A stretch of DNA of 64,000 bases from Paraburkholderia edwinii (GTDB lineage Bacteria; Pseudomonadota; Gammaproteobacteria; Burkholderiales; Burkholderiaceae): assembly GCF_019428685.1 (NCBI RefSeq), contig NZ_CP080096.1, positions 2,170,001 to 2,234,000 of the forward strand, read 5' to 3'. A model generated the notes under the pieces. It made no database searches, was not told where the DNA came from, and worked only from the letters and a program-made list of their open reading frames with translations. The translations under genes were made by a program, and so were the position numbers. Position 1 is the first letter of the stretch. Every line of letters begins with the position of its first letter. Shown here piece after piece: positions 1-64,000 of this stretch.

Positions 1-366
1 CCCCGCGGCCGAGCCGACGCCATAGCCCGCGAGTTTCGCGGCGATCACGGGCGCGGCAAGACACAGCACACATTGCACGACGGAGAAGATCGCTTGCGGA
101 ATGCCGTCTTTGGCGATGCCGCGCACGAACTGCGGCCCGACGCCGTAACCGACCGCGAACAGAAACATCAGGAAGAACACCGACTTCACATTCGCTGAGA
201 TCGTGATGCCGAACTGGCCGATCGCTATGGCCGCAAGCAGCGTCGCCGTGACCGCGCCGAGACTGAAGCCCTTATAGCTTTTGCCGCCCACCCAATATCC
301 GATGCCGAGCGAAAGAAATACGGCGATCTCCGGGTATTGCCGAAGTATTTGCGCTAGCCAGGTCAT
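1..366 (-). CDS. aspT: AspT/YidE-type antiporter, N-terminal part (runs off the window)
   Basis: The first 122 codons are visible; the rest lies to the left of position 1. The start ATG (366) follows GAGGAGCGAGC, a good ribosome binding site. The protein begins [20 protein letters not shown] and is hydrophobic, with at least three membrane segments ([17 protein letters not shown], a [20 protein letters not shown] stretch, and a [17 protein letters not shown] stretch). The GYGVGPQF motif is typical of the aspartate:alanine exchanger / YidE-YbjL duplication family. In that family AspT exchanges aspartate for alanine and is often paired with aspartate decarboxylase. That partner cannot be checked here. 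The substrate is inferred from family only; other YidE-like carriers are possible. Confidence 0.75.
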
Positions 367-969
367 GCTCGCTCCTCGTGATCAGACGTTGTAGAGACGT
401 GCAGCTGAAATGGCGGTGTTCGGGCGACGCGGCGCGTGCGATCGGTGCAACGCGCTATGCATAGGGTTAAGCGTGGGCGCTAGACAAGCGGACTGTCGAA
501 TTGGGTGCCAGCGTGCGGGGCGCCCTGTTTCTTAGCCGGTTCAATAATCGAAAGGCAGTATAGGCAATGGAAATGGATTGTTCCATTTTGGAAGTGCGAC
601 GTTTAGGTCGACTGACGTACGTCAAAACATTCGTTGATATTTCAGCGTTTGCTTCCCGTGCACGCCGATAACCGTTGAAATGGGGCACGCAGGCATGAGA
701 CCTTGGTCCAATTGACCCGCGCGACGGCCGGTGCCGAGAATGATCGGGTACCTGGGACGCGCCTCGCGCGGCCTTTGCGCATGCCTGTAAAGCGTTGCCG
801 ATTGTTTCCACAGCTGTTTCCCGGTTGTTTCTCAATTGACATCGCAACGACACCCGCGTCTTATACGTTGGTATGCGCGGTCATTGTGTTTCCACGACGA
901 CGCATCGGGTCACGAGTCCGGTGTCTGTCGCCCACGGCTACGCCGTTCTTCGACTACGAGGTACACGTG
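367..969. other. 603-bp divergent intergenic region
   Basis: This region separates the AspT-type gene (minus) from the DUF3141 gene (plus). No convincing gene was found. The DUF3141 frame stays open upstream to 703, but that extension has no ribosome binding site and is unlike the family. It holds a perfect 12-bp palindrome at 613-624 and an inverted repeat AATGGAA (566-572) / TTCCATT (581-587) with an 8-nt spacer. Both are reasonable operator candidates for the divergent promoters. Confidence 0.5.
613..624. promoter_or_regulatory. 12-bp perfect palindrome TGACGTACGTCA
   Basis: The sequence TGACGTACGTCA is its own reverse complement and lies between two divergent genes. Palindromes of this size commonly bind dimeric regulators (TetR, GntR, Crp/Fnr types). 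The binding protein cannot be named from sequence. Confidence 0.35.
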
Positions 970-3399
970 ATGAACGCAGGGACTCAGTTCGCGCACAGTC
1001 AACAGATTGGCGCAAAGGTCGCCCGGATTTTCCAGAAGCGCGCGCAGATCGCGCAGCAGCACTTCAACGAGCGCGTGCATGACGCACTCGATACCCGAAC
1101 CGGCAACGGCGCCGCAGCCGAAACTGCGCGCACACCGTTACCCGCACCGCTCACCACTCCGTTTGCCGCAGCGGGATTCACCGCACCCTTTACCGCATTC
1201 ACAGGCGCTTTCAACGCGGCATTCGATCCGCTCGCCGCATGGCGCTACGCGATCGACGCGACGCAGCGCACGGTGCTGTTTTGGGACACCTTGCGCCAGC
1301 GCGGCAATCAGTTTGTCGACCAGACCGCGCAAGGTTTGAAGCCGGTGCTGCACTTCGACTATGAAACGGTGCTCGATGGCCGTACCTTCGAACGCCCGGT
1401 CAACTATGCGCTGTTGCGCATCCGTCCGCCCGAGGGCATGACGATCGATCCGCAGAAACGCCCGTATGTGATTATCGATCCGCGCGCGGGGCACGGTCCC
1501 GGCATCGGTGGATTCAAGGACGATTCACAGGTCGGCGTCGCATTGCGCGCGGGCAGCCCCGTGTATTTCGTGGTGTTTTTCCGCGACCCCGAACCGGGCC
1601 AGACGATGCTCGACGTCTGCGCGGCGGAACAGCGCTTCGTGAAGAAGGTGCGCGAACTGCATCCGCAGAGCGACAAGCCGGCCATCGTCGGCAACTGCCA
1701 GGGCGGCTGGGCCGCGATGATGCTCGCCACCTCGGAGCCCGACGACACCGGCCCGATCGTAATCAACGGCGCGCCGATGTCGTACTGGAGCGGCGCATGG
1801 AGCGAAGGCGAGGGCGACAACCCGATGCGCTACGCGGGCGGCATGCTCGGCGGCACCTGGCTCGCCTCGCTTGCGGCGGATCTCGGCAACGGCAAGTTCG
1901 ACGGCGCGCATCTGGTGCAGAACTTCGAGAACCTGAACCCCGCGAACAGCCTCTGGGACAAGTACTACCACGTGTTCGACAACGCGGACACCGAACCGCC
2001 GCGCTTCCTCGATTTCGAGCGCTGGTGGGGTGGCTACTACCTGATGAACCGCGACGAGATCGAATGGATCACGAAGAACCTGTTTGTCGGCAACAAGCTA
2101 TGGGCGGGCGAAGTACGCGGCGCAGGCGGCGCCGCATTCGATCTGCGCGATATCAGGTCGCCGATCGTTCTCTTTGCGTCGCTCGGCGACAACATCACGC
2201 CGCCGCAGCAGGCGTTCAACTGGGTCGCGGATATTTACGGCAGCACCGACGAAATCAAGGCGCGCGGCCAGGTGATTATCGGGCTCATGCATCAGAGCAT
2301 CGGGCATCTGGGCATTTTCGTGTCGGGCAAGGTCGCGAAGAAGGAGCATACGCAGATCGTTTCGGTACTCGAAGCAATCGAAGCGTGCCCGCCGGGCCTG
2401 TACGGCATGGAGATTACCGAGCAGAAAGGGGCGGACGGCAAGCCTGAATACGAAGTCACCCTGCAGGAGCACCGGCTCGAAGATATCGCGGCGCAATTCA
2501 ACCGCTTCAAACGTGTCGACGAATTGCCGTTCAAGGCGGTGGAGCAGGTCTCCGAATTCAACCAGCGCGCGTACGAACTGTTCGCGCAACCGTTCGTGCA
2601 GGCCGTATCGAACGAAGCGACGGCAGGCCTGTTGCGCCAGTTCCATCCGTTGCGTGCGCAACGATGGATGTTTTCCGATCTGAACCCGTGGCTTGCATGG
2701 CTTGCACCCGCAGCGAACGCAGTCAGGGCGAACCGCATGAAAAGCGATGCGGACGGACCGAACCCGCTGCGTCAGGCGGAAAGGCGCGGCGCGGAACTGA
2801 TCAGTGCGTCGCTCGATTATTACCGCGCGCTGCGCGATGCCGCCACCGAAGGCCTGTTTTTCAGCATTTACGGCAACCTGTTTGCCGCGCGCTCGCCCGA
2901 TAAGCTCGATCTCGATGGTCCTGTCGCGACGCCGGTTGCGGATCCGCGAGACTTGCCGTTCGTCAAGGAAGCGCTGGCGTCGATCAGCGATGGCGGCTAC
3001 ACCGAAGCCGTGGCGCGTGCCGCGTGTCTGCTTGCGCGCCACGGCGAACCGCTGCCGCTTACGCGGCTTGCGATACGCAATGAACTGGCGGACGAATACG
3101 CGGAATACCTGCCGGAACTCGAGCACGACGAATGGCGTCGCATCCGCGGCGAGCAGGAAATCGCGGTGCGCTACGAGCCGGAACGCGCGCTCGCGTCGTT
3201 GCCCGCGCTGCTCGCCGATTCCAGCGACCGCAAGCGGTTTGTCACGCTGCTCGACAAACTCGCCGCAGACGAACGCGTTCAGGGGATGGCGCCGACCGCG
3301 GCGCAGCGCGAGATGGTCGAGCGTATTCGCGCGCTGCTGCCGTTAAAGCCGAGCCGCGCGCCGCGCGTGGCTTCATCGTCTTCGCCGTCCGTGCATTGA
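970..3399 (+). CDS. DUF3141 protein, PhaC-like alpha/beta hydrolase fold
   Basis: The 809-residue start at ATG 970 is preceded by GAGG at 958-961, whereas the upstream extension lacks one. The N-terminal part (DAWRYAIDATQRTVLFWDTLRQRG-like region) resembles the N-terminus of polyhydroxyalkanoate synthases. The centre has the lipase-box-like motif GNCQGGW with Cys243 where PhaC carries its catalytic cysteine (GxCxGG). A later GDNITPP segment and an H within GHLG fit the Asp and His of an alpha/beta hydrolase triad. The gene heads a run with pta, ackA and fabI, 54 bp upstream of pta. The family is known only as DUF3141. A role in hydroxyacyl/acyl transfer or polymer metabolism is inference from the fold and neighbours. 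Confidence 0.85.
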   Translation: MNAGTQFAHSQQIGAKVARIFQKRAQIAQQHFNERVHDALDTRTGNGAAAETARTPLPAPLTTPFAAAGFTAPFTAFTGAFNAAFDPLAAWRYAIDATQRTVLFWDTLRQRGNQFVDQTAQGLKPVLHFDYETVLDGRTFERPVNYALLRIRPPEGMTIDPQKRPYVIIDPRAGHGPGIGGFKDDSQVGVALRAGSPVYFVVFFRDPEPGQTMLDVCAAEQRFVKKVRELHPQSDKPAIVGNCQGGWAAMMLATSEPDDTGPIVINGAPMSYWSGAWSEGEGDNPMRYAGGMLGGTWLASLAADLGNGKFDGAHLVQNFENLNPANSLWDKYYHVFDNADTEPPRFLDFERWWGGYYLMNRDEIEWITKNLFVGNKLWAGEVRGAGGAAFDLRDIRSPIVLFASLGDNITPPQQAFNWVADIYGSTDEIKARGQVIIGLMHQSIGHLGIFVSGKVAKKEHTQIVSVLEAIEACPPGLYGMEITEQKGADGKPEYEVTLQEHRLEDIAAQFNRFKRVDELPFKAVEQVSEFNQRAYELFAQPFVQAVSNEATAGLLRQFHPLRAQRWMFSDLNPWLAWLAPAANAVRANRMKSDADGPNPLRQAERRGAELISASLDYYRALRDAATEGLFFSIYGNLFAARSPDKLDLDGPVATPVADPRDLPFVKEALASISDGGYTEAVARAACLLARHGEPLPLTRLAIRNELADEYAEYLPELEHDEWRRIRGEQEIAVRYEPERALASLPALLADSSDRKRFVTLLDKLAADERVQGMAPTAAQREMVERIRALLPLKPSRAPRVASSSSPSVH

Positions 3400-3453
3400 A
3401 GCCGTCTCGCTAACCGGTCGGCCCTTTGCCGGCCGATTGCAAGGATCCTGTTC

Positions 3454-4392
3454 ATGGAACATCAACATGAGAAATATCGGCGTCTGATCGAAATATGCAG
3501 GTCGATGCCGCCCACGCCGACGGCCGTCGTGCACCCATGTGACCAAGGCTCGCTGCAAGGCGCGGTCGAAGCAGCGCGGATGGGGTTGATCGCACCGATT
3601 CTCGTCGGCCCCAGCGAGCGCATTGTCGCGATCGCGAAGCAGCACGAAATCGACATTGCGCCGTATCCGATCGTCGACGCGCCGTTTAGCCACGCATCGG
3701 CTGCGGCGGCGGTGCAACTGGTACGCGAAGGCCGCGCGCAGGCGCTGATGAAAGGCAGCCTGCATACCGACGAACTGATGAGCGCCGTGGTCAGCCGGGA
3801 AGCGGGGCTGCGCACCGAGCGGCGCGTGAGCCACTGTTTCGTGATGGATGTGCCGGGCCACGCGAACGCGCTGATCATCACCGACGCGGCGGTCAATATT
3901 GCACCGACGCTCGACGAGAAAGTCGATATTCTGCAGAACGCGATCGATCTCGGCCATGCGCTGAAAATGGAAGAAGTGCGCGTCGCGATTCTGTCGGCAA
4001 TGGAAACAGTCAATCCGAAAGTGCCGTCCACCATCGAGGCCGCCGCGCTCTGCAAGATGGTCGATCGTCATCAGATCACGGGCGCGCTCGTCGATGGGCC
4101 GCTTGCGCTCGATAACGCAATCGACCCCGAAGCCGCGCGGATCAAGAAGATCGATTCGCCAGTAGCGGGCCGCGCAAACGTGCTGATGGTGCCCGATCTC
4201 GAAGCGGGCAATATGCTGGCCAAGAGCCTGTCGTTTCTGGCAGGCGCCGATGCGGCCGGCGTCGTGCTCGGCGCGCGCGTGCCGATCATTCTGACCAGCC
4301 GCGCCGATTCGGTGATGACGCGGCTCGCGTCTTGCGCGGTAGCTGCACTGGTCGCGCAGGCGCGCGCCCGAACGACGAAAGTGGAGGGGTAA
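3454..4392 (+). CDS. pta: Phosphate acetyltransferase (catalytic domain only)
   Basis: This 312-residue protein interconverts acetyl-CoA plus phosphate and acetyl-phosphate plus CoA. It has the PTA_PTB fold throughout: VHPCDQGSLQGAVEAAR near the N-terminus, ALMKGSLHTDELMSAV, HCFVMDVPGHANALIITDAAVNI and a C-terminal RADSVMTRLASCAVAAL. It is about the size of the single-domain type and lacks the long N-terminal extension of E. coli Pta and the MaoC domain of fused homologues. The start ATG follows AAGGATCCTGTTC. Its stop is 4 bp before ackA, whose ribosome site lies inside the pta end, so the two are almost certainly co-translated. A phosphate butyryltransferase-like preference for other acyl groups cannot be excluded. 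Confidence 0.9.
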   Translation: MEHQHEKYRRLIEICRSMPPTPTAVVHPCDQGSLQGAVEAARMGLIAPILVGPSERIVAIAKQHEIDIAPYPIVDAPFSHASAAAAVQLVREGRAQALMKGSLHTDELMSAVVSREAGLRTERRVSHCFVMDVPGHANALIITDAAVNIAPTLDEKVDILQNAIDLGHALKMEEVRVAILSAMETVNPKVPSTIEAAALCKMVDRHQITGALVDGPLALDNAIDPEAARIKKIDSPVAGRANVLMVPDLEAGNMLAKSLSFLAGADAAGVVLGARVPIILTSRADSVMTRLASCAVAALVAQARARTTKVEG

Positions 4393-4396
4393 GGCA

Positions 4397-5581
4397 ATGA
4401 CCGATGTGATTCTCGTGCTGAACGCCGGCTCGTCGAGCATCAAGTTTCGCGCGTATTACAGGGAGGGGAAGGAACTCGGCCTCGGGCTGCATGGCCAGAT
4501 TGAAGGTCTGTTCAGTTCGCCGCATTTCATCGCGCACGATAAAAACAACGAAAAGGCCGGCGAAAAAAGCTGGGGCGACGGTGCAAAGCTTTCGCATGAA
4601 GACGGCATTCATTACATCTCGGCGTTTTTGACGACGCATCGCGGCGACAACCGCCTCGTGGCGGTCGGCCATCGCGTCGTGCACGGCGGCGGGAAGTTCG
4701 CGAAATCGGTGCTCGCCACGCCGGATGTGGTCGACGAACTCGACAAGCTGACGCCGCTCGCGCCGCTGCATCAGCCGCACAACCTGAAGCCGATTCGCAT
4801 TATCGCGGCGTCGCGGCCGGATCTGCCGCAGGTCGCGTGCTTCGATACGGCTTTTCATCGCGCGCAAACGGAGGTTGCGCAGGCATTCGCGCTGCCCGAG
4901 TCGATTACCTCGCGCGGCGTGCGGCGCTACGGTTTTCACGGGCTCTCGTACGAATACATCGCGCAGGCGCTGCCTGAGTTTTCACCGCGCGCGGCGAACG
5001 GGCGCGCGATCGTCGCGCATCTGGGCAATGGCGCGAGCATGTGCGCCATCGAGAAAGGGCGCAGCGTGGCGAGCACCATGGGCTTTACGGCCGTCGACGG
5101 TCTGCCGATGGGCACGCGCTGCGGCAGCCTCGACCCTGGCGTGCTGCTCTATCTGCTCGAAGAACTGAAGATGGATACGCACGCGATCGAAGACCTGATT
5201 TACAAACAATCGGGTTTGCTTGGCGTATCCGGTATTTCCGGCGATATGCGCAAGCTGCTCGAAAGCGATGCGCCGCGCGCGCGCTTTGCGATCGACCTGT
5301 ACGCGTACCGGATCGGACGTGAAATCGGTTCGCTGGCGGCTGCGTTGCAAGGGCTCGATGCGCTCGTCTTCACGGCGGGCATCGGCGAGAACTCCGCGGA
5401 AATTCGCCGGCGCGCGGCGCGGCACGCGGCGTGGCTCGGCATCGAAATCGACGAATCAGCGAACGAGGCCGGCGGCCCGCGTATCAGCACGCCGTCAAGC
5501 AAGGTGGAAGTGTGGGCGATTCCGACCGACGAAGAACTGATGATCGCGCGGCATACGCGCGAAGTCGTCGACGCGCAGTGA
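4397..5581 (+). CDS. ackA: Acetate kinase
   Basis: This 394-residue enzyme makes ATP from acetyl-phosphate (or the reverse). Diagnostic segments are NAGSSSIKF at residues 7-15, GHRVVHGG, the FDTAFH segment, HLGNGAS, a GFTAVDGLPMGTRCGSLDPG stretch and FTAGIGENS near the C-terminus. The length matches the family (about 400). It lies 4 bp after pta with GGAGG at 4383-4387. Just after its stop a short tandem repeat (GACGCTCAAT twice, 5580-5599) marks a local duplication before fabI. With Pta it forms a complete acetyl-CoA to acetate module. Confidence 0.95.
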   Translation: MTDVILVLNAGSSSIKFRAYYREGKELGLGLHGQIEGLFSSPHFIAHDKNNEKAGEKSWGDGAKLSHEDGIHYISAFLTTHRGDNRLVAVGHRVVHGGGKFAKSVLATPDVVDELDKLTPLAPLHQPHNLKPIRIIAASRPDLPQVACFDTAFHRAQTEVAQAFALPESITSRGVRRYGFHGLSYEYIAQALPEFSPRAANGRAIVAHLGNGASMCAIEKGRSVASTMGFTAVDGLPMGTRCGSLDPGVLLYLLEELKMDTHAIEDLIYKQSGLLGVSGISGDMRKLLESDAPRARFAIDLYAYRIGREIGSLAAALQGLDALVFTAGIGENSAEIRRRAARHAAWLGIEIDESANEAGGPRISTPSSKVEVWAIPTDEELMIARHTREVVDAQ

Positions 5582-5649
5582 CGCTCAATGACGCTCAATG
5601 CGCGCAGTGACGAGTTCAGTTCGCACACGCAAAGCCAGGGAGTTCGAGC

Positions 5650-6438
5650 ATGACGCAAACGCAAGACAACGCGCGCCAGGTTCTGCAGGGCATGAAGGCG
5701 CTCGTCACCGGCATCGCAAACGAGCATTCGATCGCCTACGGCTGCGCGAAGGCGTTTTGCGAACTCGGCGCCGAAGTCGCGATCACATACGCCGACGACA
5801 AAGCCAGGCCGTATGTCGAACCGCTCGCGCGCGAAATGGAAGCCCCGATTTTCATGCCGCTCAACGCTTCGAAGCCCGAAGATTTCGAGGCATTGTTCGC
5901 GCGCGTCGGCAGCGAATGGGGCAAGCTCGATATCCTCGTGCATTCGATCGCATGGGCGCCGAAGGATGATCTGCAAGGCGGCTTGCTGAACTGCTCCGCG
6001 CAGGGGTTTGCGGCCGCCATGGATATCTCGTGCCATTCGTTTATCCGCATGGCGCGCCTCGCGGCGCCGCTGATGACAGACGGCGGCGCGATGTTCACGA
6101 TGAGCTATCACGGCGCGAACAAGGTCGTGCCGAACTACAACGTGATGGGGCCGGTGAAGGCCGCGCTCGAAGCGAGTGCGCGATATCTCGCGTACGAGCT
6201 TGGGCCGCAGCGCATTCGCGTGCATGCGATTTCGCCCGGACCGCTGAAAACGCGCGCGGCATCGGGGCTCAAGGATTTCGATCTGCTGCTGACCGAAGCC
6301 GCCGAGCGGGCGCCGCTCGGCGAACTCGTCGACATCATGGACGTCGGCTTCACCTGCGCGTTTCTCGCGACGCCGTACGCGCGGCGATTGTCGGGCGAGA
6401 CGCTCTATGTGGATGGCGGCGTGCACATCATGGCGTAG
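5650..6438 (+). CDS. fabI: Enoyl-[acyl-carrier-protein] reductase (NADH), FabI type
   Basis: This 262-residue protein catalyses the last reduction of the fatty-acid elongation cycle. The cofactor motif GIANEHSIAYG (21-31) is the FabI variant of the SDR glycine motif. Catalytic Tyr153, Tyr163 and Lys170 sit in MSYHGANKVVPNYNVMGPVK with the 10- and 7-residue spacing typical of FabI. The end YVDGGVHIMA is also typical. AGGGAG precedes the start. It lies 68 bp after ackA in the same direction. A copy linked to pta-ackA rather than to other fab genes suggests it may be an accessory FabI; whether another exists elsewhere cannot be seen. Confidence 0.93.
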   Translation: MTQTQDNARQVLQGMKALVTGIANEHSIAYGCAKAFCELGAEVAITYADDKARPYVEPLAREMEAPIFMPLNASKPEDFEALFARVGSEWGKLDILVHSIAWAPKDDLQGGLLNCSAQGFAAAMDISCHSFIRMARLAAPLMTDGGAMFTMSYHGANKVVPNYNVMGPVKAALEASARYLAYELGPQRIRVHAISPGPLKTRAASGLKDFDLLLTEAAERAPLGELVDIMDVGFTCAFLATPYARRLSGETLYVDGGVHIMA

Positions 6439-6533
6439 TGAGGTCGGGGTCAGGAAGTTTGCAGTCGGTCCAGCGTTGATGGTGGGGTTTGCATCTGGCT
6501 GGCTGGAGAGCAGTTGGGTTGAGGAGAGCGGCA

Positions 6534-6791
6534 ATGGCTGACATGGTGATTGGCAATATCGAAGACGGCACCTCGGAAGAAGAGATTCAGGCGCTGCTCG
6601 TCAAATACGGCTTTCCCGTGTACGACGCGATTCAGCATGTGCCCGGCGACGGTTCGCGTCCCGCGGTGCTGCTGAGTTTCAATGGCACGGAACCGGCCGC
6701 GCTGCGAATGTTGCAGCCGCGCATTCACAATCTGTTCTGGAAGAATCGCCGGATCAATGTCGTGATCCTGCAGGAGCGCAGCGACGAGTGA
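6534..6791 (+). CDS. Small RRM-like RNA-binding protein
   Basis: This 85-residue protein starts at ATG 6534 behind GAGGAG (6521-6526). The order beta (MVIGNIEDGTSEEEIQALL), helix, loop, beta (PAVLLSFNG), helix and final beta (RRINVVIL) fits a single RNA-recognition motif: an RNP2-like VIGNIE strand and a weak RNP1-like AVLLSFNG strand lacking the usual aromatic pair. Small RRM proteins of this kind occur in Burkholderiaceae but their targets are generally unknown. It is 95 bp after fabI and 31 bp before the next gene, so probably shares their transcript. Confidence 0.6.
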   Translation: MADMVIGNIEDGTSEEEIQALLVKYGFPVYDAIQHVPGDGSRPAVLLSFNGTEPAALRMLQPRIHNLFWKNRRINVVILQERSDE

Positions 6792-6822
6792 CCGTGCTTG
6801 CGTGCCCGGAGGAGATTCGGCT

Positions 6823-7869
6823 ATGGGCTTCTTAAGCCGGCTATTGGGCCGCGACGCGCATCGCACCGATGCATCGGACGAGCGCGATTCGCCGCATAGC
6901 GCCGAAGAAATCGAGCAAACCATCGCGCGTATCGCACGGGCGATCCCGCAACTGAAGCTCGCGCGCCTCTATGACAAGCGCCTTGCGCCGGCGATACGCG
7001 GCACGCTCGACTACGCCCGCGCGATTGCCGCTGCGTTGCCCGCGCCGCGCGATGCCGACGCAAGCACGTGGTCGAGCGACCCGTATATTCATGCGTTCTT
7101 TGCGACGTGCGACGACGTCTATCACGCGTTCGGCCGCTCGCATGAATTACGCGACTGGTTCGACCAGCATATCGATTGCGGCGAGGTTTACGCGGTGCTG
7201 GGCATGGACATGGCCGAACGCAGCGTGCTTGGCGTCGCGCAACACGAAGGTAAAACGCGCACCGACGTGCGGCAGACCACGATCAGCTTTAGCGACCATC
7301 GCGTGCGTATCTTCGGCCGCACCGAGGCCGATCTGCACGACGAGATCGTGCGGCGCATCGTCGATCAACTCGCGCTCGAAGCGCTCGAACAGATCGCCAA
7401 CGACAAGACGCGCCGCGATGCACTCGAACAGGAGCGCGCGCTGCTGAAGGCACGGCTGCAATTGCTGCAGCGGCAGGGCGCGGGGATGCATGCAGTGGCA
7501 TCCGCCGCCGCGCCGGCCGATTTCGCCGAAGTTGCCCGTCTGCAGCAGCAGATCGAAGAGAACGAACGCCACCTCGGCGAACTCGGTTTCAAGACCGAAG
7601 CGATCGAACGCCAGTTCGATCTCGTGCAGCGCATCTATGCGGACCCGGCCGTGCAAACCTATGTGACGGTCAGACGGTTGCGGCTCGACAGAATGAATGT
7701 GGTCGTCGACGAAGCGGCGACGCAGCCGGCCGCCGATATCGAACTGCAGATCGCACGCATTCCCGCCAATCCGTCCGAAATGCGCGCATTCGCGATTGTG
7801 CGATTCAAGCGCGCCGATCTGCCGCCTGCCGACAGTCTGTTCGGCGATACGAGCCGCATCATTATCTGA
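6823..7869 (+). CDS. Conserved-looking hypothetical protein with a coiled coil
   Basis: I do not recognise the family. The 348-residue product starts at ATG 6823, eight bases after GGAGGAG (6808-6814). It begins MGFLSRLLGRDAHR, a short amphipathic stretch that could touch a membrane. The first 150 residues are acidic and mixed alpha/beta. Residues around 185-285 are rich in Glu, Leu, Gln and Arg (EALEQIANDKTRRDALEQER and later QQQIEENERHLGELGFKTEA), consistent with a coiled coil. No membrane segment and no catalytic motif are obvious. It is the last gene of the plus-strand run beginning at 970. Confidence 0.7.
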   Translation: MGFLSRLLGRDAHRTDASDERDSPHSAEEIEQTIARIARAIPQLKLARLYDKRLAPAIRGTLDYARAIAAALPAPRDADASTWSSDPYIHAFFATCDDVYHAFGRSHELRDWFDQHIDCGEVYAVLGMDMAERSVLGVAQHEGKTRTDVRQTTISFSDHRVRIFGRTEADLHDEIVRRIVDQLALEALEQIANDKTRRDALEQERALLKARLQLLQRQGAGMHAVASAAAPADFAEVARLQQQIEENERHLGELGFKTEAIERQFDLVQRIYADPAVQTYVTVRRLRLDRMNVVVDEAATQPAADIELQIARIPANPSEMRAFAIVRFKRADLPPADSLFGDTSRIII

Positions 7870-8102
7870 AGCGCGCGGCGCCGCTTGCATTGCGCAATGA
7901 CGTTGCTGTCCGCGTCATGCGCGACCGGCAATGCGTAACCGCATCGGCGCGCCGAATGTGAATCGGGCTACCCGCGCATGCAAGGAACGTTTTTCGCTAA
8001 CCATCCCGCATAAACTTACGATTTGAGGTGCACGCGGTCTCTTATGTAATATCGCATCCTTATCGTAGTGACTGACCGTTCATTTATTTTCCGGAGACCA
8101 AT

Positions 8103-8954
8103 ATGAGTTCATCCACGACGCCCGTCTGGTTTATCACCGGCTGTTCGACGGGCTTCGGCCGCGAACTGGCGCGCGCGGTGCTCGAGCGCGGATGGCGCTG
8201 CGTCGCGACCGCGCGCAACAAGGCGTCGCTGGCCGATCTTGCCGACGGTGCGAGCGACCGGCTGCTCACGCTCGATCTCGATGTCACCGATCCGAAGCAG
8301 ATCGCTGCAACCGTCGAAGCGGCATTGAAACGCTTCGGCTCGATTGACGTGCTTGTCAACAATGCGGGCTACGGCTATCAGGCGGCGATCGAAGAAGGCG
8401 TCGAAGCCGAGATTCGCGCTCAGTTCGACGTCAACGTATTCGGCCTCTTTGCGATGACGCGCGCGGTATTGCCGTCGATGCGCGCGCGCCGCAAGGGCCA
8501 CGTGCTGAACATTACGTCGCTGGCGGGGTTGGCCGGTTATGCGGGCTCGGGGTACTACGCGGCGAGCAAACACGCCGTGGAGGGCTGGTCCGATTCGCTG
8601 GCGATCGAAGTCGAGCCGCTCGGCATCAAGGTCATCTGTGTGGCGCCGGGGCCGTTCCGCACCGACTGGGCCGGACGGTCGCTCAAGCAGACGCCGAACC
8701 GTATCGCCGACTACGCGGACACGGCAGGCAAGCGCATGCAGAACACCGCGCAAAGCACGGGCACGCAGCTTGGCGACCCGGTCCGCGCCGCGCAGACGAT
8801 GCTGAAAATCACCGAGGTCAGCGATCCGCCGCACAATCTGCTGCTCGGCGCGGCCTCGCTCGAAGGCGGCACGAAACGGCTGCGCGACTTGCTCGACGAT
8901 ATCGAGAAGTGGCGCGAGACGAGTCTGGGGGCGGATTTCCCGGCAGGGACGTAA
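8103..8954 (+). CDS. Short-chain dehydrogenase/reductase (SDR)
   Basis: This 283-residue protein has a classical SDR layout: cofactor motif TGCSTGFGRELA near residue 14, DLDVTDP, NNAGYG (the NNAG motif), a catalytic Ser in NITSLAGLAGY and YYAASKHAVEG with Tyr and Lys of the YxxxK motif. CVAPGPFRTDW follows. CGGAGACC precedes the start. The Arg in ATARN after beta 2 favours NADP(H). The substrate is not predictable. A 233-bp gap separates it from the upstream gene, so it probably has its own promoter. Confidence 0.88.
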   Translation: MSSSTTPVWFITGCSTGFGRELARAVLERGWRCVATARNKASLADLADGASDRLLTLDLDVTDPKQIAATVEAALKRFGSIDVLVNNAGYGYQAAIEEGVEAEIRAQFDVNVFGLFAMTRAVLPSMRARRKGHVLNITSLAGLAGYAGSGYYAASKHAVEGWSDSLAIEVEPLGIKVICVAPGPFRTDWAGRSLKQTPNRIADYADTAGKRMQNTAQSTGTQLGDPVRAAQTMLKITEVSDPPHNLLLGAASLEGGTKRLRDLLDDIEKWRETSLGADFPAGT

Positions 8955-9061
8955 GGCCGTATTGACGTCTTTTTTACGCAGCGCCGCCCACATTTTGCTG
9001 CGTGTTGATGCGCCGCTTGCTCCAATACAGTCGTACTTCCCACCGTTGGACAAACGTTCCG

Positions 9062-9478
9062 ATGCTACGGCTGCTGATTCCCGTGATCCATCACGAAGGC
9101 GCGCTGCAAGCGGCGCGCCATGCCGCATTCCTGCACGCCGAGCGCTGCGTGTCCGAGGTTGAAATCGTCGAAGTGGTCGAGCCGCTCGAATGGGGCCGCG
9201 CCGCGGCTTTTCATTCACGCGGCGCGCTGGCGCTTTTCGAAAAGCGCGCGCTATTCAGCCCGATGATGAACACCCGCGCGATTCTCGATGACGCCGGCGT
9301 GCCATACCGCTGGAGCCGCGCCTTCGGCCCTGTCGCCGAAACGATCGCCACGCATGCGGCATTGCAGCAGGCCGACGCGGTCATCGTCGACGCGAGCCAG
9401 CTCAGTTTTCTGACACGCTGGTGGATCATCGCGAGGCTCTGGCGGCTGACAAAGGCGCCGGTCACGATGCTGCACTAA
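9062..9478 (+). CDS. Universal-stress-protein-like protein
   Basis: The 138-residue product from ATG 9062 begins with a hydrophobic beta strand MLRLLIPVIHH followed by a helix GALQAARHAAFLHAERC, as in UspA folds. It ends with a beta-rich core: ADAVIVDASQLS and then a C-terminal hydrophobic PVTMLH strand. The ATP-binding G2xG9xG motif of the ATP-binding Usp subgroup is not visible, so this would be a UspA-like, non-ATP type. The ribosome site is weak. It stands alone between an SDR and a PTS-like gene. Assignment rests on fold pattern only. Confidence 0.6.
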   Translation: MLRLLIPVIHHEGALQAARHAAFLHAERCVSEVEIVEVVEPLEWGRAAAFHSRGALALFEKRALFSPMMNTRAILDDAGVPYRWSRAFGPVAETIATHAALQQADAVIVDASQLSFLTRWWIIARLWRLTKAPVTMLH

Positions 9479-9599
9479 ACAGCGTTCGCCCCAGCCGTGC
9501 ATGCCCTGAGGTCGTTTTTATGGTGACGAAAGCGGCTTTTACACGGCTTTTGCGCGGCGTCGGATATCCTTTCAACATGCAATGAATCGTGAGGGCGAC

Positions 9600-10682
9600 A
9601 TGGCGCATCCATTGGCGGGCCTGCGCGCGCTGCTAAGGCGCAGCAGATCGGCAAACAGCGCGGGGCAAGGTGCGGAACCCGGCGGGCGGGCGCGCCGCGA
9701 CCCCGGCCGCAACGTCATGTTGCACGTAACGGTCGACGCGCAACATACGACGCCATTCCGGGAAGCGCTGATTCGCGATTGCGGCAACCAGCAATGGACG
9801 CTGCGCGTGGCGCCGTTGCGCGACAGCGGGCGCGTGCGGCTCTCGCTGTATCTGCCGAAAGCCGATGTCGGCCATGCCATCCAGCGGCTTTCGCAATTGA
9901 CGCCGGACGCCGAAGTTGGACAAGTCGTCGAGATTCCCGATATGCCGAGCGATGCGTGGCGCAGCCTGATTCACGCGAACGCGCAAGGCGACGTGCCGAG
10001 ACCTGTCAATACGCGCCACGCCGATACGCGCTCCCCTCGCGGCAACGGCACACATCGTGCAGACAATCGCCCGGGCTATGGCACCACGGGCAGCGCAGTC
10101 CAACGTGCGAATGAACGTGCAACTGAACGCGCAAGCGCAAAAACGGACGAAGAAGCCGCGGAGGCCGCCGTCGAAAACATCATTCCCGCGCAGCCGAGCC
10201 TCGCACAGCTGCTGCCCGCGAGCCACGTGCTGCTCGGCTTGCCCGTCACGGACCGCGAGGCGCTGTTCGCGCACTTGAGCGAATCGTTCGAAACGCTGTG
10301 CCGCGTCCCGGCGGACGTCGTGACCGCCGGGTTGACGGCGCGCGAGGCGCTCGGCTCGACGGGTCTCGGGCGCGGCATCGCGGTGCCGCACGGCCACATC
10401 GAAAACCTCGCGCAGCCGGTGGCGATCTACGCACGCCTCGCCGAACCGATCGCGTTCGATGCCCCCGACGCGCAACCGGTCGGCGATATCGTGGCGCTGC
10501 TCGTGCCGCAATGGGCGGACAGCGCGCATCTGCATCTGCTGGCGGAAGTTGCGCAATGCTTCTGCGACCATCATTTCCGCGACCGCCTGCATGAGTGCGA
10601 GGACGCGGCATCCGTCTGCCGGCTCTTCAGCGGCCGCGAGACGCTCGAGCAGGCCGCGCGCGGCGACCGGCGGCTGGTTTGA
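9600..10682 (+). CDS. PTS EIIA(Ntr)-like protein with an extra N-terminal domain
   Basis: The 360-residue product starts at ATG 9600 just after GAGGG (9591-9595); ATG 9582 is an alternative. Residues about 200-350 form a PTS IIA domain of the PtsN/fructose type. The active-site motif GLGRGIAVPHGH carries the phosphorylatable His, and LVPQWADSAHLHLLAEVAQ is the usual following helix. Residues about 38-120 form a separate alpha/beta domain (VMLHVTVDAQHTTPF, then RVRLSLYLPKADVGHAI) of unknown identity. The two are joined by an Arg/Ala/Asn-rich linker containing NERATERASAK-type short repeats. No EI, HPr or membrane PTS component is present nearby, which fits a regulatory role rather than sugar import. 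Confidence 0.75.
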   Translation: MAHPLAGLRALLRRSRSANSAGQGAEPGGRARRDPGRNVMLHVTVDAQHTTPFREALIRDCGNQQWTLRVAPLRDSGRVRLSLYLPKADVGHAIQRLSQLTPDAEVGQVVEIPDMPSDAWRSLIHANAQGDVPRPVNTRHADTRSPRGNGTHRADNRPGYGTTGSAVQRANERATERASAKTDEEAAEAAVENIIPAQPSLAQLLPASHVLLGLPVTDREALFAHLSESFETLCRVPADVVTAGLTAREALGSTGLGRGIAVPHGHIENLAQPVAIYARLAEPIAFDAPDAQPVGDIVALLVPQWADSAHLHLLAEVAQCFCDHHFRDRLHECEDAASVCRLFSGRETLEQAARGDRRLV

Positions 10683-10699
10683 GCCGATCGGTCTGAGCA

Positions 10700-11407
10700 C
10701 TAGCGCGCCACGCGGCTGTTTTCCACCGCCTCCCGCATCGCAACGCAATAGCGTACGAGCTGCGGCTGAGACACGACACACTGCTTGAGCGGCGTATCGA
10801 TGTCGTAGAAATAGATGTTCGCGATGCACCCGTAGACAGCGGTATCGATACTGACCGGCCGGTCACCGAACAGAAAACCGCTGTCGTGAATCAGGTTCGC
10901 GATCACCTGCAGGTCCGCGACGCCGCGCGCGTACGCCTGTTCCGGCTCATAGCGGCCAATCCCCTGATAGTGATAGCGGTTGAAGTTGTACTCGCGCGCC
11001 GCTTCGAGCGATTCGGCCGCGAGGTCCGCATGCTGCGCGAGCAGCGCCGCGCGAAACGTGGGCCAGAAACGGTCGTCGCGCCAGCGCGAATACGACATCA
11101 CCCAGTACAGATCGTCGAGCGTGCGACGCAGCATCAGGTCGAGGTCGCGTTGCGCGTCGGTCAGCGCGGCGTCGATCGTCAACGCGTATTGGCGCTTCAG
11201 ATAAGACAGAATCGCGTCGCTATCGCCGATTGTTTGCTCTCCATCGACTAAATACGGTAATTGCCCACGTGGCGCCGCCTTCGTATCGAGCACATGCCGA
11301 TGGTCGAACGCGAGGCCGCACAAGCGCAGAAACGCGAACACCTTCAGCCCATACGGATTGTTGTCTTCGAGTCCGTACAGTTCAGGATACGAATACAGGG
11401 TGATCAT
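10700..11407 (-). CDS. Glutathione S-transferase, metaxin/FAXC-like
   Basis: The 235-residue product starts at ATG 11407, seven bases after GGAG. It begins MITLYSYPELYG, followed by SPYGLKVFAFLRL-like thioredoxin-fold sequence (NPYGLKVFAFLRLCGL), GQLPYLVDG (with the cis-Pro) and DSDAILSYLKRQY. These mark the N-terminal GST domain. The all-helical C-terminal domain contains PVSIDTAVYGCIANIYFYDI. The pattern is that of the metaxin-like / failed-axon-connection GST branch, where the GSH-activating residue is often changed. It is convergent with the PTS-like gene and divergent from paoA, about 166 bp away. Confidence 0.85.
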   Translation of the reverse strand: MITLYSYPELYGLEDNNPYGLKVFAFLRLCGLAFDHRHVLDTKAAPRGQLPYLVDGEQTIGDSDAILSYLKRQYALTIDAALTDAQRDLDLMLRRTLDDLYWVMSYSRWRDDRFWPTFRAALLAQHADLAAESLEAAREYNFNRYHYQGIGRYEPEQAYARGVADLQVIANLIHDSGFLFGDRPVSIDTAVYGCIANIYFYDIDTPLKQCVVSQPQLVRYCVAMREAVENSRVAR

Positions 11408-11573
11408 CGGCCGTCTCCGGTGAGGATTATTCAGTTTTTGTTCAAGCAGTATGAAGCGTGGACCAATGGTCACGTCAAATACGCTATGGCAATGTCTCGG
11501 ACCATGATGCGATTCGATACGCTATCGAATCGCTTGTCGAGTCCTTACCGAACCTGAACCGGGACAATGCAAA

Positions 11574-12283
11574 ATGACAGCGTATAAGGATTTCACCGAC
11601 CCTCCCTCTGGAAAGCCCGGCGACGATGCGGCAAGCGGCAGCGGCGAGGGCACGCGAGCGGACCCGCGCGGTGTCTCGCGCCGCGGCTTTCTGAAGTCGG
11701 TCGGCGCATCGGGCATTGCCGCCGCGGGCACGACGATGATGTCGGCCGCGGTGCTCGCCGACGAAGCGCCCCCCGTCGCAAAAGCGCCGGCCGCGGCAAC
11801 CGGAAGCGGCGCGTACACGGTGCAGTTCAGCGTGAACGGCGTCGCGCACAAACTCAATGTCGAACCGAACGCGGTGCTGCTCGATGTGCTGCGCGACCGT
11901 CTGCAATTGACTGGCACGAAGAAGGGCTGCGACCACGGCCAATGCGGCGCCTGCACGGTGCACGTGAACGGCGTGTCGGTTAACTCGTGCCTCTCGATTG
12001 CCGTCATGCACGACGGCGACGAGATCACCACCGTCGAAGGGCTCGCGAAAAACGGCAAGCTGCATCCGGTGCAGCAGGCGTTCTGGGAACACGACGCGTA
12101 CCAGTGCGGCTATTGCACGTCCGGGCAGATGATGAGCGCGGTCGCCGTGCTGCACGACTCGCGCGTTCCCGCCGACGACCATTCGCTGCGCGAAGCGATG
12201 AGCGGCAATATCTGCCGCTGCGGCGCCTACAAGAACATCGTCGCCGCGATTCAGGACGCGCGCGGCAAGATGCGGAGGGCATG

Positions 12284-12284
<1 letters not shown>
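11574..12284 (+). CDS. paoA: Aldehyde oxidoreductase 2Fe-2S subunit (PaoA type, Tat-exported)
   Basis: This 236-residue protein carries the two [2Fe-2S] clusters of a periplasmic molybdenum hydroxylase. A twin-arginine signal, SRRGFLK at residues 35-41 followed by a hydrophobic Ala/Gly stretch, implies folded export through Tat. The plant-type cluster is in KKGCDHGQCGACTVHVNG and the second is in YQCGYCTSGQM and NICRCGAY. It overlaps the next gene by one base (TGATG). PaoABC of E. coli oxidises aromatic aldehydes. The same three-subunit order (small, FAD, Mo) is seen here, so the assignment is good, but the substrate remains inferred. Confidence 0.92.
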
Positions 12285-13267
<983 letters not shown>

Positions 13268-13300
13268 AGCGCGGCTTGTCTACGTGATTATGGGGAAGAC

Positions 13301-15532
13301 ATGAACAACGACATCATCGGCGATCCGATGCGCCGGGTGGACGGGCGCCTCAAGGTAACGGGCGCCGCGCACTACGCGGCCGACCAGAGCCTGCCCGGCA
13401 TGGTCTACGCGTATGGCGTATTCAGCACGATTTCAAGCGGTCGCGTGTTGCGCATCGATACGGCCGACGCGCGCCGCACGCCTGGCGTGATCGAAATTTT
13501 CAGCCACGAGCAGTTTCCGCGTCTGTATCGCGCGCCGCGCACGATCAGTTCGTTTAACGACATCCTGACCGCGTCGGTGACCGACGAGCGCCGCCTGCCG
13601 TTCGAGGACGCGACGGTTAACTACGCGGGCCAGTTTGTCGCGCTGGTGGTGGCCGACACGTTCGAGCACGCGCGCGAAGCCGCCTACAAGGTCAATGTGA
13701 CCTATGCGACAAACAAGCCGGTGACGAGCCTCGCACAAGGAGTCGAGACGGGCGGCACGCGCGACGGCGGCCGCGGTCACGCGCGCGGCGATGCGGCAAC
13801 CGCATTCGATAGCGCGCCGCATCGCGTCGACGCCGTGTACCGCACGCCGGTCGAAACGCACAACCCGATGGAAATGCATGCCACGTTGGCGCATTGGGAA
13901 GGCGACGAACTGCATCTGTTCGAGGCGTCGCAAGGCGTGACCGTGCATCGCAATACGATCGCGCGCGTATTCGGGCTGTCGCCGGATCAGGTGACGGTCG
14001 AAGCGCCGTTTATCGGCTCGGGCTTCGGCAGCAAGCTGTGGATGTGGCCGCATTCGGTCGCGGCAAGCGCCGCGTCGCGCGCGGTCGGGCGACCCGTCAA
14101 GCTCGTCGTGCCGCGCGCGCAGATGTTCACGACCACCGGCCACCGGCCGGAAACGCAGCAGCATGTGCGGCTTGCCGCCGACGCGAACGGCAAGCTTCTG
14201 TCGCTGCGGCACGAGTCGGTCAATACGACGTCGTTTACCGACCAGTACGTCGAGAACTGCGGCGGCGTATCGAAGAGTCTTTACTCGTGCCCGAATGTGC
14301 TCGTGAGCCATGCGGTCACGCGCGTCAATCAGGGTTCGCCGACGTCGATGCGCGCGCCGGGCGCCGCGCCGGGGCTGTTCGCGCTCGAATCGGCGATCGA
14401 CGAACTCGCGCTGCAAGCGAATATGGATCCGCGCGAATTTCGTCTGCGTAATATTTCGACGCAGGACGAAAGCGCGAACCTGCCGTGGTCGAGCAACCAT
14501 CTGCACGAGGCGATCGTGCAGGCCGGCGACCGCTTCGGCTGGCAAAGGCGCACGCCGGGCATCGGCTCGATGCGCGATGGCCATGAGATCGTCGGCTACG
14601 GCATGGCCGCCTGCAACTGGGACGCGTATCGCACGCCCGCGCAGGCACGCGTCGAGTTGCGCAGCGACGGCAGCGCCTGCGTGATCTGCGCGGTGCAGGA
14701 TATCGGCACGGGCACCTACACGATTGCCGCGCAGACGGTCAGCAGCCTGACCGGCGTGCCGGTCGAGCGCATCGATGTGAAGCTCGGCGATTCGTCGTTT
14801 CCGTCCGCGCCGGTGTCGGGCGGCTCGTGGGCGACCGCGAGCGTGATGCCGGCCATTGCCGAAGCGACGCGCAACGCGATCGCGCAGCTCAAGACCTTCG
14901 CGACGCAGAACGGCGCGTTTTTCGACAGCGTGAAGCCCGACACGCTGAAGTTCGAGAACGGCCGGCTCGTGAACGGCGACCGGTCCGTCGACTTCGCGAC
15001 CGTGCTGAAGTCGCAGCGCCTCGCAAGCGCCGAAGGCGCGGCGCAGACGAGCGGTGCGCCTTCGGGCAAGTACTCGTTCCGCTCGTTTGGCGTGCACTAC
15101 GTCGAAGTGCGCTGGGATCCGGGTATTTCGCATCTGCGCGTCGCGCGTGTGGTCAGCGCGATCGACGTGGGCCGCGTGGTGAATCCGATGACCGCGCGCA
15201 ATCAGGTGGAAGGCGCGATCGTGATGGGCATCGGTATGGCGCTGTTCGAAGGCACCGAGTACGACGCGCGCACCGGCCTGCCGTCGAACAACAACTACGC
15301 GGAGTATGTGGTGCCCGTCCATGCGGACCAGCCGCAGGTCGATGTGATTCTGCTCGACTATCCGGACTATGAGTTGAACGAGTTCGGCGTGCGTGGGATC
15401 GGCGAGATCGGTATTACGGGGCTCGCGGCGGCGGTTGCCAACGCAACGTATCACGCGACCGGCCAGCGCGTGCGCGAATTGCCGATCACGATGGACAAGC
15501 TGATGGATCTGTCCGCGCCGTTCAATGCCTGA
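13301..15532 (+). CDS. paoC: Aldehyde oxidoreductase molybdenum-cofactor subunit (PaoC type)
   Basis: The 743-residue large subunit belongs to the xanthine-oxidase family and binds the molybdopterin-cytosine cofactor. GSGFGSKLW, TSMRAPGAAPGLFALE, an SGGSWATAS segment and RGIGEIGITG (with the catalytic Glu) are all present. It lies 33 bp after paoB behind GGGGAAG. The usual XdhC-like maturation factor (PaoD in E. coli) is not found on either side, so it must be elsewhere if the enzyme is active. A hairpin and a 15-bp direct repeat lie just after the stop. Confidence 0.93.
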   Translation: MNNDIIGDPMRRVDGRLKVTGAAHYAADQSLPGMVYAYGVFSTISSGRVLRIDTADARRTPGVIEIFSHEQFPRLYRAPRTISSFNDILTASVTDERRLPFEDATVNYAGQFVALVVADTFEHAREAAYKVNVTYATNKPVTSLAQGVETGGTRDGGRGHARGDAATAFDSAPHRVDAVYRTPVETHNPMEMHATLAHWEGDELHLFEASQGVTVHRNTIARVFGLSPDQVTVEAPFIGSGFGSKLWMWPHSVAASAASRAVGRPVKLVVPRAQMFTTTGHRPETQQHVRLAADANGKLLSLRHESVNTTSFTDQYVENCGGVSKSLYSCPNVLVSHAVTRVNQGSPTSMRAPGAAPGLFALESAIDELALQANMDPREFRLRNISTQDESANLPWSSNHLHEAIVQAGDRFGWQRRTPGIGSMRDGHEIVGYGMAACNWDAYRTPAQARVELRSDGSACVICAVQDIGTGTYTIAAQTVSSLTGVPVERIDVKLGDSSFPSAPVSGGSWATASVMPAIAEATRNAIAQLKTFATQNGAFFDSVKPDTLKFENGRLVNGDRSVDFATVLKSQRLASAEGAAQTSGAPSGKYSFRSFGVHYVEVRWDPGISHLRVARVVSAIDVGRVVNPMTARNQVEGAIVMGIGMALFEGTEYDARTGLPSNNNYAEYVVPVHADQPQVDVILLDYPDYELNEFGVRGIGEIGITGLAAAVANATYHATGQRVRELPITMDKLMDLSAPFNA

Positions 15533-15540
15533 TGGGCTTT

Positions 15541-15586
15541 GATGCGGTGCCGTGATGCGGGACCGCGATGTGATGCGGTGCCGTGA
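15541..15586. repeat. 15-bp direct repeat after paoC
   Basis: GATGCGGTGCCGTGA occurs at 15541-15555 and again at 15572-15586, a 31-bp period. It lies in the short gap between the converging paoC and LysR genes and looks like a small tandem duplication. Confidence 0.7.
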
Positions 15587-15593
15587 CGCGGAG

Positions 15594-15612
15594 GGCGGCT
15601 ACGGCCGCCTTT
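15594..15612 (+). terminator. Hairpin between convergent paoC and LysR gene
   Basis: GGCGGC (15594-15599), loop TACG, GCCGCC (15604-15609), then TTT. The stem is strong but the T tract is short. It is placed correctly to end paoC and could act in both directions. Confidence 0.5.
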
Positions 15613-15628
15613 ACGGCGCTCACGCGCG

Positions 15629-16564
15629 TTACCGCAAAATCGCCTCGGTGCGTGGCACCGGCATGCCGACTGCCTGCTCTTCCTTCAGGAAGTCGATCAG
15701 CGCGCGCAGCTTCGGCGGCACGCGGCGGCGGTCGGTGTAGTAGAGCGCGAAGCCCGGCAAGGGCGGGCTCCAGTCCGTGAGCACGCGCACGAGGCGGCCG
15801 GACTCGAGCAGCGGATCGATAAAACCATTGATCATATAAACGATGCCGATGCCGTCGAGCGCGGCCTGCACGGCGGCGGCCGAGTCGTTGACGATAAGCC
15901 TGCCATTCACCGCGAGCTCGAGCGTTTCGCCGCCTTTGGACAGCAGCCAGCGCTCGATCTGCCCGCTCGTCGCGCGCCGGAAGCATACGCAGGCGTGCGA
16001 CAGCAGATCGCGCGGGTGGCGCGGCACGCCATGCGTCGCGAGATAGTTCGGCGACGCGACGATATGCGCGAAGATCGGCGGCCCGATATTGACCGCGACC
16101 ATATCGCGCTCGACCATATCGCCGAAGCGGATACCCGCGTCGTAGCGCTGTCCGACAATATCGGTCAGCCCAGGCTCGATCGACACATCGAGCCGGATAT
16201 CCGGAAAGCGGTCGAGAAAGCGGCGCATGATCGGCTGCAGCGTGGTCAGATAACCGGCGCGCGCCACGCTGATGCGCAGCACGCCGGCCGGCCTGTCGAG
16301 CGCCGCGCCGAGTTCTTCGGACGCGGAGGTCAGTTCGCGCACGGCCGGCAGCACGCGATCGAAGTAGGTGGCGCCGGCCTCAGTGAGGCTCACGCCGCGC
16401 GTATTGCGATTGAACAGCGCGAGGCCCACGCGCGCCTCGAGATTGCGGATCGTCTGGCTGACCGCCGACGGTGAAACACCGAGACGCACGGCGGCGGCGG
16501 AGAAGCCCTGTTCCTCCGCGACGATGATGAATGTGACGATGCCGTCGAGTTGATCCTGACGCAA
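15629..16564 (-). CDS. LysR-family transcriptional regulator (TTG start)
   Basis: The 311-residue regulator begins with TTG at 16564, nine bases after a clear GGAGG (minus strand, 16574-16578). The reading frame stays open far upstream but without a ribosome site, and the chosen start puts the helix-turn-helix at the usual place: LRQDQLDGIVTFIIVAEEQG, then SAAAVRLGVSPSAVSQTIRN. The remaining residues form the LysR effector-binding domain (IRLDVSIEPGLTDIVGQRYD). It converges on paoABC and may control it, although LysR genes more often regulate a divergent neighbour. The divergent side here holds only a 227-bp gap and a codirectional HAD gene. Confidence 0.88.
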   Translation of the reverse strand: MRQDQLDGIVTFIIVAEEQGFSAAAVRLGVSPSAVSQTIRNLEARVGLALFNRNTRGVSLTEAGATYFDRVLPAVRELTSASEELGAALDRPAGVLRISVARAGYLTTLQPIMRRFLDRFPDIRLDVSIEPGLTDIVGQRYDAGIRFGDMVERDMVAVNIGPPIFAHIVASPNYLATHGVPRHPRDLLSHACVCFRRATSGQIERWLLSKGGETLELAVNGRLIVNDSAAAVQAALDGIGIVYMINGFIDPLLESGRLVRVLTDWSPPLPGFALYYTDRRRVPPKLRALIDFLKEEQAVGMPVPRTEAILR

Positions 16565-16791
16565 ACGGTGATTCCTCCAGACCTGATGCGGCAGGCCCGC
16601 CGGCGTGGCATCGGCGCGCGTGCTGCCAGCACGGATCATACCCGGTCGTGTGTCTGTCGGTTGGCGGCGGGGGTGGCCCTGGGGTGGCCCTGGGTTTGCC
16701 GTAAGTTGCCCTTGACCTGGCCGTACGCGTTTCGAAAGGGGCGGCGCGGGCCGGTGCTGCATCGACAGGCAAAGCGCCTGCGGAGTCCTGA

Positions 16792-17493
16792 TTAAACCAC
16801 GTCGTCTCTGCGCAGCAGCGTAACGGGCTCGCTTGCCGGAGACGTTAACGGCGACCAGTGCGATGTGGGCACATTGAGCTGGGCGAGATCGGCCGGCACG
16901 CGAAACGCGATATGCGGATCCTTCTGCAGCAGCGCATCGGAACTCGTATAGCCCCACGCGACCGCACCGAACTTCACGCCGACGCGTTGCGCGGCCTCGG
17001 CATCGCGTAGCTCGTCGCCGATGTAGATGGCGTGCTCGGGGTCGATCGAGGTCTGCTGGAGAATATGGCGCAGGCGGTGCGATTTGCCGAACAGCGCCGA
17101 TCCGCATTCGAGCGCGGCGAACCGCTCGACGAGTTCGCGGCCCAACACCGCTTTCACGTTATCGACCGTATTCGATGTGGCGACCGCGAGCGCGATGCCG
17201 TCATCGAGCAGCGTCTCGAGCGAGGCCGTGATGCCGGGAAACGGCTGCACTTCGTCGATACGTTTGTGCAGCATTTTCCGGTAGTCGGACAGCACTGCGG
17301 GCACGCGCCAGATCGGCAGGCGCAATTCGCGCAGAATTTCGGACGCGCTCATCGAGCGCATGCGCGCCTCGTCCTCGGGCGTGACGAGCCGAAACCGGTG
17401 CTTGAGCGCAAGCGTATTGAGCGACTCGCCGAATACCGCGAACGTGTTGGCCAGCGTGCCGTCGAAATCGAAAATCGCGAGTTGGATCGTCAT
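16792..17493 (-). CDS. HAD-superfamily phosphatase
   Basis: This 233-residue protein starts MTIQLAIFDFDGTLANTFAV, giving motif I (DFDGT) with the nucleophile Asp. Motif II Thr/Ser is in ALAVATSNT, the motif III Lys region is in FGKSHRLRHIL, and motif IV is in YIGDELRDAEAAQ. A helical cap lies between motifs I and II, as in phosphoglycolate phosphatases (C1 cap). The start is uncertain: ATG 17493 matches the family while ATG 17514 adds seven residues, and neither has a strong ribosome site. The substrate is likely a small phosphate ester; no neighbour points to which. Confidence 0.87.
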   Translation of the reverse strand: MTIQLAIFDFDGTLANTFAVFGESLNTLALKHRFRLVTPEDEARMRSMSASEILRELRLPIWRVPAVLSDYRKMLHKRIDEVQPFPGITASLETLLDDGIALAVATSNTVDNVKAVLGRELVERFAALECGSALFGKSHRLRHILQQTSIDPEHAIYIGDELRDAEAAQRVGVKFGAVAWGYTSSDALLQKDPHIAFRVPADLAQLNVPTSHWSPLTSPASEPVTLLRRDDVV

Positions 17494-17623
17494 GGTTTTG
17501 CGCGGGCCGCGCATCGAACGTTTGGAGCGAGGCCCCGCATTATGACGGGTATCCGGTCAGGACATCCGGTCATCACTCCGGCGCTTCTGACGTCGGCTTA
17601 CGACTTCACCTTTACGACTTCCC

Positions 17624-18562
17624 TTACGATGCGCCCGAACGCATCTTGCGTGCGACGCTCGCAGCCTGTTCCGCGTCGAGCCGGCCTTCGACGCGCAGTT
17701 GCGATGCGACGCGTGCGATTTCGAGTTCGCCGAATTGCAGCGCGGCGGCGTTTGTGTGAACCGAGTAGTAGCCTTCGACCACTTCGAACGGGCTGCGTTG
17801 CGCGGAGCCGAGCATAAAGCCGCAGTTGTCGTGCGCGACGAAGTCGACGCCGTTTTCCGATTCGCTGAAGACCACGAGCTCGCCGGCTTCGACGCGTTCC
17901 CCGGCATCGAGCGACCCGGAGTAGACGGCGATCCACAGCACGTCGTGTCCCGGCGCAGGGTCGTAACGCCAATGTTCGCCGGCGTTGAGTTCGACGTGCA
18001 GATACGTCATCGGCATCGAAACCGGCAACGGGCTTTCCACGCCGTTGAATTGTCCCAGCAGGACGCGAGCCGGTCCTTCGAGCGGTATCTGGTCCGCGGG
18101 CAGATACGCCTCAAACGGTTCAGCGAGCTCGAGTTCGGGCGGCAGCGCAACCCATAGCTGGTAGCCGCGCACCACGCCGGATGTGCTGAGCGGTCCGCCA
18201 TGCCACGTGCCGCGGCCCGCCTGCATCCATTCGGTAGCGCCGGGCATTAGCGTCAGCGGCTTGCCTTTGCTGTTGACGACATGCAGGCTGCCGTCGAGCA
18301 GCGCGGTCAGCGTGGCGATACCCGAATGCGGATGGAGCGGAAAGTTGAGTGCCGTTTGCGATTCGAGCACGAAGCGGTCCAGCAGCACGAACGGCTTGAT
18401 CGACTGACCGATATCCGACGGACTGACAAAACGTGTCAGCGGACCGTCAGTCCGGCCTTTCGTGCGTAAGAAGATCGGGCGAACTGCTTGTGCTTGTGTG
18501 TCTGCTTGTTGTGCCGGCGCTGTCCGTGGATCCGGCATGGCCTTTTTCGATGCTGCCCCCAT
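17624..18562 (-). CDS. Pirin-family cupin with an altered metal site
   Basis: This 312-residue bicupin starts at ATG 18562 after GGAGG (minus, 18568-18572). The N-terminal cupin has PLHPHSGIATLTALLDG and ends WMQAGRGTWHGG. In pirins the metal is held by three His and one Glu (HPH ... H-x-E). Here His77, His79 and His121 are kept, but the Glu position (123) is Gly. The C-terminal pirin half (YLHVELNAGEHW, GHDVLWIAVYSGSLDAGE) is complete. Pirins can be quercetin dioxygenases or redox-sensing partners. Loss of the Glu ligand makes a standard dioxygenase doubtful for this copy, although subfamilies with this change may exist. Confidence 0.85.
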   Translation of the reverse strand: MGAASKKAMPDPRTAPAQQADTQAQAVRPIFLRTKGRTDGPLTRFVSPSDIGQSIKPFVLLDRFVLESQTALNFPLHPHSGIATLTALLDGSLHVVNSKGKPLTLMPGATEWMQAGRGTWHGGPLSTSGVVRGYQLWVALPPELELAEPFEAYLPADQIPLEGPARVLLGQFNGVESPLPVSMPMTYLHVELNAGEHWRYDPAPGHDVLWIAVYSGSLDAGERVEAGELVVFSESENGVDFVAHDNCGFMLGSAQRSPFEVVEGYYSVHTNAAALQFGELEIARVASQLRVEGRLDAEQAASVARKMRSGAS

Positions 18563-19046
18563 AAGCCCCTCCAGTACGAAACGTTTAACCAATGGTTCCG
18601 CTCGATATCGTCGGAGATCGGGCGGCGCGATGGACTCGAGCGAGAGTCTGTTGGTATTCAGAACACTTGATCTCGGCCATCTATTCTGCGAAAACCGCAA
18701 TGAAAATCGGCGAATGTGTTGAATGACATTCAGTTGCCGGATGAATGCAAATCGGCTTTCCGTGTCGCATTCTCGATGCGCGTGCGAAGCTCCGCACCTT
18801 GTGTACGAAGGCATTTGCGCTTAGGCGAAGTGTGCGGGCGCCCATCGATGCACGGCCCGTCTGAGCCGGACTCACATCAATGCATGCGTCGAGTAAGGGA
18901 CAGTAAAAACGACACCTGGAGGCAACGCTTTGACATTTATAGTCAAGCGTTGAAGAGAGGAATGCCGATGCGTTTCTTGTTTGTCACTACTGCGACCGGC
19001 TTGTGACCGGCTGATTCGGTATGCCAACCACGGTGAAGAAGTAGAC
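18563..19046. other. Intergenic region with an inverted repeat and a possible tiny ORF
   Basis: No full-size gene is seen in these roughly 480 bases. CAACGCTT-TGAC at 18923-18934 pairs with GTCAAGCGTTG at 18942-18952 (one bulged T, AT-rich loop). It is followed by GAGAGG (18955-18960) and a 12-codon ORF from ATG 18968 to TGA 19006 (MRFLFVTTATGL). This could be a leader peptide or chance. Confidence 0.3.
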
Positions 19047-19085
19047 AGCGCGCAAACCGGCTGTCTGCATGCCGGTTTGCGCGCT
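19047..19085 (-). terminator. Strong intrinsic-type terminator for the DUF4148 gene
   Basis: Arms AGCGCGCAAACCGGC (19047-19061) and its exact complement (19071-19085) give a perfect 15-bp stem with a 9-nt loop. On the minus strand it is followed by a pyrimidine-rich tract (CTACTTCTTC) and lies 10 bp after the DUF4148 stop. Confidence 0.75.
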
Positions 19086-19094
19086 CAGGTGCAC

Positions 19095-19424
19095 TCAATG
19101 ATGCTGATAGATGCCGTTGCTTTGTACGGAAATCGGCATCGCGCGGTTACCGCTTGCGGTCGTGCCGCCGGCGCCGGGGCCGTAGTCGCTGCTGGCGTTG
19201 CCACTGACCGGGCTCACGCGGTTTTCCGCGGCCTGGACGTCGGCCGGGTAGTCCTGCCGGTTGGCGTGCGGATCGTAGCCCGCCTGTTCGACACGCACGA
19301 GGTCGGCATTGACTTCGGCGCGCGTGACCGGCGAATTCGTGGTTTGAGCCTGCGACGCAAGCGGAGCGCCCAGTACAAAAAGAGCGGCAAGAAGGGTGGT
19401 TGCGCGAGCGTGTTTCATCGTCAT
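19095..19424 (-). CDS. DUF4148 small exported protein
   Basis: This 109-residue protein starts at ATG 19424 behind AGGAGAAC. Residues 1-26 are a Sec signal peptide (KHARATTLLAALFVLGAPLA, cleavage near SQA-QT). The conserved core VTRAEVNADLVRVEQAGYDP identifies the DUF4148 family, which is abundant and highly paralogous in Burkholderia and relatives. The rest is Gly/Ser/Asn-rich and probably disordered. The function is unknown; the protein is expected in the periplasm. A strong terminator follows, indicating a monocistronic unit. Confidence 0.88.
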   Translation of the reverse strand: MTMKHARATTLLAALFVLGAPLASQAQTTNSPVTRAEVNADLVRVEQAGYDPHANRQDYPADVQAAENRVSPVSGNASSDYGPGAGGTTASGNRAMPISVQSNGIYQHH

Positions 19425-19673
19425 GTTCTCCTGGGTGATTGCCCGATTAACGGTACCTGGAAGGTACGGGGAACAGATTAACGGCCGTCCCTACGTCAAT
19501 CGATAGCATGAACGTCATCGCATTGATGCCGCACGAGCATGGTTCGAAATGCGGCTTGCGATGCGTTCGACTTACAGAACACCCGAAGATTGCTACGTAT
19601 TCCGATGAGGCTGTTTTTTGGATTTCGCAACAATTTCGTGCACAGCGCGTTATATATCGGCCTGATTTCCGCC

Positions 19674-20594
19674 TTATATCGATGGATGCGGCGTCAATGA
19701 CATCACGAATTCAAGGAAGGCTCGCGTCTTGGCGGGCGGATGATGCCGCGACGGATAGAGCGCATGGAGCGGGAAGCGCTCGTCAGGCCAATCGGGAAAC
19801 AGATCGACGAGCCGGCCTTCCGCTAGCAGTTGCTCCGCGCTGATCTGCATGACCTGCGCAATGCCGTAGCCCGACAGGCAAACGCTCAGCATCGTTGCGA
19901 CGTCGTTGACGACGAGGCGGCCGCCGGTTTCGACCTCGAGCTTCTTTCGCTTGCGATGAAACTCCCAGCCGAACGGCCGCCCGGTCTCAGGATCGCGGAA
20001 CTCGATACACGCGTGCGTGCCCTTACCCAACTCCTGCGGCGTGAGCGGGCGCCCATTGCGCTTCAGGTACGACGGCGCGGCGACCGTGACGATGCGCGTG
20101 TCGAACAGCTTGCGCGCCACGAGACTCGACGTGCGCGGCTCGCCGAAGCGCACCGCGAGATCGAAACCTTCGGTGACCATATCTCCCAACTGATCGCGCG
20201 TGATCAGTTCGAGCCGCAGGTCGGGGTGATCGTCCATAAACGACTCGAGACGCGGGCCGAGAATCAGCCTTGAAAAGAACGGGTCGATATTGACGCGCAG
20301 CCGCCCGCGCACAACGGTCGCGCCGCCCGAGGCGGTCGCGGCCGCCTCTTCGAGGCCGGCGATCAACGGCGTGACCTGTTCGTAGAAGCGGCGTCCTTCG
20401 TCGGTCAGCGAGACGACGCGCGTCGTGCGATCGAACAGGCGGATGCCGAGCCGCGCTTCGAGCCGTGCAACCGCGCGGCTCACGCCCGATTGCGACATGT
20501 CGAGCTGTTCGCCCGCCGCAGCGAAACTGCCGGCGTCGACGATGGCGGTAAACACGCTCATGCCGTTCAACATGCGTTCATCGAATCCGGGCAT
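19674..20594 (-). CDS. LysR-family transcriptional regulator
   Basis: This 306-residue regulator has a helix-turn-helix at about residues 12-70 (MSVFTAIVDAGSFAAAGEQL, SQSGVSRAVARLEARLGIRL) and a complete effector domain (LRLELITRDQLGDMVTEGFD, GYGIAQVMQ). It is transcribed away from the SDR gene at 20698. The 103-bp divergent spacer is the usual arrangement for LysR control of the neighbour. The ribosome site before ATG 20594 is weak and ATG 20573 is an alternative. Confidence 0.9.
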   Translation of the reverse strand: MPGFDERMLNGMSVFTAIVDAGSFAAAGEQLDMSQSGVSRAVARLEARLGIRLFDRTTRVVSLTDEGRRFYEQVTPLIAGLEEAAATASGGATVVRGRLRVNIDPFFSRLILGPRLESFMDDHPDLRLELITRDQLGDMVTEGFDLAVRFGEPRTSSLVARKLFDTRIVTVAAPSYLKRNGRPLTPQELGKGTHACIEFRDPETGRPFGWEFHRKRKKLEVETGGRLVVNDVATMLSVCLSGYGIAQVMQISAEQLLAEGRLVDLFPDWPDERFPLHALYPSRHHPPAKTRAFLEFVMSLTPHPSI

Positions 20595-20697
20595 CTATGC
20601 CACTCCGTCATTAATCCAATGACGGCGATGATATCGCGCAATGACTTGCCGATGTACAGAATGAAGCCCGTTACCGTGTTTTCGAAAGGAGCGTGCG

Positions 20698-21489
20698 ATG
20701 AAGATTCAGGGAAGCCGTGTGTTGATCACCGGGGCGAACCGGGGGCTCGGCAAGGCGTTTGCCGAAGCGTTTCTGAAGGCGGGAGCAGCGAAGGTTTATG
20801 CGGGCGCGCGCGATATAGGCACAATGAGCGGCGCAGTGACCCGCACAATGAGCAGCGCAATGAGCGGTGCAACGAGTGGTGCGATGCACGATCGGCGCGT
20901 CACGCCGGTGCGGCTCGACGTGACCTCACCCGCCGACATCGATGCGGCTCTCGCGCAATGCGCCGATATCGACATCCTCGTCAACAACGCTGGAAGGATG
21001 CGCATGCAACCATTACTCGAGCCCGGCACGGCCGAGCTGGCGCGCGCGGAGATGGAAGTCAATTACTTCGGCACGTTATCGATGTCCCGTGCGTTCGCAC
21101 CGGTGCTCGTGAAGAATGGCGGCGGCTGCATCGTCAATATGCTTTCGGTGGCGAGTTGGTACACCTATGCGTTCAACCCTGCCTATTGCGCCTCGAAGGC
21201 GGCCGCGCTTGCGGTGACCGACGGCCTGCGCACCGAGCTTGCGCCGCACGGCACGCAGGTCGTCGGTGTGTTTGCCGGGTTTATCGACACGGATATGGCC
21301 GCCAAGGTGACCGACGCGAAGGTCACGCCGCAGGAAGTGGCGCTGCGCACGCTGGTGGGCATCGAGGCGGGCTGTGACGAGGTGTTCGGCGACGATATCA
21401 GCCGCACCTTCCGCGAAACGCTCAATCGCGATGCGGCGAGCGTGCGGGCGGAAATGGCGCGGCTGTATCGCGAGTCGTTGCGGCAGTGA
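20698..21489 (+). CDS. SDR-family oxidoreductase with an inserted low-complexity loop
   Basis: The 263-residue protein starts at ATG 20698 behind AAAGGAG. It has the SDR cofactor motif TGANRGLGKAF, LDVTSPADID, NNAGRM, a catalytic Ser in NMLSVASW and YCASKAAALAV (Tyr and Lys of YxxxK). Between beta 2 (KVYAGARD) and beta 3 (RVTPVRLDVT) sits an odd Met/Ser/Ala/Gly stretch, residues about 41-63. It is encoded by an imperfect 12-nt tandem repeat and replaces the usual helix. The loop lies on the cofactor side and could affect cofactor choice or simply be tolerated. It is divergent from a LysR gene, its likely regulator. Confidence 0.88.
   Translation: MKIQGSRVLITGANRGLGKAFAEAFLKAGAAKVYAGARDIGTMSGAVTRTMSSAMSGATSGAMHDRRVTPVRLDVTSPADIDAALAQCADIDILVNNAGRMRMQPLLEPGTAELARAEMEVNYFGTLSMSRAFAPVLVKNGGGCIVNMLSVASWYTYAFNPAYCASKAAALAVTDGLRTELAPHGTQVVGVFAGFIDTDMAAKVTDAKVTPQEVALRTLVGIEAGCDEVFGDDISRTFRETLNRDAASVRAEMARLYRESLRQ
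20819..20886 (+). repeat. Imperfect 12-nt tandem repeat inside the SDR gene
   Basis: Variants of GCAATGAGCGGT recur about five times in frame (with GCACAATGAGC and GCAACGAGTGGT forms), adding a Met-Ser-Gly-Ala-like repeat to the protein. The multiple-of-three unit keeps the gene open. Confidence 0.7.
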
Positions 21490-21534
21490 CGGCTGTGCGC
21501 AGGGCGAGCTAAAGGGTGAGCGTCAGGGTGAAAT

Positions 21535-21945
21535 TCAGGGCTTGTCGATCAGGCTCACATGAGCCGCGACGATGCGCCATCCGCCATGCAGGCCGGCCTC
21601 CGGTTGCGAATCGGGGCCGATCCTCGCCCACGTTTGCATCTGACGCCCGATCTGGTCGGTGTCCATGCTGATGAATTCGGTACTGACAGTCGCGAAATCG
21701 GTGCCGAAGGTCGTGACGACTGTGCGCTGCAGCCGGCGCGACCGCGGAACCGGCGTGGCGATTTTTCGGTACGCGCGGATCTGGTCGCTGCCATGCTGGA
21801 TTTCGCTTATCCCATAGCGCACGGTTTGCGGGCTCTGCCAGAAGAGCATGTTGATCGTCATGTTGTCGTGATCGGCAAGCGCGCGCTCGTAGGCGGCAAA
21901 GGCGGCGGAAACTTCGGCTACGACCTGGGGAAGATTGAGTTGCAT
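21535..21945 (-). CDS. AtzH-like / HpxZ-like protein (NTF2 fold)
   Basis: The 136-residue protein from ATG 21945 begins MQLNLPQVVAEVSAAFAAYE and continues with NMLFWQSPQTVRYGI, RAYRKIATPVPRSRRL and the Cys-free core FGTDFATVSTEFIS, ending GGWRIVAAHVSLI. This pattern is that of the AtzH-like family (formerly DUF3225), which includes HpxZ of oxalurate breakdown and AtzH of cyanuric-acid breakdown. Members assist or act beside amidohydrolases in purine/triazine catabolism. No amidase is adjacent here, so the partner is not evident. The ribosome site is weak. It probably belongs with the transporter and aldolase genes nearby. Confidence 0.75.
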   Translation of the reverse strand: MQLNLPQVVAEVSAAFAAYERALADHDNMTINMLFWQSPQTVRYGISEIQHGSDQIRAYRKIATPVPRSRRLQRTVVTTFGTDFATVSTEFISMDTDQIGRQMQTWARIGPDSQPEAGLHGGWRIVAAHVSLIDKP

Positions 21946-22100
21946 CACGAAAGTCCCTATTAACACGGAGTAAAAGCGGGCGGTGTAAAAGCGGGTGTTA
22001 GGCCCGTGCAAAAGCGGCATGCAAAGGGCGCATCGCTGCGCCCCGCTTATGCCGCGTCATGCGTAGGCCGACCTTCGTGAAGACAGTTGGCGACGTCGCT

Positions 22101-23540
22101 TTATTCCGAATAGGTGTGCAGCCTGCCATCGCGCTGGCTGCCTTGCGGGTGATGCGAAAGGTCCGAATCCGCGCGGCCGTGCGAAGTCGCTTCCCGATTT
22201 CCGAAATCCTCATTCTTTCGCATCAAGGCGACCGACACCAGCGCAATCAGTCCCAGCGTGCACAGGTACCACGCGAGATAGATGGGACTTCCATGCGCAA
22301 GCCTGACCAGATACGTTGCGATAACCGGTGCAAGGCCGCCGCCGATCGCACCGGACGTCTGCACCGCAAGCGAGATGCCGCTATAGCGAACCGACGCCGG
22401 AAACTGGATCGAGAAAAGATTGCCCTCCGGGCCGTATAGCAGCGCATAGACGCCCGCCAGGGCGATCAGCATCGCGAGATAGATGGACGCTGTGTTCGAA
22501 GCATTCAGCAGATCGAAGAACACAAAGGCAAATACACAGATGCCTATCGCACCGAGGGCAAACATCAGCCGATGCTGCGTTTTGTCGCCGAGCCACCCGG
22601 CTACCGGAATCGTGAATAGCGCGGCGGCCGCGCCCCAGATCATCGCGTGCAGCATCGTCGAACTGGCGATATGCAAACGCTGCGTGGCATACGACAGCGA
22701 AAACGTCGCGACTGTGTAGAACCACGTCACTTCGGCGAGGCGCGCGCCCGCGACCGTCAGCAGTTCGCGCTTGTGATGCCGCACCACGTGCAGCACCGGC
22801 GCCTTGACTTGTTCGCCGCGTTGCTTCATGCGTTCGAAGTCCGGCGACTCCGAAACCTTCAGGCGGATAAACCAGCCGACCGTCAGCAGCACGATGCTGG
22901 CCCAGAACGGCACGCGCCAACCCCAATCGAGCATGGCGTGTTCGGGTAATTTCGCAACGGCCGCCATCGCGATCGACGATAGAACAAGGCCGAATGCCAC
23001 GCCCGCTTGCGGCAGACTGCCGAAAAATCCCTTCTTGCCCTTGGGCGCGTGCTCGACCGCCATCAATACGGCGCCGCCGTATTCGCCGCCAATCGCGAGC
23101 CCCTGAATCACGCTCATCAGCACGAGAATGACCGCTGCCCAATAGCCGATTTTTTCGTAGGTCGGCACGAGCCCGATCAGCACGGTCGGTGTGCCCATCA
23201 TCACGACGGTTAGCAGCAGCATCGATTTTCTGCCGACCTTATCGCCGAAGTGTCCAAATACGATCGCGCCCACGGGCCGCGCGAAAAAACCCACCGCGTA
23301 GGTGCCGAACGCCGCGAGTGTGCCCGTGACCGGATCGAACGCGGGAAAGAAGATCCGGTTGAACACGAGCGCGGCGGCCGTGCCGTAGACAAAGAAGTCG
23401 TACCACTCGATGGTCGTGCCGATCAGGCTTGCGATACCGGCAATGGCATAAAGCCGCGGCGAATAGGCGGCATGCGGCGCGGCATGCGACGCGGTGTGGG
23501 CCGAAGATGCATCGGCGCCTTCAGTGCCCGACAGGGACAT
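22101..23540 (-). CDS. MFS transporter, metabolite:H+ symporter (MHS) type
   Basis: The 479-residue carrier starts at ATG 23540 right after GGAGGAGAAC. It has twelve hydrophobic segments and the MHS signatures: SLIGTTIEWYDFFVYGTAAA in TM1, FARPVGAIVFGHFGDKVGRK in the 2-3 loop, and RVPFWASIVLLTVGWFIRLK with the long central loop (ESPDFERMKQ). Relatives (ShiA, ProP, KgtP) move organic acids or osmolytes with protons. The spacer to the divergent aldolase gene is 317 bp, suggesting shared regulation. The substrate is probably the hydroxy acid handled by the aldolase or the AtzH-like pathway; this is inference. Confidence 0.9.
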   Translation of the reverse strand: MSLSGTEGADASSAHTASHAAPHAAYSPRLYAIAGIASLIGTTIEWYDFFVYGTAAALVFNRIFFPAFDPVTGTLAAFGTYAVGFFARPVGAIVFGHFGDKVGRKSMLLLTVVMMGTPTVLIGLVPTYEKIGYWAAVILVLMSVIQGLAIGGEYGGAVLMAVEHAPKGKKGFFGSLPQAGVAFGLVLSSIAMAAVAKLPEHAMLDWGWRVPFWASIVLLTVGWFIRLKVSESPDFERMKQRGEQVKAPVLHVVRHHKRELLTVAGARLAEVTWFYTVATFSLSYATQRLHIASSTMLHAMIWGAAAALFTIPVAGWLGDKTQHRLMFALGAIGICVFAFVFFDLLNASNTASIYLAMLIALAGVYALLYGPEGNLFSIQFPASVRYSGISLAVQTSGAIGGGLAPVIATYLVRLAHGSPIYLAWYLCTLGLIALVSVALMRKNEDFGNREATSHGRADSDLSHHPQGSQRDGRLHTYSE

Positions 23541-23857
23541 GTTCTCCTCCATCCGTCATGTGTTTTCCGGCGCACGCGCCGGGCGGGGGCGACAGGCCCG
23601 ACGGAAGTATCGGCAGCGCAAATTCAATGAGCCATCGCGCGCGCGTCATAGCTGATATACGCGGTGTCCGTTTGATATCCGGGGCGCGGCGCCCATTCGC
23701 ATGCATACCTGGTATGAGCGCGGCGTGCTGGCTTCGTCGCGCCGTTTTCCGAATACTTGAGCTAAACCACGCAATGCGCTGCATGCCGGCGTCGAGCCGA
23801 AGACCGGTGCGCGCAACCGCGTATGTCGTTTTTTGTTGGCGCAGATGGAGGCATCCG
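23541..23857. promoter_or_regulatory. Divergent promoter region with 13-bp inverted repeat
   Basis: This 317-bp spacer lies between the MHS transporter (minus) and the aldolase (plus). It contains CATACC-T-GGTATG at 23704-23716, a perfect inverted repeat with a one-base centre and a plausible operator. No gene was seen. Confidence 0.4.
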
Positions 23858-24613
23858 ATGCAATTGAGAGAAAAGCAGTATTTCGATGAGCGCGCGACGC
23901 AGGAGATGAATCAGAACCTGAAGCCGAAGGCGCGCACGCTACAGGAAACGCTCGCGTACGCGTGCCGGATCCTCGCGATGACCGGGCAGGAAGCCGGGCT
24001 TGCCGGGCAGATCACCGCGCGCTCGGACAAGCGGCGTTGCTACTGGACGTTGCGGTTCGGTCTGGGTTTCGATGAAGCGACGCCCGACGACTTTATCGAA
24101 GTCGACGCCGATCTGAATACGATCAGCGGCAAAGGCATGGCGAATCCGGCCACGCGTTTTCATCTGTGGGTGTACGACGCGCGTCCGCAGACCAACGCGA
24201 TCATTCACACGCATTCGCCCTATGTGTCGGCGCTTGTGGCCGCGCGTCAGCCGCTTGTGATTTCGCAAATGGATATGACGCCGCTCCACAACGACTGCGC
24301 GTTTCTCGCCGACTGGCCCGGCGTGCCGATCGCGGATCAGGAAGGCGTGGCGATTTCGGAAGCACTTGGCGACAAGCGGACCATTCTGCTCGCGCATCAT
24401 GGGCAGTTGACGACGGGCGCCTATATCGAGGAAGCCGCGTATCTGGCCGTGTATCTCGAACGTGCGGCCCGCATGCAGGTGCGTGCGCGCGTGTTCGGTC
24501 CGATCACGCCGGTATCGGATGAACTGGCGGCGGAGGCGCACGATTATCTGCTCAAGCCGTCGATCGTGAAGGGCACCTTTGATTACTGGTGTCGTCAGGC
24601 CGACCGGATGTGA
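23858..24613 (+). CDS. Class II aldolase/adducin-family protein
   Basis: The 251-residue protein starts at ATG 23858, six bases after GGAGG (23847-23851). The Zn-binding motif IIHTHSPYVSAL supplies two His and LLAHHGQLTTG supplies the third; ISGKGMANPATRFHLW fits the substrate loop. Family members cleave or decarboxylate sugar phosphates and hydroxy acids (fuculose-phosphate aldolase, ribulose-phosphate epimerase, OtnC-like decarboxylase). The first residues (EMNQNLKPKARTLQETLAYA) are of the adducin-like subgroup, in which substrates are mostly unassigned. It is divergent from the MHS transporter and ends before a hairpin shared with fliC. Confidence 0.85.
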   Translation: MQLREKQYFDERATQEMNQNLKPKARTLQETLAYACRILAMTGQEAGLAGQITARSDKRRCYWTLRFGLGFDEATPDDFIEVDADLNTISGKGMANPATRFHLWVYDARPQTNAIIHTHSPYVSALVAARQPLVISQMDMTPLHNDCAFLADWPGVPIADQEGVAISEALGDKRTILLAHHGQLTTGAYIEEAAYLAVYLERAARMQVRARVFGPITPVSDELAAEAHDYLLKPSIVKGTFDYWCRQADRM

Positions 24614-24682
24614 GTGCGTGAATGAGGTGGAGCCGCCGCTTGTTGAGGTTTCGAGCGGCCCGGGAAGATATTCGTAGGGAAG

Positions 24683-24708
24683 CGGGAGCGGAACTGGGTC
24701 CGCTCCCG
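24683..24708. terminator. Hairpin between convergent aldolase and fliC genes
   Basis: CGGGAGCGGA (24683-24692) pairs with TCCGCTCCCG (24699-24708) across a 6-nt loop. On the plus strand TGTTGCTTTTCC follows, so it best terminates the aldolase gene. Being 16 bp from the fliC stop, it may also end fliC. Confidence 0.6.
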
Positions 24709-24723
24709 TGTTGCTTTTCCAGC

Positions 24724-26160
24724 TTATTGCAGCAGCTTGAGGACCTTTTGGGGATCCGCATTCGCTTGCGCCAACACGGAGATATCGGCTTGCTGCAGCA
24801 CTTGCGCGCGGCTCAGATCGGCTGTCGTGGAGGCGAAGTCCGTGTCCGTGATCTGCGACTGGGCGCTGGTGAGATCAGTCGATTCGTTTTGCTGCGATTG
24901 CGCGATCGCCTCGAAGCGGTTCTGCGTGGCGCCCATCGATGCCTGAATATTCGATATCGTGGCAAGCGCATTATCGATCGAGTTCAGTGCGTTGTTGGCG
25001 CCTTGCACGCTCGTAATGTCGATCTGCGATACGGCAGTCGGCTGGTTCAGCGTGTTCACGCCCGCCAGGACGCTGCCCGCGGGCTGGGCGCCCGAGGAAG
25101 CGGAACCGATCGCGCTGGTCGGCGCATTAGCGAACCCCAGATTGCCGGACGCGCCGGAGAACAGTGCCGTCTGCGCGGTCGATGAGAGCCGGTTGCCGTG
25201 CTGGTCGATGAACTTGAGGCCGCCGCTGCCGTCGGCTTCGACGGTGACGGAAGTGATCGTACCGCTGTCGCCGGCAACCGCATCGCGGCCCGTTGTCGCA
25301 TTGACATTGATGCCTGAGATGACACCGAACACCGTGCCGTCGGCTGCGCCGGTACCGGCGGCAGCGGCGCTCGTAATTTCGGCCATTTCAACGGCCGGCG
25401 AGAGCGCGCTGCCGGTGCCGAGCGACAGTGTCGAGAGACCGTTGGTTGCCGTCGCGGTGAACAGGGCGGTGGACGCGGTCGAGGAGATCGCGGCGCCGTT
25501 CTGGTCGGTGAAGGTGAAGCCGCCGTTGCCGTTCGAGACGATGTTGATCGACGTGATCGCGCCCGCGCCGCTCGCTTCCGTGCCGTCCGCGTTCAGGTTC
25601 AGGCCCGTGATCGTGCCAAGCGTATTACCGGCCTGCACGAACCCACCGCCAAGCGATGCTGCCGAGACGCCCTGGCTTAGATCGAGCGAAACCGTCTGGC
25701 CGACGTTCGCGCCAACCTGCACCTGAATCACGCCTGCCGAGCCATCCATGAGGCGGATGCCGTTGAACTGCGTTTGCGAAGCGATGCGGTTCACTTCAGA
25801 GATCTGCTGCGTCACTTCCTGTTGCAACGCGGCCTGATTTTGCTCGGTCAGCGTGCCGCCCGCCGCTTCGCCGGCGAGCGCGCGGATACGCTGCAGGCTC
25901 GACGTGATCTGCGCGAGGGCCGTGTTGGTCGTTTGCACCATCGACACACCGTTGTTCGCGTTCTGCACACCCTGGGTCAGCCCGTTGATCTGGGTTTGCA
26001 TCGACTCCGAAATGGCGAGGCCAGCTGCGTCATCCGCCGCACTGTTGATACGTTTGCCCGACGATAGACGCGTGATCGCCTGTTGCAACTCGCTGTTGGA
26101 TGCGTTCATGTTCCCTTGAACGACCAGCGAGGGGATATTGGTGTTAATCGTGAGAGACAT
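24724..26160 (-). CDS. fliC: Flagellin
   Basis: This 478-residue filament subunit has conserved D0/D1 ends: N-terminal INTNIPSLVVQGNMNASNSE and LSSGKRINSAADDAAGLAIS, C-terminal TSAQSQITDTDFASTTADLS and QANADPQKVLKLLQ. The hypervariable centre contains two related modules, about 179-243 and 276-340. Each runs G-[TV]-I-[TS]-G-[LI]-N, then an ITS[IV] strand, GGfxF-D-Q-G and SSTA-TALF; they resemble flagellin hook-IN motifs, so the outer domain arose by internal duplication. CGGAGAACC precedes the start. No other flagellar gene is in the window, and no clean sigma-28 promoter was found upstream. Confidence 0.95.
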   Translation of the reverse strand: MSLTINTNIPSLVVQGNMNASNSELQQAITRLSSGKRINSAADDAAGLAISESMQTQINGLTQGVQNANNGVSMVQTTNTALAQITSSLQRIRALAGEAAGGTLTEQNQAALQQEVTQQISEVNRIASQTQFNGIRLMDGSAGVIQVQVGANVGQTVSLDLSQGVSAASLGGGFVQAGNTLGTITGLNLNADGTEASGAGAITSINIVSNGNGGFTFTDQNGAAISSTASTALFTATATNGLSTLSLGTGSALSPAVEMAEITSAAAAGTGAADGTVFGVISGINVNATTGRDAVAGDSGTITSVTVEADGSGGLKFIDQHGNRLSSTAQTALFSGASGNLGFANAPTSAIGSASSGAQPAGSVLAGVNTLNQPTAVSQIDITSVQGANNALNSIDNALATISNIQASMGATQNRFEAIAQSQQNESTDLTSAQSQITDTDFASTTADLSRAQVLQQADISVLAQANADPQKVLKLLQ

Positions 26161-26386
26161 GTGGTTCTCCGTAGAAGGTTAAGTCGTGAATCGTCGAAAC
26201 GTCGAGATCGGCGTGACACTCGTGCATGGCTGGCCGCCTCAGCCGCGTTGACGGCAGGACCGCGAATTGATTAAGGCCTGAAGACCCCGCTGGCCCGCCA
26301 GGTCAAGAGAATGTGGAATAGAAGGCAAACGCCGCTAAAGACGTTGGCACAAGATATGTCCGCCGTGACCCCCGGTAGAGGTTCAG

Positions 26387-27646
26387 ATGAATGGCGACGG
26401 AAGCCTGCTTCAAAAAGTGGCTTTACATCAAGCCGATGCGCGTAGCGCAAGTTTTTGTGAAACGCACACGTATCGTGAATCGCATGAATTCATTGCGACA
26501 CGATTCGATAAACCCGACAGCCACGATGTTCAAACTTCCTTAAGAAAATTAAGCCGTCTCGATGTTAGAGAAGCATTGCCCAAAGAGGCCTTAGCGTTTG
26601 CCGGAAGGCTTGAACTCGATCAGTCGTTACGCGATGCGCTAAGCGCGCAACAGCTGGCGGATTGTTTGCATGCGCTAGCGAAGTGGGACAAGAACGATGT
26701 TTTCCATAAGGCAGGGCTCGCGCTGTCTGCGCGCCTCGCCTATGAAGAACGGCCAGGCCTGCTGCTGGACGCGCAACGTGTCGCCCAGTGTCTCGATGCA
26801 CTGGCGCGATGGGATCGCGAACCCGTGTGCCGTGCAGCGGGCGAACGGCTTGCGAGGAGGATTGCGGCCGAACCGCAGCTATGCGATGCGCTGAACCGGC
26901 ACGAGGTTGTTGCCTGTCTCGGCGCGCTGGCCCGATGGCACGAAGCGTCCGCATGCGCGGAAGCCGGCATGCGTCTGGCCAGACGGATCGTCGACGACAA
27001 GGGTCTGGTCGACGGCCTTAACGGCCACGCGGTCGCCCAGTGTCTCAATGCGCTAGGCAAATGGGACAGCACGAGCATGGGTCTCGACGCCGTGAAACAA
27101 CTGGCGGCACGCCTTGCAACGGACGAAGCGCTCGTGCGGCAGCTCAATGGCGCGCGCGTCGCTAACTGTCTGAGCGCGCTTGCCAGATGGTGCGATGACG
27201 ATGTATGCCGCACTGCTGGAATACGGCTCGCAAGGCGTATTGCGGAAGATGGTCCGTTGCGGCATCACCTCAACGGAAGGCATGTGGCGGTCTGCCTCGG
27301 CGCGTTGGCAAGCTGGAACGACGACGACATGTGCCGCAAAGGGGCCGTACAACTGGCAAGGCGGCTCGCGTCGGACATGTCCCTTTGCGATCGGCTGACG
27401 GTGAAACACATCGTGAATTGTCTGCAGGCGCTAGGCAAACTGAGCAACGAAAGCGCGTGTCTTGCCGGTGCGATAAAGATCTCGCAGCGCGTGCTGACGG
27501 ACCCAACGCTATGCGACGATCTTCATCAGGATCAGGTCGCCCGGTGCGCTGCCGCGCTCGAGGTCTGGGGATCGGAAGCGCTTCCCGCCAGGGCGAGGAT
27601 GCGGCTCGGTCAACTCATGCAAGCAGGCACGGATTTTAGAAGTTAG
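26387..27646 (+). CDS. Tandem 42-residue HEAT/ARM-like repeat protein (SKWP/RipS-like candidate effector)
   Basis: This 419-residue protein starts at ATG 26387 behind GAGG. After about 46 residues without clear structure it consists of nine consecutive units: 47-88, 89-130, 131-172, 173-214, 215-256, 257-298, 299-340, 341-382 and a shorter 383-419. The full units are exactly 42 residues. The unit pattern is V-A-x-C-L-x-A-L-A-[RK]-W-[DN], then C-R-x-A-G-x-x-L-A-R-R-I, then L-x-x-x-L-N. Two helices per unit and the ALAKW/ALARW core resemble the 42-residue SKWP repeats of Ralstonia solanacearum RipS type III effectors. No hrp box or secretion genes are visible nearby. It is divergent from fliC. 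An intracellular scaffold with similar repeats is the alternative. Confidence 0.72.
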   Translation: MNGDGSLLQKVALHQADARSASFCETHTYRESHEFIATRFDKPDSHDVQTSLRKLSRLDVREALPKEALAFAGRLELDQSLRDALSAQQLADCLHALAKWDKNDVFHKAGLALSARLAYEERPGLLLDAQRVAQCLDALARWDREPVCRAAGERLARRIAAEPQLCDALNRHEVVACLGALARWHEASACAEAGMRLARRIVDDKGLVDGLNGHAVAQCLNALGKWDSTSMGLDAVKQLAARLATDEALVRQLNGARVANCLSALARWCDDDVCRTAGIRLARRIAEDGPLRHHLNGRHVAVCLGALASWNDDDMCRKGAVQLARRLASDMSLCDRLTVKHIVNCLQALGKLSNESACLAGAIKISQRVLTDPTLCDDLHQDQVARCAAALEVWGSEALPARARMRLGQLMQAGTDFRS

Positions 27647-28027
27647 CGCTCTAACGCCATTTGCCGTTCGCGATAAACGAAATGGTCTGCATAAAATCGT
27701 TAACTTGGTATGCCTAAGAAAAATCTCATGAAACGACTCTATCGGGGAATCCACATAGCGTCGTGGCCGCGAGCACACGTAATGGTTCCAGCGGCCATGT
27801 GAGGGTCTATGTGAGCGCGCCGCTGCGCGGCATTTTTTTAAAGCCAGCAGCAAAAGCAGCCCTCGATCGAACAGGGCGCTATCCCTTGAACGAATGAAGG
27901 TTTCGGAAAGCGAACGATCCTTTCCGACTATACATATTCGTCCTTCTACAAATCAGGCTGTTCGTGGATGATTGATCGCTGCATAAAGCCGTGGATGGGA
28001 AGTGAAAGACGAAGGCCTGTAACGAAT
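27647..28027. other. Intergenic region between repeat protein and AraC gene
   Basis: This is a 381-bp stretch without a convincing gene. It contains an intrinsic terminator at 27819-27839 and AT-richer sequence around 27640-27740 and 27890-27960, where the AraC gene promoter may lie. The AraC frame extends back to ATG 27968 within this stretch. Confidence 0.4.
27819..27839 (+). terminator. Intrinsic terminator
   Basis: GCCGC, loop TGC, GCGGC (27819-27831), followed by A and seven T (27833-27839). It lies about 170 bp downstream of the repeat-protein gene, on the correct strand to end its transcript. Confidence 0.65.
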
Positions 28028-28990
28028 ATGATGCATTTCGCCACAGAAGCACTGAGAAACAAGCACATCCAGACCGAGGAGGAATGGCGCGATTTCGTGA
28101 GCAGGGACTGGAGCATGGAATGCGCGTTCGATTGCGGCGTGGGGCACCAGCTGCTCGCCACCTCATGGTTCATGGGTGACCTAAGATTCGAAGTAGCGGA
28201 TCTGTCCGGTCAGCAGTGGACCTGGAAACCGGGGCCGGGCGTCGACAACTGGCGCAGGAATACGCTTGTCATCTTTCTGATCGAGAGCGGTGTGATCGAA
28301 CTGGAGCAGGACGGCGCGGCCGCCACGCTCACCGCAGGTTCGCTGCTGCTGTTCGATCCGAGCATCAGCTATACGCAGACCTCGGGCCGCAATTCGCGTG
28401 GAATGACGTTGCGGGTGTCGAAGGCGTCGCTCGAGAAGCGCGGTAAAGTGCTATCCAGCCATCAGATGTTCGTACCGAACCCGGCGTCGCCCGACGTCAC
28501 GTTGCTCAAATCGCTGCTCGCGGGCGCGACGGCATACGGCGAGCAGTGCAGCTCGTACGGCCGCACGCTGGTGGCCGAGCATCTGACCGATCTGATGGAG
28601 ATCATTTCCGACGATCTGACGGCGCCCAAACGCGTGCTGAGTTCGGACGTCATGTTGCGCAAGGTCAAACGGTTTATCGAACGTAACGTCGGCAACGAGA
28701 ACCTCGACCCCGACACGGTGGCCAACTCCCTCGGAATTTCGCGCCGCTATCTGACAAGGCTTTTCGAACGCGATGGGTCGTCGGTCATGCGTTACGTGTT
28801 GCAGCAACGGCTCGAGCGCGCGAAGCGGATCTTGACGAGCGGCGGCGCCGCGCTTCGTGTCAGCGACGTCGCGTGGCAGTGCGGCTTCGTCAGTGCCGCG
28901 CACTTCAGCAGAGCGTTCAAGAAGCAGTATGGACGAAGCCCGACCGACTTCCAGGGCGGCGACGCAGACGCAGCGCACCGCGCCCAATAG
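28028..28990 (+). CDS. AraC-family transcriptional regulator
   Basis: This protein is about 320 residues. The N-terminal half is the AraC-binding-like cupin domain of the NphR/FeaR type (HIQTEEEWRDFVSRDW, CGVGHQLLATSWFMGDLRFE, GSLLLFDPSISYTQ). The C-terminal half has the two helix-turn-helix motifs: LDPDTVANSLGISRRYLTRL, then RVSDVAWQCGFVSAAHFSRA and FKKQYGRSPTDF. The start is uncertain. ATG 28028 follows a distant GAAGG, and ATG 27968 would add 20 residues. The regulated gene is not evident; the flanking repeat-protein gene and response-regulator gene are both separate units. Confidence 0.87.
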   Translation: MMHFATEALRNKHIQTEEEWRDFVSRDWSMECAFDCGVGHQLLATSWFMGDLRFEVADLSGQQWTWKPGPGVDNWRRNTLVIFLIESGVIELEQDGAAATLTAGSLLLFDPSISYTQTSGRNSRGMTLRVSKASLEKRGKVLSSHQMFVPNPASPDVTLLKSLLAGATAYGEQCSSYGRTLVAEHLTDLMEIISDDLTAPKRVLSSDVMLRKVKRFIERNVGNENLDPDTVANSLGISRRYLTRLFERDGSSVMRYVLQQRLERAKRILTSGGAALRVSDVAWQCGFVSAAHFSRAFKKQYGRSPTDFQGGDADAAHRAQ

Positions 28991-29084
28991 CGTCCCTTTG
29001 CGGCACTATTCGTTTGGTCTAACAGCGCACTGATTGAAACGGCACGTCACGCGTGCTGCGGGTTCCGCCGCTCAGCGCACGTTG

Positions 29085-29828
29085 CTACTCTAGCGCGCAG
29101 TCATATTCCTTCCCGTTACCGGCCTCGCACAGCAGCTTGTCGCGACCTGGCGTTGCTTTAGGCTGCGCGGTATGAATCGGAAGCCCTAAGGTCATCGCCT
29201 GATGGATCAGGTCCACGACGTTTGTGGCGCCCATCTTTTCCATCGCGTTCTTGCGGTGGATCTTGACCGTGTATTCGCTGATATCGAGCTCTTTCGCGAT
29301 CTGCTTGTTCAGGAGGCCCGCCGCCACATACGCAAAAACCTCGCGCTCGCGCGGCGTCAACAGATCGTAGCGCACGCGCACCTGCTTCACGTTCTTCGCC
29401 ATGTTCAAGCGCTCGCGATGGCAATTGATCGCCTGCGCGATAGCGTCGAGCATGTCTTCTTCGCGAAACGGCTTGTTCAGAAAGTCGATCGCGCCCGCCT
29501 TCATCGCCTTGACCGTCATCTTGGTGTCGGCATAGCCGGTCAGAAAGACAATCGGAATCGGGAACTCCATCCTGTTGATCTCGCTTTGCAGGTGAAAGCC
29601 GCTTTGCCCCGGAAAGCGCACATCGAGAACAATACAGCCCGGTACTTCTTCGGGGATCTCCGACTTGAGAAATTCATCAGGCGAACAGAACGATTGAACC
29701 TGAACGCCGACCGAGCGCAGCAGGGAATCGAGCGCCGTGCGCACCGAGGAATCATCGTCCACGACAAAGACCGTCGGCGATCCGCCTTCGGCATTATCGT
29801 CTTTTGCGTCTGTCGGCCATGTTTCCAT
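29085..29828 (-). CDS. Orphan FixJ/NarL-type response regulator
   Basis: The 247-residue regulator starts at ATG 29828, eight bases after AAGGAG (minus, 29837-29842). The receiver domain has the acidic pair Asp24-Asp25, phospho-acceptor Asp69 (IVLDVRFPG), Thr97 in VFLTGYAD and Lys119 in FLNKPF. The output domain is a LuxR helix-turn-helix (LTPREREVFAYVAAGLLNKQ, ISEYTVKIHR). This is the FixJ arrangement, where a PAS-type FixL kinase is the usual partner. No histidine kinase is adjacent, so its partner must be elsewhere. The tail after the HTH (residues about 225-247) is unusually polar. It is divergent from a cupin gene across 285 bp. Confidence 0.9.
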   Translation of the reverse strand: METWPTDAKDDNAEGGSPTVFVVDDDSSVRTALDSLLRSVGVQVQSFCSPDEFLKSEIPEEVPGCIVLDVRFPGQSGFHLQSEINRMEFPIPIVFLTGYADTKMTVKAMKAGAIDFLNKPFREEDMLDAIAQAINCHRERLNMAKNVKQVRVRYDLLTPREREVFAYVAAGLLNKQIAKELDISEYTVKIHRKNAMEKMGATNVVDLIHQAMTLGLPIHTAQPKATPGRDKLLCEAGNGKEYDCALE

Positions 29829-30113
29829 TGTTGCTACTCCTTGCATCCACGCTATTCCAAAGCAGTGTTCCGAAGTCACTTCTGTGACGACCGCATGGTT
29901 AGTCCGCGCATTGGACAAAGCAAGGCTATGAATCGGGAAGCTGTGTACATGAATCTGGATGATTAGCGGATGCGCTTGCACGCGCCATCCGGACAGTAAA
30001 TAGTGCCTGGCGGCAAGGATTGTCCGCGAATCGCGGATTGTGAATCGCCACTGCGTGCACTTATGTTAAAAGGCGATATTGCGGATAATCGCTCCGTGAG
30101 TGAAGGAGACATC

Positions 30114-30830
30114 ATGCAACACGATCTGATTGAACGCGGCTGGACCGATATGAATGCGGCGTCGCCGAAAGCCGGAGCGGTCGCGCATCTCACGGATCCG
30201 GGCGATGCGCTTTGGACCGGCATCGTCGAGATCGGCGCAGCGGAAACTTACACGCTCGACGCGGGCTGGCGTCACGACCTGTATGTGCTGCGCGGCAATG
30301 TCGAGGTCAACGGTCAGCGGCTGCACTACGACGATTTTCTGGTTCAGTGCGGTGCGGGCGTCGTGCACGCAGGGCAGGGCGGCGCGCGCCTCTTCGTGTA
30401 TCGGGAGGCATCGGGTTCGCACTGCAAGCCGACTGTTTCCGGCGCGGCGAGCCGCGCATGGCGCGATGGACGCAATCCGCAGATGCGTGTGGCGCCGCTA
30501 TCGAATCACGGGCATATCGTCAGCATGGTGGCCTGGGAGCCCGGCGCGCGTACGATCGATCACGGCCATTCGAATGGCGAAGAGATCTTCGTATTGAGCG
30601 GAGAGCTAAGGAACGCAGTCGACCGGTATCCGGCCGGCAGCTGGTTACGCTTGCATCCGGGCGCGCGGCACGAGCCGTTCGCCGAGGTGCCCACGACAAT
30701 TCTGCTGCGCAACGGCCATTTGCAGGCGGCATCGAGACCGGGCGCGGGCGAGGGCGCCGCGCGCGACGAGGGCAAACGGCCCGGCCACACGCCGACGAGT
30801 TACCTCAGGCGGCGCCAGCGCGGGTTTTGA
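30114..30830 (+). CDS. Cupin-domain protein, ChrR-like
   Basis: The 238-residue protein starts at ATG 30114 behind AAGGAGAC (30102-30109). Two cupin halves are visible. The first (YTLDAGWRHDLYVLRGNVEV) is degenerate. The second keeps metal ligands in DHGHSNGEEIFVLSGEL and a later His in LHPGARHEP, as in the ChrR C-terminal cupin that senses singlet oxygen or peroxides. The zinc-binding anti-sigma N-terminal domain of ChrR is absent and no ECF sigma gene is adjacent, so a direct anti-sigma role is unlikely. Its 3' end overlaps the convergent LysR gene by 26 bp. Confidence 0.72.
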   Translation: MQHDLIERGWTDMNAASPKAGAVAHLTDPGDALWTGIVEIGAAETYTLDAGWRHDLYVLRGNVEVNGQRLHYDDFLVQCGAGVVHAGQGGARLFVYREASGSHCKPTVSGAASRAWRDGRNPQMRVAPLSNHGHIVSMVAWEPGARTIDHGHSNGEEIFVLSGELRNAVDRYPAGSWLRLHPGARHEPFAEVPTTILLRNGHLQAASRPGAGEGAARDEGKRPGHTPTSYLRRRQRGF

Positions 30831-31725
30831 TGTGGGCTTTGAGCGAATCGACGAAGGCTCGCACTTTCGGCGGCGTGTGCTTGCCCGGCGGAAAGAGCGC
30901 ATGCACCGGCAGTGCCGCGCTCGACCAGTCGTTATAGACACGCACAAGCCGCCCTGCGTCGATATCGGCCTGCACGGTGAAATCGGACAATAGCGCGATG
31001 CCGGCGCCGTTTCTGGCTGCCGCGCGGCATGCGTACATCGTGTCCGCGATCAGGCACACGTCGAAGTCGATCTCGAGCGAATCCTGCCCGGCGGTGCGAA
31101 TCAGATGGTAGCGCGACGGATTCGGCAGCACCGAAAGAGCCACAAATGGCACGTTCGCCGCAGCGCCGATGTCGGCCGGCAGCGTATTGCGCCGCAGGAA
31201 ATCGGGGCTGGCGACAAGCCACTTCGACACCTCGTCGATGCGCAGCGCGCGGTGGCTCGAGTCCATCAGTTCGCCCACGCGGATCGCCACGTCGACTCCT
31301 TCCGCAACGAGGTCGATATAGTGATCGCCCGACATCATTTCGATGCACAGATCCGTATGGTCGCTGCGCAGACGCGCCAGCACCGGCGCAATGACGGTCG
31401 CGCTGTATTCGACCGAAGAGGCGACCCTCAAGGTGCCGCGCAGCGCATGCGCCGCAGGACTGACGGTGGAAACGGCTTCGTCTGCGAGGCGCGTCATTTC
31501 GCGGCAGGCCTCGAAAAACAAGGCGCCCGCTTCCGTGACGCTGATGCGCCGCGTGGTTCTGACGATCAGGCTGGCGCCAAGCTCGAGTTCGAGCCGCTGG
31601 ATGCTTTTGCTGACCACCGACTTGCCGACGGACAGGCGCTTCGCGGCCCGCGTCAGCGAGCCCGTTTCGATCACCGCCATGTAGACGAGGAGATGTTCGA
31701 ATGTCAGATTGCGCAAGGAGAACAT
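30805..31725 (-). CDS. LysR-family transcriptional regulator
   Basis: The 306-residue protein starts at ATG 31725 behind AAGGAGAAC. The helix-turn-helix is in residues about 8-65 (LLVYMAVIETGSLTRAAKRL, VGKSVVSKSIQRLELELGA). The effector domain (CIEMMSGDHYIDLVAEGVDV, GAGIALLSDF) is complete. It lies 7 bp downstream of the esterase gene's stop with the same orientation, so it may be read through from the esterase. Its end overlaps the cupin gene by 26 bp, tail to tail. Confidence 0.9.
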   Translation of the reverse strand: MFSLRNLTFEHLLVYMAVIETGSLTRAAKRLSVGKSVVSKSIQRLELELGASLIVRTTRRISVTEAGALFFEACREMTRLADEAVSTVSPAAHALRGTLRVASSVEYSATVIAPVLARLRSDHTDLCIEMMSGDHYIDLVAEGVDVAIRVGELMDSSHRALRIDEVSKWLVASPDFLRRNTLPADIGAAANVPFVALSVLPNPSRYHLIRTAGQDSLEIDFDVCLIADTMYACRAAARNGAGIALLSDFTVQADIDAGRLVRVYNDWSSAALPVHALFPPGKHTPPKVRAFVDSLKAHIKTRAGAA

Positions 31726-31732
31726 GGCGCGA

Positions 31733-32653
31733 TCAACGATGGTCCATATGCTTGCTGAGGAAGGCCGCCGTGTGATCGAGCGCGTGCCTCGCCGCCTCGA
31801 GTTCCGCGACGCTTTGCTGGAAGACGTGTTGCATGCCCGACCATTCCTGCAGCGTCACGTCATGCCCTCGTGCATGCGCTTCTTTCGCGTAACGCAGCGC
31901 GTCGTCGTAGAGAATTTCTTCGGAGCCGACCTGGATGAGTAGCGGCGGCAGGCGATCCGGAATGCCGAACAACGGTGAGGCGCGCGGGTCGTCCGGCGTG
32001 GCGAACCGCAGATATCCGGCTGCCGCCGCGCGCAGCGCGTTTTCCTCGAGCAGCAGATCGCTGGAGGCGCGGTCGCGAATGCTCGCCCCGCTCAAGGAGA
32101 GATCGGTCCACGGGGAAAACACGACTGCGGCCGACGGCCTCGCGGTTTGCGCGAGGGTGGCCAGCGTGAGTCCGCCGCCCGCCGAATCGCCCACTACGCC
32201 GACTTTGCGATAAAAGAACGACAGGCGCTCGACGGCGGCGGCCGCGAGGTCGAGTGCCGCGGGCAAGGCGGTCTCCGGCGCGAGCGGATATTCGAGGATA
32301 AAGGTGGTCCGCCGCGCGCGCATGGCGATCTGGCTCGCGAAGCCGCGATAAGCGGGCGCGGTGCCCATCGTGTATGCGCCGCCATGCAGATAGAGCAGCG
32401 CCTGATCGTCGAGCCGGTCCTCGGGCACGCAAACCCAGCCGGGCACGGCAGGGTCCGTGGAAGGATGCAGCGACACGCCCCAGGCGGGCGGCGTCAGCGC
32501 GAAGAAGGCATCGTAGACGACGCGCGGCGATATGCCGGCCTGCACCCCCGCCCAGGTTCGCCGGAACGCGCGATGGACTTCGGGCGCGGCGTCGTAATCG
32601 GCCTGCGACAGGGCAAAGACGTCGATCGGAAGCGTGGTGTCGATCTGCAACAT
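31733..32653 (-). CDS. Alpha/beta-hydrolase esterase, HSL (GDSAG) type
   Basis: The 306-residue protein starts at ATG 32653 behind GAGG. It has the hormone-sensitive-lipase signatures: oxyanion motif LYLHGGAYTMG, nucleophile motif VVGDSAGGGLTLA, FSPWTDLSLSG, the acid in the LIQVGSEEILYDDA segment and the catalytic His in GMQHVFQ. There is no signal peptide, so it is cytoplasmic. It probably hydrolyses short-chain esters. Its neighbours in the same direction are the YcaC-like hydrolase upstream and LysR downstream. Confidence 0.92.
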   Translation of the reverse strand: MLQIDTTLPIDVFALSQADYDAAPEVHRAFRRTWAGVQAGISPRVVYDAFFALTPPAWGVSLHPSTDPAVPGWVCVPEDRLDDQALLYLHGGAYTMGTAPAYRGFASQIAMRARRTTFILEYPLAPETALPAALDLAAAAVERLSFFYRKVGVVGDSAGGGLTLATLAQTARPSAAVVFSPWTDLSLSGASIRDRASSDLLLEENALRAAAAGYLRFATPDDPRASPLFGIPDRLPPLLIQVGSEEILYDDALRYAKEAHARGHDVTLQEWSGMQHVFQQSVAELEAARHALDHTAAFLSKHMDHR

Positions 32654-32741
32654 GGAGGCCTCATCGAACAGCGCGAACAGCGAATACACGACAGGCAATG
32701 GACTCGGCGAAGCGGTGCGCCGATCCTGTGGTACGCGGCGC

Positions 32742-33356
32742 TTATCTCGCGTAGCCCTGCGCGACCTGGCCCATCAGCGTGGCGAACGGCATGTCGAGCG
32801 CTGAGTAGACTTCGGCCGCTTTCGGATCGGCGTTGTCGGCCATGATTTCGACCATGGTGGTCGCGTAGTCGGACACCTCGATGCCCAGCGCGATCAGGCG
32901 CGCCAAGCCGGCTTCGTGCTTGTAGCTGCTGAAGGTGCCGCAGGCGTCGAGCGCCACCACGGGCTGGAAGCCTTCTTCGCGGGCCGAAATGGCGGGCAGC
33001 GACGCGCAGACTTCGAAACTGAGGCCCGCGATAATCAGATGATCGCGGCCGGCCGCCTTCACCTTGTCGACGAAGCGCGGCTCGTCCCACGCGTTGACGG
33101 TCGAGCGGTCGAGGATCGCATCGTCGCCGAGCACCGCGCGCAGTTCCGGGATCGTCGGGCCCCACATGCTGTCGCGCGCGGTCGTCACCGCGATGACGGG
33201 CAGCCCGAGCGCCCTGGCGGCTTTGGCGAGACCGACGACGTTGTGCTTGAGCTCGCCGACGCCGATATCGCGCACGCCCGTGAAAAGGCCGACCTGATGG
33301 TCGATCAGCAGGACGGCGGTATTGTCGCGGGTCATGCGGGTACGGGCCTGAGCCAT
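32742..33356 (-). CDS. Isochorismatase-family hydrolase, YcaC-like
   Basis: The 204-residue protein starts at ATG 33356 after AAAGG. Motifs are TAVLLIDHQVGLF (catalytic Asp), STVNAWDEP and a catalytic Cys in AGLSFEVCASLPA, followed by DACGTFSSYKHE. The NAWD segment instead of the usual KxxxSAF places it with YcaC, a cysteine hydrolase of unknown substrate, rather than with nicotinamidases. It is divergent from the LysR gene at 33640 (283-bp spacer), a likely regulator, and 88 bp upstream of the esterase gene in the same direction. Confidence 0.9.
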   Translation of the reverse strand: MAQARTRMTRDNTAVLLIDHQVGLFTGVRDIGVGELKHNVVGLAKAARALGLPVIAVTTARDSMWGPTIPELRAVLGDDAILDRSTVNAWDEPRFVDKVKAAGRDHLIIAGLSFEVCASLPAISAREEGFQPVVALDACGTFSSYKHEAGLARLIALGIEVSDYATTMVEIMADNADPKAAEVYSALDMPFATLMGQVAQGYAR

Positions 33357-33639
33357 GGTCGTCACCTTTCGTTCCGTGGAACACGGATGGTTGGCCGGCT
33401 CGCCGCATTAAGCAAGGTTGCCGCGCCGGAAGGTGCGTGCAGGATTCTGGAAGATCGCTGCCGGGCCGGTCTTTCGCGCTTTTCAACCGGTTAATACACT
33501 GGCCGCATAGGCGTTGAACGCAGCGTCCAATTGTCTGTACAACGATTCAGCATGAAATGACAGGTAAGATATGCATCATAAATACGCGCCATCCAGCCCG
33601 ATGGACGCTTCCCTCGATGCCCACTAAGGAAAGCGATCA

Positions 33640-34545
33640 ATGTTGGATCTGAACGACGTGTACTACTTTGTGCAGGTTGTCGACCATAAGAGCATTACCG
33701 CGGCCGCTCGCGCGCTCGCACTGCCCAAATCGACCATCAGCTACCGGATCAACCAGCTGGAAGGCCAGTTGGGAGCACGCCTCATCAACCGCACGTCGCG
33801 GCAGTTCGCGGTGACCGACATCGGCGCTGAGTTTTACCGCCGCGCCCGTCTGATGCTGCAGCAGGCGCAGGCGGCCGAGTGTGCGGTGCGGCAGCGCATG
33901 ACCGTGCCCAGCGGCCTCGTGCGCATCTCGGTGGCGGTCGCCACCTCGCAATTCGTGATGAGCAAACTGCTGCCGGAGTTCGGCCGGCAGTATCCGCAGA
34001 TACGCCTGTTCCAGCGTACGTCCGATGCGGAAGTCGACATCGTCGCCGAAGGCTTCGATGTTGCGGTCCGTGCGCACTCGATGCCGTTACAGGACTCGAA
34101 CCTGATTCAACGGCCGCTTGCGCCTACGCCGTGGATGCTGTTTTGCAGCCCGCAGTACCTCGAAGCGTCGGACCCGATCGTGCGGCCAGACGATCTGCTG
34201 CATCGGCCGGCGCTTTTCATGATTCGCGAGGGCGTGCCGTTCCAGTGGACGCTGCGGCATCGCGAGGGCGAAATCCAGACGCTGCGGGTCGAACCGGTAC
34301 TGATGACCGACTGCATGTTGACGCTGAAGGATGCGGCGGTCGGCGGTCTCGGCATTGTGGCCTTGCCGGGCTATGTCTGCCGGGCGGAACTCGAGCAAGG
34401 TCATCTTGTGCGCGTGCTGCCCGACTGGACCGCGGGCGACGCCAGTCTGACCGCGCTCGTGCCGTATGGACAGAACCAGTTGCCCTCCGTGCGCGCGCTG
34501 CTCGATTATCTCGTTGCCGAAATTCCGCGCGTGGTCGGCCAATAA
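33640..34545 (+). CDS. LysR-family transcriptional regulator
   Basis: The 301-residue regulator starts at ATG 33640 behind AAGGAAAG. The helix-turn-helix is at about residues 5-62 (VYYFVQVVDHKSITAAARAL, LPKSTISYRINQLEGQLGAR) and a full effector domain follows (IRLFQRTSDAEVDIVAEGFD, GGLGIVALPGY). This AaeR/DsdC-like subgroup often represses a divergent gene set and responds to a metabolite. Here that would be the YcaC-like hydrolase and esterase. The BBE-like oxidase downstream (293-bp gap) is the other candidate target. Confidence 0.9.
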   Translation: MLDLNDVYYFVQVVDHKSITAAARALALPKSTISYRINQLEGQLGARLINRTSRQFAVTDIGAEFYRRARLMLQQAQAAECAVRQRMTVPSGLVRISVAVATSQFVMSKLLPEFGRQYPQIRLFQRTSDAEVDIVAEGFDVAVRAHSMPLQDSNLIQRPLAPTPWMLFCSPQYLEASDPIVRPDDLLHRPALFMIREGVPFQWTLRHREGEIQTLRVEPVLMTDCMLTLKDAAVGGLGIVALPGYVCRAELEQGHLVRVLPDWTAGDASLTALVPYGQNQLPSVRALLDYLVAEIPRVVGQ

Positions 34546-34838
34546 GACTCAGGAAAAGACTTCAATAAAATGGCGGGATAGCTTTAACGTTTTGCTTTTA
34601 TAGTTCCTAAGAACTAGCCATAACAATTTAGCATTGCAATATATATAAATAGAACGACTTGCCATCTGCCTTAATTAAAGTGCATGGCTTACCATTTTCG
34701 CCTGGGCAATGCTGCATTCGCTTGTGTGCCAGGTGAATTCAATCCTTGAACTACGATGCCATCGAAGGTTTTCGAGGATATTGCATTGCCTCGCGATGCT
34801 TTTCTCATTCAACGGGCAGTGAAAAACAGAGGGTGCAC
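34546..34838. other. AT-rich intergenic region with an inverted repeat
   Basis: This stretch is strikingly richer in A and T than the rest of the window, especially 34556-34690 (runs such as CAATATATATAAATAGAA). It contains TAGTTC-CTAA-GAACTA at 34601-34616. It likely carries the promoter of the BBE-like gene and could bind H-NS-type silencers. Confidence 0.45.
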
Positions 34839-36221
34839 ATGGCAAGTCTTAAGAAGCGCGATGGATCGAGCGTCGCTCCCGCCATCATGAGCAAATTTAT
34901 CGAGGGCTTTGCCGGTAAAGTCTTTTATCCGGATACGCCCGCTTATGACGCGGCACGAGATATATGGAACAGGAGAATCTCGAAATCGCCCGGTCTTATC
35001 GTGCAGTGCTCATCGACTTACGAGATCGCTCAGGCGGTGAAGTTCGCGCGTGAAAACGACCTTGCCGTGGCGGTGAAGGGCGGCGGGCACAATGTGGCCG
35101 GCCATGCGTTGTGCGACGACGGGCTCGTGATCGACCTGTCGCCGATGAAGCAGGTGATGGTCGACGAAGACACGCCGACCGTGGTCGTGCAGGGCGGGGC
35201 CCTGCTCGAAGACCTCGATCGCGCGACGCATCGGTTCGGGCTCGCGGTGCCGACCGGCGTCGTGTCGAAGATCGGCGTCGCGGGGCTCACGCTGGGCGGC
35301 GGATGCGGCTGGCTGTCGCGTCGGTATGGTTTGGCGTGTGACAGCCTGCTGTCGTGCGAAATCGTCACAGCGCAAGGCGAGATGCTGACCGCGCATCAAA
35401 CCCAGCATGCGGATCTGTTCTGGGCGATTCGAGGCGGTGCGGGAAACTTCGGGATCGTGTCTTCGCTGACTTTTCGCGCTCATCCGGTCTCGAAGGTGTA
35501 CGGCGGCTTCGTTGCCTATCCGCGCGAAGACGCGGTGAAGGTGCTGCGCTCCTATCGCAACTTCATGGCGCACGCACCCGATGAACTGACCGCTTACGCG
35601 GGCCTGATGTCGACACCGGACGGCAAGCCCGCGGTCGCGTTGATGATGTGCTACTGCGGAACCGAAAGTGACGGCGAGCGCGTGACGAGACCGCTGCGCG
35701 AAATCGTCACGCCGCTCTTTTCGGCGGTGCAGTCGATGCCGTTTCCCGACATGCAGAGGCTTGCCGATCAGGCCAATCCGGAAGGCATTAACAATTACTG
35801 GCGCTCGACGTTCGTGAAGGAACTCAGCGATGACGTGATCGAGCTTATCGTCGAGCAAAGCAATCGGGCCGAGTCGCCGTTGAGCATCGTTCTGCTGCAG
35901 ATTTTCGACGGCGCGGTGCGCAATATCGGCGTCGCGGATACGGCTTACCCGCACCGCGATGCGGGCTTCAACGTTGCGATCGAAGCCAAATGGATCGAAC
36001 CGAAAGACAGCAATTGCAATATCAGCTGGGTGCGCGACTTTGCGAGCGCATTGCGGCCGCATTCGGCGAAGACGTGCCTCGTGAACTTTCTTGGCGATGA
36101 AAGTGCGACCGAGGTCCGGGCAGCGTTCGGCAGCAACCATGAACGGCTCGCCCAGATCAAGGCGAAATACGATCCGACGAACTTCTTCAGGCTCAATCCG
36201 AATATCGAGCCCAAGGAGTGA
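34839..36221 (+). CDS. FAD-linked oxidase, berberine-bridge-enzyme-like
   Basis: The 460-residue protein starts at ATG 34839 behind AGAGGG. It has the PCMH FAD domain: KGGGHNVAGHALCDDGLVID, whose His is the usual covalent FAD attachment site; a GVAGLTLGGGCGWLSRRYGL stretch; and GGAGNFGIVSSLTF. The C-terminal BBE segment is NPNIEP-like (YDPTNFFRLNPNI). Bacterial members oxidise sugars, lignans or secondary metabolites with O2. There is no signal peptide. It stands alone behind an AT-rich promoter region and is convergent with the MmgE/PrpD gene. The substrate is unknown. Confidence 0.9.
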   Translation: MASLKKRDGSSVAPAIMSKFIEGFAGKVFYPDTPAYDAARDIWNRRISKSPGLIVQCSSTYEIAQAVKFARENDLAVAVKGGGHNVAGHALCDDGLVIDLSPMKQVMVDEDTPTVVVQGGALLEDLDRATHRFGLAVPTGVVSKIGVAGLTLGGGCGWLSRRYGLACDSLLSCEIVTAQGEMLTAHQTQHADLFWAIRGGAGNFGIVSSLTFRAHPVSKVYGGFVAYPREDAVKVLRSYRNFMAHAPDELTAYAGLMSTPDGKPAVALMMCYCGTESDGERVTRPLREIVTPLFSAVQSMPFPDMQRLADQANPEGINNYWRSTFVKELSDDVIELIVEQSNRAESPLSIVLLQIFDGAVRNIGVADTAYPHRDAGFNVAIEAKWIEPKDSNCNISWVRDFASALRPHSAKTCLVNFLGDESATEVRAAFGSNHERLAQIKAKYDPTNFFRLNPNIEPKE

Positions 36222-36286
36222 GCGTGGCGCGCGGTTTTGCGCAGTTACGTTTCGATGTGTCTGCCCACGCCACGCATAGCGATACT

Positions 36287-36312
36287 GGCTAGCTGGAACT
36301 AGCTAGCTAGCC
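36287..36312. repeat. Inverted repeat between convergent genes
   Basis: GGCTAGCT (36287-36294) pairs with AGCTAGCC (36305-36312); the intervening bases include another AGCT run. It lies 11 bp beyond the MmgE/PrpD stop. There is no T tract, so a terminator role is uncertain. Confidence 0.4.
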
Positions 36313-36322
36313 TGATCGTTAC

Positions 36323-37792
36323 TTAGTCGAACAGGCCTTTGAAAACCGTGCTCATGCTGTCGACGGTTTCGAGGCGCCGCACGGTGGCAATAATCCGGTC
36401 GGCCTTGCTGCTGGACAGCCCCGCAAAGTCGGTGCAGCCGTGGAACTTCTGCACGGCGTCGTCGAACGACATCGGCTTTTGCGGGCTGCCTTTGGCGAAA
36501 TCGTTCTGCGCCGAGAATACGCGTCCGTCCTTAAGCTTGACGTCGACATACGACCGCATCTTGTCCGCGCCGGCCGCATCCGCCTCCGGATTGTTGTAGA
36601 AGTCCACGCGCCGGAGCATTTCCTGCAATTCAGGCAGATTGACCACTTCGTCCTCGAACTCGCCCAGTGCCGCGCGGCGCCTGACCAGAAGCACCGCCAT
36701 GCAGTACTCCATGCTGAATTTGCCCTGCAGTCCGGTCTTCGGATGGTGGTGAATCAGCGTGTTGAGCATCTGCCGGTTCGTGCCGACGCGCACCTGCTCA
36801 ACATCGGCCGCCTCGATCCGATGCGTCTCGATGAGTTCGAGCATGGCATCCATGGCCGGATGCGTCAGCGACCCGGTGGGGAACGGTTTGATCGACACGC
36901 CAGGCGTTAGCAGCGACCATGGTTTGCCGAACTTTCCTTCGGTTGCCTGAGGATTCCAGCCGCCGCCATAAGCCGTAAAGAAGCCGCGTTTCGCTTCCAG
37001 AATGTTCTCCGCAGCCGTCCATCCCAACGCGGCGAGGTCGGCCGCGGTGACGCCGCATTCGGCCGCATGTCCGGCTTGAAACGGCTTGGTCATCGTGCCG
37101 AAATTCTCGCGCAGGCCGGACGCCTGAGCGCCCGCAATGCCTAGCACGTTGCATAGCGTGCGCGCGTCGAAGCCGCGCATCTTGCCCGCTGCCGCCGCCG
37201 AAGCGAAGACGCCGCAGAAACCGGTCGAGTGAAAGCCGCTCTCGTACGAGCGCGGCGCAATCGCTTCGCAAATCTTGGTCTCGACTTCGAGGCCGACGTG
37301 ATACGCGAGCATGAAGTCGCGTCCCGACTTGCCGAGCGCTTCGGCCATCGCGAGCGCCGCGGGCACGGCCGTGACGGTCGGATGCGTGAGCAGTCCGTAG
37401 ACGCGGTCCTTGGCCACGGCCAGTTGCGTGTCGTCGAAATCGTCGGCATGAATCGCGACGCCGTTGGCGAAGGCGGCGAATCGCGGCGGCGCCTGCAGGT
37501 TTGTGCCGAACACGCTCGACGATCCTCTCAGCACGCCCAGCTCGCCCAGATACCGTTGAACCACGGGGCCGGTTTCCGCCCGCTGCCCGGCAACGGCGAG
37601 CCCCAGGGCATCGAGGATATGCATCTTGCCCAGTTCCACCAGTTCCGGTGGCAGGTCTGCGTAGGTGACGCCGGCGACGAAGCTCGCCACTTCGGCCGTG
37701 ATCTTGTGCTGCTCAGCCGGGACTGACGCGGCCGATGCGCCCGATGCGTGCTGCACAGCGGATTTCGAAGTTGCAGTAGTGCTTTCCGACAT
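36323..37792 (-). CDS. MmgE/PrpD-family protein
   Basis: This 489-residue protein belongs to the family of 2-methylcitrate dehydratase (PrpD), cis-aconitate decarboxylase and iminodisuccinate epimerase. Typical segments are GKMHILDALGLAVAGQRAET, NGVAIHADDFDDTQ (the conserved HxxDxDD-like motif), HPTVTAVPAALAMAE, YHVGLEVETKI, GFHSTGFCGVFASAAAA and IKPFPTGSLTHPAMDAM. Its ATG directly follows the transporter stop (TAA-ATG, no gap), so the two are translationally coupled. No other prp genes are present, so propionate breakdown is unlikely. It more probably isomerises, dehydrates or decarboxylates a di- or tricarboxylate imported by the adjacent carrier. Confidence 0.9.
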   Translation of the reverse strand: MSESTTATSKSAVQHASGASAASVPAEQHKITAEVASFVAGVTYADLPPELVELGKMHILDALGLAVAGQRAETGPVVQRYLGELGVLRGSSSVFGTNLQAPPRFAAFANGVAIHADDFDDTQLAVAKDRVYGLLTHPTVTAVPAALAMAEALGKSGRDFMLAYHVGLEVETKICEAIAPRSYESGFHSTGFCGVFASAAAAGKMRGFDARTLCNVLGIAGAQASGLRENFGTMTKPFQAGHAAECGVTAADLAALGWTAAENILEAKRGFFTAYGGGWNPQATEGKFGKPWSLLTPGVSIKPFPTGSLTHPAMDAMLELIETHRIEAADVEQVRVGTNRQMLNTLIHHHPKTGLQGKFSMEYCMAVLLVRRRAALGEFEDEVVNLPELQEMLRRVDFYNNPEADAAGADKMRSYVDVKLKDGRVFSAQNDFAKGSPQKPMSFDDAVQKFHGCTDFAGLSSSKADRIIATVRRLETVDSMSTVFKGLFD

Positions 37793-39112
37793 TTACGTTG
37801 CGCTCCTTTGCGCTGCGAACGACCCTGAACGGGAGTCCTGCCGTTCGTCGAGCGATTCTCCGAGGTAGGGGCGATCCGGTCGTATCCAGTTCGCGGCGAT
37901 CGGTCCGAGCAGAAGACAAACGATCGACAGCGCGAACACCGGTTGCCACGAATGCGTTGCATCGACAAGCCAGCCGACGATCGGCGGCGAGACGGATGCG
38001 GCTATGCCAAGGCCGGTATTCATGATGCTGCTCGAGGTCGCCGCATGATTCGGCGCGAGATCCATTGCGACGGCCCACAGCGGCGCCGTGACCAGTTCCG
38101 AGAGGAACAGGGCGGCCGCGAGCGAGAGCGCCGCGAGGTTCGGCGACGGATGCAGGAACATCGGAATGAAAAACACGATTGGGCCAAGAAAGCCGATGGT
38201 GATCATCGTCTGGCGCGCGCGGCGGATATTGCCGGTGCGCTTGAGCAGCAGGTCGCTGAGCGTGCCGCCGAGCGTTGTGCCGACCACGCCGCTCAGAAAA
38301 ATGCCCGAGCTGAATAGCGCCGAATGCTTGATGTTCAAGTGGTAGTTCTGCGCGAAAAACGACGGCATCCAGTTCAGGAAGAACCACAGAATCCAGCCGT
38401 GGCAGAAGCTCACGAGCGTAGCCGGCCACAGTGCGCGCAACAGCGGTCCCCAGCGCATCGGCACGCGCACCTTGCTCGCTTTGACCGGCAGACGCGCGAG
38501 CTCGTCGGGCGTGATGGCCGGATGGTCGGCCGGATTGTCGCGGTAGTACCAGACCCAAAGCACGACCCACGCGAGGCTCGCGACACCGAGCACGACGAAC
38601 GCGATGTGCCATGAAAACGCCGTGATCAGCGCGGCGACCACGATCGGCGTCGAGGCATTGCCGAGGCGGGCGCACGCGTGCGTAATACCCTGGGCGAAGC
38701 CGCGCTGATCGGGTTTCATCCATGCGGTCATGGCGCGCGCGGAGGTCGGCACGATCGGGCTTTCACCGAGTCCGACGATAAAGCGCGCGAGCAGGACCAT
38801 CGTGAAGCTGCCGGCCAGACCGGTCAGCAGCGTGCCGAAGCCCCATAGCAGGCCGCAGATCGCGAGCATCTTGCGCGAGCCGAGCCGATCGGCGATCACG
38901 CCGCCCGGAATCATCGCGATCGCGTATGTCATGGCGAACGCGGCGAACACGATGCCGAGTTGCGAATTGTTGAGTTTGAGATCGTGGCGGATTGCGAGCG
39001 CCGCCGTGGAAATATTCGTGCGATCGACGTACATCAGATACGACATGATGCACAACACGATCAGGACGCCAGTGGTGGCGGAAAACCGTCTGCGCGGCTG
39101 AGCCGATGCCAT
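37793..39112 (-). CDS. MFS transporter, anion:cation symporter (ACS) type
   Basis: The 439-residue carrier starts at ATG 39112 behind GGAGAGAG. Twelve membrane segments are evident. The ACS pattern is clear in SYLMYVDRTNISTAALAIRH, PGGVIADRLGSRKMLA, VGLGESPIVPTSARAM and HGWILWFFLNWMPSFFAQNY. Relatives transport tartrate, galactarate, phthalate and similar organic anions. It lies between a VOC gene (209 bp upstream) and the MmgE/PrpD gene (0 bp downstream), and probably imports the operon's substrate. Confidence 0.92.
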   Translation of the reverse strand: MASAQPRRRFSATTGVLIVLCIMSYLMYVDRTNISTAALAIRHDLKLNNSQLGIVFAAFAMTYAIAMIPGGVIADRLGSRKMLAICGLLWGFGTLLTGLAGSFTMVLLARFIVGLGESPIVPTSARAMTAWMKPDQRGFAQGITHACARLGNASTPIVVAALITAFSWHIAFVVLGVASLAWVVLWVWYYRDNPADHPAITPDELARLPVKASKVRVPMRWGPLLRALWPATLVSFCHGWILWFFLNWMPSFFAQNYHLNIKHSALFSSGIFLSGVVGTTLGGTLSDLLLKRTGNIRRARQTMITIGFLGPIVFFIPMFLHPSPNLAALSLAAALFLSELVTAPLWAVAMDLAPNHAATSSSIMNTGLGIAASVSPPIVGWLVDATHSWQPVFALSIVCLLLGPIAANWIRPDRPYLGESLDERQDSRSGSFAAQRSAT

Positions 39113-39321
39113 TGTCTCTCTCCATGCGCGCGCCGTGCGAGTCGGCGCGGTTGCGACTGCCTGTGCCGTCGCTCGCGGGCTCGCGCCATCGGAATGGCAG
39201 CGTGCGCCGCGGCGCGACATGGGTTGCTGCAACTCTGGGGCCCCGTGGTTTTTCCGCGGGGCGGTGCGCCGGCTGCGCCGTATCGATGCTGGGAATGCGC
39301 GCGCGGGCCGGCGCGCCCGGC

Positions 39322-39753
39322 TTATTCCAGCACGGCGCCGTGCACGCCCGCTGCGAGCGTTTCCTTTTCCCAGCGCTTCATCGGCACGACTTCGGCGACC
39401 GGGCCATTCGGCGAGCGGAACTTGACAGGCAAATGACCGGGCGCGGTAAGGATTTCGCCGCCGTTGGCCTTGATCTGTTCGATAAACGCGTCGAGGTCTT
39501 CCACTTCCATGCCGATATGATGGATGCACGGTGCGGGACCGGCGAAGTCGGCTTCGTCCGCGTTCGACGATTCGTAATGGATCAGCGTGAGGTCCATATA
39601 GCCGTCGGTCAGGTGATGCGATACGTGATCGCCGCTTTTGCCCTTGCGCAGCACCGTGTTGACGTGCCGGTAACCGAATACGTTCTCGTAGAACGCACGC
39701 TCTTTTTCGACGTCTTCTACCTTGAAAGCAATGTGTTTGATGAAATTGGGCAT
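39322..39753 (-). CDS. VOC-family (glyoxalase-like) protein
   Basis: The 143-residue protein starts at ATG 39753 behind GAGGAG. Two beta-alpha-beta-beta-beta modules are visible: FIKHIAFKVEDVEKERAFYE and CIHHIGMEVEDLDAFIEQIK, with metal-ligand candidates His in KHIAF, Glu-like positions in LTLIHYE, His in HHIGM and Glu in AEVVP. The family includes methylmalonyl-CoA epimerase, lactoylglutathione lyase and extradiol dioxygenases; the small size suits an epimerase or lyase. It is the first gene of the operon facing the GntR regulator, with the 28-bp palindrome 75 bp upstream of its start. Confidence 0.88.
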   Translation of the reverse strand: MPNFIKHIAFKVEDVEKERAFYENVFGYRHVNTVLRKGKSGDHVSHHLTDGYMDLTLIHYESSNADEADFAGPAPCIHHIGMEVEDLDAFIEQIKANGGEILTAPGHLPVKFRSPNGPVAEVVPMKRWEKETLAAGVHGAVLE

Positions 39754-39827
39754 GGGGTCGGCTCCTCGTAAATGGCGCGCAGGAAGCGCGCGGTGTGAGG
39801 CAGTCTAGGACGCACACCAGGCCGCGT

Positions 39828-39855
39828 CAATCGAATCATTCGAATGATTCGATTG
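39828..39855. promoter_or_regulatory. Perfect 28-bp palindrome, probable operator of the GntR/UTRA regulator
   Basis: The left half is CAATCGAATCATTC (39828-39841) and the right half is its exact reverse complement (39842-39855), centred on TTCGAA. It lies in the 328-bp divergent spacer (39754-40081), 75 bp before the VOC start and 227 bp before the GntR start, so it most likely controls the VOC-MFS-PrpD operon. Nothing else gene-like was seen in the spacer. Confidence 0.7.
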
Positions 39856-40081
39856 TTAACGATAATTTGCGGGAAAACACCTAAAGCGGGACGCCGGTTG
39901 CGTCGTAAAAGGGCGCGTTCCTGTATCCTTTCGCAGATTCGCGGGCAAGGGCGCGGAAGTCGCCGGCCGACCATGAGTGCCGCCTTCGCACCGTCCGCGT
40001 CGATAAATCGGGCCCGCGGGTCGTGCTCAGGTCACGCTCGGGTCACAATCAGCCATTTTCAGCCGCTTTTATTTTCAACCG

Positions 40082-40819
40082 ATGCCAGTCATTCGCAACT
40101 CGGGCGAACAGCCACTTTATGAAATCGTTCGGGCGGGGATTCTCGAACGGCTGCGCACGGGCGAATGGGCGGTGGGCGACAAGATTCCAACCGAGCCGCA
40201 GCTGGCCGAATCGTTCGGCGTGGGCATCGGCACGATCCGGCGCGCGGTCGAGGAACTGGTCGCGGAGCGGCTTTTGATCCGGCGCGCGGGGCGGGGCACC
40301 ATCGTCGCGCGCTTCGGCGAAAACCATCAGTTCGACCACTTCTTTAATTTCGTCGACGAAAACGGCGACGCGGTCACGGTGTCGGCGCGTCTGCTGCGCT
40401 TTAACAAGGAACGCGCGACGGCTGAACTCGCCGAGCTATTGAAGGTCGAACGCGGCTCGCGAATCGCGAGCGTCGAGAATCTGCGGCTGCGCGACGATAC
40501 GCCGCTGATGCTCGATCATTTGTGGTTCCCGCTCGACGTGTTTCCGAATCTCGACGTGCAGACTTTCGCCGCGCGGCGCGGATCGATCTATGGCTTCTAT
40601 CAGGATCACTTCGGTATTTCGGTGGTGCGAGTGGTCGAAGATCTGCGCGGCGCGGTTGCCGACGAGAAAATCGCGGATGGTTTGAATATCGACGTCGGGG
40701 CGCCGGTGCTGCGCATCGAGCGCACCGCTTATACCTTCAAGGACAAGCCGGTGGAGTATCGCGTGCGGATTGTGTCGAGCGAGATTTCGTATCGCAATGT
40801 GCGCGGGTTGCAGGATTAG
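40082..40819 (+). CDS. GntR-family regulator, HutC/UTRA type
   Basis: The 245-residue protein has an N-terminal winged helix (PLYEIVRAGILERLRTGEWA, GDKIPTEPQLAESFGVGIGT, IRRAVEELVAERLLIRRAGR) and a C-terminal UTRA ligand domain (FKDKPVEYRVRIVSSEISYR at the end). UTRA regulators bind a pathway metabolite and release palindromic operators. It is transcribed away from the VOC-MFS-PrpD operon, with a perfect palindrome in the spacer, so control of that operon is the natural reading. The ribosome site before ATG 40082 is poor (TTTTATTTTCAACCG). Confidence 0.9.
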   Translation: MPVIRNSGEQPLYEIVRAGILERLRTGEWAVGDKIPTEPQLAESFGVGIGTIRRAVEELVAERLLIRRAGRGTIVARFGENHQFDHFFNFVDENGDAVTVSARLLRFNKERATAELAELLKVERGSRIASVENLRLRDDTPLMLDHLWFPLDVFPNLDVQTFAARRGSIYGFYQDHFGISVVRVVEDLRGAVADEKIADGLNIDVGAPVLRIERTAYTFKDKPVEYRVRIVSSEISYRNVRGLQD

Positions 40820-40844
40820 GGCGATCGATACAGGCAAGAGAGCT

Positions 40845-41174
40845 ATGAAAACAAGGATTGTTGACGACGAGGCACGTGATCGCCTGATCCTCTGGCTGCG
40901 TCGTCGGATGGAAGAATTCGGCATTACCACTGAGGCATTGGCGGCTTCGATCGCGGAAGATCGCCGTTATCCGCCGCTTTACCGCGACGCGCGCGGCAAC
41001 GAATGGAACGGGCAGGGCGATATGCCGAGCTGGCTGCGGGCCGCGCAGAACGCGGGCGTCGATCCGGCATTCTTCCGCATCGAATCGAAGCCTGCCGCGG
41101 TGGAGCAGGGCATCGGCGCCGAGCCAAAACCGGCGGACGCGGACGATCCGCGCCAGCTCGATCTCTTCGCGTGA
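40845..41174 (+). CDS. H-NS-family nucleoid protein (short, atypical N-terminus)
   Basis: The 109-residue protein starts at ATG 40845 behind AAGAGAG. The centre, PPLYRDARGNEWNGQGDMPS followed by WLRAAQNAGVDPAFF, matches the H-NS C-terminal DNA-binding motif (YRD..G..W.G.G..P.W). The N-terminal 45 residues (DEARDRLILWLRRRMEEFGI) are shorter than the usual H-NS oligomerisation domain, and an acidic tail (DADDPRQLDLFA) follows the motif. It is 25 bp after the GntR gene and 9 bp before the NUDIX gene, probably co-transcribed. It may modulate rather than replace a full-length H-NS. Confidence 0.7.
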   Translation: MKTRIVDDEARDRLILWLRRRMEEFGITTEALAASIAEDRRYPPLYRDARGNEWNGQGDMPSWLRAAQNAGVDPAFFRIESKPAAVEQGIGAEPKPADADDPRQLDLFA

Positions 41175-41183
41175 GGAAAACGC

Positions 41184-41669
41184 ATGCCGAGCCTTGAGCG
41201 AACGCGGCCCGATACGCTTGTCGACTGGATCTGGCGTGTGGTGTTGCGGGTCGGATTCCGTTGCGCTCGCGTCTGGTGGCATATCCGGCGGCCTCGCCAT
41301 GAGGGCGCGCTGGTCGCGATCTACGTCGGGCGTGACGTGTTGCTGGTGAAGTCGTCGTATCGCGCCGAATGGAATTTTCCCGGCGGCAGTCTCCACCCCG
41401 GTGAAACGCCTGATGCAGCGGCGCGGCGCGAAATGGAGGAGGAGATCGGCTTGTCTTCGCCCCAGCTGATCCCCGCAGGCAACGCCAGCGGTGTATGGGA
41501 TGGGCGAAGAGACCAGGTGTATTTCTTCGAACTGCACCTTGATCGCATGCCGGAATTGCGGCTCGATAATCGTGAGATTGTCGGCGCGCGCCTGGTGTCG
41601 CCGGAAGAATTGCGCGGGCTCCCGCTGACCGAGGCGGTCGCGGCATATCTGAGCGCGCGTCCGGGCTGA
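41184..41669 (+). CDS. NUDIX hydrolase
   Basis: This 161-residue protein starts at ATG 41184 behind GAGGAAAA. The NUDIX box spans residues 67-90, with Gly67-Gly68, the GET of HPGETPDAAA, and REMEEEIGL carrying the metal-binding glutamates. The N-terminal 40 residues (WIWRVVLRVGFRCARVWWHI) are rich in Trp/Arg/Val and could form a short amphipathic helix. The substrate (a nucleoside diphosphate linked to X) cannot be assigned. It is convergent with the ABC transporter operon. Confidence 0.9.
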   Translation: MPSLERTRPDTLVDWIWRVVLRVGFRCARVWWHIRRPRHEGALVAIYVGRDVLLVKSSYRAEWNFPGGSLHPGETPDAAARREMEEEIGLSSPQLIPAGNASGVWDGRRDQVYFFELHLDRMPELRLDNREIVGARLVSPEELRGLPLTEAVAAYLSARPG

Positions 41670-41709
41670 CGCCGAAGGCTTCGAAGGCTACAACGCAAGT
41701 CCTCGGAAG

Positions 41710-42696
41710 CTACGCTTCCCGCTTGCTGCGTCCGTACAGCAGCAGCATCGCCGCGATCACGACGCCGTAGATAATCTGACGTCCCGCCTCGGGCATCTGC
41801 GCGACCGAGAGAATCGATTGCAGCAGCGTGATCAGAATCGCGCCGGCCACGGTGCCGAGGTACGAACCGCGGCCACCGAGAATCGACGTGCCGCCGAGCA
41901 CCACGGCCGCGATCGCCGGCAGCAGATAGGCATCGCCCATCGACTGCGCCGCCTTCGACGCATAGCCCGCGAGCAGCACGCCGCCGAACGCGGCAAATCC
42001 GCTGCACACGGCGAACGCGGCGACGGTGACAAGGCGCGTATTGATGCCGGAAAGATAGGCCGCGCGCTCGGTATTGCCGATCGCGTACAGCGTGCGGCCG
42101 AAGGTCGTGCGCGACAGCAGAAACATCGTGGCACCGCCGATCACCACCCACAGCGCGACGGCGTTCGGCACGCCCGGTACGAGCCAGCCCGCCGCGAGCC
42201 AGCGCATGACCTCGGGTGCGGAATCCTGCGGCGACGATCCGCCCGTGTAGACGATCATGATGCCCTGCGCGACCGCATTGGTCGCGAGCGTGGCGATCAT
42301 TGACGGAATGCGCAGCAGCGCGACGAGAATGCCGTTGACGACGCCGATCAGCACGCCGCAACCGATCCCGGCCGGAATCGCGAGGAGCCGCCCGGTGTCG
42401 CCGTGCCCCGCGACGGCGCACGCCATCATCGCTCCGACCGTAATGGTCCATGGCAGCGACAGGTCGATGTGGCCGAGCAGGATCACCATCATCAGCCCGG
42501 TCGCGATAATGCCGAGGAACGCGCCGACCTTCAGCTGCAGCAGGATGTATTCGGGTGACGTGAAGTTCCGCGAAAACATCCCGCCGACGAGCACAAGCGC
42601 CACGATGCACGCGAATGCGATGACGATCGGCCGGTCGATCTTGCGCGTGAGTCTGGACACGAACGTGTGCCGCCTCGTTGCGGAAACGTTGCTCAT
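41710..42696 (-). CDS. Sugar-type ABC transporter permease (second)
   Basis: The 328-residue membrane protein belongs to the RbsC/XylH branch (about ten hydrophobic segments). Signatures are GLMMVILLGHIDLSLPWTIT, LATNAVAQGIMIVYTGG and the C-terminal GGTSILGGRGSYLGTVAGA motif. The start ATG 42696 overlaps the stop of the upstream permease (ATGA), which fixes it over ATG 42705. It is the last gene of a four-gene minus-strand operon. Two different permeases suggest a heterodimeric channel, as in YtfT-YjfF. Confidence 0.9.
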   Translation of the reverse strand: MSNVSATRRHTFVSRLTRKIDRPIVIAFACIVALVLVGGMFSRNFTSPEYILLQLKVGAFLGIIATGLMMVILLGHIDLSLPWTITVGAMMACAVAGHGDTGRLLAIPAGIGCGVLIGVVNGILVALLRIPSMIATLATNAVAQGIMIVYTGGSSPQDSAPEVMRWLAAGWLVPGVPNAVALWVVIGGATMFLLSRTTFGRTLYAIGNTERAAYLSGINTRLVTVAAFAVCSGFAAFGGVLLAGYASKAAQSMGDAYLLPAIAAVVLGGTSILGGRGSYLGTVAGAILITLLQSILSVAQMPEAGRQIIYGVVIAAMLLLYGRSKREA

Positions 42697-43673
42697 TGGA
42701 ACCATTCCAGTCGGTTGCGCACCCTGAACAGCCCGCATGCGCCGATCGCGACCGCGAGCAGAAGAATCACGCCCTGGAACAGCGGCTGCCATAGCGCGTC
42801 GACGTTGAACACGAACAGCAGGTCGCCGATCGAGCGGAACGCGAATGCGCCGAAGATCGCGCCGATCGCGCTGCCCCGGCCACCGAGCAGGGAGACGCCG
42901 CCGATCACGACGGCGGCGATTGAAAACAGCGTGTAGGAGTTGGCGCTGCCGAGACTCGCTTCGCCCGTATCGGTGAAAAACGTGAGAAAGAGACCGCCAA
43001 TCGCCGCGAGCACGCCGGCTAACGTATAGCTGACGAATTTCGCGCGCTGGATCGGCATGCCGGACAGGAAGGCCGCGGATTCGGACGAGCCGGTCGCGTA
43101 CGCCGCGCGCCCGACCGTCGAACGTTTGAAAGGAATCCAGACGATCACGACCGCCGCGAGCAGGATCAGCAGACTCGCCGGTACGAGGCCGGCCACTTTG
43201 CCGGTCAGGGCGTCGGCGAGGTCCTCGTTGATCGATCCGCCGGGCACGGGACGCAGCAGCAGTGCGAGCCCGTAGTAGACGGCGCCCGTCGCGATCGTCG
43301 TCACGATCGGCTGCAAACGCCCGAAAATGATGATGACGCCGTTGAGCGCGCCGCACAGCGCGCCGGTGGCGAGCACGCCCACGATGCCAAGCGCGCTGTG
43401 CAGCGCGTCTCCGGTGACGATCCACGATCCGACGCAATTGGTCAGCACGAGCATCATGCCGATCGACAGGTCGATGCCGGCCGTGAGCACGACGAGCGCC
43501 TGGCCCATCGACACCAGCGCGAGCAGCACCGCCTTGTTCGCCGCCGTCTGGAACACGTTCGCGGATAACGTCGACGGATAGTTGAAGAGGTAAATCGCGA
43601 ACATCAGCACGAACAGCGCGAACGCGAACGTCGTCCCGCGATTTTCCGCATACCAGTAACGCAGTCCGCTCAT
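42693..43673 (-). CDS. Sugar-type ABC transporter permease (first)
   Basis: The 326-residue permease starts at ATG 43673, overlapping the ATPase stop by four bases (ATGA). RbsC-like segments include SMGQALVVLTAGIDLSIGMM, LQPIVTTIATGAVYYGLALL and IAAVVIGGVSLLGGRGSAIG. It pairs with the permease that follows. The four-base overlaps at both ends indicate tight translational coupling and equal dosage. Confidence 0.9.
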   Translation of the reverse strand: MSGLRYWYAENRGTTFAFALFVLMFAIYLFNYPSTLSANVFQTAANKAVLLALVSMGQALVVLTAGIDLSIGMMLVLTNCVGSWIVTGDALHSALGIVGVLATGALCGALNGVIIIFGRLQPIVTTIATGAVYYGLALLLRPVPGGSINEDLADALTGKVAGLVPASLLILLAAVVIVWIPFKRSTVGRAAYATGSSESAAFLSGMPIQRAKFVSYTLAGVLAAIGGLFLTFFTDTGEASLGSANSYTLFSIAAVVIGGVSLLGGRGSAIGAIFGAFAFRSIGDLLFVFNVDALWQPLFQGVILLLAVAIGACGLFRVRNRLEWFQ

Positions 43674-45256
43674 CGCGCGACTCCCGTGGAAGGCGAAACC
43701 TGTGCGACAGGCAGGTCCAGTGCGCTGGCGATCAGGTTCTGTTCGGTGATCTCGGGCCCGGCCAGTTCCTTCTTGATCCTGCCTTCGTACAGCACGAGCA
43801 CGCGGTCGCAGCAACCGATCAGCTCGTCGTAGTCGGTCGAATAGAACAGGATCGCGGCGCCTTCGTCGGCGAGGCGCCGCAGCAGTTGATAGATTTCCTG
43901 CTTGGTGCCGACGTCGATGCCGCGCGTCGGATCGCTGAGGAGCAGAATGCGCGGCTGCCGGATCAGCCACTTCGCGATCACCACCTTCTGCTGGTTGCCG
44001 CCGGACAGCGAACCGACGGCCGCGTCGACGCTGAACGACTTGATCGCGAGCAGCTCCATCATGCGGTCGACCAGCGACTGCTGGCGGTCCCGATCGATCA
44101 CGCCCGCGCTGGACATGCGATCGAGCGCGGCAAACGACAGGTTCTCGCGCACCGACATCGGCAGCATCAGGCCTTCGGTCTTGCGGTCCTCCGGAATCAG
44201 CGCCATGCCGACGTTGTTGGCGCGCGCGGCCACGGGGCTCGCGATCGAGACGGGTTTGCCGTCGATCTCGATCTTGCCTGCGCAACCGCGCAATACGCCG
44301 AATAGCGCGAGCAGCAGTTCGCGCTGGCCTTGCCCGTCGAGTCCGCCGAGACCGAGGATTTCGCCGCGCTTCAACGAGAAGCTGATGCCCTGCAGCGTGT
44401 CGCTCCACGTCAGATCGCGACAGACAAGCACGGGCTTGGCGGCGGAGACGCCGTTGGGGTTGTCTACCAGGTTATCGATGGGCTTATCCGCGGGTTTGGC
44501 CGGAAATGCATGCTGATACTTCCGCCCGATCATCATTTCGACGACTTCGTTGTCGGTGCGCGTGCCTGCCTCGAAGCTCATCACATGGCGACCGTTCCGG
44601 TAGACCGTGCATTCGTCCGCGAGCGCCTTCACCTCGTGCATGCGGTGCGAGATAAAGAGCAGGGCGAGCCCCTCTTCGCGCAGGCGCTTGAGCACGTCGA
44701 TGACGCGCGCGACATCGGCCGCGGTCAGGGCCGAGGTGGCCTCGTCGAGGATCAGGATGCGCGGCGCGTGCGCCAGCCCCTTGGCGAGCTCGACCATCTG
44801 CTGGCGAGACAGCGGCAGGTCGCGGACTTTCGCGAGCGGATTGATGTCGGCGGCGCCCGCGCGGTCCAGCGCCGCTTCGGCCTGACGGCGCTGGGCCCGG
44901 CGGTCGATCATGCCGAAGCGGCGCGGCGGGTTCGACGCGAAGATGTTGTCCGCCACGCTGAGGTCGGGGATCAGCGACAGCTCCTGATACACGCAGACGA
45001 TGCCGGACGCGTTCGCCTCGGCGGGCGAGGCGAACGAGACCGGACGGCCATCGAGGTGCATGGTTCCCTCGTCCGGCTGCACGACGCCGGACATCACCTT
45101 CAGCAGCGTCGACTTGCCCGCGCCGTTCTCGCCGAGGATCGCGTGGATGCGGCCCTTCCGCACCTCGAGGTCCGCATGATCGAGCGCAACCGCGCCGCCG
45201 TAGCTTTTGGACATGCCCGACATCTGAAAGATCGGCTGCTCCTCATGCTGCGGCAT
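43670..45256 (-). CDS. Sugar-type ABC transporter ATP-binding protein (double NBD)
   Basis: The 528-residue RbsA-like ATPase has two nucleotide-binding halves. The first has Walker A GENGAGKST, signature LSRQQMVELAK and ILDEATSAL. The second is degenerate at Walker A (GLGGLDGQGQRELLLALFG) but keeps LSGGNQQKVVIAKWL and DPTRGIDVGTK, as usual in this family. The linker between halves is expanded (PAKPADKPIDNLVDNPNGV), with a short repeated pattern. The start ATG 45256 lies in a 16-bp tandem duplication that includes the ribosome site. The gene lies between the binding-protein gene and the permease genes. Confidence 0.93.
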   Translation of the reverse strand: MPQHEEQPIFQMSGMSKSYGGAVALDHADLEVRKGRIHAILGENGAGKSTLLKVMSGVVQPDEGTMHLDGRPVSFASPAEANASGIVCVYQELSLIPDLSVADNIFASNPPRRFGMIDRRAQRRQAEAALDRAGAADINPLAKVRDLPLSRQQMVELAKGLAHAPRILILDEATSALTAADVARVIDVLKRLREEGLALLFISHRMHEVKALADECTVYRNGRHVMSFEAGTRTDNEVVEMMIGRKYQHAFPAKPADKPIDNLVDNPNGVSAAKPVLVCRDLTWSDTLQGISFSLKRGEILGLGGLDGQGQRELLLALFGVLRGCAGKIEIDGKPVSIASPVAARANNVGMALIPEDRKTEGLMLPMSVRENLSFAALDRMSSAGVIDRDRQQSLVDRMMELLAIKSFSVDAAVGSLSGGNQQKVVIAKWLIRQPRILLLSDPTRGIDVGTKQEIYQLLRRLADEGAAILFYSTDYDELIGCCDRVLVLYEGRIKKELAGPEITEQNLIASALDLPVAQVSPSTGVAR

Positions 45257-45285
45257 GCTTCGTCTCCCGCATGCTTCGTCTCCCG
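45254..45285 (-). repeat. Tandem 16-bp duplication of ribosome site and start codon
   Basis: CATGCTTCGTCTCCCG occurs twice back to back (45254-45269 and 45270-45285). On the minus strand each copy reads GGGAGACGAAGC-ATG. The downstream copy starts the ATPase gene. The upstream ATG (45272) opens a nine-codon frame ending in TGA just inside the ATPase coding region. Confidence 0.85.
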
Positions 45286-45308
45286 TTACTGTGCCGGCGA
45301 TGGCGCGA

Positions 45309-46436
45309 TTACTGGTTGCCCTGGCTCTGCTTCATGATCTCCTGCGCGGAGAAATTGATGCCGCAAGTCGGAAACGAATTGCCGACGAAGAAGTTGTCGG
45401 ACTCTTTGGGGAAATAGTTGACGCCCGCCTTCAGCTGCGAATCGTCGGTGATGTCGAGTGGCAGCTTGATGGCCACGGGAATCGTCTGGCCGTCGAGCGC
45501 CGCCAGCGCCGTCTTGATCGCCACGGCCACCTGGGCGGGACCGCTGCCGGCCGACGTGCACTTCAGGCCCTGGCTGCCGTACTGCGCGCAGAATTTGCGA
45601 AAGCCGTTCTCCGTTTCGCCGCCGAACGGCACGAAAGGATGCTTGGCGTCGAGCATCGCGCGCACGACACCGGTGTCGCCGCCTTGCGCCGAAATCCCGT
45701 CGAAATGGCCCTGCACGGCAATCGCGTCGGCGGCGGCCTTCTGCGCGACGCCGTCGTCCCATTTGCCGTAGACCTGGACGATATTCCACTTCTTGCCGGT
45801 CTCGTCGAGCGTCTTCTGGAAGCCGTTGTGCCGGTCGGTATCGACCGACGTGCCCGCCACGCCGCGGACCTCGAGCACCTTGCCGCCGTTCGGCACATGG
45901 GTCGCGAGCCACTTGGCCCACAGCACGCCGAGCCCGTACTGGTCGACGTCGACGTTGATCGCGTCCTCGCTGTCGAGCGTATTGTCGAACGCGACCAGCA
46001 CGACGCCGGCTTTCTTGGCGCGGCGTATCGCGGGGCCGAAGGAGGAGGGATTCTGTGCGTCGACGACGATCGCATCGTAGCCGGCGTCGATGAAATTGTT
46101 GACGGCCGAGATCTGCGCCGGCACGTCCTCGCCGGTCGAGACGACCTTGAATTCCTTGAGCTTCGCGGCGACGGCCGGTTGCGCCGTATAGGCCTTGGCC
46201 GTCTTGATCATCTGGATGCGCCAGGTGTTCGCGATATAGCCGTTGACGAGCGCGACGCGGTAAGGCCCGTTCTTCTTAGGATACTTGACGAACTTCGTGT
46301 CGCTCTTCCACGGAACCATGCACGTGGGATCGCTGGACGGACCGGACACGATCGATGCCTGCGCGAAAGCCGCGCTTGCGCCCAGCGCCAAGGCCGCGGT
46401 CGCCGCCGCTCGAACCACCTGGATTCCTGAAAGCAT
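45309..46436 (-). CDS. Sugar-type ABC transporter periplasmic binding protein
   Basis: The 375-residue protein starts at ATG 46436 behind CGGAGA. Residues 1-26 are a signal peptide (AAATAALALGASAAFAQA). The mature part is a type 1 periplasmic binding protein: YRVALVNGYIANTWRIQMIK, GYDAIVVDAQNPSSFGPAIR, KKAGVVLVAFDNTLDSEDAI and DGISAQGGDTGVVRAML. Two Cys near the mature N- and C-terminal parts (DPTCMVPW, FPTCGINF) could form a disulfide that is not general in RbsB relatives. It is first in the operon and 53 bp upstream of the ATPase. The ligand is probably a sugar or polyol, not identified. Confidence 0.9.
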   Translation of the reverse strand: MLSGIQVVRAAATAALALGASAAFAQASIVSGPSSDPTCMVPWKSDTKFVKYPKKNGPYRVALVNGYIANTWRIQMIKTAKAYTAQPAVAAKLKEFKVVSTGEDVPAQISAVNNFIDAGYDAIVVDAQNPSSFGPAIRRAKKAGVVLVAFDNTLDSEDAINVDVDQYGLGVLWAKWLATHVPNGGKVLEVRGVAGTSVDTDRHNGFQKTLDETGKKWNIVQVYGKWDDGVAQKAAADAIAVQGHFDGISAQGGDTGVVRAMLDAKHPFVPFGGETENGFRKFCAQYGSQGLKCTSAGSGPAQVAVAIKTALAALDGQTIPVAIKLPLDITDDSQLKAGVNYFPKESDNFFVGNSFPTCGINFSAQEIMKQSQGNQ

Positions 46437-46821
46437 GTTGTCTCCGTTTTGTTGGATTGAACTTACCGACTGCCGGCGCACACGGTTCGTCGCAAATGGC
46501 CGACGCGGTGTGCGTAATGCAGGGAATCTTGCGGACAGGCTACAGCGGAACGGGATCGGGCTCGCCGGATTGGCGAATCGGCCAAAGCGGCCTTTTCAAA
46601 GGTGCCCTCGAAGCGAAACGGAGGGCATGCGCGACACCACCCCATCTGACAGAACGGATTGTTACTGGCATACCAGGCGGCGCGCGATAGTGGTTTACCA
46701 GTGCGCCGGGGATCGGCGGGATCGGGCCCAAAGGCGCGCCGTTTCGGGGCATCGGCAAGCGCCATGTCGCCGGTGCGGACGGTAAAATTCACGGAACATA
46801 CGGCCGCATTGGAGTGGGTGT
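46437..46821. promoter_or_regulatory. Divergent region between ABC operon and polB, with inverted repeats
   Basis: There are 385 bases without a convincing gene. It contains CTGG-CATA-CCAG at 46665-46676 and TGGT-TT-ACCA at 46691-46700, two short inverted repeats of the TGGT/ACCA kind seen in GntR or LacI operators. No LexA-like box was recognised before polB. Confidence 0.35.
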
Positions 46822-49221
46822 TTGACAGAGCAGAAGCAGGGCTTCATTTTGACCCGTCACTGGCGGGACACGCCGGCTGGGACGGAGGTGGTGTTCTGGC
46901 TGGCGACCGACGACGGGCCGCGTCAGATCCGTCTGCGCCCGCAGGAATCCGTTGCGTTTGTGCCGGCCGCGCAGCGCGATCGGGTCGAGCAGATTCTGCG
47001 TCGCGAATCGGCTTCGGCGTCTGCCGGAATCGAGCTGCGTCCGCTTGAGCTGTGCGATTTTCAGCATCGGCCGGTGCTGGGGCTGTACAGCCGGCAGTAC
47101 CGGCAACTGACGCGGATCGAGAAGCGCCTGAAGCAAGGCGGCGCCGACGTTTACGAGGCGGACGTGTTTCCGCCCGACCGCTACATGATGGAACGCTTCA
47201 TCACGGCGCCGGTATGGTTCGGCGGGCAGCCCAACGGCAGTGACGCGAGTGGTGCGAGTGGTGCGCTGGTGGAGGCCGACATGAGGCCCGCATCGGGCTA
47301 TCGGCCGCAGTTGCGGATGGTGTCGCTCGACATCGAGACCAGCGCTAAAGGCGAGCTGTACTCGATTGCACTTGAAGGCTGTGGGCAGCGCCAGGTTTAC
47401 ATGCTCGGCCCGGCAAACGGCGACGACAGTTCAGTCGACTTCGACTTCGAGTATTGCGAGAGCCGTCCGCTGCTGCTCGAGCGGCTCAATGACTGGATGG
47501 CCCGGCATGATCCCGATGCGATCATTGGCTGGAATCTGGTGCAGTTCGATCTGCGCATTCTTCATCAGCACGCGGAGCAATATGGCGTGCCGCTGCGTCT
47601 GGGCCGTGACGGCAGTGCGATGGAGTGGCGCGAACACGGGATCACGCAGGGGCATTTCTTCGCCGGCGCCGCGGGCCGGTTGATCATCGACGGTATCGAG
47701 GCGCTGCGCTCGGCGACCTGGAGCTTCCCATCGTTCAGCCTCGAGTTCGTTTCGCAGGCCGTGCTGGGTGAGGGCAAGGCGATCGACAACGCCTACCAGC
47801 GCATGGACGAAATCCAGCGCCGCTTCGACGAGGACAAGCCGGCGCTCGCGCACTACAACCTCAAAGACTGCGAGCTGGTGACGCGCATCTTCGCGAAAAC
47901 GGAGTTGCTCGCGTTTCTGCTTGAACGTGCGACGGTGACGGGGCTGCCGGCCGACCGAAGCGGAGGGTCGGTGGCGGCGTTCACGCATCGTTATATGCCG
48001 CTCATGCATCGGCTTGGGTATGTCGCGCCGAATCTCGGCGATGTCGCGGGCGCGCCGAGCCCGGGCGGCTTTGTGATGAACTCGCGGCCAGGACTGTATG
48101 ACTCGGTGCTGGTGCTCGACTACAAGAGCCTGTATCCGTCGATTATCCGCAGCTTTCTGATTGATCCGGTTGGCCTCGTTGAAGGCATGCGTCATCCGGA
48201 TGATGCGGACTCGGTGCCCGGTTTTCTGGGGGCGCGGTTTTCGCGTACGCGGCATGGGCTGCCGTCTGTTGTCGCGCAGATATCGGAGGCGCGCGAGGCG
48301 GCCAAGCGTGATCAGAACAAGCCGTTGTCCCAGGCGTTGAAGATCATCATGAACTCGTTTTATGGCGTGCTGGGTTCGACGGGATGCCGGTTCTTCGATC
48401 CGCGGCTAGCGTCGTCGATCACGATGCGCGGTCATGAAATCATGCGCAAGACGCGTGAACTGATCGAGGCGCAGGGCTACGAGGTGATTTACGGGGATAC
48501 CGATTCGACGTTTGTCTGGCTCAATCAGGCGCGTACCGAAGAGGAGGCGGCGCAGATTGGGAGGGCGCTCGTAGGGCATATCAATCGGTGGTGGCAGACC
48601 GATCTGCGAAAACGCTTCGGGCTGGAAAGCGCGCTGGAGTTGCAGTTCGAGCGGCACTATCGGCGCTTTTTTATGCCGACTATTCGCGGCACGGAAGAGG
48701 GCAGCAAGAAGCGCTACGCGGGTCTTACGCTGCGTGAGGATGGCAGTGAGGAAGTGGTCTACAAGGGGCTGGAGACGGTGCGTACCGACTGGACGCCGCT
48801 CGCACAGCGGTTTCAGCAGGAGCTTTATCTGCGCGTGTTCAGACAGGAGCCGTATCAGGACTACGTGCGGGATTATGTGCGTCGGACGCTGAGCGGGGAG
48901 TTTGATGAACTGCTGGTGTACCGCAAGCGGTTGCGCCGGCCGCTTGCCGCGTATGAGCGTAATGTACCGCCGCATGTCCGGGCTGCACGGATGGCGGATG
49001 AATTCAACGTGAAGCAGGGCCGGCCCGTGCAGTATCAGAGCGGCGGGTGGATCAGTTATGTGATGACGAGCGCCGGGCCGGAGCCGCTTGAAACGTGGAG
49101 ATCGGGGCTCGACTATGGGCACTATCTGAGCAATCAGCTTCAGCCTGTGGCCGATGCGATATTGCCGTTGTTGGGGGATGACTTCGAGACGTTGACTAGC
49201 GGACAGCAGACGCTTTTCTGA
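46822..49221 (+). CDS. polB: DNA polymerase II (B family), TTG start
   Basis: The 799-residue replicative-repair polymerase acts in lesion bypass and restart. It begins with TTG 46822, seven bases after GGAG (46811-46814), giving [20 protein letters not shown], which aligns with known Pol II N-termini. The 3'-5' exonuclease motifs are [26 protein letters not shown] and [13 protein letters not shown]. The polymerase motifs are [14 protein letters not shown] (motif A), [12 protein letters not shown] (B) and [12 protein letters not shown] (C), followed by KKRYAGL. The length is close to E. coli Pol II (783). It converges on the Nramp gene with 21 bp between them. Confidence 0.96.
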
Positions 49222-49242
49222 CCGTCGTCCTTGTTGCTCGTA

Positions 49243-50625
49243 TCAGCCGGTTACCGTGTCCACCAGCAGCTTCACATTGAGGCTCACGATCACGCTAGCC
49301 ACGACCCACGCGAGCACCTTCACCCACCAAGGAATGACAAACGCGCCCATTTTCCGTTTGTCCGACACGAATCGCACGAGCGGGATCACGGCGAACGGCA
49401 GTTGCATCGACAGGATGACCTGGCTTAGCAGTAACAGATTCGTGGTGCCCTTGTCGCCGTAGATCGCGGTGACCACCACCACCGGTACGATGGCGATGCC
49501 GCGCGTGATAAGGCGTCTCGCCCAGGCCGGAATGCGCAGCCTCAGGAAGCCCTCCATGACGATCTGCCCCGCGAGCGTCGCCGTCACCGTCGAATTCAAT
49601 CCGGACGCGAGCAGCGCCAGCGCGAACAGCGTCGAGGCGATGCCGACGCCGAGCAGCGGCGACAGCAGCCGGAACGCTTCGCCGATCTCCGTCACGTTCG
49701 TGTAGCCGGCGTCATGGAAGGTCGACGCCGCGACGATCAGGATCGCCGCATTGATGAACAGCGCGAGCATCAGCGCGAGGGTGCTGTCAATGGTGGCCCA
49801 GCGTATCGCGTCGCGGCGCCCCGCATCGCTGTGCGGATACGCGCGTGTCTGCACGATCGACGAATGCAGATAGAGATTGTGCGGCATCACCGTTGCCCCG
49901 ATGATGCCGATCGCGACATAGAGGGCCTCGCGGTTGGTGACGATTTCCGGCGACGGTACGAAGCCCCGCAACACGGCGGCCAGCGGTGGAGCGGCCGCCA
50001 CGATCTGTACCGTGAAGCACACGGCGATCACGATCAGCAGACTGATGACAAATGCTTCGAGGAAGCGAAAACCCTTGTTCATCAGGATCAGCAGCAAAAA
50101 TGCATCGAACGCGGTAATCAGCGCGCCTGCAATCAACGGAATGCCGAACAGCAATTGCAGCGCGATGGCCGTGCCGATCACTTCCGCCAGATCGCAGGCA
50201 ATGATGGCCAGTTCGCACGCGACCCATAGCGCAAAGTTCACCGGTTTCGAATAATGCGCCCGGCAGGCTTGCGCAAGGTCGAAGCCGGTGGCGATGCCAA
50301 GCCTGACCGACAACGCCTGGAGCAGAATCGCCATCAGGTTGGAAAGCAGGATCACGGCGAGCAGCGTATAGCCGAAGCGCGAGCCGCCCGCGATATCCGT
50401 TGCCCAGTTGCCCGGATCCATGTAGCCGACCGAGATCATGTAGCCGGGCCCGGCGAACGCGAGAAAACGCCTGAGCCATTTGCCTCCGTCCGGCACGTGC
50501 ACGGAACGGTATACCTCCGGCAGGCTGGAATCGGACCCGTTATCGGACCCGCCATCGGCCCCGTTGCCTGCACGCGGGCTTTTCCACCCGGGACGGGAAG
50601 CAGAGTGCGGCGAAGGATCGGACAT
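49243..50625 (-). CDS. mntH: Nramp-family divalent metal transporter
   Basis: This carrier of about 460 residues has eleven or so membrane segments and the Nramp signatures: [11 protein letters not shown] in TM1 (metal-binding Asp and Asn), [13 protein letters not shown] in TM6 (Met and His) and the transport motif [23 protein letters not shown] region. It should import Mn(II) or Fe(II) with protons. The N-terminus before the first membrane segment is long and has a Gly/Asp/Ser repeat ([14 protein letters not shown]). The start is uncertain: ATG 50625, TTG 50631 (best spaced from GGAG) and TTG 50646 are possible. No Mn riboswitch was recognised upstream. Confidence 0.9.
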
Positions 50626-50935
50626 AGGCAAAGGTGGCTCCGTCAACGTCGGGTACGAGGCAACTCAAGCTACCCCACGCCGGGTTGCAACGCACGTCGC
50701 GTTATTTTGCGGTGACCTTCATCTTATGCTTTCGACGCCGCGGACGGGATGTCTCGTTCCTCGGGGAAAACCGGTCACGCAAACGTCGCTTTCTGCCTTG
50801 ACAGAAGGCCGGATTCAAAATTGAATCAATTCAGCAGCCCCGGCACCGCGCGGTTCGCCGCCCGGTGTGCGTTTGCCGAAATCGCGCGACAGGTGCAACG
50901 GAGGGGATCCGTCGCGACCCGCCCGAGGAGTGACC
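50626..50935. other. Divergent region between mntH and the CBS gene
   Basis: There are 310 bases with no gene seen. The plus-strand promoter candidate at 50798-50826 lies here. No other clear element was found. Confidence 0.4.
50798..50826 (+). promoter_or_regulatory. Promoter-like sequence with an inverted repeat over the -10 element
   Basis: TTGACA (50798-50803), a 17-bp spacer, then TTGAAT (50821-50826) fits a sigma-70 promoter for the CBS gene. GATTCAA-AA-TTGAATC (50812-50827) overlaps the -10 element and could be an operator. Confidence 0.4.
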
Positions 50936-51628
50936 ATGCGCGCACTCGACATCATGACTCCGTCCGTCGTCACCGCCACACCGGACATGACGATCTACGA
51001 CGCGGCAAAGCTTTTCGTCGACAACCATATCGGCGGAATGCCGGTCGTCAACGCGGACGGGCAGGTCGTCGGCATCATCAGCCACACCGACCTGCTGCAT
51101 CGTGTGGAGAACGATACCCGCCATCAGGAACGTCCGTGGTGGCTCGAATTCCTGCTGTCATCGCCACGCGAACAGGCTGCCAGGTATGTGAAGGAGCACG
51201 GACATGTGGTCGGCGACGTGATGTGCACGCACGTCATTTCAATTTCCGACGACACGCCGCTTAAGCAGATCGCGGACCTCATGGAGCGCCGGCATCTTAA
51301 ACGCGTGCCGGTGTTAAAGGACGGCAGGCTGGTCGGAATCGTGACCCGCTCGAACCTGATCCGCGCGCTCGCGAGCGTCGCACCGGCCGTGGACGCGGCG
51401 TCGTATGACGATGCCAGCCTGCGCGACGCGATCGTCGAGCAGATGCACGGGCAGCGCTGGGGGTTGCCGAAGCAGGGCGTGCTCGTCAAGGACGGTGTCG
51501 CGCACCTTTGGGGCGTGATCGAATCCGAAGAGGAAAAGCGCGCCATCCAGATTGCGGCTGCGCGCGTGCCCGGTATCAAGCGCGTCGAATTTCACCTGGA
51601 GACGCCGAGCGTGATTCCTTCGCTGTAG
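50936..51628 (+). CDS. CBS-pair plus BON-domain protein
   Basis: The 230-residue protein starts at ATG 50936 behind GAGGAG (50925-50930). The first CBS motif is at about 1-57 (MRALDIMTPSVVTATPDMTI, IGGMPVVNADGQVVGIISHT). The second is at about 91-148 (VGDVMCTHVISISDDTPLKQ, RRHLKRVPVLKDGRLVGIVT). The BON domain is at about 158-225 (LWGVIESEEEKRAIQIAAAR, VPGIKRVEFHL). CBS pairs bind adenine nucleotides and BON domains bind membranes or lipids, so it may couple energy state to a membrane process. The partner protein is unknown. Confidence 0.92.
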   Translation: MRALDIMTPSVVTATPDMTIYDAAKLFVDNHIGGMPVVNADGQVVGIISHTDLLHRVENDTRHQERPWWLEFLLSSPREQAARYVKEHGHVVGDVMCTHVISISDDTPLKQIADLMERRHLKRVPVLKDGRLVGIVTRSNLIRALASVAPAVDAASYDDASLRDAIVEQMHGQRWGLPKQGVLVKDGVAHLWGVIESEEEKRAIQIAAARVPGIKRVEFHLETPSVIPSL

Positions 51629-51747
51629 TGGCGCATGCGGCTCAGGGCACGGGTAAGGACTGGCGCCGTCACGGTTGCGTGCGCGGCGTCAGCGCTGGGC
51701 GCAGGCTGGATAAGCTTCGTGTCGTGAATAGGGCGTTCCGATCAGAA

Positions 51748-52824
51748 CTACGGTTGTGTTCCGGTGTTCGCGGTGGCCTGTTCATCGAGCCATCCACGCC
51801 ACACTGCGATCAGAACCGCGAGAATGACCGGTCCGATAAACAACCCGATCAGGCCAAAGGCCGCCAGTCCCCCCAGCACGCCGAATACCACCAGAAGAAA
51901 CGGGATTCGCGTCGCGCTGCTGATGACGAGCGGACGGATCAGGTTATCCACCGAGCTCACGACCAGTGCGCCCCAGAGCAGGAGACCGATTCCGGCTAGT
52001 GTTTTTCCTGTGACAAGCAGCCATATGCCAATCGATCCCCAGACCAATGGCGTTCCAAACGGTATCAACGCGATCACTGCCGTAAATGCGGCGAGCGCCA
52101 CCGGCGCCCGCATTCCGGCGACCCAGTAACCGAGGCCGGCTAGCGTGCCCTGTGCTAATGCCGTCAGTACGAGTCCGTATACGACCGCCTTGATGGTGCT
52201 GCCGATCGACGCGAGATAAGCGTCCAGCCGGCTACCGAGAAAGCGCCGTAACAGGCCGCGCAGCTGGCTCAGCGCGTTTTCGCCGTCCCGGTACATAAAG
52301 AACAGCGTGAGTAACGCAAACCCCAGTTTTGTCGCATTGCGCCCCACGCTGCCGAGCAACTGGCCGGCTTGGCCGGTCCATTGGCGGGCCCACTCCGCGA
52401 GTTGCGCGCGAAAAACCGTCGGATCCGCGGATATCTGATCCAGTCGCTCCTGCAGCAACTGCCCGAGCCACGGAATACGCGTAATGAATTCCGGCAGCTT
52501 TTGCGGGCCATTGGCGAGGTAGCCGGCAACGGCCTGATAGGCGGCGACCAGTTCTTCGCGCAGCAGCATGGTCAGCGAGATTAGCGGCAGAACCAGCACC
52601 GCCGCGACGATGACCGTAAGCAGTAGCGCGCTGGCGCTCGCGCGTCCACGCATTAGCGAGCGCAAGCGGCGATAGGCGGGCCAGGTCAGGTAGGCGAGGA
52701 TGGCGCCCCAAGCCACGGGAACCAGGAACAGATGCAGCACGACATAGCCCAGCACGACAAGGCCGATGAGCAGTACTGCGACGATCACGTGCTTGACCAG
52801 AGACCCAGGATAGCTTGCGCCCAT
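51748..52824 (-). CDS. AI-2E-family (YdiK/PerM) membrane transporter
   Basis: The 358-residue protein starts at ATG 52824 (weak AAGGGTG upstream); a longer in-frame extension lacks a start signal. About seven to eight membrane segments are visible. Family segments are LFLVPVAWGAILAYLTWPAY, TLFFMYRDGENALSQL, GLVLTALAQGTLAGLGYWVA, LIPFGTPLVWGSIGIWLL and IRPLVISSATRIPFLLVVFG. Members export or exchange small molecules (TqsA: AI-2; others: Na+/H+). There is no reliable substrate clue. It is divergent from the acyl-AMP ligase gene across 382 bp. Confidence 0.9.
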   Translation of the reverse strand: MGASYPGSLVKHVIVAVLLIGLVVLGYVVLHLFLVPVAWGAILAYLTWPAYRRLRSLMRGRASASALLLTVIVAAVLVLPLISLTMLLREELVAAYQAVAGYLANGPQKLPEFITRIPWLGQLLQERLDQISADPTVFRAQLAEWARQWTGQAGQLLGSVGRNATKLGFALLTLFFMYRDGENALSQLRGLLRRFLGSRLDAYLASIGSTIKAVVYGLVLTALAQGTLAGLGYWVAGMRAPVALAAFTAVIALIPFGTPLVWGSIGIWLLVTGKTLAGIGLLLWGALVVSSVDNLIRPLVISSATRIPFLLVVFGVLGGLAAFGLIGLFIGPVILAVLIAVWRGWLDEQATANTGTQP

Positions 52825-53206
52825 GAACACCCTTTTTTCTTTAGTTCGACTGCTGGAATTGCGTCCGGCGGACTTCTGCGATTCCGTGAGGCGTCCGGCG
52901 TGATCGGCGAATGCGTCAACGAAAGTGAACGATCCCGCGAAACCGATAACCAACGAGAACACAGGTAGAGCATTCGAAAGTCGCCTGGTGAAGCTGGCCA
53001 GATGACTTCAGGCACTTGGAACCTTCAAGGCGGTAGCGGTGCAATTGAAGGGTTAGTGTAATGTCTACGGTTCCGCGAGACCATGGTTTCTGCGCGAAAC
53101 GCTTAACTCCGCAGCGAGACGGAGCGAAGGAATTCAAGGAACGCTCCGTCATGGTGGACGTAGGCGATCTGGAGGAGCGGACTTCAGCGAGGAGTCCGCG
53201 ATTGCT
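52825..53206. other. Divergent region before the ACP-ligase-PlsC gene
   Basis: This 382-bp spacer has no gene. Its last 90 bases form a structured leader (listed separately). The remaining part presumably carries the two divergent promoters, which I could not place with confidence. Confidence 0.4.
53118..53199 (+). promoter_or_regulatory. Two-hairpin 5' leader of the ACP-ligase-PlsC gene
   Basis: Hairpin 1: GACGGAGCG (53118-53126) with CGCTCCGTC (53142-53150), a perfect 9-bp stem with a 15-nt loop. Hairpin 2: GCGGACT (53177-53183) with AGTCCGC (53193-53199), a perfect 7-bp stem with a 9-nt loop. GGAGGA (53171-53176) ends at the foot of hairpin 2, and ATG 53207 begins seven bases after it, so folding would bring the ribosome site next to the start codon. 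A second GAGG lies in the loop. Confidence 0.5.
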
Positions 53207-56038
53207 ATGACCGACGATATCGACGCTCAGGAAGCGGTGACGGCCTCCCGCCTGCTCGAGCTGATTGCTGCGTTCTGTATTGAGATCAACCCGTGCTCGC
53301 CCGCGCCCGAGGTCACGCGCGAGAGCCAGTTCGAAAGCGATCTGGGACTGGACAGCCTCGCTCGAAGCGAGCTGATGAGCCGCATCGAAAAGGCGTTTCA
53401 TCAGTCTCTCCCAGTCGAGTCATTCAGCAGCGCCGCGACCCCCGCGGACATATTGCGGCTGCTCGCCGCGACAGAAGATGGCTCGATGAATACGCCGCGA
53501 ACGCCTGCCGGTTTCGCGCCACCGGCTGACCAGCTCGATCCGCCGACGCACGCCGCGACACTCGTGGACGCATTGCGCTGGCATGCGACGCGGCGGCCAT
53601 CGCAACCGCACATTGTGTTCGCCGACGGTTCGTCGAATGAAGAGACGCTGAGCTATGAAGCGCTGTACCGGTCCGCGAGCCGTGTTGCGTACGGCCTTCG
53701 CGCACTCGGTGTTGCGCCGGGCGATACGGTTGCATTGATGCTGCCGACCGGTCGCGACTATTTCGCCTGTTTCGCGGGAATTCTGCTTGCCGGGGCGATT
53801 GCGGTGCCCGTCTATCCTCCGACGCACGCGGCCCGGCTCGCCGACCACTTACGCCGGCATGTCACGATCCTCGTGAATGCGTCGGTACGCACGATGATCG
53901 TGCCGGAAGGCGTCGAGATGGCCGCGACACTCGTCCGGGCGCGGGCGCCTTTGCTGCAGCATGTCGTCGCACCGCGCGCGCTGACGGGACCCGGAATGGA
54001 CGAATCGTACGAGGCGCGCGCGGCCGACGTCGCCTTGCTGCAGTACACCTCGGGCAGTACCGGCACGCCAAAGGGTGTGTTGCTGACGCATGCGAATCTG
54101 CTTGCCAATATCCGCGCGATGGGTCGCACGATCGAGGTCGGCCGGCACGATGTCATTTTGAGCTGGCTGCCGCTTTACCATGACATGGGTCTGATTGGCG
54201 CATGGCTCGCGCCCCTGTACTTCGGCGTGCCGCTTGTGCTGATGTCGCCGCTGACATTCCTCGCGCGGCCCGAACGCTGGTTGCAGGCCATCAGCCAATA
54301 CCGCGCCACCATCACCGCCGCGCCGAATTTTGCGTATGCGCGATGTACGTCGCGCATTGCGCCTGACGATCTGAACGGCGTCGATCTATCGTCATTGCGT
54401 CTTGCCGTCTGCGGCGCCGAGCCGGTCAACCCGCGAACGATGCGTGCATTTGCCGAACGGTTCGCCAGCCACGGATTTGACGCGCGAGCGCTGACCCCGG
54501 TATACGGGCTCGCGGAGAATACGCTTGGCCTGACCTTCTCGCCGCCTGGGCGCGGCATGCGCGTCGATCGGGTCAGTCGCGCGACGCTGGCCGCGACGAG
54601 GCGCGCGGTACCTGCCACGGCCGGCGACGACGTGCTCGAACTGGTGTCGTGCGGCGCCGCGTTGCCTGGCAACACGCTGCGCATCGTCGATGCCGATGGC
54701 TGCGATCTGCCGGAACGGGTCGCCGGGCGCATCGAATTTCGCAGTTCGTCGGCGACCTCGGGTTATTTCCGCAATGCGGAGCAGACCGGCCGCACGATTC
54801 ACGGCGGCTGGATCGACACCGGCGATATCGGGTATCTGGCAGACGGCGAACTCTACATCAATGGACGCGCCAAGGATCTCGTGATTCGCGCGGGACGCCA
54901 CTTTTTCCCGTACGAACTGGAGGAGGCGGTATCGCGCCTCGCCGGTGTGCGGCAAGGTTGTGTCGCGGTGTGCGGGTTGCCCGATGAGGCGAGCGGGACC
55001 GACCAGCTGATCGTGATGGCCGAAACGCGCGAAACGAGCCCGGAGGCGCTCGCGCGAATCCGGCTCGCAATCAACGACGCCACGCTTGCTTTGCTCGGGG
55101 CGCCGCCCGAGCGGATCGCGCTGGTCCCGCCTCGCAGTATCCTGAAGACATCGAGCGGCAAGATCCGCCATGCCGATACGCTTTCGCTGTACGTGCGCAG
55201 CGCGGGTAAGTTGCGGCCCCAACCGCACTGGCGGCAATGGGCGCTGTTGCTGGCTGACAGCCTCGTGCCGATGTGCCGCCGCGCCGGGGTGCGCACGCTG
55301 GAAGTCGCATACGGTGGCGCGTGCTGGCTGCTATTTGCGTCGATCGGTGTGCCCGTGTGGATGGCGACGACGTCGCGCGGGACCGAAACCGCACGCAACT
55401 GGCGCATCGCGTCGCGCGCGTGCCGGCTTTTTCTCAGGCTCGCCGGCATGCGGCTGAGCGTGCGCGGCATCGAGTCCGGCCGGATGACGCAGAACGCCAT
55501 TCTGGTCGCCAATCACGCGAGCTACCTTGACGGCCTCGTGCTGCTTGCAGGGCTGCCTGCTCCGGTATTGATCGTTGCAAAGCGGGAATTGACCGCTAAC
55601 CCGATCACGCGTCTGTTCCTCAAGTCGATCGGTGTGTACTTCGTTGAGCGACACGACCATTTGCGCGGCATCGCCGCGGAGAAGGAATTGATCGCACGGG
55701 CCGCGACCGGCGAACCACTGCTCTTTTTTGCGGAGGGAACCTTCACGCGCGCGGTCGGCGTGCGCCCGTTCCGGCTTGGTGCGTTTGTCACCGCATGCGC
55801 CACGCGCCGGCCGGCGATACCGGTTGCGATTTCCGGCGCGCGCGCAATCTTGCCGGACGGCCGGTGGCTGCCACGGCGCGGCGCAATTACCGTGTCCTTG
55901 CTCGAGCCGATCGAGGCGTGCGGAGAGGGCATCGGCGCAGCAGTGCGGATGCGCGATAGCGTCCGCGCAGCCATTTCACATGCGTGCGGCGAACGCATGT
56001 TGAGCATGGTGTCGCCTGCGAGAGTGCAAGCCGGTTAG
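53207..56038 (+). CDS. ACP / fatty acyl-AMP ligase / PlsC acyltransferase fusion
   Basis: The 943-residue protein has three domains. Residues 1-90 are an acyl carrier protein with the phosphopantetheine Ser50 in DLGLDSL. Residues about 115-665 are an adenylating enzyme: YTSGSTGTPKG (280-290), LPLYHDMGLIG (321-331), YGLAENTL (433-440), TGD (538-540) and catalytic Lys in SILKTSSGKIRH. The YHDMGLIG and GLAENTLG forms favour the fatty acyl-AMP ligase branch. Residues about 700-930 are a PlsC-type acyltransferase with the HX4D motif His770-Asp775 (ANHASYLDG) and EGTF (843-846). It could activate a free fatty acid, load it on its own ACP and transfer it to a lysolipid or other hydroxyl acceptor. 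That scheme is inference. The order differs from E. coli Aas (PlsC first, no ACP). Confidence 0.88.
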   Translation: MTDDIDAQEAVTASRLLELIAAFCIEINPCSPAPEVTRESQFESDLGLDSLARSELMSRIEKAFHQSLPVESFSSAATPADILRLLAATEDGSMNTPRTPAGFAPPADQLDPPTHAATLVDALRWHATRRPSQPHIVFADGSSNEETLSYEALYRSASRVAYGLRALGVAPGDTVALMLPTGRDYFACFAGILLAGAIAVPVYPPTHAARLADHLRRHVTILVNASVRTMIVPEGVEMAATLVRARAPLLQHVVAPRALTGPGMDESYEARAADVALLQYTSGSTGTPKGVLLTHANLLANIRAMGRTIEVGRHDVILSWLPLYHDMGLIGAWLAPLYFGVPLVLMSPLTFLARPERWLQAISQYRATITAAPNFAYARCTSRIAPDDLNGVDLSSLRLAVCGAEPVNPRTMRAFAERFASHGFDARALTPVYGLAENTLGLTFSPPGRGMRVDRVSRATLAATRRAVPATAGDDVLELVSCGAALPGNTLRIVDADGCDLPERVAGRIEFRSSSATSGYFRNAEQTGRTIHGGWIDTGDIGYLADGELYINGRAKDLVIRAGRHFFPYELEEAVSRLAGVRQGCVAVCGLPDEASGTDQLIVMAETRETSPEALARIRLAINDATLALLGAPPERIALVPPRSILKTSSGKIRHADTLSLYVRSAGKLRPQPHWRQWALLLADSLVPMCRRAGVRTLEVAYGGACWLLFASIGVPVWMATTSRGTETARNWRIASRACRLFLRLAGMRLSVRGIESGRMTQNAILVANHASYLDGLVLLAGLPAPVLIVAKRELTANPITRLFLKSIGVYFVERHDHLRGIAAEKELIARAATGEPLLFFAEGTFTRAVGVRPFRLGAFVTACATRRPAIPVAISGARAILPDGRWLPRRGAITVSLLEPIEACGEGIGAAVRMRDSVRAAISHACGERMLSMVSPARVQAG

Positions 56039-56175
56039 CGCCCGATTCACACATGCGCGACTCAATCGGCGCTGCGCGGCAGGCCTGAATTGCGTGAAAA
56101 GTAATCGACGGTAGGGGCGTGGCTTGCACCGAACAGGCGGTTGTCGGCGCCTCGTCCGCTGTGTCGAGGTCGGGG

Positions 56176-56727
56176 TCACCATGTCCGGCTGCGACGGGAC
56201 TTTGCGATCACCCAATCCATGGTTGCGAGCAGCAACGCCGAAAATACGAACGTGATATGCACGGCCATTCCCCACAGGACGGTTCGCGTGCCGACCTTTT
56301 CGATCGTGAGAAATCCCTGCAACACCTCGATCGCCGAAATCGCCACGATGGATGCCATCAGTTTCAGCTTGATGTCGCTAAATCCGACGTTCCCGATCCA
56401 GTCGGGGGTGTCCTTATGCCCGTCCAGTTCGAGCTTCGAAACGAAGTTCTGGTAACCACCGAAGATAATCATCAACAACAGGTTCGCCATCAGCGAAAGA
56501 TCGATAAGCGCAAGGACGCCAAGGATCACATCGTCGGAACTGCTTTCGATCAGGCCCGATGCCATGTGCCAGAACTCCTGTCCGAACTTGACGAGCAGCA
56601 TCAGCAGACTGAGCGCGAGACCTGCATAGATGGGCGCCAGAATCCAGCGGCTTGCGAAAATACCTCTTTCCAGTGTGCGCTCGCCTATATTGGGGGCGCG
56701 CCCACTGGTTTGATCTGTCGGTTTCAT
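56176..56727 (-). CDS. UPF0114 (YqhA, TIGR00645) membrane protein
   Basis: The 183-residue protein starts at ATG 56727 behind AGAGGA. It has three to four membrane segments: RWILAPIYAGLALSLLMLLV, VILGVLALIDLSLMANLLLM, then LKLMASIVAISAIEVLQGFL and TVLWGMAVHITFVFSALLLA. The core FESRWILAPIY-like start and GGYQNFVSKLE are family hallmarks. The function is unknown. It is convergent with the acyl-ligase fusion gene and divergent from the alpha/beta hydrolase gene. Confidence 0.9.
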   Translation of the reverse strand: MKPTDQTSGRAPNIGERTLERGIFASRWILAPIYAGLALSLLMLLVKFGQEFWHMASGLIESSSDDVILGVLALIDLSLMANLLLMIIFGGYQNFVSKLELDGHKDTPDWIGNVGFSDIKLKLMASIVAISAIEVLQGFLTIEKVGTRTVLWGMAVHITFVFSALLLATMDWVIAKSRRSRTW

Positions 56728-57001
56728 TAGGCATTCCTCTGGAAAATCCAGCTGATAAGGAAGCGGATCGCACCCGGCCGACGTGAGGGCGAAGTGCGGT
56801 GACGAACGCGCACAGGTGTCGAATAGCAGTAACACGATGCATGCCCGAACCGCGACGGTTCACGGTGCATCTCACGGTCGTCGCGATGTCGGCCGGCATA
56901 TTGGCCGGCCTGTCGTTATGATGAAACGGGCAGGTCGCATTCACGGCCCGGCTTGATCGCGTGTCGGCCGGGCAGGGGCATGATGAGTTGAATTGACGGC
57001 A

Positions 57002-57826
57002 ATGAAACGCATTGGGTTGGTACTGATCGCCATCGTCGGATGTCTTGCCCCGTTTGCAGGGGTTGCCATGCTGCAAGATCGTTTGCTGTATTTTCCGGAG
57101 CAAGCCGCCGTCGCGGATGTCGTTTCCGACGGACTTCGGGCGTGGCCGGCACCTGAGACGTTTCGAGGGCTGGTGGCCGAGCCGCCCGGCGCAGCGCGCG
57201 GTACGGCCGTCGTTTTTCACGGCAATGCGGGACATGCCGGCCACCGTTCGTACTACGCCGCGGCACTGACACGGCTAGGACTGCGCGTGATTCTCGCCGA
57301 GTATCCGGGTTACGGGCCGCGCGACGGCGACCCCGGCGAACAACGCCTGAACGCCGATGCCGAACAAACCATCGCGCTTGCGCACCGCCAGTACGGTTCG
57401 CCGCTGCTGGTGATCGGTGAATCGCTCGGGGCGGCCGTGGCAGCTTCAGCCGCGTCTCGCGAGCGCGACATGATCACGGGTTTGCTGCTCGTCACGCCAT
57501 GGGATCGCCTTGAGAACGTCGCTGCGTATCACTATCCATGGTTGCCTGTGAAGTGGCTGCTGCGTGACCAATACCTCAGCGCAACTTACCTGGGCTCGTT
57601 TGACCGTCCTGTGCTGGTCGTGATCGCGGAGCATGACAGGATCGTCCCGGCACGCTTTGGTGAAGCGCTCTACCACGCGGTGTCGGATCCAAAACGGCTG
57701 ATCGTATTGAAAGAGGCCGGACACAATGACTGGATCAACTATGTCGACGACAGCTGGTGGCGCGACGCGATTGGCTTTCTGTTGGATCCTTCCGTTTGGT
57801 CTGGACCGGACAAGGACGATCGATAG
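57002..57826 (+). CDS. Alpha/beta-hydrolase, ABHD13/BEM46-like
   Basis: The 274-residue protein starts at ATG 57002 (weak ribosome site). The N-terminus MKRIGLVLIAIVGCLAPFAG is a membrane anchor or signal, followed by QDRLLYFPEQ. Hydrolase features are VVFHGNAGHAGHR (oxyanion region), ILAEYPGYGPRDG, the nucleophile elbow VIGESLGAA (GxSxG), the acid in VVIAEHDRIVP and His in KEAGHND. This is the pattern of membrane-tethered serine hydrolases of the BEM46 type. The substrate is unknown. It precedes the LemA operon by 145 bp in the same direction. Confidence 0.88.
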   Translation: MKRIGLVLIAIVGCLAPFAGVAMLQDRLLYFPEQAAVADVVSDGLRAWPAPETFRGLVAEPPGAARGTAVVFHGNAGHAGHRSYYAAALTRLGLRVILAEYPGYGPRDGDPGEQRLNADAEQTIALAHRQYGSPLLVIGESLGAAVAASAASRERDMITGLLLVTPWDRLENVAAYHYPWLPVKWLLRDQYLSATYLGSFDRPVLVVIAEHDRIVPARFGEALYHAVSDPKRLIVLKEAGHNDWINYVDDSWWRDAIGFLLDPSVWSGPDKDDR

Positions 57827-57971
57827 TCCGTAACCCGGCTTGCCAGTCTTCGGTAGAACCTTGATTACATTGCGCGGTCAATGCCATTACCGGATGCTGT
57901 CATCCGTAACGGGCAACTTGCGCTGCCCATTGACCACTGCATCAAGGCAGCACATGCGAAGGAGCAAACCG

Positions 57972-58628
57972 ATGCGCGGCTTGTCGATCATCGCTGTCGA
58001 AGCCCCGATGCGCGTGATGGGAAGATTGATCCTGCTGCTGGCGACGCTCGCCGTCGCCGGATGCGGCTACAACACCATCCAGAGCGAGGACGAGCAGGTC
58101 AAGGCGGGCTGGTCTGAAGTACTTAACCAATATCAGCGCCGTGCCGACCTTGTGCCTAACCTTGTGAATACGGTCAAGGGTTACGCCAACCAGGAAAAAG
58201 AGGTTCTGACACGCGTCACCGAGGCGAGGGCGCAGGTGGGGTCCGTTCGGGTGAGTCCCGAGACGCCGTCCGATCCGCAGGCATTTGCTCAATTCGAAGC
58301 GGCGCAAGGCCAGCTCACCTCGTCGCTGTCTCGACTACTGGTTGTATCGGAGAACTATCCGCAACTGAAGTCCGATGCGAATTTCAGGGATTTGCAGGCA
58401 CAGCTGGAAGGAACCGAGAACCGGATAACGGTCGCGCGTACCCGTTATATCCAGGCTGTTCAGCAGTACAACTCCACGGTCCGGTCGTTTCCGAATAATT
58501 TGACGGCAAAGATTTTCGGCTATTCGGAGAAGCCGAATTTTTCCGTTGCTAACGAAACGGAAATCGCGCGACCGCCGCGTGTCGATTTTGGCGCTGCGCC
58601 AGCGGCCTCCGGTGGGGGCAGCAATTGA
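57972..58628 (+). CDS. lemA: LemA-family lipoprotein
   Basis: The 218-residue protein starts at ATG 57972 behind AAGGAG. TLAVAGC with Cys31 is a lipobox, so it is probably a lipoprotein. The LemA core is EVLNQYQRRADLVPNLVNTV, KGYANQEKEVLTRVTEARA and the long helices LQAQLEGTENRITVARTRYI, then VQQYNSTVRSFPNN. It is a helical-bundle membrane protein of unknown role, usually next to TPM proteins as here. Its stop overlaps the next start (TTGA). Confidence 0.92.
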   Translation: MRGLSIIAVEAPMRVMGRLILLLATLAVAGCGYNTIQSEDEQVKAGWSEVLNQYQRRADLVPNLVNTVKGYANQEKEVLTRVTEARAQVGSVRVSPETPSDPQAFAQFEAAQGQLTSSLSRLLVVSENYPQLKSDANFRDLQAQLEGTENRITVARTRYIQAVQQYNSTVRSFPNNLTAKIFGYSEKPNFSVANETEIARPPRVDFGAAPAASGGGSN

Positions 58629-59482
58629 AGATCTTCCGCACGGTCTTTGCGCTTGTCTGCCTGGTCCTGGCTTTTGTCGCCGTTGACGCGTACGCCGACG
58701 CGTCGATACCGCCGCTGACGGCGCGAGTCGTCGACGAAACGGGGACTCTTTCGCCCGAACAGCGATCAGCGCTTGAAGCGACGCTGAAAGATTTCGAGTC
58801 GCGCAAAGGCGCCCAGATTTCACTGTTGATGGTGCCCACGACGCAACCGGAAACCATCGAGCAATACTCAATGCGTGTGGTCGAGCAATGGAAGCTTGGC
58901 CGGAAGCGGGTGGATGACGGCGCCATGCTGATCGTGGCGAAAAATGACCGCGCGCTGCGAATCGAAGTCGGATATGGCCTTGAAGGCGCGCTTAACGATG
59001 CGACCAGCAACCGGATCATCCACGACACGATCGTGCCCAGGTTCAAGCAGGGCGACTTCTACGGGGGCGTCAAGGCAGGGCTCGATAGCATGATGAGCGT
59101 GGTGAACGGCGAGCCGCTCCCGCCGCCGTCTCGCCGTACGGGCGAAACCGACGGCGTCACGGGTCTGCTGCCGGCGTTGCTTGTGATAGCGGTTGTCGCG
59201 GGCGGTGTACTACGCGCGATGTTCGGGCGCCTGCCCGGCGCCGTGTTGACTGGTGGTGTGGTCGGCGTGATTGCATGGCTGTTCTCCGGCGCTGTCGTCC
59301 TTGCCATCATTGCAGGTGCGATAGCGTTGGCGTTCACGCTGGCAGGCAGTGGCATTGGGGCATTCGCGGGCGGCCGATACCTGGGCGGAGGTTCAGGCGG
59401 ATTGGGCGGCCGTTCGAGTCGCGACATTTTCCGCGGCGGTGGAGGCGGGTTCGGCGGCGGCGGTGCGTCGGGCAGGTGGTAG
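58625..59482 (+). CDS. TPM-domain protein, YgcG type (TTG start)
   Basis: The 285-residue protein starts with TTG 58625, overlapping the lemA stop, behind GGTGGGGG. Residues 1-25 are a signal peptide. The TPM domain spans about 30-150 (ARVVDETGTLSPEQRSALEA, ISLLMVPTTQPETIEQYSMR, LRIEVGYGLEGALNDATSNR). Membrane segments follow, then a Gly-rich tail ending GGFGGGGASGRW, the typical YgcG end. TPM domains bind metal and have been linked to phosphatase activity or photosystem repair. The bacterial role with LemA is unresolved. Confidence 0.9.
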   Translation: MKIFRTVFALVCLVLAFVAVDAYADASIPPLTARVVDETGTLSPEQRSALEATLKDFESRKGAQISLLMVPTTQPETIEQYSMRVVEQWKLGRKRVDDGAMLIVAKNDRALRIEVGYGLEGALNDATSNRIIHDTIVPRFKQGDFYGGVKAGLDSMMSVVNGEPLPPPSRRTGETDGVTGLLPALLVIAVVAGGVLRAMFGRLPGAVLTGGVVGVIAWLFSGAVVLAIIAGAIALAFTLAGSGIGAFAGGRYLGGGSGGLGGRSSRDIFRGGGGGFGGGGASGRW

Positions 59483-59484
59483 CG

Positions 59485-59982
59485 ATGGACCTGATGCGCA
59501 TCTTCCGACATCTTCTGATGACACGCTGGCGGGTGAGAAAAGCGTTCTCGGTGCGCGTGTTATCGACTATTGATAGCGCGATTCGGGAAAGCCATCGTAG
59601 CCACGCCGGTCAAGTCAGATTCGTCGTGGAAGGTGCACTGGACAGTTCGGATCTGTTCGACGGACTAACTGCTCGCGAGCGGGCCATCGACGTGTTTTCC
59701 CAGCTCAGGGTCTGGGACACCGAGGACAACAACGGAATTCTGATCTATCTGCTACTCGCTGACCGGGACGTGGAAATCGTCGCGGACCGCGGTATCAACG
59801 CACGGGTATCGGGCGATGAATGGGAAGCGGTCTGCCGGATGATGGAAGCCGAGTTTCGGCGAGGAAAGTATCAGCCTGGAGCCATACGAGGCATCGAGCA
59901 GGTCTCGGCGTTGCTGAAAACGCATTTTCCGACGCGCACGCCGCCACGAGAGGATTTACCGAGTTTTCCGGTGGTGATGTAA
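59485..59982 (+). CDS. Second TPM-domain protein
   Basis: The 165-residue protein starts at ATG 59485 behind AGGTGG, two bases after the previous stop. It lacks a signal peptide and consists of one TPM domain: STIDSAIRESHRSHAGQVRF, RAIDVFSQLRVWDTEDNNGI and LADRDVEIVADRGINARVSG. It completes a LemA-TPM-TPM operon, an arrangement common in Burkholderiaceae. An IS element lies about 120 bp downstream. Confidence 0.88.
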   Translation: MDLMRIFRHLLMTRWRVRKAFSVRVLSTIDSAIRESHRSHAGQVRFVVEGALDSSDLFDGLTARERAIDVFSQLRVWDTEDNNGILIYLLLADRDVEIVADRGINARVSGDEWEAVCRMMEAEFRRGKYQPGAIRGIEQVSALLKTHFPTRTPPREDLPSFPVVM

Positions 59983-60108
59983 GCGTGGTGTTGGAGATGG
60001 GGACGCGTTGGGTTGCGGGTTTGGTCATAGGCGGGTTTTTGCAGGTGTTTGGTAATTTGACATAAGATAAATTATCGATAAAAAGCGTGTAACGGCCATT
60101 TAGATGGA

Positions 60109-60121
60109 ATGGTCGCCTCCC
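60109..60121 (+). repeat. Left subterminal inverted repeat of element A
   Basis: ATGGTCGCCTCCC, the exact complement of 62840-62852. Confidence 0.85.
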
Positions 60122-60209
60122 GCCTTAACGGTCCGTCCGGCGCCGCAGTCCCGCGGCCAGCGCGTGCGACATTGCTGGTTCGGCAGTCCTGCCGCCAAGG
60201 AGAATCCAG

Positions 60210-61228
60210 ATGGAACCGACGACCATTGCGATCGACCTGGCCAAGCGCGTTTTCCAGATTCACTATGTCGAGCCTGAGACCGGTGCGATTCACAGCAAGG
60301 TCCTCAAACGCGCCCAGCTCGTGCCGTTCTTCGCCAACCGGCCTGCGAGTCGTGTCGTCATGGAAGCCTGCGGCAGCGCGCATCACTGGGCCCGGGTGCT
60401 GGCGCGGCTGGGCCACGACGTGCGGCTCATCGCAGCCCAGTTCGTGCGTCCGTTCGTGAAGTCGAACAAGAATGATGCAGCCGACGCAGCGGCGATCTGG
60501 GAAGCGGCCCAGCGTCCTGGCATGCGGTTCGTTGCCGTCAAGACCGAAGACCAGCAGGCCATGCTCGCGCTGCATCGCATACGCCAGCAACTGGTCCGGA
60601 TCGCGTCATGCAGATCAATCAGCTTCGCGGGTTGCTCTATGAGTTCGGCGTCGTGTTGCCGCAAGGCCGCCGGGCATCGATCGAGGCGGCCAAGGCCGCG
60701 CTGGCCTCGCTAGCCGAACAGTTACCAGCCATGCTGGCAGACAGCCTGCAGGATCAGGTTTCCCGGCTTCGAACGCTTGACGAGCAGATCACACGGATCG
60801 AGCAGCGCATTCTCGAATGGCGTCGCAACGATGATGCATGCAGACGCATCTCCGAAATCCCTGGCGTGGGTGTACTTACCGCGACAGCCGCCGTATCCGT
60901 CATCGGACAGGCAAAGGCGTTCCGCTCGGGGCGGGAATTCGCCGCCTATCTGGGCCTTGTGCCACGACAGAACGGCTCGGGCGGCAAGGTAAAGCTCGGT
61001 GGCATCAGCAAACGCGGCGACGTGTATCTGCGCACGCTGCTGATCCACGGCGCGAGATCGGTCATCTCGAGCTCGAAGCATTTGCCAGAGCGGTTGAAAC
61101 AGATGCTGTCCCGGCGTCCAACGAACGTCGTTGCTGTTGCACTCGCAAACAAGATGGCGCGAACAATCTGGGCGCTGCTGGCCCATGGCCGAACGTATGA
61201 AACAGCACCGTCGCACAGTCACGCATGA
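60210..61228 (+). pseudogene. IS110-family transposase with a single-base frameshift
   Basis: The N-terminal DEDD/RuvC-like part reads in frame from ATG 60210 (MEPTTIAIDLAKRVFQIHYV; Asp9, Glu52, Asp89, Asp92) to RQQLVRI near 60600. The homologous sequence then continues in another frame from MQINQLRGLLYEFG (60608) through the Transposase_20 part (ISEIPGVGVLTATAAVSVIG, GLVPRQNGSGGKVKLGGISK) to the stop at 61228. One base appears to be missing near CGGATCGCGTC. The intact copy in element B has RDRIAQINQIRG at the same place. It is a broken gene unless the base call is wrong. Confidence 0.88.
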
Positions 61229-61247
61229 AGGCCTTTAACCCATCCTC

Positions 61248-61372
61248 GGTTGCACAGGCGTATTGAACGATGGCAAGACAGGTTGGACCGCGCAAAGGCA
61301 AGCCTGAGACATTTCTCGGACTTCGAGTCCGTTATTTAGATTAGGACCTTTGCGGCGAAATCCATCGGGGCC
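61248..61372 (+). ncRNA. Candidate guide (bridge/seek) RNA of element A
   Basis: This 125-nt segment starts 20 nt after the transposase stop. It shares GGTTGCACA, ATGGCAA-ACAGGT-GGACCG and GGCGAAATCCAT-GGGGCC with the same-length segment in element B. Stems: CGATGG (61268-61273) / CCATCG (61362-61367); CGCAAAGG (61291-61298) / CCTTTGCG (61347-61354); CGGACT-TCG-AGTCCG hairpin (61317-61331). Element B has these stems at equivalent positions with different bases. In the IS1111 group the guide RNA is known to lie downstream of the transposase. That this segment is the RNA is inference. Confidence 0.65.
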
Positions 61373-61409
61373 GGCGGGCATGCCCGCGATCGAGTCCGGA
61401 TATAGTGGA

Positions 61410-61422
61410 ATGGCCTCGTCCC
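61410..61422 (+). repeat. Left subterminal inverted repeat of element B
   Basis: ATGGCCTCGTCCC, the exact complement of 62776-62788. It differs from the element A repeat at only a few positions (ATGG-C-C-TCCC kept). Confidence 0.85.
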
Positions 61423-61507
61423 ACCTCCGGTGAGTCAGTGAAATGACCTCCATCGAAGTGCATGGCAGTATGAACACTCCCTGACCCACCAATGAGCGGA
61501 GGCCGTC

Positions 61508-62524
61508 ATGAGCGTCGCGTTGCTGAGCATCGATCTGGCCAAGAACACCTTCCAGCTGTACGGCGTTGACCAGAGCGGCCACCCCGTATTGAGCCGGCGT
61601 GTCACCCGCAACAAGCTCCTGGAAGCCGTCGTTTGTTTGCCGCCCTGTCGCATTGTGATGGAAGCGTGTGGTGGAGCGCATCACTGGGCTCGGCGGTTCT
61701 CCGCAATGGGGCATCAGGTTCACATCATCGCCCCGCGATTCGTCAAGCCGTTCGTCAAATCCCAGAAGAACGACCGCAACGACGCGGAGGCGATTGTTGA
61801 AGCCGCATCTCGTCCGACCATGCGTTACGTCGCTATCAACAGCGTTGAGCAGCAAGACATCCAGTCGATGCACCGCATCCGTAGTTTGCTCATGAGAGAC
61901 CGCATCGCACAGATCAATCAGATTCGAGGCTTGCTGGCTGAATACGGCGTAGTTATTGCGCAAACGCCTCTAAAAGTCCGGATACAACTCCCAACGATTA
62001 TCGATGACGAGCGCAACGAGCTGACAGCACTGACGCGAACAATGATGCGCGACATGTACGAGCGCCTTGCACTGCTCGACAGGCAGATCGCACGGTATGA
62101 CGAGCTCATCCAGCAAGTGCACAAGGCATCGCCCACAAGCCAGCGACTGGAGAAGATCCGTGGTGTTGGACCGATGATCGCGACCGGCGTAATCGCCGCG
62201 GCCGGAAGCGCTTCCGAGTTCACAAACGGCCGGCAGTTTGCGGCCTGGCTTGGCTTGACGCCACGGCAGCACTCCTCGGGAGGCAAAGATCGTCTGTTCG
62301 GCATTACAAAGCGCGGTAACGGATACCTGCGAATGCTATTGGTACATGGCGCCCGATCGGTTGTTCAGCAAGCCGTGAGGCACACGGACAAACTCTCCCG
62401 ATGGATACTCGAGGTTCAGGCGCGACGCGGAACAAATGTCGCCGTCGTAGCACTCGCGAACAAGATTGCCAGAACGATCTGGGTGGTGCTTGCACGCGGT
62501 CAGGAGTATGCACCGCCGGTATGA
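61508..62524 (+). CDS. IS110-family transposase (IS1111 group), intact
   Basis: The 338-residue recombinase starts at ATG 61508 behind GCGGAGG. The N-terminal RuvC-like domain has the DEDD set Asp9, Glu52, Asp89 and Asp92 (SIDLAKNTF, MEACGGAHHW, KNDRNDAEA). The C-terminal Transposase_20 domain has LEKIRGVGPMIATGVIAAAG, then TPRQHSSGGKDR with the presumed catalytic Ser (256 or 257) and NGYLRMLLVHGARSV. IS110-family enzymes recombine DNA under the guidance of an element-encoded RNA that pairs with target and donor. All catalytic positions are kept, so element B may be mobile. Confidence 0.95.
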   Translation: MSVALLSIDLAKNTFQLYGVDQSGHPVLSRRVTRNKLLEAVVCLPPCRIVMEACGGAHHWARRFSAMGHQVHIIAPRFVKPFVKSQKNDRNDAEAIVEAASRPTMRYVAINSVEQQDIQSMHRIRSLLMRDRIAQINQIRGLLAEYGVVIAQTPLKVRIQLPTIIDDERNELTALTRTMMRDMYERLALLDRQIARYDELIQQVHKASPTSQRLEKIRGVGPMIATGVIAAAGSASEFTNGRQFAAWLGLTPRQHSSGGKDRLFGITKRGNGYLRMLLVHGARSVVQQAVRHTDKLSRWILEVQARRGTNVAVVALANKIARTIWVVLARGQEYAPPV

Positions 62525-62568
62525 GCGCGATCCCGATCACATCGTGGTCGTAGCTTCATCTCTTCATT

Positions 62569-62693
62569 GGTTGCACAAGTGATCTGATTCAATGGCAAAC
62601 AGGTCGGACCGTCGACGACAGAACCTGCGCGGACTTAGGGCTTTCGAAGCCGTGGATATATGAAGGCGTCGTCGGGCGAAATCCATTGGGGCC
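62569..62693 (+). ncRNA. Candidate guide (bridge/seek) RNA of element B
   Basis: This 125-nt segment starts 45 nt after the transposase stop and is the same length as the element A segment. Stems: CAATGG (62590-62595) / CCATTG (62683-62688); CGACGAC (62613-62619) / GTCGTCG (62668-62674), extended by a T-G wobble; GGCTT-TCG-AAGCC hairpin (62639-62651). Compared with element A, all three stems change on both sides so that pairing is kept. The unpaired parts between them differ, as expected for target- and donor-specific loops. Confidence 0.7.
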
Positions 62694-62775
62694 AGGCACA
62701 ACCCTGCCATCAACAGGCCGAATGTATATATGCAATCCAGCATCTGTTCGCTGTAGACCAGATCATTTGGCAAAC

Positions 62776-62788
62776 GGGACGAGGCCAT
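62776..62788 (+). repeat. Right subterminal inverted repeat of element B
   Basis: GGGACGAGGCCAT, the exact complement of 61410-61422. Confidence 0.85.
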
Positions 62789-62839
62789 GTATAAGTCCGC
62801 AACCACCCTCCTCGCCACTCACAAAAATGCCTTGCAAAT

Positions 62840-62852
62840 GGGAGGCGACCAT
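62840..62852 (+). repeat. Right subterminal inverted repeat of element A
   Basis: GGGAGGCGACCAT, the exact complement of 60109-60121. Confidence 0.85.
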
Positions 62853-62858
62853 ATAAGT

Positions 62859-62897
62859 AATGTCTGGTTTGGGCCAGTTAGAAATGTCCGGTTCGGG
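62859..62897. repeat. Short direct repeat, possible end of another IS
   Basis: AATGTCTGGTTTGGG (62859-62873) and AATGTCCGGTTCGGG (62883-62897) differ at two of 15 positions with a 24-bp period. Repeated ends of this kind resemble IS21-type termini, but no transposase remains beside it. Element A ends right next to it. Confidence 0.35.
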
Positions 62898-63040
62898 GCT
62901 CCGCGAGGCGCATGCTGTGGCGCGCGTACACGACGGAGTCTGTGATGAACGCGCGGATTGCTCGCTGAGGTCTCTCGCATAGTGCTTCGTAGCAAATGCG
63001 TGGACGAACACCGCGCGCCCCACAGTCGACGCAGGAACGC

Positions 63041-63484
63041 ATCGCGGTCCATGGATTTTCATCGAATGGGCGTAAGGAGTTGCGGTATGTGCGTTTCAAG
63101 GAATTCGGCGCGCGATACGACGACGAACAGAGAGAACGGCTCGAAACCGTGCGCCCGGCCTGGTCGACCCGTTTCGGCGCTGCCCTACGTCACGCCGGCG
63201 AATGCATCGCGCAAGAAGACCGCTCGTTAAAGTTCATTATTCTGGTTACAGACGGTGAGCCGTTCGACATCGACGTGTTCGATTCGCGCTATCTGATCGA
63301 AGACGCCCGTCATGCCGTGCGTACGCTGGCCGCGCGTGGAATACGGGCTCGCTGTATCGGCGTCGAATCTGGCGAACACACAGCAATCAGAAAAATTTTC
63401 GGTCCCGCGAATGCAGTAACCGTCGTACGGAGTTCACGGCTTAAAGACACGCTATCGAAGATGCTCGAAGAGCTGGCAGCGTAG
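63041..63484 (+). pseudogene. Fragment of a CbbO/NorD-type VWA-domain protein
   Basis: Only the C-terminal part of a von Willebrand A domain is left: IAVHGFSSNGRKELRYVRFK, then RPAWSTRFGAALRHAGECIA, FIILVTDGEPFDIDVFDSRY and LIEDARHAVRTLAARGIRAR. TDGEPxDIDV and RYLIEDARHAV are typical of CbbO/NorD proteins, which act with a MoxR-type ATPase to activate Rubisco or nitric-oxide reductase. The N-terminal several hundred residues and the MIDAS DxSxS start are missing, and no ATPase is adjacent. The break lies next to the IS cluster, which probably caused it. Confidence 0.75.
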
Positions 63485-63720
63485 CGGTCAACCTGGTCGG
63501 ACGATGAGCCGGTGGTTTGTCACCCGGCATGACGAGAGCTTGCAAGGTGTTGGAATGGTTCGCATGCGGCGGTGGCCTGAATCGCTGCAATGGTGACGCT
63601 CAAGGCATGCAAGTAACATCTGAATTGCCTCGAATTCAAGTTCAACTCATTCCAAAAGTCTGTGTTAAGTTTTTGTCCTTCATCGCGGTATCCGCACTAC
63701 TTTTGACACGAGGGACTAAC

Positions 63721-64000
63721 ATGAAAACCGCTTCATCACGGACGATTCAGATTGGTCGTGCGTGCGCTCGGACGCCCCGACTACATCTACCAGCAGGTTG
63801 AACTTAGTCTGCGCAACCTTAAGGTTGAGGCGTTAGACCTTTGGCAGCTTCACGACGTCGATGCAAACGTACCGATCGAAGAAACACTCGGTGCAGCGGC
63901 GCGGCTGCAAGAACAAGGCAAGATCAAGGATATCGGGCTGAGCAATGTGACGTTGGAGCAGATCGAGCGCGCACGCAAGGTGGTCGAAATCGTCAGCGTG
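63721..64000 (+). pseudogene. Aldo/keto reductase gene with an internal deletion (runs off the window)
   Basis: ATG 63721 follows GAGGG and reads MKTASSRTIQIG, the usual N-terminus of a pyridoxal-reductase-like aldo/keto reductase. About ninety codons (catalytic Asp, Tyr and Lys region) are then missing. From about 63770 a different frame resumes with GRPDYIYQQVELSLRNLKVE, ALDLWQLHDVD, LQEQGKIKDIGLSNVTLEQI and RARKVVEIVSV up to the window end. Deletion and frame change make this copy non-functional. The remainder lies beyond 64000. Confidence 0.78.

Follow-up and report, generated by a model that had tools for sequence, protein, structure and literature searches.

IS1111 seekRNAs carry their two target guides in a fixed order, T first and then B (PMC11187229). 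An 82-nt RNA sufficed for transposition of ISEc11, so donor guides may be dispensable (PMC11187229), and donor-binding nucleotides were predicted earlier, by inspection, for many IS1111 members (PMC11208160). The window analysed here, a 64,000-nucleotide stretch of the Paraburkholderia edwinii genome, very probably encodes the guide RNAs of an outer and a nested inner IS1111-type element, the latter inserted by its guides into a donor guide of the former. A literature search returned no report of an IS1111 element targeting the guide RNA of another, as judged by titles and the starts of abstracts, with most subscription papers and bioRxiv preprints outside the search.

In the favored reading, each RNA would consist of a target loop (T guide, hairpin, B guide) and a donor part. 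The T guide would complement the top strand of the target to the right of the core, and the B guide would equal the top strand to the left of the core plus the core itself. The left donor guide would equal the element's right end plus core, and the right donor guide would probably complement its left end. We infer that the RNA is produced and acts in the way described for ISEc11 and IS621.

All features of the window described below lie on the forward strand. The outer IS1111-type element spans 60102–62855, which is 1365 bp once the inner element is subtracted, judged from its ends and the resulting lengths. Its sTIR are ATGGTCGCCTCCC / GGGAGGCGACCAT, with extensions of 7 bp on the left and 3 bp on the right, and its ends recur in relatives (e.g., L165, L167, L190). 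A frameshift divides the outer transposase (60210–61228) into two overlapping ORFs, one with the Pfam domain PF01548 (60210–60713) and one with PF02371 (60608–61228), the second of which also matches the NCBIfam IS110 RNA-guided transposase. The inner element occupies 61403–62791 (1389 bp; sTIR ATGGCCTCGTCCC / GGGACGAGGCCAT) and encodes a transposase of 338 aa in an intact single frame (61508–62524), with both PF01548 and PF02371 and a match to NF033542, the NCBIfam model for the IS110 family RNA-guided transposase. The same protein matches the TIGR-Tas RNA-guided endonuclease model weakly (31.5 bits, below the cut-off of 100). Its non-coding region 3′ of the transposase measures 270 nt, counting the stop codon. 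The traits of IS1111 are thus represented at this locus: PF01548 and PF02371 transposases (intact in the inner element, in two frames in the outer), sTIR with short extensions, and a long 3′ non-coding region.

The extensions of 7 bp on the left and 3 bp on the right were assumed when the ends were set, and they agree with the empty-site comparison. A reading of the DNA made beforehand from its letters (hereafter, the sequence-only reading) had placed the boundaries at 60102, 62855, 61403, and 62791, in exact agreement with the sTIR and the published 7-bp and 3-bp extensions. No target duplication is seen for the inner element, to which this comparison is confined: its joined flanks restore the empty target at 22 of 22 positions.

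To place the two elements among their relatives, 180 transposase hits were reduced to 114 by setting aside 45 without confident or complete ends and 21 duplicates, and then to 110 related elements with both ends by removing L174, L199, L172, and L045, whose ends were wrong; some doubtful ends, including those of L134, L206, L217, L030, and L046, are retained in the counts. Sixty representatives of the 110 share less than 80% identity in the non-coding region. The structure alignment contains 59 sequences because L177, whose T guide has a gap, was omitted. Relatives of the outer element insert mostly at AG(A/T)AATGTC-type repeats (12 loci), an observation that also concerns 62856–62900, just beyond the outer element. 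Frames adjoining three such loci (L167, L170, L180) match an ISNCY-family transposase model, one above the cut-off and two, both fragments, below it; since this holds for all three that were searched, the target looks like ISNCY ends.

Behind each transposase is a segment of exactly 125 nt, 61248–61372 in the outer element and 62569–62693 in the inner, and the two are identical at 71 of 125 positions with no gaps. The sequence-only reading had proposed that this equal pair shares three stems with compensatory changes. The stems are in place in the outer segment at 61268–61273/61362–61367 (CGATGG/CCATCG), 61291–61298/61347–61354 (CGCAAAGG/CCTTTGCG), and 61318–61330 (the terminal hairpin GGACT-TCG-AGTCC), and in the inner segment at 62590–62595/62683–62688 (CAATGG/CCATTG), 62613–62619/62668–62674 (CGACGAC/GTCGTCG), and 62639–62651 (the terminal hairpin GGCTT-TCG-AAGCC). 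They correspond to helices 2, 4, and 7 of the structure alignment, which are 91.5%, 89.3%, and 100% paired across the 59 relatives.

We took the structure to be tested from the inner element and compared its pair counts on the 59 aligned relatives with 500 shuffles. Paired cells amount to 86.1%, as against 67.6% in the shuffles (0/500 reach the observed value), and 425 cells are changed on both sides, as against 141.2 (0/500). Double changes occur in 29 of 37 pairs (24.6 shuffled, 4/500 reach). Covariation is 0.502 (0.170 shuffled, 0/500 reach), and sliding the partners yields at most 0.142, a control over which the structure is somewhat favored because it comes from one of the aligned sequences. 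The wider alignment therefore upholds the conserved pairing first noticed in two sequences. Two further helices, P8 (columns 159–162 with 199–202; 96% paired) and P1 (columns 1–6 with 215–220; 89% paired), run beyond the 125-nt segments, so the RNA should extend about 45 nt past the segment end; P7 is paired in just 50% of cells. The segments lie inside the RNA as had been proposed, but the RNA is longer than they are. By homology, the predicted inner guide RNA covers about 170 nt (62569–62738), made up of the second 125-nt segment, the 3′ strand of P8, the left donor guide, and the 3′ strand of P1. The 5′ part of the outer guide RNA gene, placed by the alignment of relatives, runs from 61248 to 61402, includes the first segment, and ends at the insertion point.

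RNAalifold, run unaided on the 59-sequence alignment, returned 20 pairs, 15 of them with double changes, which include P4, P5 (in part), P6, and P8; P1, P2, P3, and P7 are absent from its prediction, and its pairing of columns 143–145 with 214–216 clashes with part of P1. Single-sequence folding was dropped as proof of structure, as the energies are no better than those of dinucleotide shuffles for the 125-nt segments (z −0.58 and +0.84) and no better than shuffles for the 170-nt inner RNA (z +0.73), and the structure is for this reason argued from covariation. An Rfam search of the window gave no match at the gathering score. Shuffle-level energies and the lack of an Rfam match are what one would expect if the segments were simply conserved 3′ DNA, such as an attenuator or an mRNA tail, with no guide RNAs involved. 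We regard that explanation as highly improbable, because the loop columns covary base by base with the flanking target DNA, and do so in the order published for IS1111 seekRNAs.

This covariation emerged when, across the 60 representatives, every RNA column was compared with the DNA of the flanks and ends of its own element. Seven columns on the 3′ side of the terminal hairpin, assigned to the B guide, track the top strand of the target from LF-5 to RF+2 along one diagonal (z 5.8–9.4), and the best value off the guide registers in the flank comparison is 4.6. Columns 5′ of the hairpin, assigned to the T guide, track the complement of the right flank with z up to 7.0, a signal smeared by gaps. 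The T match lies 5′ of the B match, and both reach the insertion point. The B guide matches its own site at a mean of 5.2 of 7 positions and the sites of other elements at 1.98; 37 of 60 match at 6 or 7 positions and 15 of 60 at 3 or fewer, some of these from doubtful ends. For the T guide, at the best placement of 8 nt, the mean is 6.88 of 8 compared with 4.27 at other sites, and 42 of 60 match at 7 or 8. In 51 disjoint pairs of sisters the B guide changed at 82 positions, of which 46 match in both sisters and 36 do not, compared with a mean of 5% and a best of 15% in control windows; it stayed the same at 275 positions, and at 52 of these the target changed.

The guides of the two elements in the window fit their own flanks. 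The inner T guide GCGGACTTA (RNA GCGGACUUA; 62629–62637) complements the right flank TAAGTCCGC at 9/9 positions, and the inner B guide GGATATA (RNA GGAUAUA; 62654–62660) equals left flank plus core, GGATA|TA, at 7/7. In the outer element, where the registers are taken from the RNA–DNA covariation, the complement AGAAATGTCT of the T guide AGACATTTCT (61307–61316) agrees with the right flank AGTAATGTCT at 9/10, and the B guide TATTTAG (61333–61339) agrees with left flank plus core, CATTT|AG, at 6/7. Position, structural covariation, and guide–DNA covariation all argue that the segments are parts of IS1111 guide RNAs, as the sequence-only reading had proposed. Its further suggestion that the variable loops hold both target and donor guides applies to the target guides, T on the 5′ and B on the 3′ side of the terminal hairpin; the donor guides appear to lie elsewhere.

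A third stretch, the box GGCCGGATATA..GCARCC just 3′ of the 125-nt segment, tracks the right end of its own element (RE-5 to RE-2, z 6.7–9.6) and the core (RF+1 z 9.6, RF+2 z 8.0, LE+1 z 7.2). Because ends and RNAs share ancestry, the background in element-end comparisons is high, with off-register donor values reaching about 8 across the 60 representatives, and RE-5 to RE-2 alone would for that reason not convince. Without six alphaproteobacterial-type rows, the remaining 54 give 8.1 at RE-5, 7.0 at RE-3, and 9.0 at RE-2, with no signal at RE-4 and RE-1, and the core values rise to 10.8 and 8.7; off-register values then go up to 7.0, and up to 7.8 at places where a guide position is mirrored by the inverted repeat. 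Over all 60 representatives, 54 match at 6 or 7 of 7 positions and six match at none. These six are the alphaproteobacterial-type rows (L079, L030, L032, L035, L040, L046), and all of them match 7/7 after a one-base shift. Of the changes in this box between sisters, 9 of 10 match in both; at 347 positions the box stayed the same, and the end or core changed at 11 of these. These comparisons support a left donor guide in IS1111 RNAs. In the inner element it lies, together with the P1 3′ strand, at 62720–62738 (GAATGTATATATGCAATCC) and includes ATGTA|TA, the element's own right end plus core. In the outer element it is severed by the inner one: the left part TCCGGATA is at 61395–61402, and the right part with the P1 3′ strand, TAAGTCCGCAACC, is shifted by 1389 bp to 62792–62804. 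The uncut box in relatives of the outer element reads GAGTCCGGATATAAGTCCGCAACC.

For the right donor guide, too, the likely site is outside the loops, in the conserved GCGAAATCCAT segment, although the support is weak. This conserved segment (GCGGATTCCATC) tracks the left end (LE+6 z 4.9, LE+7 z 5.8), which suggests a right donor guide there. It doubles as the 3′ strand of P2. In the 54 rows its values are 6.1 and 6.1, with off-register values up to 7.0, and we keep it as a candidate because it does not rise above background. The outer candidate, GCGAAATCCATC at 61355–61366, complements the left-end extension GATGGAAT with one mismatch and covaries weakly with LE+6/+7; the inner candidate, GCGAAATCCATT at 62676–62687, is likewise weakly supported.

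The box 3′ of the segment might instead be a DNA site, for instance an internal transposase binding site that resembles the right end, targeted as a DNA repeat and external to the RNA. The box does resemble the right end, the background of donor covariation is high, ISEc11 moved with an 82-nt RNA in the work described (PMC11187229), and RNAalifold and the inner-derived structure disagree at the 3′ edge of the box. Helices nevertheless span both edges: P8 crosses the 5′ edge, with columns 161/200 and 162/199 changed on both sides in 16 and 8 sequences, and P1 crosses the 3′ edge, with double changes in 4 of 6 pairs. In addition, the box tracks the core dinucleotide in the adjoining target (RF+1 z 9.6, RF+2 z 8.0), and where sisters differ in the box, 9 of the 10 changes track end or core in both members. 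We therefore consider the DNA site unlikely and treat the box as a putative left donor guide within the RNA.

With the box read in this way, the relation between the two elements in the window becomes specific. The inner T and B guides, which share the core, match the outer left donor guide at 14/14 positions, and the joined flanks of the inner element equal the uninterrupted donor-guide box of the outer relative L207 at 22/22. The insertion, at GGATA|TA, splits the outer RNA gene, so that half of the left donor guide and the P1 3′ strand are separated from the remainder. The target guides of the inner element spell out the sequence of the left donor guide found in other IS1111 RNAs, and the inner complex would therefore have inserted there. 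That the target of one element is the donor guide of the other is absent from the sequence-only reading, which nonetheless gave the element boundaries.

The location is characteristic of the inner lineage. We searched for exact occurrences of the left-end pattern alone, taking no account of the flanks (copies lacking the exact left end are uncounted), and found 11 places in 398 family genomes and 13 in 144 genus genomes, 18 of which are distinct. All 18 left ends are preceded by CGGATA (17) or CGCATA (1), and they have 15 distinct 60-nt upstreams, some of them close. An automated guide-RNA motif lies beside 16 of the 18 left ends; for one of them, L228, it falls elsewhere in the same RNA. Of the two without the motif, L219 has two transposase pieces and an IS1111 RNA that can be recognized by eye, and L233 stands behind the right end of another IS1111 that already occupies the box. 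On the sequence evidence, all 18 left ends lie at a donor-guide box, one of them behind an element already inside. The transposase upstream is full-length in a single frame in 6 of 18 (L223, L226, L231, L235, L236, L233; four distinct sites), that of L233 belonging to the neighboring element; it is broken or partial in 10, and in 2 (L220, L224) none was found in the 1500 bases examined. The ten lineage elements with both ends share the same insertion point (10/10); their B guides match at 7/7 in nine and 6/7 in one, and their T guides at 9/9 in two, with 8 matches in six and 6 in the remaining two.

Examples outside the 18, excluded because their upstreams read as L232 and L233, are on Paraburkholderia phymatum pBPHY02 and on a P. 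sabiae plasmid, where two IS1111-type elements stand side by side in one box. In L238, on the P. sabiae plasmid, and in L233, three IS110-annotated transposases occur in a row, and an L198-type and an inner-type element share one donor-guide box.

Recurrence at one place could also stem from a single old nested insertion that spread through recombination between outer elements. This genome contains two nested copies with no mismatch across 1727 bp, a stretch flanked in the outer sequence by 8 differences on either side, and three copies in G036 share a common 60-nt upstream, as that history would predict. The 15 distinct 60-nt upstreams, even if some are close (L221, L222), the different outer transposases, and inner proteins that are 73–100% identical across genomes of three genera make it a decidedly improbable account of the lineage as a whole, and we return to guided insertion at the box as the preferred one. 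The second nested copy, L005 (G000:C1, reverse strand), has an identical inner element and lacks the left part of the outer one; its 1727 bp of identity to the window, with the differences confined to the outer sequence on either side, suggests recombination between two outer copies. In L009, L010, and L011, on three contigs, outer and inner sequences are identical over the compared left stretch, and L010 and L011 are flanked by what look like copies of a single repeat, which diverge only further out. Joint movement, recombination, and repeated insertion fit such repeated nested copies within one genome alike.

Other lineages may use the same kind of site. The target sites of the 110 elements were scanned against the donor-guide boxes of the others, with one shuffle per site as a null (at most 16/22). 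Twelve sites exceed the null: ten of the inner lineage, L159 (21/22, GCCGGAT|AGATTTG), and L198 (18/22, AAGGT|CGAATATAG); L176, of the L198 type, scored 16/22, no better than the null. The guides of L159 and of the L198 type agree in part with these box sites. Since the sites exceed the null and the guides agree in part, two further lineages appear to target donor-guide boxes, in other registers and at one or two sites each.

The donor-guide box of the inner lineage departs from the site that its guides specify. Its own box is CCGAATGTATATATGC or a near variant, and its ends read ATGTA|TA, with GAGTA|TA in one copy; because both box and ends differ from the guide-specified site, GGATATAAGTCCGC, its box is unfit for its own target guides. 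Self-insertion by the inner lineage was set aside on this ground, its own donor guide CCGAATGTATATATGC differing from GGATATAAGTCCGC. The differing left donor guide should spare the inner element from itself, and if a donor guide must match the end of its own element, this protection would follow.

How the nesting arose can be outlined from these parts. The inner transposase–RNA complex would insert the element at GGATA|TA in a fixed orientation and without target duplication, and the insertion would leave the outer RNA gene without its 3′ part. Because an 82-nt RNA sufficed in ISEc11, severing the donor guide may do no harm. A more speculative reading, which we hold to be somewhat less than even in probability, is that some IS1111 lineages are specialized predators of their own family: their guide RNAs would be directed at the donor guide of other IS1111 RNAs, insertion would split the guide RNA of the victim and disable or take over its mobility, and the predator's ends and donor guide, being different, would protect it from itself. 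If that were true, the target would be one that victims could hardly change, as their donor guide must match their own ends, and up to three lineages with different target registers would be involved, one at many sites and two at one or two each.

The locus offers a natural case of one RNA-guided recombinase inserted into the guide RNA gene of another. A left donor guide in IS1111 RNAs, earlier a prediction from inspection, now has the backing of covariation, and whether IS1111 donor guides are needed becomes directly testable, given the many natural elements in which the left one has been split.

Compared with the systems described to date, the elements resemble the seekRNA-bearing IS1111 members ISEc11, ISPa11, ISKpn4, and ISPst6 (PMC11187229) in the 3′ non-coding region, the sTIR, and the 7-bp left extension, and also in the lack of target duplication, a T guide 5′ of the B guide, and target bases that flank the insertion point. 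They differ from ISEc11, ISPa11, ISKpn4, and ISPst6 in the target, for which that source gives, for example, REP and attC sequences (PMC11187229) and which is here the guide RNA gene of another IS1111. As in the IS621 bridge RNA and the predicted RNAs of the IS1111 group (ISPa11 among the six inspected; PMC11208160), the guide loops share the core. In IS621 the left guide precedes the right in each loop (PMC11208160), whereas in the present elements the right-side guide leads and the RNA lies downstream. With respect to the predictions in PMC11208160, the left donor guide is here backed by covariation across 60 representatives. A mobile element as target has precedents in the same literature, in IS4321/IS5075, which use the inverted repeats of the Tn21 family, and in ISEc21, which uses IS3-family transposase genes (PMC11187229). 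The targets of those elements are an inverted repeat or a protein-coding gene as described there (PMC11187229), whereas the target here would be the donor guide in the RNA of a related element.
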